Part shown: piece by piece, positions 1 to 64,000 of the stretch
Layout: every line of letters begins with the position of its first letter
How positions within the stretch are numbered: position 1 is the first letter of the stretch
NCBI RefSeq assembly: GCF_040802235.1
Contig: NC_133170.1
Coordinates: forward strand, 5,595,001 to 5,659,000
DNA from: Manis javanica
Taxonomy: Eukaryota > Chordata > Mammalia > Pholidota > Manidae
DNA: 64,000 bases
Direction of reading: 5' to 3'
Notes under the pieces: model-generated
What the model was told of the DNA's origin: nothing
The model's database searches: none
What the model saw: only the letters and a program-made list of their open reading frames with translations
Translations under genes and position numbers: made by a program

Positions 1-739
1 AGGTCAAAGCCTTCCAAAAATCCCTTTCCTTTAGTCAGCATAAGATCCCCTTCAACTGTAGTATATTGATAATTAAAGCCATATTTTACTAGGTGCAATG
101 GAGCTTTATAGCAGGTTAGGGGAATTTGTAAAGCAATGTTGCCATGTGGTCTCTAAGACCTTCCAAAAGATGAAAACGAAGTCTTTTACAATTACAAATA
201 ATGAAATTCTCTAAATCAGGGTTCCCAAATCAGAACTGAGCATTAAAATATTCCAAGAATATCCTTTGCAAATCAAGATGATTGCTGGGTTCCTCGTTTA
301 TTTCAAACATGCAGTCCTCGTGGCTCAACAAGGCATGCATCCCTTAATAGCTTCCAAGGGAGGAAGTCAAACCAGATGGCGTGAGAGAGATCGCGCGCAT
401 GGAATCCACCTCACGTCTCCTTGATGTGCCTGTGATATCCTGTATTGAGCTTTACCATGGACCTCTATAGTGTTTGTTATGAGTTCACCAACCTGAATAG
501 ACCATGAGCTCATTGAGAACACAGACTATGTAACAGGCATCTTTATATCCCGATGCCTGGCATTCAATATGTGTTTTCTCAGTTAACCAACTATGAACTT
601 TTACCTCCATCACCATTATCAGGGCTACTCAAGCCAAAGAGGTGGGACTTTCTCTTTCCTTCTATCCTCCAGGATATTTACTAGCTGTTCATTTAAACTG
701 ATTTAAGGTCATCGAGTGTGGGGAGACTTTGAGACAATG

Positions 740-925
740 CATATTTACTGAGATCCTACCTAGCAGCCACTGTTTCATACTTGTTATCCCACTTGATCCA
801 TCCTCAAAACCTCATTTAAACAATGTAAGGCCCATTTTATAGGTGACGAACTAAGTTCAGAGACACCTACATAGGTAACACCGGCAGAGCTAAGATCTGA
901 GGCAAATCTGTTTAACTTTGAAGGC
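740..925 (-). repeat. MIR SINE fragment
   Basis: Reads as a reverse-orientation MIR, with the conserved core visible as a CCCATTTTATAGGTGACGAA-type stretch near 830 followed by AGAGACACC and the degraded tRNA-side sequence. Confidence 0.6.
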
Positions 926-1430
926 TGGATTTGCCCCCAATACTGTGCCGTATCCTTTTGAAATAAGGTCTCTCATTTTTCCGACAAGAGAATTGAGCAT
1001 TAGAGATACTTAGGAGCTGTCTAAAGCCCGACGACTGAATAATGTTGTTCATCACTAAAAATCCTGATTTCCAGACTAACAACCCAATGGGATTTCTGTT
1101 GGAAATAACAAGAATGATATTCCCACTAACTAACTCTACACGCTCTGCGTCATAGCCTAGCATGGTGCCTGATAATCGGACCTGAAGACTGGAATTACAA
1201 GGCTGCGATCTGGGGGTTCTTTGTGGGAGAGGAGGTGACGGTGGTAGCGACGATGCTGGACGCAGGGGGGCGGGAGGTAGCCATTCTTCTTGTACCTCTC
1301 AATAGCCCCTTCTTTCCCGGGATTTAAGATTTCCTCTGATCTTCCCCTGGGTTGACAAGAGTTCAAAACAGGATTTTGATAACAGCGGTCATTTCCAAGA
1401 TGTACTGCTTGAGAAGTTGACTGCTGTCAG

Positions 1431-1455
1431 TATATATATATGTGTGTGTGTGTGT
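1431..1455. repeat. (TA)n(TG)n microsatellite
   Basis: A short compound run of five TA units followed by seven TG units. Confidence 0.9.
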
Positions 1456-1959
1456 TCTATATATGGAAAATTCTGAAAATAAAGTGATTGGGGAGAACAT
1501 GGAGTGAGATTATATAAGGAAGGAAAAAGCATGGAAACAGTAGTGTAAATTACAGTATTCTCTAATAAAGGAAGTCAAGATTTTAAAGTTAAATTCAGCT
1601 AATGCCAATCCTGCATCGTTTCACATTTTGTAATGTTTCATTAAATAAAAATCAACAAATGAAAAGAAGTTAGGCTAAATCCATTATTTGAAATGCTAAC
1701 GATTTTAGTTCTCAGTGTTTGAAAGGAGTACCCGTAATCAGCAGAGAAAATCTGCTCTGCTCCTGTCTATATTAGGAGCTGCAGTTCCTCTTATCATACA
1801 AAGATAAGCTGAAATTATTCTTCTTAAATGGAGAGGTCTGTCACTTCTCTCTGGCCTTCATCCTCTGAGTGTAGATGAAGGGGAAGTGAAATGATGCGTG
1901 TGGGTTCATTTTTGCTTTAAAATTTTTGTAGCTCTAAAAACAACATTTTAAAAACATGA

Positions 1960-2085
1960 GGAGTGTAGCAACATAGAGGTTAAGATTGTAGCTTTGGAGA
2001 CAGACAGTCCCAGTTCTACCCCTTCTTAGCTGACGGTATTTGATAAATTATAACTCAGCTTAGAGGTTTAATAACTGCAATATCA
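1960..2085 (+). repeat. MIR SINE fragment
   Basis: Contains the MIR pattern of GTTAAGATTGTAGCTTTGGAGACAG-like sequence followed by a degraded CTACCCCTTCTTAGCTG segment. Truncated at the 3' side. Confidence 0.5.
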
Positions 2086-2204
2086 TTTAGGCAATTGCTC
2101 AAACTAGGAAATGTATTCTTAACATAGATGCCTAAAATTCACCATCTTCGACATCCAATCTACCCCCAAATCCTAGCAATTCTATATTTAAAATACATCT
2201 GGAC

Positions 2205-2590
2205 TCCAGTCTGCACTGTCTGGTGGGGCTGCCACAGCAGAGTGCCACAGACTAGGTGACTTAATCAAGAAAACTATTTTCTCACAATTCTGGGGGCTAG
2301 AAGCCCAGGAAGGAGGTGTCAGCAGATGGGCTCCATTCTGTCTTTTTCCTGGGCTTGCGGATGGCCACCTCCTCTCTTTCTTCACGTGGTTTTTCCTCCA
2401 TGCCTGTTAAGTCTTACTCTCTCCCACTTTAAGGAATCAGCCACATTGGTTTTATCAGCCGCATCAGTATCACTTCATTTTAACTTAACTCCTTCAATCA
2501 GCCCTGACTCCACATACCATCACATTCTGAGGTCCTGGAGGTTAGGATTTCCACATATGAATTTGTGGTACACAGTTTATCCCATCAAAC
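2205..2590 (-). mobile_element. MLT1-type (ERVL-MaLR) solo LTR
   Basis: The reverse complement follows the MLT1 LTR pattern closely. On the plus strand it starts GGGGCTGCCACAGCAGAG, then CCACAGACTAGGTGACTTAA and TTTTCTCACAATTCTGGGGG, and ends near ACATTCTGAGGTCCTGGAGG and CATATGAATTTGTGG. It is an old, non-coding LTR. Confidence 0.8.
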
Positions 2591-2790
2591 ACCCATTTCT
2601 CTCCATCTGCACCGATGCCATCACAGACCAGCCTGCCACTGTCCCACATATGTCCTGCAGCACATTCCTGGCGTGTCACCTTATGGCCTCTCTAATGTAC
2701 TGTCCACACAGTAGCCAGAGGGGTATTTTTTAAAATATCTGTATCAGATCATGTCAACTCTCATGGCTAGGGGTTTCATCAACACAGGGA
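2591..2790 (+). repeat. L2 LINE fragment
   Basis: Follows the L2 3'-region pattern, including CACACAGTAGCCAGAGGGGT near 2706 and TATCAGATCATGTCAACTC near 2742. Confidence 0.5.
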
Positions 2791-4479
2791 AAATTAAATT
2801 ATTATTAAAAATCCAAATAAAATAGCAATGATTATTCCTAAAAACTTTAAAATGCTTATTAAGGATGTTTTGGTATTTACTCTAAAATAATTTCAGATGC
2901 AAAAAAAAACTTAAGATCCTGTATGAAGAAACTGGGGTTTGGAGAAATGAAGGCGTCCACTTTTAGTGCCAATGAGCATTTATAAAAAGCACTTCATCGT
3001 GCAAGCAGCTCATAATCTCATTCCAAAAAATCTGTAGGCAATGATGTACCATAACCTCATGCATCTTCTTCTCAAATGTAACACCTTTCTGCTGTCATTG
3101 CCAAGTGAGTGGCTTCCAGATGTCCCCTGGTGGTCTTCCGATGTTTCCAGCGCTCTGACACACCATTGTAGAGATGCACCTGATCTAACAATGAACCTGC
3201 CATCAACTTTGCCCCAAGGGTTTGTTCCCCACACAAATTCCCCACTTTTCTGGAATCTACTACCTGGAATCACTTTTTGATTCCTTCTTCCCAAGTTGCC
3301 CATGACATCTAGTTGCCAAATACTATCACACATTTATATTTACTGAGAGCTTCTCTCTAAGGAGAAGACACATCACTGTCTTCTCATTCTGACCACAGCC
3401 TTCCTACTTCAGATCTTATTTCTGGTTAAAGCAGTCCACATCCCATATCCTTCTGCCCCAGTTTTTTGTGACACAACCTGAACGATAGTCCTACATAGCA
3501 GCGTTTTTGCCTACAAACCCTCTGGCCAAATGAAATTGTAATAGAATGCAGAATAAATGACGCAGAAGCTGCAGGGTTAGGGCCACTCTCACGTGTGGCC
3601 TCACGGGCAGGTACTTTCAGAGTGGTTTCGCAGTTTACTTAGAAGACATTCCTTAAGAATAGAGCCAGGACTTACAACTGATTGTTGGTCTTTAGTGTTT
3701 TGTGTTGACTTTGTTTTAAAATCTCCCACAAAATGCAGCAGTGCCCTCCTCAGAGCAGCGATGTCGAGGAGAAGGTATGACTCTCGGGTAACCACAGCCT
3801 CGTGCTGCCCTGCGGTCACTCTGTGGGACCCCGTGCTGCCTCTTAGGTTTTATTAGCACAGCACAGTAGACAGTGAAAAAGGACACGAAGAGCCTGTAGA
3901 GGCTATTTACGTTCACCTGGCACGAGGTCCACACTGACTCACCAGGGAAAGAGAGGACTGATATGGAAGAGAGAAAACCAGGATGCGTTCAGAAAGATGA
4001 AGAATATTTGTGGACTGAGATTGAGACAATTTTCAGGATGCTTGAAACAGAGAAGGAAAGAATCTTTATCTTTTGATGAGATGCCTATGAGATAGTAGAG
4101 ACAGAGTAATGGGGGTGTGGAGGTGAGAGATTCAAGACGTTTACCTGTATGCTATGAATGTAGCTGCTATACCTTTTTAGGAGAAATCAATACAAATATG
4201 ATGCTGGATTGGTCTCTCTTTGAATATGATACCGGGATAAGCCTGGCCATCAAAGAGTGCTGGTGGCATTTTGAGTTTCACAATGATGACAATGTTCTAA
4301 AGCGGTTGCTTGATTGCTGCAGAAATTGTTAACGTTCAAAGCACGATTCCTGGCCTTTGCTGCTTTTATGAAATTTAAATGCATTCCATTTTCAGTTTTA
4401 TTACCTAAAAATGTCACCTACCGTCTCAATATGTCTAATTATGATATTGTATACATGAATTGCTTCTTGTAGTTCACAA
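2791..4479. other. Intergenic, no gene recognised
   Basis: AT-rich in the left part, more mixed at 3000-3900. Short frames occur on both strands but show no domain, and those on opposite strands over the same bases cannot all be real. An L2 origin for parts of 3080-3500 is possible but not demonstrable by eye. Confidence 0.5.
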
Positions 4480-4670
4480 AAACAGTGTGCATTCATAAGA
4501 TCATTTGTCCTTTAAGTGATTAGGTAAAATATGTAGAATAGACACCATCTCCATTTTATAAATTAGAAAACATAAACTCATAAAGGCAAACAACCATCCT
4601 CAAATTTGTGAATACATGTAGGTAGAAACTGGCAGAGTGAAAACTAAAATTGTATCTTCAGATTTCTATT
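4480..4670 (-). repeat. MIR SINE fragment
   Basis: A reverse-oriented MIR core is visible as CACCATCTCCATTTTATAAA followed by TAGAAAACATAAACTCATAAA. Confidence 0.5.
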
Positions 4671-6379
4671 TTTGAATGCCTTAATGGGTGACAGGTTCTG
4701 TAATTTTTGTGCAGAGAGAACTGCAGAGGCTTTGTTTATGTTTAGCTTATGCTTTTCCTTTGTCTCTTTCTAAAATTTCTGATTCGATGGAGGGATCGGT
4801 AGACTATGTCATAACCAACTGCGAGACTTGAAAGGTGATTCCTGACGGTATCCCCTGGCGCCCGCTGTCCCACTGAAGGGAAGCTGTTCTTTTTTGTACG
4901 TTTTGCTTAGCTGAGTCACAGCGTGGCCACCACAGCCATGGACAAGTCCCATATGGGGTTTGTGCAGGAATGTGATGTGATATCACGGGGTGTGAAATAG
5001 ACTGCAAGAAGCTTGGATTACCCCAACCCAACCTGCCCGACTACCTTAGGCTTTCATTTTAATCTCAAGAGCAAACTTCATTTAAAACATCTCCTTCGTC
5101 TTCGTGCTTTTCTCGTTAAGCCAGCTAAATTGTGGCTCATTTGAAACAGCCCAAATTTCATATATACAGAAAAGCTGTCAAAAGTATCAACTCAATATTA
5201 CCAAAGATATCAATTCAACACTGTACGACAAAACAAATAGTGTAATTTAACTAGCTAGCAGGGGCCTAAAATTCAGAGCAATAGGGAAAATAAAAAGGCT
5301 GCTTGAGATCTGGCATTTTAAAGTTACATTTACCTCAAGCATTCCATATTCGTTCTATCCTTACCTTTGGAAAACATCTTTTTTTTTTTTTAGTTTCTTT
5401 TAGTTTTTTGGGTTTGTTTGTTTTTTTTCACAGCATCATGAGTCATGATAAATTTCTGTGCAGTTTCATTTTCTAGTGGAATGCAGAGAGGGACACCTTT
5501 TATATATGGCAGATCTCCCAGTTAAATTCAATCATTTGACTAAAGATAACCTCATGATGATAAATATAAAATAGCAGATATTATACGTTATTGGGGGAAA
5601 TTAGTTTAAAAGACTGAAACAGCAGTTTTTACATTTTCTGACTCCGTGAAGTTTTAGAGTGTTTACTGATCACCTAATATGCTCAAAGTATGATCAAAGG
5701 AGTCAAGTGGTGAGTGCTGAGAGAACACCTCTCTTACGCCACTGAAGGGTAGAATCAAAAGCGGGAGGATAAGAAAAAATATATACTACATGGCAGAAGA
5801 AAATGCCATCCAGCAACAGCTGCCAAGGGCCTCTTTAAAAGAAGCAGAGACCACATTCCGGAGTGGGGTGGAGCAGAGTGACCAAGAACCGTCTATAAAC
5901 GCTGGGCTGCTTGAGCTGGGACAGGAAGAAAGAATATGGTTTCAACGGAGAGGGTGGCACCGACGTTTTCAAAGCGGAATGAGACCGAAAGGGCGCAGTC
6001 CCACTTAGACTGGCAGTGCAGCTCCCTGTCTGTTCGGTTTAAGGCAAGGTTAGGCGAGACAGCTTTTAGGAAGTGAAGAGCAGAGGCCACGGAAGCCTAT
6101 GAAGGATTGAAATTCAGTGTCCTAGCCAGACAGAAGCCGCGTGATCAAAGCTCTGCTTTCAAAAACTACCATCAAGTGCACTGAAAATGAATCGGGCGAG
6201 AGGAGTGTGGAAAGCTGCTGACTGTCCAGCTAAAGGTGAGAAGGGGCTGAGGTAAGGTGGACCCCGGAAGGTCAGGGAGGCAACCAAGGGGAGAAATACT
6301 GCGGAGGCAAAATGCACAGGACTTTTAACTAAAATATAATAAACATGCTAAAAAGTATACATATCTTAGTTTTACTCTC
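4671..6379. other. Intergenic, no gene recognised
   Basis: Contains T-rich tracts around 5370-5430. The stretch at 5700-6300 is more GC-rich and could be an old LTR relic, but no termini or known pattern was recognised. Confidence 0.45.
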
Positions 6380-7300
6380 AAGTGTACAAAAACTCACTTA
6401 ATTTTCACACACCAGCACCTGTAACATGGAAGCGAGTAGTTCCAGTACCCACCAGATTTCTGTTTCTATTCCCCCCTCTATCCATTACACTGACCTTTAC
6501 TGGCATAGCTTATTTTCCACTGCTTTCGTATTTTGCATAAATAGAATTACCCATCATGTCCTTTTATGTCTGGCTTCCTTCCCTTGGCACCATGCTCGTG
6601 AGAGCCATCCCCATTTTTGGCCCATTCTCATTGCTGCGTGATGCTCTATCATAGATGAGTCACAATTTGTTTGCGCCCTCTGCTGTCGGTGGCATTCAGG
6701 CAGCTGCTGCAGGGCAGTGACTCTGCTGCCATGACCTGTGTGTGCATGCATGCCTTCTGGAGAACATATGTAAAACTGCTGTCGGATATATACCTAGGAA
6801 TGGAACTCCTGGGTCATACTTACATGTTTTGAAGTAGCTGAACCAAACTGATACTCAATCAGCACTGTACTGAGAGTCCAGCTGCTCCATATCCTTAGCA
6901 TTACTTGGCATTTTTTGGCAATGCCTTCAACGTTACAGTCATTCCGATGGGCATATAATAGTTGGTCTTGGTGGAGTCTCATTTGCATTTCCTTGAAATA
7001 ATTAGTGAAGTTACCATCTTTTTTTTTTGCATTCGGATGTCATCTTTTGTGAGAAAGAATGTCTTAAATATTCTGGATGTAATTTATTTGTCAGATAGAT
7101 GTGTGGCAAATAACTTCTCCCACTCTCTAGACTGCCTTTTCATTCTCTTAAATTTGTCTTTTGATGAAGAACAGTTCTTCATTTTAATGTGGTTTAATAT
7201 ATCAACTGTATCTCCTATAATTAGTGCAAAAAACATGATTAGCTGCCACAAAATTTGTAGCACTTCCTTAACCATGAATGTGCTGCTTAGGTAACTAGGA
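6380..7300 (-). mobile_element. Old LINE-1/HAL1-type 3' fragment
   Basis: The plus strand reads as the antisense of an L1-like 3' region, with a GGAATGGAACTCCTGGGTCAT motif near 6797, TCTCATTTGCATTTCCTTGA near 6978 and the downstream ORF2-derived T-rich sequence. It is highly diverged, with no usable frame. Confidence 0.65.
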
Positions 7301-8946
7301 TCTCCTCATTTCTGGGGGGGAGAATTCTAACCTCCCCTTTTGTACAACACACATTTACAGGATTTTGCAAGTAAGGGCTGAGACATGAATGATTACTCCC
7401 AACTGTCTACTCAAGTTGACGGTTCTTTCCCTTTTACCCAAACTGAATTTAGACATAAATGTCCTGTTCCTTTCCTGCCCCTCAATGGAAAACCTGATGT
7501 AGTTAAAGACTGGCATCAGCTAGGACTTTAAGGACACATTTTCTTGCCAGATTTTTTGAGAGAGACTTCATTAGTGTCTGACCACTGATAGAGAATTCGT
7601 CTAAAGGAGAACTTGCCTAGGAGATTCCAGCTTGTGGTAAATCTGACAGGAAACGACTCAAGTAGAAATCGTAGCACTGATGATGAAAATGACTCTGATT
7701 AACATTTCTATTTACGCCTAATTTTTCAGAACGTGAGACGGAGAACCTAAAGATGAAAATGTAGTTGCTTGCTGGGAAAAAAAAATCAGTTTTCAGGCAA
7801 TTTTGGAAAGAATCTACAAAAATAAGAATATATCATTAAATCCTGGTAGAAGTAGGTCACCCTTAATGCAAACAGGAATAAAATAGAAAGACAGATGGGT
7901 CAAGAAGAAGAATAAAAAGGAGGCCCAGGGGGATGACTGAGGTGGCCTGTAACAGTGAGAGAAGAGCCCCTGGGCAGGGACCAGCAGAACCGAGTGCCGG
8001 ATGCTGCTCGGTGGCTGCCCAGCTCTCTCATTTTAGGCAAAGTGGTCAATTCTCATGGATTTGACGTCTCCCTCTGCCGCATGGGGGTCAACAGCATCCG
8101 GTGTGTCTTATAGCTCTTGGCTTCTATGAACCCAGAGGGTGAAATAACAGGTGAAAACATTTCGAAAAAATAGCAAACTTTGAACAAGGGCCAGGTGTTA
8201 CAGTGCATGGTGAAATTTCTTACCTGAAGTGGAGACCTGGGGCAGACTTCACAGCTGGTGCCACAAGTGCAGGGAGTTGGAGGGCAGGCCGGGGGCAGGG
8301 CTGGCCCTGCAGGCCTGAGGAGCCCCACATCCCGCTGTGGCTGAGGGGTGCCCGGCCCGGCCCGAGGGCGGCAGCCAGGGAAGGATGTTGCCACGCCTTG
8401 TAAAAGAAGCTGTTCTTGAAAGCAGACCACTTCCAAAGCACAATTTTACTTATTTTGACCTCCGACAGGACCGAAGAATTCCTGCATCTTCCCAGGCCAG
8501 CTTTCTGCAACTGGCCTGTCTACTCCTTTCAGCACCGGCAGCCGTGGACTAGGGCATCTTCACCCTTTAAGGAGCCACAGATGAACACGACTTGATGAGC
8601 TGTTCGGTGCTTATGTTTACACACATACACTTAAGCATCTAAGACTCTGAGCTCAAGATGTAGTTTCCGAATGCTAGACCACGGGTAAACTGAACACTCC
8701 CAAGGCAACTTCCTGATCTCTTTCACATTTCCCTAAGCTCTTCTTTTCTCCCCAACAGCTTTTTAAAAGACGCTTTTTATTTACGTGTTTATTCATTGAA
8801 CAGGTAATGATTCACATGATCAATTACAAAAAATAACAAAAAAAAAATACTTAAAAGTTTGCTCCCATTCAACTTTTTTCCTGCCTCCTATAGACAACCG
8901 AGCAGTAATTGCTTTTGTATCTATTCAGTGTTTCTTTACCTACATC
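7301..8946. other. Intergenic with an isolated GC-rich patch
   Basis: Mostly AT-rich, but 8225-8400 is strongly GC-rich (GGCCGGGGGCAGGGCTGGCC and neighbouring CCCGGCCCGGCCCGAGGG). Frames on both strands there reflect base composition and show no recognisable domain. Confidence 0.5.
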
Positions 8947-9303
8947 TGTCTTGCCTGAGGGCTTCAGCCCTGGGCACGTTCACTACGGATTTGGTGAGAC
9001 AGGGTAATGGAAACAGAATATTCCTGGGGTAGAAGGGCTTATACCTGCTCTATTTTCACGGCGGCAGATGGAGCACGAAGATCAATCATGTTCACATCCA
9101 ACAGTCTGCCGGTCGCGATCCACCTCCGTCTCTGCCTCTGCCCAGAGCACTGGGCGGAGCTCTTTATATAGGGACTCAGTCAATAACAGCTCACTGCCTA
9201 CGGGTGGGGAAGCACTAGCCCAGCAGCAGGCCAATTACATCATCAAGTACTTTAGGGTCCGGTGGGGATCCCGGCCGCAGGAACTTCCATTTTCCCCATG
9301 ACA
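8947..9303 (-). mobile_element. Probable solo retroviral LTR
   Basis: A 357-base block has the perfect terminal inverted repeat TGTC...GACA and interrupts what looks like older repeat sequence. Read on the minus strand it has a promoter-like layout: ATTGG (reverse CCAAT) near 9230, then the TATA box TATATAAAGAG near 9170, a GC-rich start-site region, and a terminus CAAGACA. A five-base ACATC occurs at 8942-8946 and again at 9301-9305, a possible target duplication that overlaps the right terminus. The family is not identified, and no internal retroviral genes are nearby. Confidence 0.5.
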
Positions 9304-9959
9304 TCCAAATAGCTGTATGTGTGTATGTATGTGTCTTCTTATTCTCCACTTACATACAAAACATGTTGCATGCTAAACCACACCGGGCCACTTGTCTGCA
9401 AACTGTTCTATCCAGACAGCTATTTAGGTACTTTGTAATGTTACAGTCACATGATCCCATTTATAGAAAGCAGAGAAGGCCGACTCTGATTCACTGAAAA
9501 GGTCATTGCCCTTCTGAGGAGGAAATTAAATCCTATGTAGCGATTTTAATTCTAAAGTAAATCCTGGTTCTGTGGCATAGCCCTGATCCTAAGCAATAAT
9601 CTCATTTCACTGTCTTAAAACATTCTGCTGGCATTTGATGTCCTTAAATATTCCAAAGGAGTCATCACATAAAAACACTTTAAAAAACTTGTTGAATTCA
9701 ACTAAATTTAAGGAGAAATGTGGCTACTTTGCTATTGTCTTTTACTTAAACTTTTTAAGTGAGTGGATAAGGAAAGCATCTTAAAACTAAGAAATAAGCA
9801 GTTGGGGAGAAGAAGAAAGCTGTAAAAAATGAGTGTTTTTCCATCAATTTCCATCACTCAATAAGAATTACAGCTCCTGCTGTACCACAGCAATGATGCC
9901 AGGCCTTGGGGACAAGTTTGTGCCAGCTTGATGCCTATATTCTAGTCCCTGGCACATTG
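9304..9959. other. Intergenic, no gene recognised
   Basis: The flanks of the probable LTR (8760-8946 and 9306-9420) look like two halves of one older LINE-like repeat. The rest shows nothing specific. Confidence 0.4.
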
Positions 9960-10220
9960 TCACCCCAAACACAGGTGCAATTATCTCTCATCTGATTATT
10001 GCTATGCCTGCTATCTCACCTCCTTGCTTCTATTCATCTACCCTTCAGCCTATACTCAAAATAGCTACAAGATTTGTTCTGTTAAAAAAACAGAGGTCAG
10101 ATCAGGGCAGCCATGCTCAAAAATTTCCTCTAATACTTTCTCATTCCTTTTGAGTAAAAGCCAAAGTCCTTACAATACCACGAGGCCTAAATAACCCTGG
10201 CTCCTTTACTTCTCAGCGGA
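9960..10220 (+). repeat. L2 LINE fragment
   Basis: Follows the L2 3'-region order: TTATCTCTCATCTGATTATTGC, CCTATACTCAAAATAGC, AGGTCAGATCAG, then GAGTAAAAGCCAAAGTCCTTAC near 10152. Confidence 0.65.
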
Positions 10221-10959
10221 ACCACATAATAATAAATGAAGATATAAGGTGAGGTAGTAAAGACCACACAAAATTAAACAGAACAACATTTGGCAGCATT
10301 TATCTTTCCACTGAGCAATATTAAATGCTTAGTATATACACAGACCACTCTTTCTACTCTTTTAAACTTCAGATAGGAGAATAGTCACAAGCAAACAGTA
10401 AGCACAGGCATTGGCTTAAATAACCACAGTTTTTCTTTTACACAGACATACTTATATTTAAGGTGAGTGAGTAGGAATACATGCTTTCATTATTTTTTCC
10501 ATACAATTGTCCTATTTAGCCATTAGCCAATAGGAGAGTAATCCAGAAAACGCAACAGAAAAAGAAATTAAATAGCTCTAGACAAGGCTGAACTTAAGAT
10601 GTTAAAGTCTCTCCTTTGTCTCTCTCTGAGACAGTCTCAGTGATGAAATAATTCAATGCCTTAAAAATCTATATATCATTTATAGAATATATCTATATAT
10701 TTATAATAATCTTATAAAATATTGTTTTGTTCTATTAACAATGAAAAGATTCCAACTACACCTTTCTCATCATACCCAAAAGAGGGTTAAGAAAGTGTTG
10801 ACTTCATTCATTTCAAAATACTGAGTCAAATATTAAATGCCAGATAATTTCCAGCCAACTGATGAGCAAACTTTCAGATTCTAATGATGTTGTTCCTTCT
10901 GTGTAACTTTTGACAAAACAGATAAACTGCTAAAATTTCCAAATGACATGCCAACAAAC

Positions 10960-11070
10960 CACTTTCAACTCCTTGAGGGAAAGTAACTCATACTATTTAC
11001 AACTGTACTCCAAACTCTAAACACTTGCTGTACTTACACTGAAAAATATCTGCTGAATGCATGAATCAAG
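10960..11070 (+). repeat. L2 3' tail
   Basis: Ends in the typical L2 terminal pattern of ACTCCTTGAGGGAAAG followed by CTGCTGAATGCATGAATC. Confidence 0.5.
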
Positions 11071-11374
11071 AAATGGATGAGTGTAAGTCTTTCTTGTATA
11101 TTTCATACTAGAAGGAAAAATTAAGAATCAGGACCACCTAGGATGTTTTCCTGTGTTTAGAACAGGAACCTCTCTTTCTTGGGAATTCCCTTCTGTTATT
11201 GTGCTTAATCTGTGCTTTAGATCCAATAAAGCAGCATGGGAAGCAGAAGGAGCAGAACAGCATCGAGCTCATCTCCTTGTATCACTGACTGAGCGGCCTA
11301 CATAAATGGCTGCAGTGCTTCCTTGCCATCTACAGTCAGGCTAATACTTGATGGCTCACAGAAACCTGGGGTAG

Positions 11375-11760
11375 ATTCAAGGAGATAACAGGCCTCAGGG
11401 CCTTTGCACTTGCCATCCTCTCTCTGGATTACTCTTCTCCCAGCACTTCTATTAGCTGGTTCTGTCTTCACATTCAGGATGCAAACGAACTCTTTCCATC
11501 ACAGAAATGCCCTGATCTATTTCAAGGGTCCCTTTCTTCACCTCTCTGTCACATCACACTCTAAATAGAGTACTAAAAATAGTATGTCGCATACCACATA
11601 CTATTTTTTGAAATTATCTTACTCTTTGATTATGATCTGCCTCTTTCAATAGAATGTGACCTCCTTGAAACCAGGGACCTTATCTGCCTAGTTCACTGCT
11701 GTCCCCCTGCCCTTAAAAGTAAATGCGTTAAATGAATGAATGACAATTTCCGACCCACAG
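11375..11760 (+). repeat. L2 LINE 3' end
   Basis: Shows L2 landmarks in order: CTCAGGGCCTTTGCACTTGCC near 11394, AGAAATGCCCTGATC, AATGTGACCTCCTTGAAACC near 11653, and the terminal AATGAATGAATGAC near 11730. Confidence 0.75.
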
Positions 11761-13059
11761 ACATAGTTCAAGAAATGTTAGTTTTCTCCCTTTTCTTGAG
11801 GGCAGGGCCAATGTTTAACATGGTTCAGAGTACACAGCATATGATCAGTAAATAATTTGGGACAATACAGGTTTTGTACTCTAAGACCCTATAGACACAT
11901 TCATAAGAATATGGCCCTTGTTATCTTGATTATGTGTGGTTATTTTAGCTCACAAAAAAATGTTCTCTTCTGAATGTGAACCCATCTGGCATTCCCAACA
12001 TCATCTCTACATGCAGTTGGATAATAATGTCTGTGGAGTCTATAGACAAGGAATATCTTCAAGCAAAAATTCACTTCAGAATGATCAAAGTGTGTTTCTC
12101 TATCATTGTTAATGATGTCTTAAGAGCAATGACTAGTTTCTAAAGGGCTTTTCTTTCCCTCATGCTAAGGGCAGTGGTCTAAAAGAAAAAAAAAAGGAAT
12201 TACTTCTGGACTTGATGACATAGCTCAAGAGGTAAGAGAGATGGAGACATCAACCTGCACAGCCTCTTTCTAGCCGCTTCACTGATAATGAGTTTTCATA
12301 ATGAGGAGCGTGGGATGTTCTGTGCTGCTCAGATAAGATGGAGAAGCTGCACAGACACTGACAAAAAAGTCAAAGGTGAAAAGAGTTGATAGGAAAATAA
12401 ACTCCCTTGTTTACAGTAACTTAGCTTGCTCCCTAACACCACTTCGCAAAAGGGGCAGATTCCTGTTGCTCTATAATTCAAAGAATTTGTCCTACAATAC
12501 GAAACTTTAATTTATAAATTACTGTAAGTCATTGCAGTGTTTCTGAATGTTTTATTTATAGCCAGTAGTACAAAGTGCCTGTGCTATTTCTTCATAAAAT
12601 TATAGTAAAATAGATACTCTTTATACAATTGATAACTGATGCCCACATAAAGAACAAGAAATAATGCAAAGCTCAAACAGGGCAAATTTTGATTATGAAG
12701 GTGGAATGAAACCACTGTAAGATTTTTTGACAGATCTTTGCTTCCCGTGATCATTTACTCTCCAGTCAAAATTATATTTAGTTCTTTAACTCCCCAGCTA
12801 TCCAGATAAGCCTGAGGTTGTTTTCCAACCCTGAGTCCTAAATTGTATATTGCTAAAAAAAAAAAAACATCCTACAAATGTATTCAAATTCAGTCTTTTC
12901 AAAGAGGAATCATAGTTGGTTATATAGAATTATTTCAGAATATGAATTGCCATTTCCCAGGAGGGGTCTGTGTACAGATTTGGGAAACATTCAACCACTA
13001 TTTGCCTAAAATATCCAAACCAATGTGGATTACCAGGGTGTCACCAGGGAGCAGCCCTC
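11761..13059. other. Intergenic, no gene recognised
   Basis: AT-rich. A weak second L2-tail-like stretch lies at about 11800-11870. No frame with recognisable content. Confidence 0.5.
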
Positions 13060-13290
13060 CTCATACAGAATCGTGACTCTGCCACTTCCTAGCTGTGCAA
13101 CTTTGGAAAAATTGCTTAATCTTGTTGTTCTTCAGTTTCATCTGAAAAATGCACATAATATGAAATTATATCTCTTTCATGATTGTCTCCAAGAGTTCCT
13201 GTGAGGATTAAATTAGCTAATCACAGAGACCTCATAGAACAGTATCTGGCATGCATTCAAATTCAATAATTTGTATTTAGTGATGATGAT
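13060..13290 (+). repeat. MIR SINE
   Basis: A nearly full MIR: TGACTCTGCCACTTCCTAGC, GCAACTTTGGAAAAATTGCT, CAGTTTCATCTGAAAAATG, then CCTGTGAGGATTAAATTAGC. Confidence 0.8.
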
Positions 13291-14569
13291 AAGCTTCGCC
13301 GGCTCTGCAGCCAGAGTAGCCAAAAGTAATGGATGGAAGAGGCGGCGGGCCGACTGCTTCCTTCCTCTACGATCGCTAAGCTGATGCAACAGGAACACAG
13401 GGTGCCTGCTGGTCCTCCTTCCCGCCTGAGTGGAGAAATCTGGCTGCAGAAGGAAATTCTAAGTCAACAGGCAAAGAGAACCAGGGCCCAGAGACAGGAT
13501 GGGGGTGAAATTCCGAGGTGCAGTCCCGACTGAGGTTCTAGGGAGGGCTCAGATTCATGAAGCACTTGGATCTCCCAAAAAATTCCTTTTTGTTTTATTG
13601 TGGTTTTGCTTACATTTGGGTTGTTTTTCTGTTACTTAACAACGAATAGGCCCTCATAGGATCATCACACAGTTATTTAAGGGTTGCCAGGCTCTCCGCC
13701 TTCAGTCTAGCTCCAGGGTCCATTTCTACCAGGCCTTTCCCTGAAGATCCTTTGATGTCAGCTTCAGGGACAGAATTGAATGAGCTCAGGAAAGTGAAGT
13801 AGGAAGGGAACAAACCACAGGAAAACAAACAGGTAGTCTGTGGCTCTATGATAAAAACAGCTCTCTCTCTCTCTTTTTTTTAATGTGTGTGGCTTCAAAA
13901 TTCCAAAAATAATTCCAAGGAAGGGGACTCCAGAATATTTAGCACACAGATTAATCATTTCAATAAAGGTAGTCCCACAGGGGAGTACTGTGGATATTTA
14001 CTTAGTAACATAAAACATCAGCTATTTACTAAGAAGGCAGTATAATAAATCATTTAAAATATCCCAAGATAAAAATTGGGACTTCTGGTAACAGTTGCAA
14101 TTCACTCCTTTAGAACAAAATTCAAGACTTATTGCTGACATTATTTTTTAATACACTTGAGAAATTCAGACTCACATAATTCAATGTTACACAGCAGCAG
14201 TCAAGCTAAATGTCTGAAAATGTCTAATGAGTTCTCGATTCATGAACCACAACATAGTATATAAACTGATAATGAAAAGTTTACAATAAGTAAGTTCACT
14301 TATAATTATAAAGTGTTTAACACCATGTAGGTAAGCTAAATTGCCAGATTTGGGAGCATAGGAGAGCAGAAACATTTGCTGCTTAACCCCCAACAACTTG
14401 GTGTTAATATCAGGTGTAATTAACAAATTACTGTTTTTAAAAAGATAGCCACATAGGAGCATATAAATCAGTTTCCCAGAAATCCATCTGTGATTGATTT
14501 TAAAAGTAATATTCTTCCCTTCCCTTCATCCAAGCTCTTTGGTAGTAACCTTTGATAGAAATTCTGGCT
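13291..14569. other. Intergenic, no gene recognised
   Basis: Contains a (CT)n run at 13858-13873 followed by T8. The remainder is AT-rich with no recognisable coding content. Confidence 0.5.
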
Positions 14570-14915
14570 TAGCTCTGTGATCTGCTGTCTGGTGGAACAG
14601 TAGCAAACATAAAACAAGCAAGGACATTAAAATTGTCTGTACAGTGTGGCTTGCCCTTTCCTGCTGCTCTTGGGAGCCCTGACAGTGCTGCCATGTGAAG
14701 GAGTCCAGGCTAGTCTGCTGCAGTCTTACGGCCCAGTCATCCTGACCAACCCAGTCAACAGCTAGTTACCTTCCTGGACAAAATGGTTTAACTGAACTTG
14801 TGAGTCTAGCTGCTGAGACCAGCAGAACATCACCCAGCTGAGCTCCGTCCACATTGCTAACAAGAGAATTATAGGCAAAATAAAGTTGTTGTTTTAACGA
14901 TTACAACTTTATTGA
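14570..14915 (+). mobile_element. MLT1/MST-type (ERVL-MaLR) LTR fragment
   Basis: The 3' part of a MaLR LTR: CCTGCTGCTCTTGGGAGCC, CTGCCATGTGAAGGAGTCC, then CCAGCAGAACATCACCCAGC and the terminal AATAAAGTTGTTGTTTTAACG-like region. Confidence 0.6.
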
Positions 14916-16284
14916 CACTCACTTTATGTTGGGATCTACAAGAGTAGGGGGAGAAGGTATTGATTATGAATGTAAAATCTACAGAATTTCTCAGTAAGGA
15001 TTATAATGTCCTGTTATGTCAAATCATGTCTGGGTTGTCATTGCAACTTAAATCGTCTTTTCCAGAAAGCACAGAACTTTCTCATTAAATATAAGGAGTC
15101 TGTTTTAATTGGCAAGGTGGGTAATATAAATGAAAAATTGCATACCTAAATATGAGTGAGTTGACTCACATATACAGATATATATTTTTCATTCAGACGA
15201 CTACTATGGGCAGATGGCAGCCAACAACAGCCCTATTTATTTCTGTGCCTAAAAGCCACTTCTCCCTTAACATCAGTAAAAATGACACAAAAAGTTGCAT
15301 TTCCATTTAAGCATTATAATATCATTATGCAAACAAATGAGAATAAGATTAATGCTCCCTTTTTACCATTATTTTACATGCCTGGATTTGGAAAGAGAAA
15401 AATATAGGTATGACAGTCGGCTATTTAACAAATATCAATGTCTACATCAAGTATGTCATATTCAAACTAAGCCCTAGTGGCTCAGAGCTCCACACATTCT
15501 CAGAGGGCAGCTGTGGCGCTGGCTATTTGAAAGACTTAATAATGTAACCGTAACACAGAGGATATTGTTTTAAAATGGGGTAAATAGTGAAGGAGAAATG
15601 AGCAGCTCATACACCCGCTGATGCTGAAAAGATCGATTCCTTTTTATCATAGCCTTAGTTCCCTTTCTGTGAATCAGTGTCTTGATTTGCCTACATATAT
15701 TCACACGCAAGAATATTTTAAGTAGTATCAGACATTCACCAGTGATATGTGTCAAATGTTTTCTACCACTGTTACTATATATGTTGTTATCACCAGACTG
15801 TTACTATAATACTAAATATCTAAAATAGAATATTTTGTTTTTTTATAGCTACTATACACACACATACACAAATACACATATTTCTAAATGAATGTGTATT
15901 GAGAACATTACTTATTTCTAACTAAGTATTAAATATGGTCCTAAGTAATACATATAAAGACATAGATTTCTAAATGAATAGTTCAAAACATGTATATAAA
16001 AGGAATATTCTAAGCGTTAATAATATAAATATTGCTATGAACTGAATTTCTTTTTGAAGAAATTATATGTTACTTTCATATTAAACTAGGGACTCAATCT
16101 ACTAGAAAAATATATTGGCCTCTGAGCATTAAGGTAGTTGAATTTCAGATAAAAGAACAGGAAATGAAAACTCCATAGAAAGTTGCTAGATTTAAATTGG
16201 ACTGGAGTTCTATATTTTAAAAATGCAAAGTTGTTCCTAGTCTGATATCCTTAGGCATCTACTTATTCATATTTATTCATTTAA
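14916..16284. other. Intergenic, no gene recognised
   Basis: Very AT-rich, with a short degenerate (CA)n stretch near 15850-15880. No coding signal. Confidence 0.5.
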
Positions 16285-16500
16285 GCAGTCAAAAACTATT
16301 TATTGCATATTTGTTGTTTATGTGCTTGACACTTGTGAATACAACAGACATAGTCCTTGACTACATGAAGCTTCGGTCCAGTGAGGAATAGAGAAGGAAG
16401 CTGACAATTCCCATGGTGTGGGAATGGCGGTGAGTGCAGAAGAATACGCAGCCATGAGAACAGCTGTGTCTTGGGAGGCTTCCTGAATATACCCCCTTAT
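16285..16500 (-). repeat. L2 LINE fragment
   Basis: The reverse-oriented L2 pattern starts with AAACTATTTATTGCATAT, then CAACAGACATAGTCCTTGAC, and ends near TGGGAGGCTTCCTGAA. Confidence 0.55.
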
Positions 16501-19500
16501 ATTTATCTTCACATCTGATGTTAAATTATACATCCTTTCACAGCAAATGAAGAGTTTTGGATACTTAGCAAATAGGTATTGGTTGATCCAGGAATTACAT
16601 TTTTATGGGGGCTTTAAGAAGAAAATTTTGAAAATAAAACCACATGTATTACCTAAATTTGTTATGATAAAAATGTGTCTGTTGTAAAACGTGATATATT
16701 CCTCTATTAGATGAATCCATGGATGTTCTTATGAGAACAGCTCCAAGAGAGTTAGTTCTGAATGAGGCTGATGTGACACGTGATTTATGTTCTTCATCTA
16801 ACCGACCATGTTGTGTTGGCCTAAGGGACTGGGCCAGCAATTGGTATCCGAGTCAGAGGAGAATGTTTACGGGTTATATCGAGTGAGTTCCAGTAGGGCT
16901 CAGAGTGAAAGCCTGCCTATTGTGTGTGTCGTAAACGGGAGTGGAAGCGGACCGATCAATCAGAACCTGTGGGTTTTCGTGCAGGGAAGGAGAGAGCAGA
17001 CCAACGGGAAGGTGGATATTTTGAACTAAGGTTTTCTCTCTGCTGGTACTGAGTTGTTGTCTCACTTTTCCCAGAGGCTTGCTATTTACATTCCAGTCCT
17101 ATAAGCCTCGGAGTCACATGTCAGATGTAGCTGGGGAGACAATATCCTCTTTTAACCCCTATTCTTAGTGACTCCCCATATCACTTCCTTACATCATTGA
17201 AAAACCCAACTAACCTTAATTTTAAGTAATGTAACATACGTAACACTTTTTAGAACATCAAATTGGATGCTGTTTTTTAGAAGACAAAAACCTCATAAAC
17301 TGTAATAATTAGCAAGTATACAAAAAAATTCACAAAAGTTACCAAAGTCCACGTCTTTTCAAGTTGAAGAAATAAATTCCATTTTAAGTAATGTAAAAAA
17401 CCATTTCACAACACTCCTGCAGATGGTAAATAATGATTCAGTTATCTAATACTATTTCACATTACACAAAAATTATGATCAAAGTTAATTAAACTATTTT
17501 GAGCACAACCCGAGTCACGTTTAAAAAGCAGTACATACCCCTTACATGGCGTTTGACTAAAGCTGTCAGGTCATTTCCTGGTATTTTCTTTTTTTACTGG
17601 ATCTTGGGCAGGTTTGCTTATCCAGGACCACATAGCATGTTAATGGCAGCAGGACTTGAATCCTGGTCTGCTGATACCACTTGAATGTTGTGTACATTTT
17701 ACAGCTGCTTTGCTAATTTATACAAAAGACAGGCTGTCTAAATTTAGTATACAGGCGGTGGAAAGTTGCTTTACTTTCATCTTATTTAATCCCTTTTGGT
17801 CCCTTATTGTTTAGAGGAAAAATTATTTTAGTAATTACAAAACAAGAGTTATAAACTATAGTTTTTAGGTCTAATTTTGATCATGGTTCATTTACCCTTA
17901 TCAAATATTAAGCCCAAATTATCAAACGATTATGAAATATGAAGCATAAATTTGATCAGAGTTTTCTTCTTAGATACTTGCCAATTAGTTCTCATAATAA
18001 GCTACTTTTCTTCCATAAACTGCGACTATTTCCATGTAGTAAGAATTTGCTCCTGATAGAGGAAAATTGGATTAGAAAGAAAGTAAAATTATACAAATGC
18101 CTTACATTTTAAATGATGATAAACATTTAAGTGGAGACTTACTAAGAAAATAAGAGTGCATCTAGAGATTTATAGATTGCATGCTAGTACACTTGTGATT
18201 TTCCAAAGTGAATTACCTTTCTTTTGAGACAGAGAAATTATTATTGGATGATCAATAGCCCACAGAATTTTTCATATGTGTATATACATACTTTTCATAT
18301 ACACACACACATACACACACATATAAGTATACTAACATACGGATAGATCTATAATATCAAACATAAAATGCAAAAAGACCAACAGTCTATCAAGTATCCA
18401 GTGATAGAATTCAAACACAACAAAAGCTACATGGTAAGTCACATGATATAGGATTGAAAACCATTTGGAGACTTGCAGAAACTTCCAAATTGCATTTATT
18501 TCAGCTAAAATGAGTGAATATTTAAAAAGTTCACTTCCTATGACTCTGACTCAAATAGCATCACAAGTACAATCACTTGGCTTTCTTTGCTTATCAGGTA
18601 ACCTGCTCTGCAGCATGGCTGTCAGAGAATGGCCGATAGAAGGGAAAGAATTTCCCACCAAGAGAAGCTTTTGGGAACTACTTTGTCATTATATATACAT
18701 CATAAATTCCAGGTTTGACTGGTATGCCAAGTGAAAAGAAAAAGTAGAAAATATAAAGGTTTCCACATATTCTTAAAAATGGGGAATGGGATGCAGTTGT
18801 AATGATTTGATTCAAGTTCCTATTGGTTACATATTTTTTAAAAATTAAGCAAAGGTATTTGCTTAAAGCTAAACATGTTCAAAGAATTGCAAAAAAAACA
18901 ATGACAAAAATCATTCGTATTTATGACATTATGAATAAACTGGTATGTTCCTGGGAGACCAACAACTAGAAAAGATGTCCAAGATTGCCATCTTGAGTGA
19001 AATTTAGGATAATGCATTTTGAAAAAAGATTAGCAAAAAGGTATTCAAAGTTTCCCAGCACAGTTATATCCAGTAAAGGATTAACATCACTCTGAATTTT
19101 TATTGTGCAAGCAGAGAGATCAGCATTTTAAGCATTTCCTAAGAAACAAACGAAATATTTTAATGGAGAAATTGATACTGAGAGTCAATACATGGAGAAA
19201 TGTTTCCTCTCCAGGCTGCCGTCCTGTCGGCCCTTCTGTCTTCAGTGTTCCCACTTGGCTTCCCTTCTTTTCCTTGCCCTGTTCCTAAAGCTCCCTTGCC
19301 CATCACCTGCAGAAGTACTTATACAAATGTGGGCAGGCAGCAAGGTGGGGCTGAGGGGGGTGGTGTTTGGAAGGCTGAAGGGAACACCACGGATATTCTC
19401 AGATGCTACTAAATAAAAAGGTAAGGCCTGTTTAGGCTCAGTGTGTTATTTTTCCATGCTTTTCGAAAAGGGACAAAATCCCGTGTGTAAGGCATGGATT

Positions 19501-20204
19501 TCTAGGTGGGGTTAATTAAAAACTACCGTCTTAGATCAGGAAGGTCTCCCCTTCCTGCGGGTCTTCTAGTCCACCTGTGCAACTTGGCAAGACGATGGTC
19601 TTCCAGGCACAAGACCAAAGATGCAGAGGCACAGGCCTGATTAGGGTGAATGGTCCAAGTCAGACCAGGTTTCTCAACCTAAATTTGGTTCTTTTACCAT
19701 ATTTTTAGGGACTGACAGATGGTAAGAGAAACTATGAAAATTATATTCAACGGGACTTGATGAGGAAGACTGACAGGGTATGTGCTGCGTGGTTTTCCCT
19801 GAGGGGACTCCACCATGCCTCCTGGGCTCAGGACCTGTTGGACCAAAGGTGTTAGAGGGGCCCCCCGACCTGCAGGTACCTTACTAAGAGCACCCTCCTC
19901 CCTGGTCCCTGGACCACTTACAGCAGGACTGAAGGTGGGGGCTGCACACAGAGCATGCCCTTCATCTTATTTTAATGGAAATATGACTCTCCTCTCCCAG
20001 AGAAGAGCTTTTTTACTCCAACCCCGTTTATCATGGGATCTGTTTGTGGGCTGTGGGTCCTCCTGGCCCCTCCCTCATGTAGCAGCTTATTGTTCTTTTT
20101 TGTATCCATTTTCTACCTAAAAAAAAACCCCTGGTTCCTTTGAAGCACAGGCTGTCAGGTAATACAAGCTCAGACGGTCAGCAGCAGGGAAGGTCCAGGA
20201 GCCA
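16501..20204. other. Intergenic, no gene recognised
   Basis: Mostly AT-rich. A short reverse MIR trace is at about 17605-17685, and a (CA)n-containing stretch is at 18300-18325. Two GC-richer patches (16800-17030 and 19550-20100) carry short frames with no recognisable domain. Confidence 0.45.
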
Positions 20205-20370
20205 CATTCCGTTTGCAAAGCTTCAATTCCCTGTGCCTCATTTTCCTCAGCAGTAAAACGGGGACAATACTATCCGCCTCATAGAGTGCTTATAAGGCTT
20301 AAATAACTTAGTCCACATTTAAGACTTAGACTAGTGCCTATAGCCCGCAGCATAAATGGTGGCTGCTGTT
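20205..20370 (+). repeat. MIR SINE fragment
   Basis: Contains the MIR core CTGTGCCTCATTTTCCTCAG, then GTAAAACGGGGACAATACTA and CTTATAAGGCTTAAATAA. Confidence 0.75.
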
Positions 20371-20399
20371 ACCATCACCTCCCGCTCAAGTGTAGGAGA

Positions 20400-20700
20400 G
20401 TTTTACTGTGCAATTTCCAGTCACCCCTTTATTCTGTTTGGAATGTTTGTCACTAGGCTTTCACACACCTCCAAGTATTACCTCAAAGGCCAGTTTTCCC
20501 ATGAACTTCTTTTCCCGCCAGCCGGATACAATATTTATTTCAAAGTAAAACACCTCATTCTCATATTCTTCTTTAATTATATTATACTTGTCATTAGTTA
20601 GCCCCCAACTAAAAGTTGAATTCCTCTTGTCTGGAACAGGTTCACCACTTTTGTGTTTCTTGATACCATTTTCACATAAGGGGCCCTCAAATGGCCGTTG
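20400..20700 (+). repeat. L2 LINE 3' end
   Basis: An L2 3' pattern including CCTCAAAGGCCAGTTTTCCC, then a stretch resembling the typical AAGTTGAATTCCTCTTGTC near 20613 and the terminal tail. Confidence 0.55.
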
Positions 20701-22324
20701 GATTTATCACAGGTACTGTGATTTACTAGAGCGGGGCACCATCTATTATTAGTCTATATTCCAAACACGTACTGTCCCCACCCAGACTGTTGGTAGGAAC
20801 ACGCCCCTTAAGGTCCTCAGAGGAAAAATAACCCCCAACTGCCTTATCCATAAACAGAAAGACCATACATAACACGTGACAACTATAAGGAGGACCAGTT
20901 TCCTGGGTAGGTAATGGTGAGGAACTTTTATCATACTAACTCTTCTGCAGATTGACCAACTTAAAAAGAAAAAAAAAATCCATTTGAAGGCACTGAAGAT
21001 ACAGCAAACAAAAGCAGACGAAAACGGGACAGGATTTGATAACTGAAACATCTCACTGAATGAAATCAATGTTTACATGACTTTTCCTGTGAGCACACAC
21101 CCTAGTCAGGAGGCTATAACACCACTGGCTTGAGGTGTGACAGGTTGGAGTGGCTGTGCATGAAGAGAAATCCCAGAAAGGAGGCAGTCAGAGGAGGGAC
21201 CCCGAAATCTGTCTCTAAGTCCCCAACCTCTGCGCTGCTGGTATGCAAACGAAACACGGAGAAACCCAGGGGAGAGCAAGAGCCGGAAGTCTGAAAACAG
21301 GGCAGGGGTCAGCTGCCGAGTTCAAGGTGCTTGGGAAAAGCTCTGGGCTGCCTTTAGACCTGGACGAAGAAACCCAAGCCTCCCCAAGCTCAAGGTGAGC
21401 AGCCAGTGACTTAACTGGCATAACTGTCATGACAATATACAGTCATCCAGGCTGGTATGGACACTTATTACAGATACTTAAAAATATTACTGCTTTATTT
21501 ATTTCAGGAAGACAAAAACTTTTAAGTATAGGATTGGGTGGGTGGTAAAACAGGATAAAAAGGCTGCTAATACAGACGGAGTGAAAGTAAAAGCCACTAG
21601 CATGCACCCAGCTTAGGATAAGAGAGTGTCACAGAGACAGGATAAATTATAAAATGTTATAAAACAGTAATTTATTTACAAGCAAAATGAAACCATATTT
21701 GAACAAACTTTTCAAAAAGGAAAAAAGTCTTTTATTCTTATAAAGAATAGGTTTACTTAAAAATCAGTTTTAAATGGCATCCACCCACAATTTTAGAAGT
21801 CAAATAAACCTCTCCATTTTACAATCATCTAATAAAATATAAAACTTAAGAGCATCAAGCACATTTTTAAAAGATTAAGCTTTTCCAGTCAAAATTTAGA
21901 AAAATTCCAAAGTGTCATGTTTAACTAAGTTTGCTTTCAAATAAGTCTCTTTAGAGAAACTAAGTATTAATTTTTAAACAACTATGTTCCTCCACTTGGT
22001 AGCTGGAATCGTTCTCATTAAAACAAAGGTGTTTATTTCAAGGTAAATGCATTCGGCTAGCGACTCCGACCCTGCGCTGCTTTTCCTCCCTTAAATCCGT
22101 ATGTACACGCTTACCATTTTGGGGGCACCATAGCAGAAACAGTGATGGAAGACCCGACGGCGGATGGAAGATCACTTGCCATTGGAAGAGTGAGAATTAC
22201 TGTGGGCTCATCTCCTTACTTATAAAAATAGTGAGGATAACCATATTCTCCATGATTTCTCTTTCTAAAATTCTACAATTGGAGGTTAGATTCTGTGCCC
22301 TCCCTTCCCTGCTCCCCCAGCCAA
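20701..22324. other. Intergenic / possible distal 3' region of ALG10
   Basis: No gene recognised. AATAAA-type signals on the minus strand near 21490 and 21670 could end a very long ALG10 3' untranslated region, but this is speculative. Confidence 0.35.
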
Positions 22325-22560
22325 GGGACAGTGGTTGACACGGATTCTGGAGGCGGCCTGCCTAGGTTTCAATTGCAGCTCAGCCAGTTATTTGGTGATT
22401 TTGGGCAAAACACTTAATCTCTTTACAGTTTCTTCATGCGTAGAGCAGAGATATTAACAGTACTGATCCCATAGGGTTATTATGAGACATAAAAAAAGGG
22501 TGAAGCACTTGAAACAGTGGCCCATACAACGCGCTATGGGAGTTTTCAAATTTGTCATCA
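22325..22560 (+). repeat. MIR SINE
   Basis: Shows AGTGGTTGACACGGATTCTGG, TTTCAATTGCAGCTCAGCC, TTTGGGCAAAACACTTAATC and TAGGGTTATTATGAGACAT in MIR order. Confidence 0.8.
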
Positions 22561-23619
22561 CCACTGTTTGTGGGAAAAAGGCTTGAGATACAAAAGTGAC
22601 AGGGAAAGATACATTAAGTCACCTTAGGTTAAGTCTTACGTCACGATTACAAAACACAAAACAATTGTTTTACTTATACTTTAGCTTCATACAATTCAGG
22701 AAATATTTTGAGTATTATTATCTAATAAATACACATGGATGACTATAAATTACTTAGTAGTTCAAAACTTAAAACTATAAAAAATGCTTTCACAGACTAA
22801 TAAGGAAAATTTAATTACGGGGACATTTGAACAAGGACATAGAACACCACCACCACCTAGTGGATACTGCATTTTTAAAGTTTATAGATCATGTTCATTT
22901 TTCTGTCGGAGGAAACCCTTTTTCAAATAGGAGCACGCTCTCTTCACTAATGTAAAAGGAATTAGAAAAACAGAAAAATTAAATACTTAGCAAGTACTCT
23001 CAGACACTATAGCTAAAAACAGTTGAAGTACAGTTTTGTTCAGAAATTTAAAAATGTATCAAAGACAGCATGCAAGTCGCCAGAAATACTTCACCACGAC
23101 TAACCAATTAATGCAAAATAAAAATCAGCTGCAGCAAACTTATGAATTTCAAATCAAAGAGTTGTGAGGCATCATAAAAGGCCATTTTATTTTGTCTACT
23201 GTTGCTATCTAAATCTCTTCTAGGCATCCCTGGTATATGTAAATCTTGCCTCCAGGAAGCAGGGAAATTTTCTGGATACATTAGAGAATGTACGGTTTTC
23301 ATGAGTTGAAATCTGCTGGCCCTTGATTTACACTTCAGGGAATACAGAATAGTCCAATCCTTCTTCCAAATAATCATTCAATTATGAGAGTTTAACCAGT
23401 CAGGATCTCTGCTTCTCCAAGTTAAACATCCTACGTATTCTTTCAGCCATTTCTTCCAACAACTTATAAACACTCATCTGTTCATGAGCCTTTAAAGTTT
23501 CTAGCAGATCTGAAAATGACTACATTCATCAAGAAAAAATAACATGCCAGGAATGGTCTGGTTAATGCAAAGTAAAGACAGAGTTACAGCTCTCTTAACG
23601 AAAAGCTCTCACAGTGAGG

Positions 23620-23860
23620 CAGAGAAATGCACAGGCTTGGGAGTCCATCTGTGTTCTTCAGAGCACTAACTTGCGGCAAGTTGCCTGACCTGCCCAACTT
23701 TAGTTTTCTTCAGCAGTCAGAGAGAAATCAGTATCTGCCTCCTAAGAAACGAGTAGGATCAAACAGGACGGCATTTGTGAATCAGCCAGTGCGCACCCAG
23801 GGCGCTGCAGGTCACCACCACAGGTAATGGTTGGTGCTATTACTTTCATACACACGGTTC
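23620..23860 (+). repeat. MIR SINE
   Basis: A diverged MIR: GCACAGGCTTGGGAGTCC, GCAAGTTGCCTGACC, then a degraded core and GGTGCTATTACTTTC at the end. Confidence 0.6.
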
Positions 23861-26764
23861 AACTGAACTGAAGTTTCAGTCAGTGTGAAAAATCAATACA
23901 ATGTTTTAACATTTTTCTCAGAAAAACACCTATGTGATGGTAATGCACTGAGCTCAAGTTAACATCAAATTCATCAAATGCTCATATTTTGAAAAGCACA
24001 ATACAAATATTATTGGATTACTTCACTGTGGCAAAATTTCTTACACTAGAAATAATTTCCAAATGTTAAAGAATTTAATGTTGGATTTGTGGCTATTGTT
24101 TAAAAATATATCTTCAATCTATCCATTTTTATTATAATTTTTTCAGCTATACAAGTTTTACGAATTTGGAAATGTTTGTCTTGTTGTCAACATTTAAATA
24201 TATTTTAAAATCCTAAATAAAAGATAATTATCTTTCACATAGTAAAAGGTAGCCTAATAACATGAAATATTTGTAACTGGTTGAAATCTCTTTTCCCTTA
24301 AAAGCCAGTTCTGCTACTGTAATTTAATGGACTCATTTTAAATAAACAATAATTTTGAAAGAACATCCTGTAATATGATATATTTACAAGTAACTATAAG
24401 TATTAAACCTGTATTAAATAAAACATTTTAAAACTAGGTCAGAAAATTCAGGCAGAATAAAGTTTATGACGGCTCTCACTATGAACATTTCCTAAAATTA
24501 GTTTATGGTTATATATTTTTTCTAGCATATTCACTTCTTTCTATACTAAAACTTTCACTCAAGATACATTTACTCAGTATTTATTACTGGGCATATATTT
24601 ATGGACTTCGGATACATGACAGGCTGACTTCTTTCTGCAGCAGGCCCCGCACCTGCTGCGCTGACCAGTCAGGACAAACGCTATTCGCCTTTGAAATGAG
24701 GACGAAAGACTGAGACACTCACCTTACTGATTTCAAAGCCACAATCAAATAAATAAAAAAACAGAAATTCTAACTCCCATGTTAAGTGCTTCTTTTTACA
24801 AGCTCATGGTTCCTAAGCCATATTTAAATTTCCATCAGAAAAACTTTTTCCTATTTGTGTGATATTTCTTTCTTTTCACTTTCTAATGTAATTTTCATTG
24901 CTTCAAAGATAATAAATGCTCTCTAACCTACCAAACATGAATTTATTCCTTACATGAACATTTTACTTAAAAGTGAGTCTAAAATAACAGTCTACTATTT
25001 AGGGGGTATAAATAAAAATTGAGGTTCTCTTTTTCATCTCCTTTCCTGTCTTTAGAATATTAAGAACAAAAGGTCAAGCCCCATGCAGTTAAATTCAAAT
25101 TAGCAGATTACTACATTAAGCTATTGATCAGAAATAAATTGCATTAAACTATTTATATTAAGATACTTTACAGCAGACTAAGCACATACCAGAAATCACT
25201 TCAAGAAGAGGAGGAAGGGGCCAGAGAAATAACATAATTTCTCTCACTAAAGTGACACATCCTGTGTTTAAACTCAGGATTATTGAATTTCAAAATAATT
25301 TAAATACATATCCAGATGCATTGGAAAAGATTTCTGGGTATCCACTATGAGGAAACACAAATAATGTGTGAAGAAACAGCACACTGGAATCTTAATATTA
25401 ATATACAGATAGCACTTTATAGAATTTCACATAAGATCAAAACAGCTCAAAAAGATTTCTTACTGTGTTTAAGCATTTATGGCCTAAGTCTTTTTGTACG
25501 ATATTGTTTAAAATAATCCTAACAAAAGATGGTAATAACTGCAAGGCTGCACAGGCACCCTAGCTGATTATCAATATTTTATTTTACAATTACATTTTAA
25601 TCAAGAAATTCAACTAAGTATGATTTTTCTTAAATTCATGTCAAAAAATATACCTTGAAAAACATCTAAAACATTAACTTATGGTGTTTCTAAAAGCAAT
25701 GTTCTATAGCACCTTTTAATTCACAGCATTCTTTTCTAAAATGTTAAATACTGTATTTTATGTACTTCATGGAAAACACATAACCTTTTTCCTTCTGAAT
25801 GTGATTTGCTATAAAGATTCTTAAAACAGCAGGGACTCAACACTCAAAAATGAACTGGAACAGTAATTCCTCCAATGTATGGGGGAGAATGGCTTTCTCA
25901 TTTTTGCCAGACCAGATTAGAGAAGAAAAGGTTTTTTTCATCTCAGAAATATTCCTAAACACAAAAACCTCACATTAATAGTATCAGACAAGAAAGCTGT
26001 CTTTCCTACATTACACATCCCTTTTTTCAATTCTGACTTCCTGGAACTCAGAACTGCATTATAAAATAATAATTTCTTTGAGTGTACTTTCTTGCCTAAT
26101 ATGTTTTTTTATTTTTAAGGCTTGGGTAAGAACATGTGTCCTACAACCACTGTTAGAACTAGAGTCAATCTACTTTCTAACTACTGAATGGGGTACAACA
26201 ACTCTGCTTTATATTTATTACTCAAGACTATACTTGCAATTTTCACTTGCATGACTTTATGGTTGTAAGAGCAGAATACTTCCCAAATCCACTCATTCTT
26301 TGAAAACCAGAGACAGCAAAATCCAACACTGAAGACAAAGTAATTTGTTCAGTTATTTTTTGAAGTTTAGAAACATAAAATCAGGTTGAAAGAGGCATTC
26401 TAGTCACAGTCCTAAACTTACATGTCTGAGTTAATACGTCACTACTTCTCTACAATGGAATGAAACCCAGGGAATGTACTCAGCAAGCAGGACCCAAACC
26501 CAAAGACCAACACGAACAACCCCACCAGAGCTGCTGCGTCCAACTCTACAGAGCTAAGACTAGATCAGATGACTTCTAAGCTGCCTTTAGATTCTTCTTT
26601 TGGACATGAAATCATAGCAGTTACTTCTAGTTTCATAATTATGTGACTTTTTAAGTCCCCTATTTTAACCTCTTAGTAAAGATATACTTTTATTTAAAAT
26701 ATCTCAGCAAAGAAATTATCTCCTACAAATTTTATGAGGTTTTTCCTAAAATCTCCTTTGGTAA
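23861..26764. other. AT-rich intergenic, no gene recognised
   Basis: A long stretch of unusually AT-rich sequence with no recognisable repeat beyond a possible reverse L2 trace near 24550-24660. It could include distal ALG10 3' sequence, but nothing demonstrates this. Confidence 0.4.
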
Positions 26765-27175
26765 CTTCAGTGGGTTGAAAAGTGTCCCACAAAGAGATAT
26801 GTCTACTTGGAACCTGTAAATGTGACCTTATTTGGAAAAAGGTCTTTGTAGATGTAGATAAGGATCTTGACTGAGACCCTCCTGGATTAGGGCAGCCCTA
26901 AATCCAATAACACTGTCCTCACAAGAGAAAGATGAGGACAGAGGAGGAGACGGGAGCGATGCACCACCATCTACAAACCAGGGAACTCTGAGGACTGTGC
27001 GCAGCCTCCAGAGCTGGGCGGAGGCACCACCCATCCTGCAGAGCCTCCGGAGGGAACAACCCTGCTGAGACCTCGATTTTTTAGACTTCTGGTCTCCAGA
27101 ATGGTGAGAGAAATTTTTTAAGCCACCAAACTTGTGACCATTTGTTATGGTAGCCATAGGAAACTAATACAGTAA
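26765..27175 (+). mobile_element. MLT1-type (ERVL-MaLR) solo LTR
   Basis: A nearly complete MLT1 pattern: GTGACCTTATTTGGAAAAAGG (26822), the CAGATGTAATCAAG-equivalent, AATCCAATAACACTGTCCTC, GACTTCTGGTCTCCAGAATGG (27085), TAAGCCACCAAACTTGTG (27119) and the terminal GGAAACTAATACAG. Confidence 0.9.
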
Positions 27176-27599
27176 CATATTTCAGAAAGGAAATCTTTTA
27201 AAAGGTTATTATCATCAACACAATGTATCTTTGGCCAACACATTATTTCGTATTAGGAATCAGCATTAAGAGCATCTTGATTTCTAGACTTTTAACAAAA
27301 GTCAACAACTTGATTCCTAAAGACAGAAGAGCCTCTTATTTGTAACATTTTCTAACTACATGAGTCTATTTTGCCTTCTGATTAAAATTATTTACTCAAA
27401 TATTAAGCAACGTTCACTCAAGAAGAGTGCCCGATCATTTGTAAATATTCTTCAAATATTTTGTCTGCTACTGCTTTCTGAAAATAAACAAATTCCAGTA
27501 CTATAAAGCATGCCAATTTTCTTAAACTCTTACCTATAAAAAGTTTCTAGACTTTTTGAATAGCCAGCAGTATCAAAGAGATATCATCAAGTAATTGTG
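27176..27599. other. Sequence downstream of ALG10, no gene recognised
   Basis: AT-rich and probably 3' flank or 3' untranslated sequence of ALG10. No repeat recognised. Confidence 0.4.
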
Positions 27600-27670
27600 A
27601 ATGATTTTATTTTCCCATCATTATTCAGGCTTATGGAGCAGGTCTTCAACTTTTCTCAGTTTTTTATTTA
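27600..27670 (-). terminator. Candidate ALG10 polyadenylation signals
   Basis: Read on the minus strand, AATAAA hexamers occur at about 27668-27663 and 27611-27606, roughly 190 and 245 bases beyond the ALG10 stop codon. These are the first usable signals downstream. Other hexamers occur further left, including the AT-rich stretch around 21480-21690, so longer 3' untranslated regions are possible. AATAAA is common by chance in this AT-rich DNA, so the assignment is weak without transcript data. Confidence 0.3.
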
Positions 27671-27854
27671 ACTTGCTTGGACTTGTCATATATGTTGAAA
27701 ACACATACATCTACTGTTTAAAACACAAAAATCTACTGTAATCTGAGGATCATCATTACAGCTAAAACAAAGTCTGTAATTTTCCCTGTTCAGTTGGTCA
27801 CTGTGGAAATAGTCTAAATAATGTCTATTTCTTGACTTCAGGATATTCCTGATA

Positions 27855-28910
27855 TTACCACATAAACCTCTGAATGTCCTCACTATCTGGCCACTGAAAA
27901 GTCTTATTCAGAAAGATATAAAAAGTTAGGAAGTTAACAATTGTGTAGCAACCCAGTTCACAAACAAGTCTGGATGTAGGTGGCAAAGGTATGTTAAGCC
28001 TATAAATCACATAAGGTAAAATGAAGTAACGAAATTCTAGCAGTTTCTGAGGTACTAGAACAGTAAATAAGCATATGAAAAACATTAAATTCCAGAAAAC
28101 TGACTTTGATTTCAGTGAGTCTGCTATACTCCAACCAGCAAATATATAGATTGGAACTAACAAATATTTCACTATTTTGTATCTTTGAAAAACTCTTTTC
28201 CACACATAGAATGTATAATGTCTATTATCTGCCAGCAAGTATTTATGAGTATAAGTGAATTTCCACACTAACAATACAGAGACTAAGGTAATCACAAAAA
28301 ACTGAAATCTACGTTTCCAAGCTAAGGAAAGAAAAGTCTTAATCTTGTTAGGCGACAGCAGGTGAGGAAAGGAAAAAAAGAGAGTAAACGAGAAAAAGTA
28401 GAAAAGCTGAGGAAAATGTAGACAGGCTTCATGACTGCTCCGATCGCCAATAACAATTCCACCGTTAACTACCACAAAGGCACAAAACGCCAGGGCCAGG
28501 AGGACGTATGGCCACGTGAGGAAGAAGAGTGCGCTCAGGTTCCTGCACGACGTGGAGTAAGCCAGGACGAACTGAAGAATTTTCCGGAATTCTGAAAAGG
28601 GCCCCTTAACAGAGGGAAGCCTCTCTTCTTTCTTCTTCTGTAGCTCAGTCTTCCAAGCTTCAGTCAGCTTCTGGGCAACGATGTTTCCCGCACAGAACAC
28701 AGCCCAGATGATGTTGGTCTGACGAAACATGAAGCCACAAAATCCAAGCAAAGCTGAAGTTTTATGATTTCCGTAAAGACACATCAAATAGGCAAAAAGG
28801 GTGAAAAACATGGATCCTGCTTCTGTATAATAAAGGAAGTTAAAAAAATAGAGTGTGGGAAATACTGCTAATGTTAATGTTGACAAGATTCTCTGGATGC
28901 TTGAGGAAGC
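27855..28910 (-). CDS. ALG10: ALG10 coding exon 3 (terminal, most of the protein)
   Basis: Encodes 351 residues plus stop, about three quarters of the enzyme. The acceptor TTCCTTCTAG lies at 28920-28911, so the exon opens [10 protein letters not shown] upstream of the first position where an uninterrupted frame would usually be scored. It contains the remaining membrane segments and family landmarks: [21 protein letters not shown], the [20 protein letters not shown] loop, [13 protein letters not shown] and the C-terminal [14 protein letters not shown]. No internal stop was found. The very long last exon after two short ones is the normal ALG10 arrangement. Confidence 0.96.
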   Translation of the reverse strand, partial: ASSSIQRILSTLTLAVFPTLYFFNFLYYTEAGSMFFTLFAYLMCLYGNHKTSALLGFCGFMFRQTNIIWAVFCAGNIVAQKLTEAWKTELQKKKEERLPSVKGPFSEFRKILQFVLAYSTSCRNLSALFFLTWPYVLLALAFCAFVVVNGGIVIGDRSSHEACLHFPQLFYFFSFTLFFSFPHLLSPNKIKTFLSLAWKRRFQFFVITLVSVLLVWKFTYTHKYLLADNRHYTFYVWKRVFQRYKIVKYLLVPIYIFAGWSIADSLKSKSVFWNLMFFICLFTVLVPQKLLEFRYFILPYVIYRLNIPLPPTSRLVCELGCYTIVNFLTFYIFLNKTFQWPDSEDIQRFMW

Positions 28911-31900
28911 CTAGAAGGAAGACAAAACAGTTAAAACTCTTTCCACAATTAAAAAAATATGCTATTTCTCCTGAACTAATAGAGTCTTTGAAAAACAAAA
29001 ATGACCAGAATCTTCTTTCAATAAAACTATTCAATGTTAACCTTATTTCCAGCTTTGCAAAAACACACTATACTTTTATAAGGACACTTTCTGGTACTTC
29101 TCACACACCTATCAGTTTGGGAGCCATTAAGACAATACGTGTATGTGCCAAAGCTTCTATGGTCTGAAATGCTTTGAATCATTCAACAAAGAGTTAGGGA
29201 GTTATTGTTTGCAAGACACTGAACTGAATTCTGTGGAGATGAATGGACATAGGGCACATGGTTCCACTTCCTGAGCTTAAGTCTTAGCACCTTCAATAAG
29301 CATTTATTGAACATTACCACCCATTTCTTTTAAAGATATCCCTTCACAATTCAGCACTTGAGAGAATATAAATGCGTATAGAGAGGTACACCACTATACC
29401 AAATGACCTTACTATTTCATGGTGAAATCACAGGGATTTCCCTGAAAACAGTAGGTCCAGTCTAAACTTAAATGTTTTTTTGGCCTATTTCAGAATCTGA
29501 AAGTATTCTTACTGCCTTGAATTGTATCCCCACCCACTAAATCTAAATCACCAGATCAGATGATTTAAGATTGCTTGAATAAAAGTAAGAGCTGTACATC
29601 ACCTGCCGGTGAAATGCTCGTGGGGCCCCACCCACTTCTGCGGCGTCCCTGTATTTACACCCTTGTGATTCATTCTCCCCGACAGCCCTGTCCGTTCATC
29701 AAGAGTAGCTAAGTTACTATCTTCTCTGTGAAGCTTTACCCAACGCCACCCATTCCTGTCCTCCACTGTGTCCCCACAGCACCTTATACCCATCTCCCTC
29801 TTATAATTTAGCTACTGAAATAACTTGAGTTAAAAATAATTGCTGTAATTCATATTTACTGAGTTATTCTATCAGGCACTATTCTAAGCACCTGCCATTT
29901 ATTAAGCTCCCCTGCTCTTGATAACAGCCTATGAGGTAGAATCTGTATTATTCCCATTTAAGAGATGAAGACACAGAGACACTAGTACATGGAGAGAATC
30001 CAAGCCCAAGCGACCCCCCTCCAGGGCCTGCATTCTTGAACCACATCAAAGTTCCTCAGGTAAAGTCAGTTTCCTCCAAAGAAGATAAAGTTCCATAAGA
30101 GAAATAATGCCTTATTTACCCCTGTAGTCTCAGTGCCCAGCACATGGAATACGTTCAATAAATATCTACTGAACTTACTTGAGTCACAAATATTTACTTC
30201 AGGTTTTACAAATAAATTAGAGGTATTCAAGTATTTAAATACAAATGTCGGGAAGGCAGAGCCAACATGGCGGCGTGAGGACAGTGGGAATCTCCTCCCA
30301 AAAACATATATATTTTTGAAAATACAATACAACTAATCCTAAAAGAGAGACCAGAAGACACAGGACAACAGCCAGACTACATCCACATGTGTGAGAGCCC
30401 AGCGCCTGGTGAAAGGGGTAAGATACAACCCCCGGCCCGGCGGGACCCGAGCACACCTCCCCCCAGCTCCCAGTGGGAGGGAGAGGGAGCCCAGGACTGC
30501 TAAACACCCAGCCCCAGCCACCCGCACCAGAGCGCAGACACAGTGCATGCGTGGAGGGCTGGAAACTAGGGAAATAGGGCAGCAAGACCTCTGAGCAGGT
30601 TCCAAAGCTGATGCCGCTGTGACAAAGAAAAGTGAGTGCTTTTTGAAAGTCTTAAAGGGACAGGGACATAACAGCTGGATGGATACAACACAGGTCACAG
30701 CCCAGTGGCTGGAAATTACAGGGAAAACCGGGCGCACTAACCCCCTGGGCAACAGCTCTGAGACCCCTCACGGAGGTAAACAGCCAAACAGCCCCCCGGG
30801 TCCATTACCCCTCCAGGCGCTGCGAAAGCAGAGAAACAGCCTAAGGCAGACCCCGCCCACAGAAAGGGAAATTCCTCCATATCGGCTGGGCAGGACACAA
30901 AGACCCAGTCTACATGCAATTATCCAACACAAGCCACTAGGGGTCGCAGTTGTCTCAGTAAAGAAAGGCCAGTAGCAAGTGAAAAGTTTGGCCCTCCCAG
31001 CTGACAGTCAATAGCACCTGTCAACATGAAAAGGCAAAAAAATATGATCCAGACAAGACTAACCCAGACAGCTTCGGCATCTGCCCCATCTTCCCCTGAG
31101 AAGGAACCTGGGGAGATAGATTTAACCAGTCTTCCTGAAAAAGAATTCAAAACAAAAGTCATAACCATGCTGATGGACTTGCAGAGAAATATGCAAGAAC
31201 TAAGGAAGGAGAATACAGAAATAAAACAAGCTCTGGAAGGACTTCAAAACACAATGGACGAGATGCAAGAGACCATTAATGGACTAGAAAACAGAGAACA
31301 GGAACGCAGAGAAGCTGATGCAGAGAGAGATAAAAGGATCTCCAGGAATGAAAGAATTCTAAGAGAGCTGAGTGACCAATCGAAACAGAACAATATCCGC
31401 ATTATAGGGGTACCAGAAGAAAAAGAGAGAGAAAAAGGGATAGAAAGTGTCTTTGAAGAAATAATTGCCAAAAACTTCCCCAAACTAGGGGAAGAAATGG
31501 CCTCTCAGACCACAGAGGTACACAGAACTCCCATGACAAGAGATCCAGGGAGGGCAACACCAAGACACATAATAATTAAAATGGCAAAGATCAAAGACAA
31601 GGACAAAGTATTAAAGGCAGCCAGAGAGAAAAAAAAGGTTACCTACAAAGGAAAACCCATCAGGCTATCATCAAACTTCTCAACAGAAAGCCTACAGGCC
31701 AGAAGAGAATGGCATGATAAACTTAATGCAATGAAACAGAAGGGCCTCGAACCAAGACTACTGTATCCAGCACGAATATCATTTAAATATGAAGGAGGGA
31801 TTAAACAATTCCCAGACAAGCAAAAGTTGAGGGAATTTGCCTCCCACAAACCACTTCTACAGGGCATCCTACAGGGACTGCTCTAGATGGGAGCAGTCCT

Positions 31901-34900
31901 AAAAAAGAGCACAGAACAAAACACCCAACATATGAAGAAGGGAGGAGGAGGAATAAGAAGGGAGAGAAATAAAGAATCATCAGACTGCGTTTATAATAGC
32001 TCAACAAGCGAGTTAAGTTAGACAGTAAGATAGTAAAGTAGCTAACCCTGAACCTTTGGTAACCACAAACTTAAAGCCTGCAATGGCAGTAAGTTCATCT
32101 CTCTCAATAATCACCCTAAATGTAAATAGACTGAATGCACCAATCAACAGACACAGAGTAACAGAATGGATAAAAAAGCAAGATCCATCCATATGCTGCT
32201 TACAAGAGACTCACCTCAAACCCAAAGACATGCACAGACTTGAAGTCAAGGGATGGAAAAAGATATTTCATGCAAACAACAGAGAGAAGAAAGCAGATGT
32301 TGCAATTCTGGTATCAGACAAAACAGACTTCAAAATAAAGAAAGTAACAAAGGACAAAGAAGGACATTACATAATGATAAAGGGCTCAGTCCAACAAGAG
32401 GATATAACCATTCTAAATATATATGCACCCAATACAGGAGCACCAACATACCTGAAACAAATACTAACAGAACTAAAGGAGTAAATAGAATGCAATGCAT
32501 TCATTCTAGGAGACTTGAACACACCACTCACTCCAAAGGACAGATCCACCAGACAGAAAATAAGTAAGGACACAGAGGCACTGAACAACACACTAGAACA
32601 GATGGACCTAATACATCTACAGAACTCTACATCCAAAAGCAACAGGATACACATTCTTCTCAAGTGCACATGGAACATTCTCCAGAATAGACCACATACT
32701 GGGCCACAAAAAGAGCCTCAGTAAATTCTAAATGATTGAAAACCTAACAACCAACTTTTCAGACCACAAAGGCATAAAACTAGAAATAAACTGTACAAAG
32801 AAAGCAAAAAGGCTCACAAACACATGGAGGCTTAACAACACGCTCCTAAATAATCAATGGATCAACGACCAAATCAAAATGGAGATCCAGAAATATACGG
32901 AAACAAATGACAACAACGACACAAAGCCCCAAATACTGTGGGATACAGCAAAAGCAGTCTTAAGAGGAAAGTATATAGCAATCCAGGCATATTTAAAAAA
33001 GGAAGAACAATCCCAAAGAAATGGTCCAATGTCACAATTATCGAAATTGGAAAAAGAAGAACAAATGAGGCCTAAGGTCAGCTGAAGGAGGGACATAATA
33101 AAGATCAGAGAAGACATAAATAATATTGAGAAGAATAAAATAGCAAAAATCAATGAAACCAAGAGCTGGTTCTTCGAGAAAATAAACAAAATAGATAAGC
33201 CTCTAGCCAGACTTATTAAGAGGAAAAGAGAGTCAACACAAATCAACAGTATCAGAAACGAGAAAGGAAAAATCACAACGGACCCCACAGAAATACAAAG
33301 AATTATTAGTGAGTACTATGAAAACCTATATGCTAACAAGCTGGGAAACCTAGGAGAAATGGACAACTTCCTAGAAAAATACAACCTTCCAAGACTGACC
33401 CAGAAAGAAACAGAAAATCTAAACAGACCAATTACCAGCAATGAAATTGAAGTGGTAATCAAAAAACTACCAAAGAACAAAATCCCTGGGCCAGATGGAT
33501 TCACCTCAGAATTTTATCAGACATACAGGGAAGACATAATACCCATTCTCCTTAAAGTTTTCCAAAAAATAGAAGAGGAGGGGACACTCCCAAACTCATT
33601 CTATGAAGCTAACATCACCCTAATACCAAAACCAGGCAAAGACCCCACCAAAAAAGAAAACTACAGACCAATATCCCTGATGAACGTAGATGCAAAAATA
33701 CTCAACAAAATATTAGCAAACCGAATTCAAAAACACATCAAAAGGATCATACACCATGACCAAGTGGGATTCATCCCAGGGATGCAAGGATGGTACAACA
33801 TTCGAAAGTCCATCAACATCATCTACCACATCTACAAAAAGAAAGACAAAAACCACATGATCATCTCCATAGATGCTGAAAAAGCATTTGACAAACTTCA
33901 ACATCCTTTCATGATAAAACCTCTCAGCAAAATGGGAATAGAGGGCAAGTACCTCAACATAATAAAGGCCATCTATGATAAACCCACAGCCAACATTATA
34001 TTGAACAGCGAGAAGCTGAAAGCTTTTCCTCTGAGATCAGGAACTAGACAGGGATGCCCACTCTCCCCACTGTTATTTAACATAGTACTGGAGGTCCTAG
34101 CCACAAAACAAAGAAATACAAGGAATCCAGATTGGTAAATAAGAAGTTAAACTGTCACTATTTGCAGATGACATGAAACTATACATGAAAAACCCTAAAG
34201 ACTCCACCCCAAAACTACTAGAACTGATATCAGAATACAGCAAAGTTGCAGGATACAAAATCAACACACAGAAATCTGTGGCTTTCCTATACATTAACAA
34301 TGAACCAACAGAAAGAGAAATCAGGAAAACAACTCCATTCACAATTGCATCAAAAAAAATAAAATACCTAGGAATAAACCTAACCAAAGAAGTGAAAGAC
34401 TTATATTCTGAAAACTACAAGTCACTCTTAAGAGAAATTAAAGGGGACACTAACAGATGGAAACTCATCCCATGCTCATGGCTAGGAAGAATTAATATCG
34501 TCAAAATGGCCATCCTGCCCAAAGCAATATACAGATTTGATGCAATCCCTATGAAACTACCAGCAACATTCTTCAATGAACTGGAACAAATAATTCAAAA
34601 ATTCATATGGAAACACCAAAGACCCTGAAGAGCCAAAGCAATCCTGAGAAAGAAGAATAAAGTAGGGGGGATCTCACTCCCCAACTTCAAGCTCTACTAT
34701 AAAGCCATAGTAATCAAGACAATTTGGTACTGGCACAAGAGCAGAGCCACAGACCAATGGAACAGACTAGAGAATCCAGACATTAACCCAGACATATATG
34801 GTCAATTAATATTTGATAAAGGAGCCATGGACATACAATGGCAAAATGACAGTCTCTTCAACAGATGGTGCTGGCAAAACTGGACAGCTACATGTAGGAG

Positions 34901-37900
34901 AATGAAACTGGACCATTGTCTAACCCCATACACAAAAGTAAACTCAAAATGGATCAAAGACCTGAATGTAAGTCATGAAACCATTAAACTCTTGGAAAAA
35001 AACATAGGCAAAAACCTCTTAGACATAAACATGAGTGACCTCTTCTTGAACATATCTCCCCAGGCAAGGAAAACAACAGCAAAAATGAGCAAGTGGGACT
35101 ATATCAAGCTGAAAAGCTTCTGTACAGCGAAAGACACCATCAATAGAACAAAGAGGAACCCTACAGTATGGGAGAATATATTTGAAAATGACAGATCCGA
35201 TAAAGGCTTGACATCCAGAATATACAAAGAGCTCACACGCCTCAACAAACAAAAAACAAATAACCCAATTAAAAAATGGGCAGAGGAATTGAACAGACAG
35301 TTCTCTAAAAAAGAAATATAGATGGCCACCAGACACATGAAAAGATGCTCTACATCGCTAATTATCAGAGAAATGCAAATTAAAACTACAATGAGGTATC
35401 ACCTCACACCAGTAAGGATAGCTGCCATCCAAAAGACAAACAACAAATGCTGGCGAGGCTGTGGAGAAAGGGGAACCCTCCTACACTGCTGGTGGGAATG
35501 TAAATTAGTTCAACCATTGTGGAAAGCAGTATGGAGGTGCATCAAAATGCTCAAAACAGACCTACCATTTGACCCAGGAATTCCACTCCTAGGAATTTAC
35601 CCTAAGAACGCAGCAATCAAGTTTGAGAAAGAGATGCACCCCTATGTTTATCGCAGCACTGTTTACAATAGCCAAGAATTGAAAGCAACCTAAATGTCCA
35701 TTGATCGATGAATGGATAAAAAAGATGTGGCACATATACACAATGGAATACTACTCAGCCATAAGAAAAGGGCAAATCCTACCATTTGCAGCAACATGGA
35801 TGGAGCTGGAGGGTATTATGCTCAGTGAAATAAGACAAGCAGAGCAAGAGAAATACCAAATGATTTCACTCATCTGTGGAGTATAAGAACAAGGGAAAAA
35901 CTGAAGAAACAAAACAGCAGCAGAATCACAGAACTCAAGAATGGACTAAGAGGTACCAAAGGGAAAGGGACTGGGGAGGATGGGTGGGTAGGGAGGGATA
36001 AGGGGGTGGGGAGAAGAAGTGGGGTATTAAGATTAGCATGCATGGTGGGGGGAGAAAGGGGAGGGCTGTACAACACAGAGAAGACAAGTAGTGATTCTAC
36101 AACATTTTGCTATGCTGATGGACAGTGACCGTAAAGGAGTTTATAGGGGGGACCTGGTTATACAGAGGACCAAAGCCTAAGTTGGCTACCCGGAAAATGA
36201 ACTAAGATACGATATGAAAAAGAACTTCCAACATCAGCACTCTCTGGAAGACTCATGCCAGAAGATGATCATCAAAAAACCCCAACAAGATCCATGCACT
36301 GCTACAGGTGTAGATGCACTCACCCACCGGTTCCTGGACTTGCCATGGGAATGAAGAAGGAGATATCTAAGCTGGCCTGTGCATACAGTAAAACAACAAA
36401 TTCGACCGGATCTATACTGTTGGAACTCAACCAAGAATTAGGAGAAGTGCAAATTGTAGCGCTCCAAAATCTTACAACTACAGACTATTTACTGTTAAAA
36501 GAACATATGGGATGTGAACAGTCCCCAGGAATGGGCTGTTTTAATTTGTCTGATTTCTCTCAGACTGTTCAAGTTCAGTTGGACAATATCCACTGTATCA
36601 TAGATAAGTTTTCACAAATGCCTAAGGTGCCTAACTGGTTTTCTTGGTTTCACTGGAGATGGCTGGTAATTATAGGTATGCTTTGGTTATGTAACTGTAC
36701 TCGTATTATGTTAATGTGTGGGCGCAATTTAATTAGTAGTTTAAAACCTATACATGCTTATGTTACTCTACAAGAAGATATGTCAAAGAAATAATCTTCC
36801 CATGTTTTCTTACGCCTGCTACTTCTATAGCTTTTCTTTTTCCTTCCTAATTACAACCCTTAAATAGAATTCGAGCCTCATATCAAATTTACCATGTATC
36901 ATAATTCTTCCAGGTGGTAAAGATACCTCAAGACAAATGCTGGGCATAGAAGCCACAGGGCATAAATCTGCAAAGAAGTAAAAAACTAACCTTTTCAAAC
37001 AATAAGGCTTCTCTCTCACTTACCAACTTTACATTTCCCTGTATGGCCCCGGAAGATGACTGGTTAGCCAGAGACGGGTAAGATTCCTCAAGGGAGGAAC
37101 AACCTAAGACAGGCACAGTCGCAGGGGGGCCATCAGGTGAGAAATTGGGGATCAACAGAGGTGAGGCCTAGAACCTCTCCCCACCTGTTCTGAGAGAAAT
37201 CTGCTGCATCCGTGGATGTTTTATTGCCCTTGTCTAGCTTGGATTAACACACAGTCCACAAGCACACACCTGATCATCTACATTTGCTCTCTTACAACAC
37301 TAAACTATGTTTTCTACCTTTATCTTGCATCTACCTACCACTTCAGCATTTTATTAAAAATAATAATAATAAAGAGAGAAATGTGGTATCCACATATAAA
37401 TCAAGTATAAAAATCAAACGAATATTCATATTTGGACTGATTGTTTATAGTTCATAATGCATGATCAAAACTGAAAGTTTCTGTGATGACTGCCCTTGTA
37501 CTGTTCACCATGTAACTTATTCACTATGTAAGAATTTGTTCTCCATGTAAGAACTTGTTCGTTATGCTTCAGAAGATTGAAGACTGACGAAAATTAGGCT
37601 TGGGGTGGATTAATGATTCTGCGTTGAGCACTGACTCCCCTATACAGAATTTTATTGTTGTTAACAACCATTTGATCAATAAATAGGAGAGATGCCCTCA
37701 TAAAAAAAAAAAAAGTACACACTTCCAATTGTAAAATAAATAAGTAACTGGGATATAATGTATAGCATAAGAAATATAGTCAAAATATTGTAACAACTTG
37801 GTATGGTGATAGCTGGTACCTAGAATTATCATGTATATAAATGTTGAATCACTGTGTTGTACACCTGAAACTAATGTAATAGTGTGTGTCAACTACCCTT

Positions 37901-39587
37901 CAATAAAAAATAATTATCTACAAAATAAAATAAAATAAAATAAATAAATAAATACAAATGTCTTCTAAACTGTGGGTGTGGAACCTACTGCGTCCTATCA
38001 AAATTAAGGCTTTTCTTTCCTTAGTTTGGAAACGTAGAATTCAGTTTTTGTAGATTACATTTTCGTCAAGACACTTTTCACCAAATCTCACAAAAGCAAG
38101 TCATCAAAGTCGTGGACCTGACTGCACAGAAACTTATAACCAATTGTCCTGAAAACCTACCTTGTGTCTGGGCTGCACCTTGCGGAAGAGCAAATACAGT
38201 AAATAGAAGTTGCCGACGCTGAAGAGGAGATTTACGAATCTGAGCATTCCAATGGAGCAAACGACATGCTCGGACCATCCAAAGATCCAACTGGCAGGTT
38301 TGACCACTCCAACCGACAGCAGGTACAAGCCAGGTAACGTAGTAATCATGGGATCCCACTTAAAAAAAATCAAAGGCCGCCAATGAAGCAAAGCAAGAGG
38401 TAATACGACAGGACCAACACGAAGATCTCAAAGGACACCGACCGTTAAAACAGCAACGGGGCAGTTCAAGAAGTTATTCTGTGACACAGGAAAATAAGAC
38501 CCAGGCAGATCAGATTCTTCTCTAAAGGAAAGTTTTGCTTATAATTTTGCCTCTGCACCGCGTTGTGATTATTAAGATACCAGCAACCAGAAGGCAATTT
38601 AAAATCAATATCCGTTTTCCAAGACTTCCTCTGCAGAGAGCCTGTGTTTTGGTTCTAAAATTACAAATGCTTCAGTTTTAAAACTGATGAAACCATCCGC
38701 TTCAGCTGGGACTCTGGCAGATTTGGAGAGAAACAAGTGTTTAAAGAATTTAAACCACAGGCTCCAGAGTGACAGGTAATATGAACGAGCAGGAATTGGG
38801 CTAAATCCTCTATTTAATCCTGCAACACTCCTTATAGTAGATCCTACTGTTACTGTCATTTTTTGATGAGAAATCTGAAACTCAGAAAACGTCTTAGGCC
38901 ATGTAACTAGTCAGTAACAGAGCCAAGATTTAAAATCAGGTCTTTCTCAAACCAGACTCTCTTTCTGACCACTATTCTGTATTGCTCCATCAGAAAAGGC
39001 AGGATGTCTACTTTTTTATGTATCTATGTGTTAATTATATACTCAAACATGAGCCCACTTCTCTGTCAGTTTATCCAGAAGGTTCCCGAGACCACCAGGG
39101 ACAGGATTCGTGTAACTTTTCTTGGCGGCTGAAGACTCGCCCTGCCCGCCCTGCCCACCCGCAGCGGGGTTCGCAGACAGCTCGTGGGCGCAGCCCAAGG
39201 CCTCTAATGCCGGGATAGGGACGAAAACCTGGGGCAGCTGCTACCGGCTGCCCGGAGGGGCGGCCCCTCAGCTCCCCGCTGGCCGACCTCGAGCCCCGAT
39301 TCCCGGCAGGCAGACCTGCTTCCGTTCCCTCGCTAGCGTGTCGGCGCTGCGACGGGAGCCGGACCGCAGCGCCCGCCACATCCCGGCGCAGGGAGGCCAG
39401 GGCGAGGGGCGCCCACCTGGGAGAGCGAGAAGCGGCCCTCGCAGTAGCGCTGCGCCTGCGGCAAGTGGAAGACCTCGTCCATGTAGGGCTCCCGCAGCGC
39501 GCGGCTGAAGGCGGCGAAGAGCAGGCAGGACGCCAAGAAGGTGCAGCTCAGGGCAGCCGAGAAGTAGTAACCCTCCAGCTGCGCCAT
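27855..39587 (-). CDS. ALG10: Dol-P-Glc:Glc(2)Man(9)GlcNAc(2)-PP-Dol alpha-1,2-glucosyltransferase, three-exon gene
   Basis: The coding sequence joins exon 1 (39587-39417), exon 2 (38358-38161) and exon 3 (28910-27855) on the minus strand. This gives 57 + 66 + 351 = about 474 residues, close to the usual mammalian length of about 473. ALG10 (DIE2/ALG10 family) is a multi-pass ER membrane enzyme. It transfers glucose from dolichyl-phosphate-glucose to the Glc2Man9GlcNAc2 lipid-linked precursor, the final step before oligosaccharyltransferase. The sequence shows the N-terminal luminal acidic motif around [13 protein letters not shown] (residues 34-46), many hydrophobic membrane segments, and the conserved C-terminus ending DIQRFMW. 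Both junctions fall between codons (phase 0) and use GT-AG. No stop or frameshift was found, so this looks like a functional gene and not one of the processed copies known in some genomes. Human has two paralogues (ALG10, ALG10B), and I cannot tell which is the direct counterpart. Intron 1 is about 1.06 kb. Intron 2 is about 9.25 kb, mostly filled by one L1. Confidence 0.96.
28921..29849. other. ALG10 intron 2, proximal to exon 3
   Basis: Intronic AT-rich sequence between the exon 3 acceptor and a MIR. A GC-richer patch at 29600-29800 could be an old MLT-like relic but lacks clear landmarks. No exon-like frame. Confidence 0.5.
29850..30060 (-). repeat. MIR SINE in ALG10 intron 2
   Basis: Reverse-oriented relative to the plus strand: ATATTTACTGAGTTATTCTA, CAGGCACTATTCTAAGCACC, TATGAGGTAGAATCTGTATT, TTCCCATTTAAGAGATGAAG and ACACAGAGACAC, in the standard antisense MIR order. 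Confidence 0.8.
30236..30249. repeat. Target-site duplication, left copy
   Basis: The 14-mer TAAATACAAATGTC directly precedes the start of the L1 5' untranslated region and is repeated exactly at 37949-37962. It marks the integration site of the composite L1 in ALG10 intron 2. Confidence 0.85.
30250..31025 (+). promoter_or_regulatory. LINE-1 5' untranslated region / internal promoter
   Basis: About 776 bases between the left target-site duplication and the ORF1 start, GC-richer than its surroundings around 30400-30850. The first 25 bases contain CCAACATGGCGGCG, which resembles the YY1-type site at the start of many mammalian L1s (core ATGGCGGC). By analogy it would drive sense transcription across the element. 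No activity can be inferred from sequence alone. Confidence 0.65.
31026..31886 (+). CDS. LINE-1 ORF1 protein (RNA-binding chaperone), intact
   Basis: An uninterrupted 286-residue frame. ORF1p forms trimers that coat L1 RNA and act as a nucleic-acid chaperone. Visible parts are a variable N-terminus (1-39), a charged coiled-coil stretch (about 40-118, rich in E, K, Q and L), an RRM-like domain starting at NNIRIIGVP (122-130), and a C-terminal domain with the ARREW motif (225-229), [10 protein letters not shown] (244-253) and the ending [10 protein letters not shown]. It is shorter than human ORF1p (338), mainly in the coiled-coil part, which varies between mammals. Its intact state contrasts with the decayed ORF2 downstream. 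The start codon is the only ATG giving the whole domain series. Confidence 0.9.
   Translation: MKRQKNMIQTRLTQTASASAPSSPEKEPGEIDLTSLPEKEFKTKVITMLMDLQRNMQELRKENTEIKQALEGLQNTMDEMQETINGLENREQERREADAERDKRISRNERILRELSDQSKQNNIRIIGVPEEKEREKGIESVFEEIIAKNFPKLGEEMASQTTEVHRTPMTRDPGRATPRHIIIKMAKIKDKDKVLKAAREKKKVTYKGKPIRLSSNFSTESLQARREWHDKLNAMKQKGLEPRLLYPARISFKYEGGIKQFPDKQKLREFASHKPLLQGILQGLL
32083..35886 (+). pseudogene. LINE-1 ORF2 (endonuclease / reverse transcriptase), disrupted
   Basis: Homology runs from [18 protein letters not shown] at the endonuclease start to the last codons near 35886, but the frame is broken repeatedly. In-frame stops are seen at 32482-32484, 32729-32731, 33083-33085, 34140-34142, 34626-34628 and 35319-35321. 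Frame changes occur near 32645, near 34100 (just before the reverse-transcriptase active site) and near 35693. Recognisable pieces include the endonuclease QETHLKPKD, the RT fingers region with [11 protein letters not shown] (near 33490), [18 protein letters not shown] (near 33625), the FADDM active-site box (near 34157), and the C-terminal cysteine motif [18 protein letters not shown] (near 35450). Full mammalian ORF2 is about 1,275 residues, and this copy has nearly full length in DNA. No functional protein can be made. Confidence 0.9.
35887..36160 (+). other. LINE-1 3' untranslated region, proximal part with G-rich tract
   Basis: Directly follows ORF2. A purine- and G-rich stretch at about 35950-36065 has many runs of three or more G, capable in principle of G-quadruplex formation and typical of L1 3' untranslated regions. 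A conserved-looking L1 segment follows (GATGGACAGTGACCG near 36117). Recognisable L1 sequence stops around 36155-36165. Confidence 0.75.
36255..36794 (+). CDS. Retroviral Env transmembrane-subunit fragment, open frame
   Basis: A 179-residue open frame. The first 30 or so residues do not resemble Env and are probably out-of-frame or junction sequence. From about residue 38 it resembles the transmembrane subunit of gammaretrovirus-like envelopes: a leucine/glutamate heptad region (51-71), a region matching the position of the immunosuppressive-like segment (about 70-85), a disulfide motif with cysteines at 87 and 95 (CX7C; the usual doubled second cysteine is absent), a tryptophan-rich pre-membrane stretch (W128, W131, W134, W136), a hydrophobic membrane span (about 136-147) and a short cytoplasmic tail. 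The surface subunit, furin site and fusion peptide are missing, so it cannot be a complete envelope protein. I cannot assign the retrovirus family precisely. Confidence 0.6.
   Translation: MPEDDHQKTPTRSMHCYRCRCTHPPVPGLAMGMKKEISKLACAYSKTTNSTGSILLELNQELGEVQIVALQNLTTTDYLLLKEHMGCEQSPGMGCFNLSDFSQTVQVQLDNIHCIIDKFSQMPKVPNWFSWFHWRWLVIIGMLWLCNCTRIMLMCGRNLISSLKPIHAYVTLQEDMSKK
37370..37381 (+). other. Retroviral polypurine tract
   Basis: The purine run AAAGAGAGAAA lies immediately before a TG that begins LTR-like sequence. This is the expected arrangement of the plus-strand primer site at an env/3'-LTR boundary. Confidence 0.6.
37382..37701 (+). repeat. Partial 3' LTR (U3 and R up to the polyadenylation site)
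   Basis: About 320 bases starting TGTGGTATCC directly after the polypurine tract and ending at the polyadenylation point. It contains the AATAAA signal near its end and a short direct repeat (ATGTAAGAA-like units near 37525-37560). It stops at the poly(A), so U5 is absent, consistent with an RNA-derived copy. Confidence 0.6.
37678..37683 (+). terminator. Retroviral polyadenylation signal AATAAA
   Basis: This hexamer lies 18 bases before the 13-A tract at 37702-37714, a normal cleavage distance. It explains the poly(A) as a true 3' end of a retroviral transcript. Confidence 0.7.
37702..37714 (+). repeat. Internal poly(A) tract
   Basis: Thirteen consecutive adenines closing the retroviral block. 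The tract is internal to the L1, since recognisable L1 3' sequence continues to its right. Confidence 0.8.
37715..37948 (+). repeat. LINE-1 3' terminal segment with A-rich tail
   Basis: Matches the characteristic 3' end of laurasiatherian L1s, with the landmark GTTGTACACCTGAAACTAAT (37856-37875) and then TCAATAAAAAATAA (37900-37913). It ends in a (AAAAT)n/(AAAT)n tail at about 37921-37948, next to the right target-site duplication. Confidence 0.8.
37949..37962. repeat. Target-site duplication, right copy
   Basis: An exact copy of the 14-mer at 30236-30249, placed immediately after the A-rich (AAAAT/AAAT) tail of the L1. Its AT-rich left edge merges with the tail, so the true duplication could be a few bases shorter. 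Confidence 0.85.
38161..38358 (-). CDS. ALG10: ALG10 coding exon 2
   Basis: A 198-base exon encoding 66 residues from [10 protein letters not shown] to KVQPRHK. The acceptor is a T-rich tract ending in AAG just above 38358. The donor GTAGGT begins at 38160. Both ends are phase 0, so the exon joins in frame to SLSQ of exon 1 and to ASSSIQR of exon 3. It encodes a luminal loop with the family's conserved [10 protein letters not shown] stretch and two hydrophobic segments. Translation runs on for some codons past both splice sites, but those extensions are intronic and do not match the family. Confidence 0.95.
38830..38990 (-). repeat. MIR SINE fragment in ALG10 intron 1
   Basis: Antisense MIR pattern: GATGAGAAATCTGAAACTCAG, then GGCCATGTAACTAGTCAG and AGAGCCAAGATTTAAAATC. 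Confidence 0.7.
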
Positions 39588-39990
39588 GCTCGACCCCGAA
39601 GCCGCCGCCCAGGAACCCAGTCCTGGAGAGAAGGTGCCAGCTTCCGGAGCCTGGATCGTCGAGCTTATAACTGGCTCGAAATGGGCGCGCAAGGCGGGAC
39701 TGGCCGGACGGGACCGCGCTGAGCCGGAAGGCAAAGGCTGCCGGGAGAGCGCGGACCGCGAGCTTCCGGAAGGGTCGGGTCGTTGTTTCCCGAGGACGAG
39801 ATTAGGTAACGGACCGGGCTGCTGCGCTGTCAATCATGTGGCGCGGGGCGCACTGAGTGGCCAGAGCCGCAGGGAGGGGCGGGCTCCGGCGGCCCGCGGC
39901 TAGGGAGAGGCTTGGCCGGACGCTTTGAAAGGAAAACCGCGGTTTACATCCGCAAAGCACTTTCGCCTTTGTTCCTGCTCGTCCCCATCC
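39110..39990 (-). promoter_or_regulatory. CpG island / ALG10 promoter region
   Basis: GC content and CpG dinucleotide density rise sharply here against an AT-rich background. The island covers ALG10 exon 1, the start of intron 1 and the upstream flank. I see no obvious TATA box close upstream of the start codon, which fits a housekeeping CpG-island promoter. The island continues about 400 bases upstream of the ATG. A promoter in the opposite direction is possible, but I recognise no gene to the right. Confidence 0.8.
39417..39587 (-). CDS. ALG10: ALG10 coding exon 1
   Basis: Starts at the ATG whose complement lies at 39585-39587 and encodes 57 residues, beginning [10 protein letters not shown] and ending GRFSLSQ. 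The exon closes on a CAG codon followed by the donor GTGGGC (39416 leftward), leaving phase 0. It carries the first membrane helix (about residues 8-29) and then the conserved acidic luminal motif with D37, E38 and H41, the region thought to be catalytic in this family. The start is chosen because the protein matches the family N-terminus. The frame is also open upstream of the ATG, but that extension does not resemble ALG10. The exon lies inside the CpG island. Confidence 0.95.
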
Positions 39991-41149
39991 CTTACCAGCA
40001 GAGGGCGCCATCTCCCCACGTTTGCAATGGCCACTTAGATTTGCACATTTACCCCCGGTTACTGGTTTTCTTTCAAGTGAACTAAATTACTAAAACCTGC
40101 AATTCCAAAACATTTGATCTCTTTAACTTTGGAGGGTGGGAGGGAAGCATTGATTGTGGAGGCTAAGATTGAGACTTTCAGGGTAAAATGCAAACCAAGA
40201 GAAATTCTTCACTGCTCAATGAATTTAATTAGGGGATGTTTTGCGTTGAAAGCATATGCTTTCAAATGTCGATACTCTCGAATAGGGTTTTAGCTAAATC
40301 CTCATTCATAGTCCACTCTGATTGCCACGGTACGGTATGGGAGTTGGGGACTAATTATTTTAGGATTTGGGGTATTTGAGATAAGGAAGGCTGCTTTGTG
40401 CCTGTAAATTTGATTCTCGTTAATCTCCCTATTGCAGCATTCTGCTTTTCCTTCTAAGTCATAAGCATCTTATTGGGTGGCACGATGCATCACTTTTCTT
40501 TGCAGTCCCCCAAAACGGCTTTCACATATTAAGTTCTTAAATTTGTAGACTTTTACAGGTGGCGTAGACTTCACACATTTCCTGTATTGGAAGTTAAGGG
40601 AAGGAGGTGAGAATAAGTGTTTGAAGAACACAGAAGATAAATAACGTCCTGTAATTTTGCCTTGAGCAGAGTTGGCAATGTTTTGTAGAAAAATGACTTA
40701 TTGGACTGAGGTTGTCTTTGGTGCGGCTACATCAGAAAGAGTCAGGTTTTGTTTAAAGTTGCAAATCTCAGGGTTCTCAGTTCAGCCCTTTCTCTGGGTA
40801 AGAGCTCTCCCAGTTTGGGCAGGACTGTCAGATTAAATTGACTGCCTCCTTATTCAGTCTCTGCTATTTCCTCATTAATAAGAAGGGCAGCAGGTGAATA
40901 AGGGGGAGGGGCATATTTAAAGCTCTGGAAACAAAAAGCATGTCATGTGCTTTTTGTGATGTTTATCTTTGTTTTCTTTGTTATTTCCCATTTTATTATT
41001 GATTCCATGCTGTACTTACCTATTTGAGATCATGTCCAGATGGTCAGCCTTCTAGAAGGTTGTAAGTTCTACGGATAATTGGCCCCAGACCCCATGACTT
41101 GCTCGGTTGTGATACACAAGCTGCAGAGGAGGGGAAATAGCATTTCCCG
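39991..41149. other. Upstream flank of ALG10, no gene recognised
   Basis: Unique-looking sequence leaving the CpG island. No open frame with recognisable content and no divergent gene found. Confidence 0.5.
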
Positions 41150-41600
41150 CTACTCTTTTAAGTTCTCAACTGGGTCCTCTGTAATAAAAGACAGACTGAC
41201 AAGAGAAACTATGCAATTTATTTAATATGTTTTACGGAGGCAGGAGACTTCTTAAGGAAGTGAAGACCCGCAGAAACAATTCAACCTGAGAATTTTTATG
41301 CTAGGGTTGAGGGGGAGTGAAAAGCGGAGGAAGGATATGGGACAAAGGTATGAGATCTGTGTACTGAACTGGAGGAAACTCAGCGAGCCCTGTTCATTCA
41401 GATTTCTCTGTATCCCTTTGAGTTCAGAAACAAGGATGCTTCCATCCTCTGCATGTAGAGAGGTTTTATAACCTGCTTTATTGTAAGATCAGAAGACCGT
41501 CCTGCACAGGTCATTTCTCAGATTCCTTCAGCTTGAAACATTCAATAGGCCATGGTGACGTATTTTGGGCTAGTGTGCCCTGCAGCCTACTAACCTTCCC
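41150..41600 (-). repeat. LTR-like relic (family uncertain)
   Basis: The plus strand reads GTAATAAAAGACAGACTGAC followed by AACTATGCAATTTATTTAAT and a purine-rich body, a layout seen in antisense mammalian LTRs. The orientation and family are tentative. Confidence 0.3.
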
Positions 41601-41729
41601 TAGAAATATGGGCATTTTTTGAAGGTAGTCGAAGCCCAGACATTTATGCTCTACGTTTCTCTCCATACGAGTAGCCACCAAGAGCTTACCTTAAATATCT
41701 GACCCCTACATTTATCCCACACACCCCCA

Positions 41730-41900
41730 TAAGGTAATTGAAAAACTTCAAGGAGAATTTGGATTTTAGAACTGTTAAGGAGCTTCATTAATAATCTACT
41801 TCATTTTTCTCAGAAGAACCTGAAATTAAAATAAGTGATTTACCTGAAAACATATAGGCAATTAGTAACAAAACCCTGGGTAGAAATTGTAACATCAGCC
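41730..41900 (-). repeat. MIR SINE fragment
   Basis: A degraded antisense MIR: TTCTCAGAAGAACCTGAAATT, GTGATTTACCTGAAAACATA, then TTAGTAACAAAACCCTGGG. Confidence 0.5.
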
Positions 41901-43334
41901 TAAGAGTAGTAAAATAGCCCTACTGCGTTATGGTTTAAAACAGTCTCCAGTGTATACAGAAGGTTTCGTTAGTCCCAATAACCTCATATTTACATTTTAT
42001 GTCCTTGTGTTTCTATCCACCAAACTGAAAACACAGTTGTGTTATTTTTAATGTTTACCTTGCAGATTACTTGTATCAAAATCTGCTGGGAACTTTGTAA
42101 AAAACAGAACAAAACAAAACACTAGATTAGAGGTACCATCTCAAACCACTATATAATAATAATCTTCAGATTTGGACACCATCAGTGGGAACCATTGACT
42201 AAGAATGCTGAGAAACCCTATTGGTCCAAAAGAGGTCTTCACAGAGAACTTTTTGTTGGTGAATTACTTTTACTATCTACAAATTAAGGAGGTCATTGTC
42301 ATTTGCCCACTTTTAGATGACCACATTTCCAACAACCTACACACGCTTTTCCAAGGTTTGCCACTAAATAAGACCTCACAATAAAATAGCTATCTCTGGG
42401 GATTTTAATGAAATATGTTATATTTTATTAGGTTTATCTTTTAAAACTGCATCACCATTAATATTCGCTTTATATTCTGTGTTATGGATTCGAATCCCAA
42501 TATTCCACAGATGTTTATTTTGTGAAAAAGAGTCAGCACTATAATGGGGAATTCCATCACCACTGAACATGAATTAAGTTCACTGTTTTGTGTTTAGCTA
42601 CTTGAATTACGATATAAGCAGGTACGGCAAAAAGTGGGGGATGGGGGGCAATTTCTGCCAGAGTTCTGAAGACAGTATGCACAAGAAATAAATCTTTGTT
42701 GGTTTAAACCATGAAGATTTTGTATTTATTACTGTCATAGCCCATTCTGATTAATTCTGACATTCTTAATTTGATGAACTCACATAATACATCCATTCTG
42801 AACAGTGAGTTTCCCTTAAGGTCATGATCCTAATAACTGCGAAATTTAAGTACTCTCTGACTTTGAAGTGATAATCCAGACACCATCCTTCTCCTATTAA
42901 GCCCTTTTTCGATTGCTGCTGAACCCAAACACTGACCACTTAAGAGTCATAATGATCGCTTATCAGGTCGTGGTGACAATTAGTTCTAGCTCCTTCCTGA
43001 AGGATCTTGCACCTTGGGGGAAAAACAGGTAACATCCAATATGCAACTCTGGCCTTGATTCGATCAATCAATGAAGAAAAACAAATAAATTTTAAAACTA
43101 ACCAAGATTTAATCAATCAATTAATGAAAAAGAAAACAAACACAAAATTTTGGCATAAAAGCATTAGCTGGTGTTTTAGCTTTTTACAGCAAATATCTTA
43201 GAGATCTGATGTAGAATGACTAATCTCTCAGATCTGATGGAAACTCAGTTTTAGCCTTGGAAATTCCTGGAAAATACTTAGACCCAATTTATATCATGTA
43301 ACCCAAAGCAAAACTTTGTAAATATCCTTTATAA
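41901..43334. other. Intergenic, no gene recognised
   Basis: AT-rich. A possible MER5-like trace lies at about 42070-42220. No coding content. Confidence 0.4.
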
Positions 43335-43555
43335 CAGTGGATCTTACAGTGTGGTCTCTGGACCAGCAGCATTCACATTTCCTGGGAACCTATCAGAAAT
43401 AGAAATTATTCAGCAGTGCCTTAGACTTACTGAAACAGAAATCTGGGAATGGGACCAAGCAACCTGTGTTTCAGCATTTCATTTACTAATCAGTTTATGA
43501 TGCTCTTAAGTTCCCAGGTGTACCTGGTGCACGTTAAAATCTGAGAACACTGCAG
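43335..43555 (+). mobile_element. MER5A-type hAT-Charlie element
   Basis: A nearly full nonautonomous DNA transposon copy: CAGTGTGGTCTCTGGACCAG (43348), CAGCATTCACATTTCCTGGG, CTTAGACTTACTGAAACAGA, CAAGCAACCTGTGTTTCAGC and the terminal AAATCTGAGAACACTGCAG. Confidence 0.85.
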
Positions 43556-45640
43556 TTCTTTGCGATGCCCCTGCTTTTCTGGCCACCTGTGCTGTTTGTC
43601 ACCTCTCTTTTCTTTGTTTTGTTTTGTTTTTTTTCATGTTTTTTTTCTCATGGAGAGAACTTGGTGTCTCCAATTCCTCATCTCCAGGCTTTACCCTTTT
43701 GAAAAACGCAAAGCTCATGGCAAAGCAACACAGGAAACTCCTTCGTCCTCAGCAGGTGGAGAGGAGGAATTTAAATACTTACCTTAAACATTTTCTGTCA
43801 TATATATTCATATTCAGACACATCGAATTTGTCCTTTAAAATGTATCAATGTGAAGAGAAACTTCACTTTTTGAAAGAAATGAGTAGCTGGAACAATAGT
43901 CTAACATCTGCTGCTGCCAGTTAAGTGAGAAACATTCCAGGGAAAATAAATGTCATGACGGCCATTGCCTTATACTATATAAAATTTAAGAGAATCACAA
44001 ATTGATTATTGAATGAATTGCCTATTATATCAATGAAATTGCAGTCCCATAAGTCAACTAAAGTGAAAAGTTAGAAAAGAAGACATCGATTTATAATTTT
44101 ATGTTTCTAATACATATAGTAATATGATCTTGCTAATTTAAAAATGTCAGGCTTTGGACTGAGATTTGTATTATAATTGTATTATTATTGAAGAGATGCT
44201 CATCCAAGTTCATGTGAAATACTGAAAAAGGTTTCAGTTTTCTTATCTCCCTGTTGGTGTGAGAGGCCGAGTCAGAGGGGGGCATGGGCACCCTAAGGCT
44301 GATCATTGGGTGCTCTGTACCAGGTGAAAGTTGGCATGTGTTCAAATATTGTTCTTGAATTATTTGTACGATATTAATTTAGTGAGACCAGAGACAACCT
44401 GAATTTTCATTCATCAAATTTAAATGCAGAAACCTCATTCAGTTTTCATTTGCACCAGGCAAAGAGGAGATGCAGTTCTTGTTTAGTATTGTTTCCTGAA
44501 CGAGACAACAAAACTATGGTAAAGGATTTACAATTATTTAATACAATTAAATGAAATACTACAATGTTTATTACTGTCTCAAAATTGTACTTTCTGTAAC
44601 TGTCAAGGTTTGGGGACTGATAATACATCTGTGCAAAAACATTTGAGATAGTTCTGTGCAGTAAGAAAGTGATGTCTCAAAACTTTATTTCCACTAGAGG
44701 GTGCTGACAGCTTCAGCAGAATCAGGACCAATGTGTTCTCTTTCCTAAACTGATTCCAGTAATGTCTTAGCCGCCCCATCAGCACTCAGATATCCCCTAA
44801 CCAGACTGCCACTCAGGATGGTTGTATTTGCAGGTTTGGAAGTTCATTATTTTCAATGTTAATATCCATTACTATTATTTTTTGTATTGGAGGCATCATG
44901 TAAGTGTCATATTATCATGCAAGAAATATTGGGGGCAGGTGAGAGGCTGGGAAGAGCCTGACAGAGATGCAGATGTGTAGAGGGTGACTGGCTGACACTA
45001 GGGGACAACAACACATCTCGCCCCTTCCTGGATGCTTCGGTCAACTGCACTGACCCGAGCTCCTCCTTCCCACTATGAGCCTAGTGCCGAGAGACACAGC
45101 AGTTCAGTGCTGTGCTGAGGCTGAGGCTTGGAGGAGGGAGCCTGAGGTGCAGGCTTGGCTGCTGGAAGTTGGGTGTGGAGCAGCAACACCGCGAGAAAAC
45201 CCTCGGCACCCACGCTCGGCACGGCAAAAGCAGGCCACTGTTTGAACCGAAGTCTGTGGTGCGTCTTCATGTGCGTGCATCTTGATCACATGACCTAAGC
45301 ATACATTTCTATATATACCTAGGATTGTAATTGCAGCCTCATAAACCCGTGTATTTCTAGTTTAAATATGGCAAATCCTGGGGTGGTAGGGACTTCGTTC
45401 CCACGCCATGCAGATTCAAGCAGACACTGGACGCCAGGTGACCCTGGCCTTGGGAGTTGGCAGGGGACCCGCCCTGTGCCGAGCAGGAGTTAATGAGCTT
45501 CCCTTTCCTGCCTCTGCTCTGCCTTGTGCCCTGCTGCCTGCACGGCAGCTGCCATTCCCTGCTATTCTCACTTCAATGAATTCCTTCCTTGCTTTTCACT
45601 CTGACTTCCCTGCATCTCTGCACTGAATTTCTTCCCAACA
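43556..45640. other. Intergenic, no gene recognised
   Basis: A T-rich tract lies at 43620-43650. GC-richer sequence at 44940-45260 and 45390-45560 has frames on both strands but no recognisable domain. Confidence 0.45.
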
Positions 45641-47330
45641 GCTTTGGTGAATTTGAAAATGTCTTCTCTTGCTCTCTGACTTTTTCACCTTTTTAAAAAA
45701 ATTGTGAAAGCTACTAAATTTAATGTGCTCGGGTTTATCAGACTTTTCGCTTAGAGTAAGTTCCATCTATGAAGTTTCCACACACGCTGAAGTCAAGAAG
45801 GTACTCTTGTATAGTATTTTAGAGAATCTCAATAGCTTGCCTTTCAAATTTAGATCTATAATCCACCTATAATGGATTGTTATATGACTTTGCAGTATCT
45901 TTAGAATAAATCTTGACAACTGAGAAGGCATGTCTTTCCTCTGTGTTCTTCTTTGTGAGTGACAAATCAAAAACTCTAGAGACCAAGAGATCTCTGAAAT
46001 CAAAGGGTTATAGATGCAGCCAGATAAGGGCTGAGTCCTGAGACAAGCAGTTTCTGCTTCACCATCAGCAAGGCCAGTTAACAGAACAACTCATCTGCCA
46101 GACGCAAGAAACAGGCCACATTTATGAGAGATAATCAAGGAAAGAAAGTTTACTGAATTCACATTGGCTTCAGATAAGAAGGTGGGCTAACGTGAAGCTG
46201 GGTAAGCCCTGGGATAGGCGGTTAGTCCACGGAGAAGGCTTGTGGATTGGTTGTTGATGATGGTCAGACACTGTCACCTGTAAGGGAGGTCCTGGGGACT
46301 TTCTAGATGTTTGCTGAAGTGACTTCATCCAGGAATGTGGAGTTTCTGGTTTTGTGGCTATTGACTGATGACCTTCCCATGTCTCTCTCCTTCATCCTCT
46401 GGTCCTTATGTCACTTAATTTAGGACATTTTTGAATATTTGCCTTGTCAAGAGTATCTTGAATATCCCTGGAGATTGTATCCACTTCCATTTTATTAATC
46501 CTCCCCCAAAAAAGCCAGTTGCTATCTTAATTAACTTTGTATTGAATTTATATAATTATTTGGGGAGAAAAGTAGATTTTTTACCATTGTTGGGGAGGAA
46601 GAATTTTCCTCTACTCTTAAGGTTCTCATATCAGTTAAGAATCAAACTGACATGGGACAGATTAACAGGAGTAAAAACCAAACTTTAATTATGTGGGGAA
46701 TCCGTAGACATGAGATTCCAAAGACAGTCACAGTCAGGGAAAATTAAGTATATATGTCATCTTGAACCAAAGGAAAAGGGAATAAGGATCTGGGACCTCA
46801 AAGGAAAGGAAAGCGACTCACAGAAATTTGAAAGAGTAAATGTTTGGCAAACAAATATTTGCTAGGCTACACAGAAACAATGGGACATAGAGAGAAATTT
46901 TAACAGACTTTGCTAACTTTCCTTCTAGTCAGTCACCACTACTCCACATTATAATATAGCACATCTATGGTGATAGCGCTCCTCCTGGAGCAGAATTTCC
47001 ATCTAAATTGCTTTTATGAAGGTGGTTCTGGGGAGTGGCCATGGTGGTCAAAGTTTCCTTCAGAATTTTGAGCCATGACTGATTTCAGCTCAGTATAATC
47101 TGCACATCTGAGTTGCACGTCTTGTTTCCATGTCTTGTCCAAGCCTGCCCTTGGCCCCTACACCATATAAGGTATTTCCGTTAGCCTTTTAGTTTCTGAC
47201 ATTACTTATTTGTCATTCCTCTTCTCTTTTCGGTGTATCTGACAGGATCTTGTTTTTAAACAATTCTATAAATTTAAACAAAAACTCTGATAGACCTTCA
47301 CTGGGAGGATGTGGGAAGAACATTATATGT
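45640..47330 (-). mobile_element. Old L1/HAL1-type fragment interrupted by LTR-like sequence
   Basis: Antisense LINE-like sequence is visible at about 45780-45870 (CAAGAAGGTACTCTTGTATAG) and 46430-46620 (TTGCTATCTTAATTAACTTTG). The blocks between and after look like LTR relics, at about 46125-46420 and 46635-47165. The second starts ACATGGGACAGATTAACAGG and is rich in internal purines. Boundaries and families are uncertain. Confidence 0.35.
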
Positions 47331-50300
47331 GATGTTCTTGTTACATATAAAGTGGGGGATGCAAATAAACTACATCCTCAGATTTCATTGTATGTTGTTG
47401 ATTAAGAACATCTAACATTAAAGAAAATCAAGAAATAGTAACTGTATATTATTTCAATTTATAAATGTAAATGTCAGAAGGAACAGCTTGGAGAGCTGAA
47501 GATGGTTAAATTTGGGAAGAACTAATAAAGATTGGTAAGGGTTGTGCCGTTTTTAAGAAAAAAAATATGTTTTTGAATCTATTTAATGTTGAAAACCCAT
47601 TTGTACATGTATTAACTCAAACATGCGGTCTGTCAACTGGTGATTGTCCAGAACCCCATGTGAATGGTTTATAACCAGATAAATATAGAACTAAAGCTTT
47701 TAGAAATTTTTTTTAATTCTCTCCTCCTTTAACAGTGATGTCCACTACTCCACCTTCATTATTAGGGCTGGCATTGTGCTTGATGCCCACTCTGTCAAGC
47801 TCAGTTCCTGGCATGACAATGAGGCAGTTGGGTGGTGGACCTTACGGTCACCATAGCCTCCAAGGGGTGAGAGTCTCCTGGCAACGAGCCCCAGCAAAAG
47901 CAGGAGAGACACAGAGAGGCCCTCAGGTGCTGGGGATCCCCTGCCCCAACTCACTCCCTTATTACACCAAGAATCTCCTATCCTCAATAGAGTTCCCCTC
48001 CAAACCATCTGAAGAAGGGGAGGGACTTCACCCTATTTTCTCATATACCATTAATAACAGAGACTATACCCAGTCACGGAATAAATAGTCATTGGGAATT
48101 ACTTGAGGAGATGAGAATAGATTGGGTCCTAGGAAATTGGAAACATCGTGCAGCCATTTGCCCAACTCTGCAATGTCCTTTGCCCAAGAATCTGTAACTA
48201 GTTTAATCTAGAAAACAGCTTAGTGAAGCCTGAGTAATGAGTCTTGTACTTGATATGCTCCTACTAAATATTAAGTAAAACCTGTTATCACAATGCCATA
48301 TTAAATAGCATTTCATGGAAAATGTACCCTGTCTTTTTAAATCAGGAAATAAACTAGAACCCAGGGAGACCCCATCAGGATGATAATATTTCCTTGATTA
48401 GCCAATGAGTGCTTTAAAAATTCCATGTTACTAAATCAAGGCCACAGCAACACAAATTGACTTAGTTCATTTATGTTGAAGAACAAATTTTAGCTTTAAT
48501 TATTTTTGAGAGTTCTAAGTATGCTCACAAATTTATCGCCTTGCTTGGACAGTATAATTAAATCTCTGCTTTGGGAGATATTAATTAATATTATTAATGT
48601 TTAAGGGTAAATCTGAAAGCACATTGTGAAAATGAGAACTGTAATAGCTTAGTCCACATCACTGCCTATCTCCTCTAGCGACTTTTAACTCTACGTATAT
48701 ATGATGAATCATTTACATCCAGAAGAGCTAAAGTTGATATAAAAGCCTTCTTCTTGGGGCTGCTACCATTTTCTCCTTTTTTAGTATTGCAGGCAGGTGG
48801 TATTCAGTTATTTCACACCTGAAATTTTAGAAGAATAGTGAAATGCAGAATGACATCTTTTATTTATGTCCTAGAAGGTTTTCCTACATACTATACTTGT
48901 TCCAATCCTAAAAGAATTAGTCAGTGCAAACTGGACCAAATGCTGTGGCTCTAAGGAGACCCTATAACTGCATTTTGATCTTTTTTATGTTCTTCTAGGT
49001 TTCAGATTGACTCAAATATTTGCTTACAAAATCAAAGAATTACTGCAAGTATAAAACACAGAGTCCAAGCTTGAACTCTTTTTCTTGGTATAGAAATCCC
49101 ATCCATAGCATTTGGTAAAGTAAAAAGGTGAATTTTTGAGACATAGTGATTCAATAAAATGGTGATTGATATATTAACTATAAAAAATAAAAATATTTGT
49201 CTGACAAGTTTTTGAGAAAAACTGATGCACCCAAGAAAATACTTATAAACCAGATTCATCTATTCCTAGGGTTGGAGAAAGTTTATCGAAGATGCTCAGG
49301 CTTATAATAAGGAAAAATATAATTTAGTAGATGTCAGAAAAAAATGAATGAGAGAGGAGGATGAGCATGCCATTTAGAGACAGCAGCATGAGAGAAGGAA
49401 AGGATGTATAAAAACGCAGGAGATTTGAAGCAATTCATTTTTAAATTCTACTTTCAGATGAAAACTACAGAGTAGAGAAGCATACATATAAACATATATA
49501 TGCTTTTTATCATACATCATTTAAAACCCCATGGCAGCCGCCAGTCACCTGCCTTAATACATCACTTTGTGTAAAGGACATCAGTATTGCTCCAGGTTCC
49601 AAGATGAGTGACAAGGTATACCAGCCATTGGTTCTCAAACCGTTTATATATTTCATGTTTTATAGTCCACAGTCATGCCCACTTAATCAATCTTTCAAGG
49701 TACTTCACCTCAAACTTTGTTCAAAATCAATGTGGATAACAGAAATATAGCTATGACTTACATACTCTTTAGAAGTACTTGCATTCTAAGTAAGAAAAAT
49801 GGAATTTTTTAAAAGATGAGAACTGAGCTTGCTTTTAAGTCAACACTTTATTCTGTTTTTGAAAGTAAATCTGTACTAATGAGAAGCATCAATTTTCAGC
49901 ATGAATTAAATTATTGCCTCTATATTGCCTGCTGGAGAGAGTAGATTCCTGGCAATATGATGCTACATTTGCATTTTGATAACACACAGTTTTAGGCTGT
50001 TCCCTTCAAATTCAATTCAGAGAAATACAAATACATTAGAGTTTTCTCAAGAGAATATATATCTTAGTAGGCACATTTATAGGACTTCCAATAAAATCTA
50101 TAATTTTTGTAAATCAAACAACCAAGTAATGAAATACCTTATTTTCCATAAAGTAGGATACATGCATCTGTTTCATCATTGATAAGCTCATTTCGTTTTT
50201 CCAGGAAGGATGTCAGTAACCTATCAAAGTTGTTTCTATTATAGGAGAATTTTAAGCTTATACAGTAAGATAACAGATGAAATATTTAGACTGTTCTCAA

Positions 50301-51279
50301 TATAGTCTTAGAAATAAAAGTTTTTTTTAAAAGAAAACCTCACAAATATATAACAAAAACAACACAGGGGTACTTTTTCAAATTAAATAATGATTCTACT
50401 TTGTGAAAACATAACAACCACAAAAATAAAAAAGAGAATAGTTTTATACTCAAATGCTCTAGTCTAAGTAAAGAGGGTTCAACATTGAAAATTTCAGTTT
50501 GTATATAACTTTGCAGAAACTCATTTACTCAGTGAGAATAGTAGATATGTCAAGAGTCAGTATCAATAACATGTTCTAAACCCTTGATCCCGTTCTAAAT
50601 TCCATGAAGTTATTTATTGCATTAGTGCCCATTCGGTAAGAATAATATATCAAAATAATCTTAACCTAATAATTGAAGGTTATTCATAGTGTAACAATTA
50701 AAGGTTATTCATAGTATATTATAATTTGGTCCTCTTTCACATTTACGTAGTGGCTTCTCGTGAAGTCCCTTTTAGCCATTATGTGAGGTATAGTGTTACA
50801 AATTGGAAGAGTGAGGTTTGGAGTCACACAAGAAGGCAGACTTCCTAACTCAAGTTAATCATTATTTATAATAACCATGGTGGGGGAATAACGAGCTACG
50901 TGAAAAGCATTTATTTTAGATAGGTTAATGTAATGTTTCATAAGCAAAAGATAAGTCTAATCCCCCATCCTTAATGTGTTTACTCCACCACAAAATGTCT
51001 AAGTTTTCAAACATAACTAATATATATGGCTTCCTTCTTACATGGGGGATTCTATCTGCCAACAAGCATTTCTTAGGCACAGAGACTGGGGGGAAAGCAG
51101 TTAACAAGGTAGAAATAGGTCATTAAATCACGGCTTACCATGTACCATGTGTCTTTCAATCCCTGAAGGTTCGTGAATGTCTGCTAAGGATACAACGTTC
51201 TCTGTAAGAATTTAAAATTTTGTGTTTTTATTTAAAGTAAAAATATATGTAGAAAAATACATTTATATTCTAAATTAGT
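47331..51279. other. AT-rich intergenic, no gene recognised
   Basis: A 117-codon frame at 47735-48088 has no domain, signal or composition I recognise and is overlapped by an opposite-strand frame. I do not call it a gene. A weak antisense MIR trace is at about 50730-50850. Confidence 0.4.
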
Positions 51280-51495
51280 GCTGTCCAACAGGATTTTCTA
51301 TGAAAATGAAAACTTCTGATTTTATGCTAATATGGTATCCATTAGCCATGTATGGCTATTAAGTATTGAAATAGGACTAGTGTGACTGGTGAACAGAGAC
51401 TCTTAATTTTATTTTATTTTAAGGCATTTTACCTAAAAGGTAAATATTCACATATGGCTAGTGGCTACTGTACTAGGAAGTGTAGTTCTAGATAA
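51280..51495 (+). mobile_element. hAT-Charlie nonautonomous element (MER3/MER5B-like)
   Basis: Starts near GTGCTGTCCAACAGGATTTTC, contains CCATTAGCCATGTATGGCTA and AGTGTGACTGGTGAACAGAG, and ends with CATATGGCTAGTGGCTACTG and GTGTAGTTCTAGA. The central T/A-rich part is typical. The precise family name is uncertain. Confidence 0.6.
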
Positions 51496-52029
51496 TCTTG
51501 GAGTTCAACGCTGCCATTTGAACTTACCCCCTTTTGTTTTTTTATTTTGTTCCGTTTTATTTATTTTCTAATTAGGCATGACTATGTGAAACCAAATGAT
51601 AACTTGGTCTCCCATCCTATTAATGAAGGTTTCCAAACAACTTAAGTATTGAAAGACGGTGGGAGTTTTCAGGCATCACAACACTGTATTAAATAAAGAC
51701 GTCTTACTCAGAAGGTCCAATGCATAGTGGCAAATGTGCAATTCAGGTGACAAGCAGTGATTTATATCTATTAAAATAGCATTAGCTCCCAAATTAAATT
51801 AGTATCAATAAATTTAATTATATGCATTTTTTATACTACTTAACTTACAAATTTGTTTTGTATATTTATGTAATAAGAGCTCTAAGTAAAAGTTTACCTA
51901 GTTTATGATGCAACTTTTTAAATAACAATGTAATTTAAGCTTATTGTCAATATCAAAAGTCCATTTTTTTTCTTTAAAAGGCACCATTAATCACTCAAAT
52001 TTTAGAAGTACTAAACTAGCAAATTATAT

Positions 52030-52210
52030 GTCAAGCATTATCCACCTAGTTTTCTGTATGTTGCCTATTTTACCACAACCTCCCTATGAGGAGATGCGAC
52101 TATAATTACAATTTTGTATCTTTGGAAGCAGAAGCTTACAACTTTAGCAATTTTATTCAAATCTTATAATTAATAAATGTGGATTCAACTTATAAATCCA
52201 TTTCATTTTT
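52030..52210 (-). repeat. MIR SINE fragment, diverged
   Basis: A weak antisense MIR pattern around ACCTCCCTATGAGGAGATGC and the following degraded tRNA-side sequence. Confidence 0.4.
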
Positions 52211-52899
52211 CTTCAGAATAGCATACTCAATGTGATTGGTGGACTAATGCTTTCCCCAGGGACAGTCACTTTCTAGTCTTTGAAACCTGTGAATACACTA
52301 CCTTATATGGAAAAAGGTACTTCACAGTTTTTTTTTCTTTTAGTACGTCCACAAACCATAATTTTCAAAATGCAGTGATCCACCCCCTCTCTTTAGCTTT
52401 TTCCACTTTTGAGCCTAGCACTTGTAATTTTGTTTTTCAAAGTAAAATTGGTTTATTTATGGAAAATGACAAGAATTTCCAGTGTTAGTATAAGAGAGAG
52501 GTAAGTATGTCAGTGGATAATTCTGAGAGCCCTTCTCTTTACAACATCCTAGGTTTTCCGGCTGCTTTTCTAGACCAAATGCTAAGGGGAGTTGCTCAAG
52601 TTGAAATGAAAAGATGCTAACAACATGAAAATAGTTGAAAGTATAAACTCACTGATAAAGGTAAGCATACAGTCAAATTTAGAATAGTCTCATACTGTAA
52701 TGGTGATACTTAGACTATTTATCACTTTAGAAAAAAGTTAAAAGAAAAAAGTATTAAATATAACTATAGATACAATCATACATTAATGGATATGTAATTA
52801 AAAATTGTGCATTACTAACAAAATACAGGAAGGCAATAAAACTGTAGAGTTTTTATATGTTACTGAAGTTATTTTCAGCTTAAAACAGATTGTTACAGC

Positions 52900-55370
52900 T
52901 ATAAGATGTTTTATGTAAGTCTCATGTTAGCCTCAGGAAAAAATCTCTAGGTAATTACAGAAGAGATAAACAGAAAGGAATCAAAGCATACCAGTACAAA
53001 AAAAAAATCAAATCTCAAAAAAAGGCATCATGAGAGGAAGAAAGAAACAAAAGAACTATAAAATAGAAAACAACTAACAAAATGGCAAGAGTAAATTCTT
53101 ATCAATAATTACTTCAGATGTAAATCAATTAAAGTCTCCAATGAAAAGACATAGAGTGGCTGAATAGACTAAAAACAAGACCCAAGGATAAGCTGTCTAC
53201 ATGAGACTCACTTTAGCTTTAATGATGCTCAGAGGCTGAAAGTGAAGGGATGGAAAAAGATATTGCATGCAAATAGTATCTAAAAGAGAGCAGAAATGAT
53301 TATACTTAAAATAGACAAAATAGACTGGAGTCAAATACGGTCACCATGGCCAAAGGTCATTACACCATAACAAAAGGGTCAACTCAACAGAAAGATAGAA
53401 AATAATAAATATATTTGTACCCCATATTAAAGCACCAAATAAGTAAATCAAACATTGACAGAACTTGTAGGAGAAATTGACAGAAATATGATAATAGCAA
53501 TATAATTAAATATTCCACTTTTTAATGGATAGATTACCCAGACAGAAGATCAATAACAAAACATCAGAGCTGAAAAATACTACAGATCAAAGAACTTAAC
53601 AGACATACACAGAACTCTGCATCCAACAGCAGAAAAATACATATTCTTTTCAAATATACCCAGAACATTCTCTAAGATAGATCACATGCTAGTCACAAAA
53701 CAAATTTTAACAAATTCAAGAAGACAGAAATTATTCTGAGTATGTTTTCCAAACACACTGGAATGAAACCAGAAACAAGTAATGATAAGAAAGTGGAAAA
53801 ATTTTTAAATAGTTCATGGAAACTAAACAACACATTATTGGACAACCTTTGCATTAAGGAGGCTATCAAAAGGGGAAAAAAATGTTTCTTGAAACACATG
53901 AAGACAAAACATACCAAAACATATGGGATGCAGTGAAAGCATCATTAAGGGGGAATTTTATAGCAATAAATGCTTACATTAAAAAAGAAGAAAAATCTCA
54001 AATAAACAACCTAACATTACCTCTCAAGACACCAAAGAGCAACAAACTAAGCCCAAAATTAGCTGAATAAGGGGAATAATAAAGATTAGAGCATAAATGA
54101 ATCATATAGAAAATAGAAAAACAATAGAAAAAATCAGTAAAACTAAGTTGTTTTTTCAAAAAAATAAACCAAATCGACAAATTCTTAGTCTGACACAGAC
54201 TCAAATAAGTGAAACCAAATGAAAGAGACGACAGTACAATGGATACCTTAGAAGTGAAAAGGATCAAAGGGACTATTATGAATAATTACATGCCAATAAA
54301 TTGGATAATCTAGAATAAATGGATAAACTCTTGGAAACATATAACCTACCAAAACTGAATCAAGGAGAAGTATAAAGTGGGAACAGAACAATAATAAATA
54401 AGGAGATTGAATCAGTGATTAAAAATCTCCCAACAAAGAGAGGCCCCCCAGAAACAAATGCCTTCATGGGTGAACTCTAGCAAGTGTTCAAAGAATTAAT
54501 ACTAATACTTCTTAAACTCTTCCAAAATATAAGAGGGAACGCTCTAAATTCCTTTTATGAGGCTAGCAGCACCTTGATACCAAAGTCAGACAAAACACAC
54601 TAAAAGAAAACGACAATCCAATATCCCTGATGAACACAGGCAGTAATGCTCTCTAAAATACTAGTAAACTGAATTCCATAGCACATTAAAAGGATGATAA
54701 ACTATGACCAAGTGGGATTCAGTACAAGCAAATAAATCAATGGGATAGACCACGATAACCAACTGAGAGAAAAATCACACATGATTTGCATTCTCGTGTT
54801 CACTGAGTTATTCACAATAGCTAACGTATGGGAACAGCCGAAGTGTCTGTCGATAGACGAATGGATAAAGAAAGTGTGGTACATACATACAATGGAATGT
54901 TTTCCAGCCTTACATACATACACGGATGGTACATACATACATGGATGAATCTGGAGGACATCATGATAAATGAAATAAACCAGACACAGAAAGACAAATA
55001 CTGGATGCTCCCACTTACATGTGGAATCTAAACAAGTTGAATTCATGGAAGTAGAGAATAGAACATTGCTGTCTGGGGCTGTTAGCGGGTGAGGGGAATG
55101 GGAAGATGTTGATCAAATGGTTCAAAGGCTCAGTTATATAGGATGAATAAGTTCTGGAGATCTACTACGTAAAATGGTACTTGAAGTTTGTTAAGAGTTT
55201 TGATTTTTTTTGGCTAAGAAATTTGATCTTGAATGCTCTCTCCATAAACAAACATAATCATAACTATGTGAGTTTATAATTATGTTAATTAGCTTGATTG
55301 TGGTAATCATTTCACAATTTGATATATGTATATCAAAACATCATGTAACTCATGAATACATACAAAAATA
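52900..55370 (+). mobile_element. Old LINE-1 with central ORF2 deletion
   Basis: ORF2 sequence starts near 52980. Endonuclease-region landmarks follow: ACATGAGACTCACTTTAGC near 53200, GGGATGGAAAAAGATATTGC near 53248 and ACACAGAACTCTGCATCC near 53608. The reverse-transcriptase start continues to about 54770. It then jumps to the C-terminal ORF2 region (CTATAGCTAACGT-like text near 54820 and GAATGGATAAAGAAAGTGTGG near 54859) and an L1 3' untranslated region ending near 55370. Roughly 2 kb of ORF2, including the active-site box and the cysteine motif, is missing. All frames are short and broken. Confidence 0.8.
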
Positions 55371-55859
55371 TGCATATCTTTCATAGGTTGCTGGAGAATT
55401 TTCATGTTGATTTAAGTACCACAGATAATGACTTTATATATACGAAATGGTTGAAAAATAAATACCATTTAATACTACCCCCCAAATAATGCTCTGTGCA
55501 TAAAGTTTGCTAATTCGTGTTTTATTGGGGGATAGGAGCTGTTTCTTCCCACCACATACTTTTAATTTGGTAAATGATGTAATCACCCTGCTTGTCTCAT
55601 GATGGTGCTATTTCCTATTTTTTCAGAACTAGGAGAGAAAAAGATTGGCTGCCTTTCCACAGGTCTAAAGTTTTAATTTCTCTCTAATGTATAGTTTTTA
55701 AAAACAGAAAAGAAATCTGGTTTGATTCATTGTAAATGTATATAATCAAAAAATATTTTTACTTTATTTGAATATACTTAAATTTATCTGTCAGGGAAAT
55801 AATAATATCATTTATATTATAAAAGTCCTAAATTTACAAAGCTGAAGAGTATGAGTTTT

Positions 55860-56035
55860 TGATCTTTACATAAAATCTTCAGATTGGTAAAGGAGCTATA
55901 GATTGCCATTTTACAGATGAAAAAATTTGGACCTAGAAATGTTGACATGCCTCAAGTCATGCAGATATAAAGTGGCAAATTGTGATTTGAATCCAGTTCT
56001 TGGCATTTCCTCCATCAAGATTGCTTTTCTGGTCA
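55860..56035 (-). repeat. MIR SINE
   Basis: Antisense MIR: TGCCATTTTACAGATGAAAA (55903), ACATGCCTCAAGTCATGCAG, AAAGTGGCAAATTGTGATTTG and AATCCAGTTCTTGGCATT. Confidence 0.8.
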
Positions 56036-57049
56036 TTGGTGGGCCCTCCAGTGAGTGAGATAAGTACTCCTAAAACATAGGAAATTAGAATCGGTCACCT
56101 GGAAAAATAACTGATTTTATTACAGAACCCTGGGTAGGATATGGGGGACGGAAATGAGCATTTATTGTGCTATAACTTAGAAGGCATAGATACCAATTTT
56201 TTTTCATAGATACCAATTTTGAAATTTAGTTGATTAAGAAGTCCATTCCTTAGGTTTTATTCTATCATTGAAAATGTCCTCATATTTGAAAGTTCTTACG
56301 TACTTTGTAAATGGCTATTCATTCGCATATTTCGGTATCCTTCCTGATTCACTTTTCATAGCAACACTCTGAGTTGCATATTATCTTTCCACTAGCATCT
56401 AAGACTCAGGATGCCCTGCCCAGGTTTACACAAGGAAGTGACCATCTCAGGCATTCTTTCCACCAGATAATATTCTGCCACTGAATCGGAAGTGAGTTAT
56501 TGACCCTTGATGATAGATCCCTGCAAATTAAGTACAAGAAGGTCCCTTGCAGACGGCATGTTTCATTGCTTGTCAATAGAAAGTCCTCTTCTAAGTAATA
56601 GCTACTGACCACTGTGAGTGATCTCTCCTCATGATAAGAAGCAATACCAGTGTTTTAAAGAACTGAAGCCGTAACAGTGGACAAAGGAAGGGCCTAAGGT
56701 GACCTGATGGAGATGACCTCAGAGCCAGCCGGGGAGCCCAGAGGCCGTTGCAGGCAAGACAGTGGCCCAAGTACCGCGGACAGAGGGGAACCAGAAAGCA
56801 GAGTTTAGTTCTAGAGGAAGGCGAACCTTACAGAGGGACTCTCTTAACAAGGCACAGACAGGAGACGGAGGAGCGGTATGTTTGAAACCAGTTTCTCGAG
56901 ATAGAATATTCCAGAGGCTGTGGAAAGTAGCTCATTTACTTGATTCATTTCCATTCCCAAAAGTAACATGAACGATTCTTGTTTCTGTGCTTTACCTGGA
57001 AGTGAAGGTCACAGTCACATATATCGTCTCTTTCATCCTCTGATGGATT
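56036..57049. other. Intergenic, no gene recognised
   Basis: Contains a GC-richer patch at 56690-56870 with no recognisable domain and no identified repeat pattern. Confidence 0.4.
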
Positions 57050-57120
57050 CCAACATACAGAATAGTCTCTGGCCCCTGGTAGGCTCTCAATAAGTATTTG
57101 TTGAATGAATGAATCAATAA
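57050..57120 (+). repeat. L2 3' tail
   Basis: CTGGTAGGCTCTCAATAAGT followed by TTGTTGAATGAATGAATC is the standard L2 terminus. Confidence 0.7.
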
Positions 57121-57139
57121 ATCACTGTGTGTGAGCAGC

Positions 57140-57340
57140 CTTCAGTGTATCAAATTTGTTTAACACACGAAAATACCACCTACTTTTAGCATCAATCAAA
57201 AAGACTTTACAAGTCATCTCGTCTGATCTCCCTACTTTATAAATGAAAATGAGGTCCAGCAAAAAGACATGGTTTAACCAGGGCTACACAGAAGCTAGAA
57301 ATCTAGGCAAAAATTAAGAATTCTTGGCTTTGGTTCCCAG
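57140..57340 (-). repeat. MIR-family SINE fragment
   Basis: Antisense pattern: GTCTGATCTCCCTACTTTATAA, AAATGAGGTCCAGCAAAAAG, then GGGCTACACAGAAGCTAG. Confidence 0.55.
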
Positions 57341-57969
57341 TTCAGGGGGTTATGTTTGTTTACCCCTTCCTTTCTATCTATCACATAACCGGACAACATC
57401 TATAAATTGGTAAAGGAGACTTTTTAGAAAAGAAGCAAAACTCAGTTCTTGTATAAACATTTAAAACTCAAGCCAGTCTCAGATTATACTTTTTGTTTTC
57501 TCAGGTTGAGGCTCAATGACTGCTCACTTCCTTTCTGTCTCTGTACTTCTTCATTTAAATGACAAGTTTTATATATGGAGATGGCGTGAGATCATCCATG
57601 GTTGTGCTTACCCTTCCCTCTTTGTAATGGAGTAGAACAATGGAGAGTTTCTTGATTTCTGAAAGGGCATTTACAGAAGGTACCACGGGCATTTGGAGAC
57701 TGCCCCTGCATAGCACATGGCTTTCTGTCAGGGGCTGTGCTCACTGGCCTCCCAGCAGTCAGATGTCGCCGAATGGAGCTGGTACTGTACGTCGTGCCCC
57801 TCTACTGTCCTCAGCACGTGTGCCTGATGATAGTTGTGTGACTTCAGTGTGGCGAGTGGAAGGTGGTGATTGCCCCAGAACGCTAATGAGTACCTTTGTT
57901 ATGTTACCCATAGGACACTTTCAGGCTGATTGCCAAGTTCCACTAAGTCATGTTGTTTTGGAACTAGAA

Positions 57970-58290
57970 TTGCATAATGGTTAGGACTATAGACTTTGGA
58001 CTTAGACTTGGGCTTAATTCCTATCTCTACCACGTGGATGTCATTGCTTAGATAAGGAAAGATACCAAGGACAGCGCCAAATCCATGAAAATGTGGGGCA
58101 TTTCCCTGCATTGTTTACAGGCTCAAAAAATATTTGTGACGGCATGAATATGCCCTATAACTAAATTCTACTCTAAAATGCCACTAACCACCTATGAGTT
58201 TTAGCAAGTCACCAAACCTTCCCCAAGCCTTGGTTCATATAATTAGACTGCCGGACTGCATGATCACTAAGAGCTCTTTCCATTCTAAAA
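57970..58290 (+). repeat. MIR-family SINE, possibly two pieces
   Basis: GCATAATGGTTAGGACTATAG near 57973 resembles a MIR 5' end. TTAGCAAGTCACCAAACC and GATCACTAAGAGCTCTTTCC resemble the MIR core and tail. The middle part is diverged. Confidence 0.5.
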
Positions 58291-58344
58291 TATGTTTTGT
58301 CAACAGTGAATTTTCCACTAGGTCCCTCAATTCAATTTCAACTC

Positions 58345-58860
58345 TACAAGCATTTATTGAGGACTTTATTAGGGATGAAAGTATAAATATTAAAGAACAT
58401 AAGCTACTGATGGTGACTTACAGACATGTGAACAAATAGCTACATGGTAATGTATGAGCAGTGTCATAGACAAACTCATACAAAGTATGACATTATGAGC
58501 AAGGATGAAGGGATTAATTCTGGAAGAGAATCAGGTACCAGGAGGAAGTGATATTTGAATTGGACTTTAAAGAGTGAATAGGAGTTCACTAGGAGGCAAA
58601 TTATGGAGAAAGACATTCCAGGCAAAGGAACAGGTTACACAAAAAAGGACAGGAGTCTAAGACTGCCTGAAACACTCAAGGGATAACAGTTCCATATTGC
58701 TGGGACATTGTAGGAGGGGTCAGCATGCATATCACAGAAGGGGTTCTGACAGGTAAACTGGAGTCAGGCGGCCACCGGCCTTATAGCAGATGAACAATGC
58801 TGGTTTTCATTTTCTAGTTTTGGATACTTTGATTTTAATGGGTATTCTCATGACTTGCAA
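58345..58860 (-). repeat. L2 LINE fragment
   Basis: Antisense L2: ACAAGCATTTATTGAGGAC, AGGAGGAAGTGATATTTGAA, ATTCCAGGCAAAGGAACAGG (58615) and the downstream degraded part to TTTTGGATACTTTGATTTTA. Confidence 0.7.
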
Positions 58861-61224
58861 TACAAAACATGCTATACAGAGGGTCATGCATTGTTATATA
58901 TGTGCATGTGAATAATTATGCAGGTAAGGATTTAGTGTCTCACACAGCCTTAGATCTTTTTAAATATTTGTCGAGTAGCTGGAAGGACAGGAAGCGCATC
59001 TAGAAGATACTCTGGCCACTAGGCTAGCTTATTGCTTCTCTCCAGTGCTCCGTACCTGCCAGTGGTCCATTTTCCAGGAAGCTTTCTGGACACTCTTAAC
59101 AAAGATATTGGGCATGTAGATGTATGCTTTTTAATAATGGCCTGGGGTAGAATGCACCCATCTCTATGGTGATCTTTGCTGGACTGGAGCCCAAGTGTCA
59201 AAGCTAATCTGTGTCACGGAAAATGAGGAGCGCAGGACACCAGCTGAAGAGGGAACCTGGGCTCAGTCCACTCCGAGTACAAGTGAAATGCCACCCAAGC
59301 GCAGCATGTTTCCTCGGGATCAGAGTGTGTCAGCCTGTGGGCAAAAATAGCCAAGACATTGGCTGTAAGGAGCCTGAACCGGAAAGTGAATCAGACAGCT
59401 GACACTCAGGTCAGCCGATGAAAGGCATTCCTGAGGCAGAATGATACCCTGTGCCTGTGGCTCGGCCTCTGTAGACGGGAATAATTTTGTTTGTTTGTTA
59501 CAGAAACATTTTATAATAATGTACATTTTTTCTGCACCAAGTAAAAGCAGAAAAAGGAAACAATTCATACATGTTTTAATCAAAGCCCATCATGGGCCTA
59601 TTGCAAAATAGACAACATAGTTATTTTCTAAAACACTTGCATGCTATTAACTGCATGCAAAGCACACATGTGGGCAGGCAACAAATGTTCATGAAGTGCT
59701 AGACATGATGACACTGACCTCTTTGGTGCTCCACACCCTTCCCCCTTGCATTCCTCACACTCTCACAGTGATGCATGTGCAGCCACCTTGCTGTCTTCAA
59801 GGCCAACTTGGCCATCCTATCAATTTACTCCCTCCAATCAAAGTGCGCCTGTCCCAGTAGTAGCTGCTCTAGTCCTTAATCAGTATGCAAATAGGTAAGT
59901 GATTCACCTCTAAAATGACATGTCACTCATAGAAAAGCTGACCTTCAGCCCCACCACAGACTGACTGAGGGTCATTTATGTGCATATAAAACTTTGCCAA
60001 GTCCTTAAATTTTATGCATTTAGAGGACCTGGCCCATAGTAGGCACTTGATATGTGTTTATTTTCTATCCTGAGGCCCTTCTAAACTATTGAAATCCTAG
60101 TACCAGCTTCATGGCTGAGGACACAGCATGCTGATGCCTTTCCAGTAACAAAGAGAGGAAAAATAAAAAAATAAAATAAAGAGACTAACACGAAGTTGTT
60201 ACCTGGATCCATTACTAGGGTTTGTGGCAATCTGGAAACTAAAACTTTTAAGAAATCTATCAAGTCATTCTGTCGCATCTGATTAGTGTCCATTTATTTC
60301 AGAGGGTAACAAGCCACGTACCCAGTACCTATAAATTACGCTCCTGTTCCTGCCAGGCATCACAAGCATGAAGTGGCATGTTGTGTTCAGGGTGCTAGTG
60401 TGATTCAGTAAACGTGGAGGAGAGGAGAAAAATCAAGGATGAGCAAAAGAAGGGACAGGATCCTGAAAGGATGAATACGCTGTGTAGGGTGTTTGCAATT
60501 TGTTTGTGGAATCCTGGTGGGGCGGGTTCAGGGCTCATGTGTTTTACATGAAACTATCCCAGCGGTGCTCTGGAGTTTCAGGAAGGTGAGACTAGAAACC
60601 AGGTTTGTTAGCAAAAAAACATTCTAATATTCAAGGTGAAATGTAGTTAATTCAGAACTCTCTCCAAGGAAGTCAGAGGAGGGGAAAAGATGTTTTAAGA
60701 CATAGTGAGAAGAGTGACTTTAAAGATATTAGCTACAGGCATGGATATGATGGTGTGGGGGAGGGGAGTGTAAACGGTGGTGCCCAGGTCTCAGCCGTGC
60801 ATAAAGGATGTTGCCGTTTATTAAAATAAGGTCTAAGAGAGAAGGAGCAAGTCATAGAGGAGTTTTAGTTTCAGCTTTATACATTTTGGGTTTAGCTTGC
60901 CTATGACACTTCTATATGGACAATTTAAGACATGGTAGGATACATGAGCCCAAACGCAATATACGTGCTGATTATATGGTATGTCCTATACAGTAAGTGA
61001 ACTAAGTCTTTCGTTTTCCCTCTAAATTACTGGACCGCTTCTCCATCTGGCATTATTTCATTTCCTCCTCCAATAGTCCACTTGCCAACAGCATGTCACA
61101 ATAGGTAAAGCTTGGCCATTACAGAAGAATAAATAACTGCACTATTTCTTAAGTATTAGACTTTGGAATAATGATTTCAATTTTGAGGTCTAGGGTCTTC
61201 ATCTTCAGAGAGGGAATTATGAGA
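58861..61224. other. Intergenic, no gene recognised
   Basis: A short L2-tail-like piece lies at about 60020-60065. Otherwise nothing specific is seen. Short frames are overlapped on the opposite strand and lack domains. Confidence 0.4.
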
Positions 61225-61785
61225 ATCGAACATACATACCGGCCTTCCTTGATCTATGTGTTACACCCAATAAACCCATTGGAAGTTGAAAATATCACAT
61301 CAATAAATGCATTGAATACACCTAACCTACTGAACATCATAGCTTAGCCCTGCCTGCCTTATATATGCTCATAATACTTACACTAGTCTACAGTTAGGCA
61401 AAATCAACTAACACAAAGCCCATTTTATAATACATTTTACAATAATTTATGTACCACTTTATGATACAATTATATATGAACCATTTTATAATGATATCAT
61501 GTACCTTATTGACTATTGTACAGAAAGTGAAAAACAGAATGGCCGTATGGGAACAAGCTGATTCTAAGTGCATTGGTTGTTTACCTGCACGATGGCACGG
61601 CTGACTGGGAGCTGCGGCTCACGGCGGCTCACGGCGGCTTCCCAGCATCACGAGGGAGCGCCGTACAGCCTACCTCTAGCCTGCAAAAGGTCAAAATTTG
61701 AAGTACACTTCCTACTGAATGCCTATCACTTTCACACCATCATTGAAAAGTCATAAGTCAAACCTGTAAGCTGGGGACCATCTGC
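61225..61785 (+). mobile_element. MER2/Tigger-type DNA transposon
   Basis: Follows the nonautonomous Tigger layout: CCAATAAACCCATTGGAAGTTG, TACACCTAACCTACTGAACA, CTACAGTTAGGCAAAATC, AGTGAAAAACAGAATGGCCG, GGCTGACTGGGAGCTGCGG, and the terminal CTGGGGACCATCTGCATG. The GC-rich core has a local tandem duplication of an 11-base unit near 61615-61637. No transposase is encoded. Confidence 0.75.
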
Positions 61786-62509
61786 ATGTAGGAGAGAGTA
61801 TGTAGCAGAGTGTCTGAAAGTAATTGGTGTTCAATAAAAGCTAGTTTCCTCCACTTTTTGGTTTTGGTTTTTAGGCTGTCAGTCAAGCGGAGCTACACAT
61901 CCTGTCAGGCTGCCTGATTACGTTCAGAAACCAACTGAGTGAATTTTCCTCCCCCAAACACAGTATAATCCTTACACCTCTAAGATAATCTTCAAGGAGG
62001 AATAATTGGGGTGGAATCGTGATGCACAGAGAAGAGCCTCCCATTTTATACTATTGAAGTCAGAAGCCTCTTCTGATTTTAATTGTGCCTCTAACGAACT
62101 GTGTAATCTCCAGCAATCACTCCTGCTCTCAGCTGCTTTTCTGAGAAATGGAAACTAGGTGACCCTTAGTTTTCTGACCCCATGAAAAAATATGACTAAA
62201 ATTATATTCAGGTCCTGGCGTGATAACAAAATGATAAACTTTAAACAATATCCATCTGATGAACCCTACTGCTGACCAGGCTCAGGAAGCTAGAGGTCCA
62301 CCATACGAAGGGAGCGCTTGCAGTCATGAGGACGAATGAGTGGCTGAGGCGTCTGAATAGGCTGGTTCAGGCTCCCTGTGGTAATTTCTCACCAGAAGCT
62401 TGATTGGCTTGAGCCTTGGGTGATGAACAGACTTACTGCCTGCTGTGTTCTTTTCTTTGGCGTTTTCTATTAGCTGTTCCAAATCCTACACACTAGAGGG
62501 GTGGATCTC
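61786..62509. other. Intergenic with a MIR-like fragment
   Basis: An L2/MIR-tail-like stretch lies near 61805-61850 (GTGTTCAATAAAAGCTAG), and a MIR-like piece is at about 62050-62200 (CTGTGTAATCTCCAGCAATC). No gene recognised. Confidence 0.45.
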
Positions 62510-62620
62510 AAAGTCTGGAATCAGTACCAGTCATGTCAGCATTACCAGGGAATGTTTTAGTGATGAAAACTCTCTGGCACCAGCTTAGAATTACTGAATC
62601 AGTATGATTCCTGTTGAGTC
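62510..62620 (+). mobile_element. MER5A-type fragment
   Basis: TCTCAAAGTCTGGAATCAGT followed by ATTACCAGGGAATGTTTTAG and AGAATTACTGAATCAGTATG matches the MER5A order. Its 3' part is cut off by the adjacent L1. Confidence 0.6.
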
Positions 62621-62624
62621 TAGG

Positions 62625-64000
62625 ATGTCACCCATCTCTTGGCTGCCTTCATCTCTGACTACCAATCTGTTCGTTGTATCTACGAGTTCTGTTTTATTTG
62701 TTGTGTTTTCTAGGTTCCACCTGTAAGTGGCATTGTATAGAATTTTCTTTCTCTGGCTGACTTCTTTCACTAAGAATGATATCCTTGCGGTCCATCCAGG
62801 TTGTCACAAATGGCAAGGTTTCCTCCTTCTTTATGGCTGAGTAATATCTGTATCTATACATCTCACTTCTTTATTCATTCATCTGTTGATAGACACTTAA
62901 GTTGTTTCCATATTTGGCTAGTATAAATAATGCTGCAATGAAAATAGGGGTACATATTTTTTTTAATCAGTGTTTTCATTTTCTTTGGATAAATACCCAA
63001 AAGTGAAATTGCTGGTTCACAGGGTATTTCTATTATCAGTTTTTATGAGGAACCTCCACACTGTTTTCTACAGTGGCTGCACCAATTTACATTTCAATCA
63101 ACAGTGTGTGAGGGTTCCCTTTCCTCCATATCCTCTCCAACACTTGTTGTTTCTTATCTTTCTGATAATAGCCATTCTAACAGGTGTGTGATGATATCTC
63201 ATTGTGGTTTTGATTTGCATTTCCGTGATGATTTGGGATGCTGAACATCTTTCCTTGTCCCTATTAACCATTGGCATGTCTTCTTTGGAAAAGATGGTTG
63301 ATATGATTTCAATTTTAAGTTTACGGAGACTTGTTTTGTGGCCTAACATGTGATCTATCCCAGAGAATATTCCATGTGTACTTGAGAAGATTGTGTGATT
63401 GCTGCTTTGGAATGGAAAATTCTGTATATAGCTATTAAGTCCATCTGGTCTAGTGTGTTATTAAAGGCCAATGTTTCCTTATCGATTTTCTGTCTGGATG
63501 ATGTACCATTGATGTAAATGGGGTATTGAAGTCCTCTATTGTTATTGTACCACTGTCAATTTCTCTCTTTAAGTCTGTTAATATTTATTTTATACATTTA
63601 GTGGAACCTATGTTGGGTGCATAAATATTTATAAATGTTATATCCTCTTGTTGGATTGACCCCTTTGTCATTATGCAGTGCCTTTCTTTGACTCTTACCA
63701 CAGTCTGTATTTTAAAGTCTATTTTTTCTGACATACTATGTAACTATAGCGACACCAGCTTTCTTCCGGATTTCATTTGCATGGAATATCTTTTCCCATC
63801 CCTTAACTTTTAGTCTTTATGTCCTTAGATACGAAATGATCTCTTGTAGGCAACATAGAGATGAGTTTTGTTTTCTACCCATTCAGCCACTCTATATCTT
63901 TTAATTAGAGAATTTAGTCCAACAACATAATTATTGATAGGTATGTACATATTGCCATTTTGTTCATTGTTTTCTGGCAGTTTTTGTAGGTCCTCTCTGT
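62625..64000 (-). mobile_element. LINE-1 with central ORF2 deletion, truncated by the window edge
   Basis: Antisense ORF2. The C-terminal region occupies about 62650-63295, with the minus-strand protein including [15 protein letters not shown] and [11 protein letters not shown]. Upstream in the element (63296-64000) it switches directly to endonuclease-region sequence (GGCCTAACATGTGATCTATC near 63341, TTTGCATGGAATATCTTTTC near 63775). The reverse-transcriptase middle is missing. An 83-codon frame at 63349-63098 reads through the join without a frame change. The element continues beyond the right edge of the window. Confidence 0.85.

Follow-up and report, generated by a model that had tools for sequence, protein, structure and literature searches.

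The window analysed here is a stretch of 64,000 nucleotides of Manis javanica (contig NC_133170.1, positions 5,595,001 to 5,659,000, forward strand). It contains an ALG10 exon with 100% identity to the Manis javanica protein P0021, and near this exon, in the opposite orientation to ALG10, lies a LINE-1 (L1) that carries a block of endogenous retroviral (ERV) sequence. The L1 and the ERV block form a single insertion at 30250–37949, with all parts on the plus strand, and a 13-bp target-site duplication (TSD) encloses all of it: the 5' copy, AAATACAAATGTC, lies at 30237–30249 and is repeated exactly at 37950–37962 (a mismatched-pair control was run). The L1 5'UTR (30250–31025) has its start placed from sequence, and homologous 5' ends are found among full-length relatives. 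It is followed by an open ORF1 (31026–31886; Pfam Transposase_22 and Tnp_22_dsRBD) and by ORF2 (32050–35693, approximate start), which is broken into multiple frames in the list of open reading frames and gives a Pfam match to RVT_1. The element thus has the coding content of a LINE-1, an ORF1 with RNA-binding and dsRBD domains and an ORF2 with reverse transcriptase, as well as the TSD pair and A-rich 3' end of a LINE-1 insertion. Older L1 fragments with 66–73% identity to this main L1 are present elsewhere in the window, at 53102–55036 and 62743–63959.

The L1 3'UTR (35694–36157) is truncated at ...GGACCTGGT, a point at which related copies (type II, below) continue with the L1 tail proper and its A-run and at which old L1s end. 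In the window it is fused at 36157|36158 to the ERV part, which spans 36158–37701. The ERV begins with only the last codons of pol, the integrase C-terminal end (36158–36204), assigned by homology to the same unit in the copies L026 and L104–L107 and by a Pfam match of L026 to IN_DBD_C that is weak (E 0.013) and below the family's cut-off. Next comes a pol/env spacer (36205–36292) in which env SU is absent; this follows from alignment with P0016, a predicted M. javanica Env that has sequence upstream of TM, and other copies are arranged likewise. An Env TM fragment (36293–36794) holds a frame of 149 codons from an ATG at 36345, and a segment found across the family leads from env to the LTR (36795–37383) with a weak purine-rich end. 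The 3' LTR (37384–37701) consists of U3 and R only, with its TG start at 37384 and AATAAA at 37678; an LTR stop at this point and an A-rich run behind it were seen in 38/38 LTR copies. The run of 13 A's that follows (37702–37714) derives from RNA terminated at the LTR poly(A) site, and the copies L010, L020 and L104 end here with TSDs of their own. Behind it lies a second acquired tail (37715–37949), which resembles an older L1's 3' end and has a separate AATAAA at 37902 and an A-rich tail. Splicing at the 36157 junction was considered and rejected, the sites being unfit by eye. All of the pieces listed in the initial annotation (L1 3'UTR, open Env TM, purine tract, TG-starting LTR, AATAAA and 13 A's) are present, the purine tract being weak. 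Its left edge for the block, 36160, was nearly exact, moving to 36158. The retroviral part contains env TM and the LTR as described there, and in addition includes the end of pol and is without env SU.

The Env TM fragment resembles the TM of ASLV (5h9c/4jpr, E = 7e-8) and matches P0016 at 73% over 54% of the query. Its cysteine motif, CEQSPGMGC (codons from 36513), is C-X7-C without CC, which is the ASLV-type single downstream cysteine that we take to mark the alpharetrovirus-like group. Pfam found no domain in the env fragment, and searches of viral contigs gave no match. Among public metagenome proteins the fragment matches P0001 (15 members) at 92%, and P0019 contains the spacer and TM in one frame. 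P0001, P0002 and P0008 are Env TM fragments of 8–32 members each from metagenome sources, perhaps reflecting pangolin DNA in animal samples. The 149-codon TM frame is intact in 11/15 window-type copies, a pattern that would fit decay from an open master. Selection on the env frame was considered and dropped, as private changes (29 synonymous, 102 non-synonymous and 6 stops, p = 0.32) gave no sign of it. Alpharetrovirus-like ERVs have been described in another pangolin, Manis pentadactyla, as ERV-Alpha-Mpen (PMC12584738), and the unit studied here resembles them in coming from an alpharetrovirus-like ERV of a pangolin.

We found the L1/ERV fusion at 194 places in the genome with a 37-base pattern allowing as many as 3 mismatches, whereas the reversed pattern, run as a control, gave 0. 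In a DNA search with the left junction (36100–36250), the best 40 of 1766 candidates were all at least 96% identical over the full query. Eight of these loci, one being the window itself and two forming a tandem pair, were extracted, and in 8/8 the L1 3'UTR, spacer, env, next segment and LTR follow in the same order, with one internal inversion and small gaps in others. A second set of 20 loci of 9.5 kb, overlapping partly with these eight, contained the spacer and env in 20/20, the LTR in 19/20 (L015 has lost it by deletion) and the old L1 end in 18/20, and the letters at the fusion junction are near-identical across the window and all 20 loci. With the right junction (37640–37780) as query, the best 40 of 1582 candidates were again all at least 96% identical, 39 at full length and one short by its first base. 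A query with the LTR only gave 1787 candidates; among the best 40, 38 downstream stretches were read (the window and L024 were left out), and 36 of them show the LTR, an A-run and the old L1 end while 2 stop at the LTR A-run. The env, spacer and LTR are joined with an L1 5'UTR, ORF1 and ORF2, so these copies do not have the hexamer-Alu-VNTR-SINE-R order of an SVA. One locus (L012, C8 92.28 Mb) is a tandem duplication of the chimeric L1 with a unit of ~8.48 kb (L005 and L006), and L009 and L011 are chimeric copies with internal inversions that affect ORF2 and the ERV part.

These searches bear directly on how the block came to lie in an L1. Seen within the window alone, the layout would suit an ERV cDNA that was inserted into this L1 copy only, an option that had been left open at the outset. 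The fusion junction at 194 places refutes this, and exact matches between the block's flanks reach at most 8 bases within the stretch examined, the longest lying off the junction; we give a private insertion practically no chance. What stands from the initial annotation is that the block is RNA-derived and was moved by L1 machinery, as seen in the A-run after the LTR R and the shared junctions, and that it belongs to a chimeric L1-ERV family, for which the junction search proposed there returned many identical junctions. An ordinary ERV family with chance L1 insertions, or an assembly artefact, is very improbable as well. A LINE-1 within a pangolin ERV has been reported for ERV-Gamma.b9-Mpen (PMC12584738), but here the TSDs enclose the entire L1-ERV unit, the fusion lies on at least 18 contigs among the matches listed, and 40/40 scored right-junction matches span LTR R, A-run and L1 end with no U5.

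TSDs and divergence also bear on how the unit was copied. An exact TSD of at least 9 bases flanks 5/12 full-length copies, window included, compared to 5/132 mismatched pairs; it is absent in 7/12, though inspection by eye gave imperfect TSDs for L015 and L024. L104, a full-length unit of the type I layout described below that terminates at the LTR poly(A), has a 14-base TSD, AAAAGCATTTAGGG, and a clear TSD was not found in the other 3/4 type I copies tested. L010 and L020 also terminate at the LTR poly(A), and their TSDs share 16 and 13 bases versus 8 and 6 when swapped. Mean pairwise distances, covering 16–21 copies per part, were 0.045 for the ORF2 end, 0.055 for the 3'UTR, 0.044 for env, 0.047 for the next segment, 0.051 for the LTR and 0.046 for the old L1 end; the L1 and ERV parts are similarly diverged, with six of the seven means at 0.044–0.055. 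The seventh mean, that of the spacer (36151–36292), is 0.023, roughly half the divergence of the neighbouring parts. With the rate applied in PMC12584738 (2.2e-9 per site and year), a divergence of 0.045 corresponds to ~10 million years. Together, the layouts and TSDs show L1-driven copying of one joined L1-ERV unit. Neither the window nor any of the 20 loci contains an intact ORF2, the longest piece being 721 aa (L012), so the sampled chimeric copies are dead. The window element, full-length and dead, belongs to a young L1 lineage of pangolins with a retrovirus-derived 3' end.

The nearest relatives of the window L1 carry this retroviral end in three layouts. A query with the L1 3'UTR only (35720–36130) gave 4603 candidates, and 37 of the best 40 were read, leaving out the window and the tandem pair, all known to have the window's layout. 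The ERV tail is present in 37/37; these are the L1s closest to the window, and the count is not evidence that every young pangolin L1 has the tail. An earlier reading of some as 'canonical' ERV-free L1s was rejected, since longer reading shows the ERV in all 37. In 31/37 the L1 first ends in a 3' tail and A-run of its own, and the ERV tail follows. Type I (6 copies) has L1 tail, A-run, a ~150-bp fragment, a further A-run, pol end, env TM and LTR. Type II (25 copies) runs from the tail of the L1 itself through an A-run to the pol end without the ~150-bp fragment, and carries an old L1 3' end beyond the A-run of the LTR. Type III (6 copies, and the window) has the L1 3'UTR fused to the ERV, and is shorter than type II by ~150–165 bases, a figure from 3 of 6 measured copies, the other 3 (170–171) having been anchored at a wrong motif and excluded. 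The old L1 end after the LTR is absent in 7/7 type I copies and was seen in 5/6 type II copies; the stretch of the sixth, L126, shows neither the LTR nor the old L1 end and has a piece of L1 5'UTR instead. The ~150-bp fragment of type I stands between two A-runs, and its own A-run suggests that it may be the end of an older retroposed sequence. The L1s of greater age in L014 and L018, with 3'UTRs 83–85% identical, show the tail, an A-run and then other sequence.

The left junction of the window had been taken for the capture event itself. Because type II copies keep the L1 tail, A-run and pol end at that point, we read the window fusion as probably a later deletion and not the original capture. 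In a tree of ~430 bases of L1 3'UTR, which is short, carries no support values and may reflect poor resolution or recombination, type III copies form no single clade and are intermixed with types II and I. A single origin of the fusion is suggested by the identical junction, and the 3'UTR tree gives it no support.

Taking these layouts together, we consider it likely that a defective alpharetrovirus-like ERV end was acquired by 3' transduction, that an old L1 3' end was gained afterwards, and that a deletion then gave the window fusion. The source L1 would have lain directly upstream of a defective ERV remnant made up of the pol end, an SU-less env and a 3' LTR, and its RNA would have passed its own poly(A) signal and terminated at the AATAAA of the LTR. 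The L1-tail-A(n)-ERV-A(n) unit formed in this way was then, as the copies show, copied as a single L1 insertion. From type I to type II, the ~150-bp fragment would have been lost and the old L1 3' end added behind the A-run of the LTR, and from type II to type III a further deletion of ~150–165 bp would have joined the L1 3'UTR to the ERV. Among later copies, a minority still stop at the poly(A) site of the LTR, as though it had remained a working terminator. The layout of an L1 3' transduction, with L1 tail, A-run, foreign sequence, second A-run and one TSD pair, is found here, the TSD coming from L104. Such transductions typically carry two A-runs, and serial ones are known (reviewed in PMC4859970). 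The donor ERV locus was not found, and for this reason read-through from a neighbouring ERV is a step that we infer; a search with the unit and the L026 upstream flank (best 40 matches) showed the flank to be another repeat.

A different first step could have led to the same later ones. Enzymes of the L1 type can jump between templates, and an L1 enzyme that copied a polyadenylated ERV RNA to its 5' end in the course of target-primed reverse transcription may have jumped to the poly(A) of an L1 RNA, which would join L1-A(n) to the ERV unit. In keeping with this, the unit starts sharply behind an A-run with GAAA repeats in 18/18 further copies, with an L1 tail preceding it in 17 (16 by script label and L153 by eye and BLAST), and in L026 a unit without L1 starts at about the same point as in type I. 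Yet among the copies read, none of the units standing free of L1 had both a poly(A) and a TSD, and the unit contains an internal A-run, as a genomic flank might. Two copies depart from the pattern: L026 has no poly(A) and no TSD and looks derived from a type I L1 copy because the two have 33/35 type Ia G states in common (see below), and L142, in which the preceding sequence is unlike the window L1, keeps the A-run and GAAA repeats, an L1-type A-run that makes it look derived too. We regard template jumping as unlikely and prefer 3' transduction. The L026 unit (509–2323, reverse) lies in a gag-like repeat (3462 candidates) and looks like a patch from a type Ia element. L026 was also tried as the ERV parent and rejected, as its flanks belong to a different repeat, found uninterrupted at other places, and it has neither poly(A) nor TSD.

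The right-hand end of the insertion had been described as a conventional L1 3' end. An L1-type end is indeed there, but it matches older L1s and not the end of the window's near relatives. Old L1 3' ends, picked by a pattern with 53 exact matches versus 0 for the control, match parts of 37715–37925 at 68–78% in 6/6 cases, and because of this we identify 37715–37949, by its similarity, as a relic of another, older L1. A second 3' transduction would be the simplest source of this end.

One branch of type I differs from the window type in a further way. When positions 2062–2434 of L104–L107 (type Ia) were aligned to 36160–36477 of the window, a tract with 114 A sites, we observed 35 differences with G in type I and A in the window type. 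These amount to 35/91 G sites inside the tract versus 6/211 outside. A 5' G neighbour is found at 2/35 changed versus 22/79 unchanged A sites (p = 0.006), and a 3' G neighbour at 14/35 changed versus 8/79 unchanged A sites (p = 0.0005). Read against the known neighbour preferences of ADAR, the 35 sites of this one type I branch look like A-to-G changes in an ADAR-like context, a likely mark of an edited RNA that was copied back into DNA. The outgroup Env proteins P0016, P0018 and P0020 have the window state at codons 36357, 36363, 36369, 36390 and 36444 and partly at 36414, and the type I state at codon 36453, the remaining codons being uninformative; with few codons behind it, this is moderate evidence for the direction of the change. 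The type I copies L132–L134 mostly have the window state in the tract. G-to-A editing of the window lineage by APOBEC3, a form of editing treated in PMC9706992, is disfavoured because most informative codons of the outgroup Env proteins agree with the window and because the neighbouring bases suit ADAR. We also entertain, as a speculation that is doubtful at present, that the retroviral tail aided this L1 lineage's takeover in pangolins, as a stronger terminator or through a viral RNA-handling signal, and that an ADAR-hyperedited RNA founded a subfamily. If true, RNA editing would be recorded in the genome as a new L1 lineage.

In open-licence papers, one of which treats L1 in placental mammals (PMC1764860), we found no described L1 with a retroviral 3'UTR, and a Dfam or Repbase entry may exist. 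The steps of assembly can be read in one genome, as capture, second tail, deletion and a likely mark of RNA editing, and they make testable what an L1 requires of its 3'UTR and what effect a retroviral terminator has on L1 success. L1-processed ERV copies of the HERV-W type are ERV-only insertions that lack U5 and finish, as the RNA did, in poly(A). The pangolin unit has in common with them the ERV RNA end, the poly(A) and the missing U5, but it adjoins L1 in nearly every copy read, L026 and L142 being the exceptions. L1 3'-transduction families, serial ones included, likewise show an L1 tail, A-run, foreign flank, second A-run and a TSD around the whole unit, as set out in PMC4859970. In contrast to these, the pangolin flank is the 3' end of a retrovirus and brings a poly(A) signal along; it is carried by all of the nearest L1s read (37/37) and became part of the 3'UTR after a deletion. 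The closest analogue is SVA, whose SINE-R, made of HERV-K env and the right LTR, is likewise an env end with 3' LTR and poly(A) copied by L1, according to the same review (PMC4859970). SVA is non-autonomous and without L1 coding sequence, whereas the pangolin element is an L1 with ORF1 and ORF2, and its tail differs in having an ASLV-like ERV source and an L1 relic behind it. In SVA, the env-LTR end is the tail of a passenger driven by L1; here, an L1 with its own enzymes took such a tail itself and multiplied.
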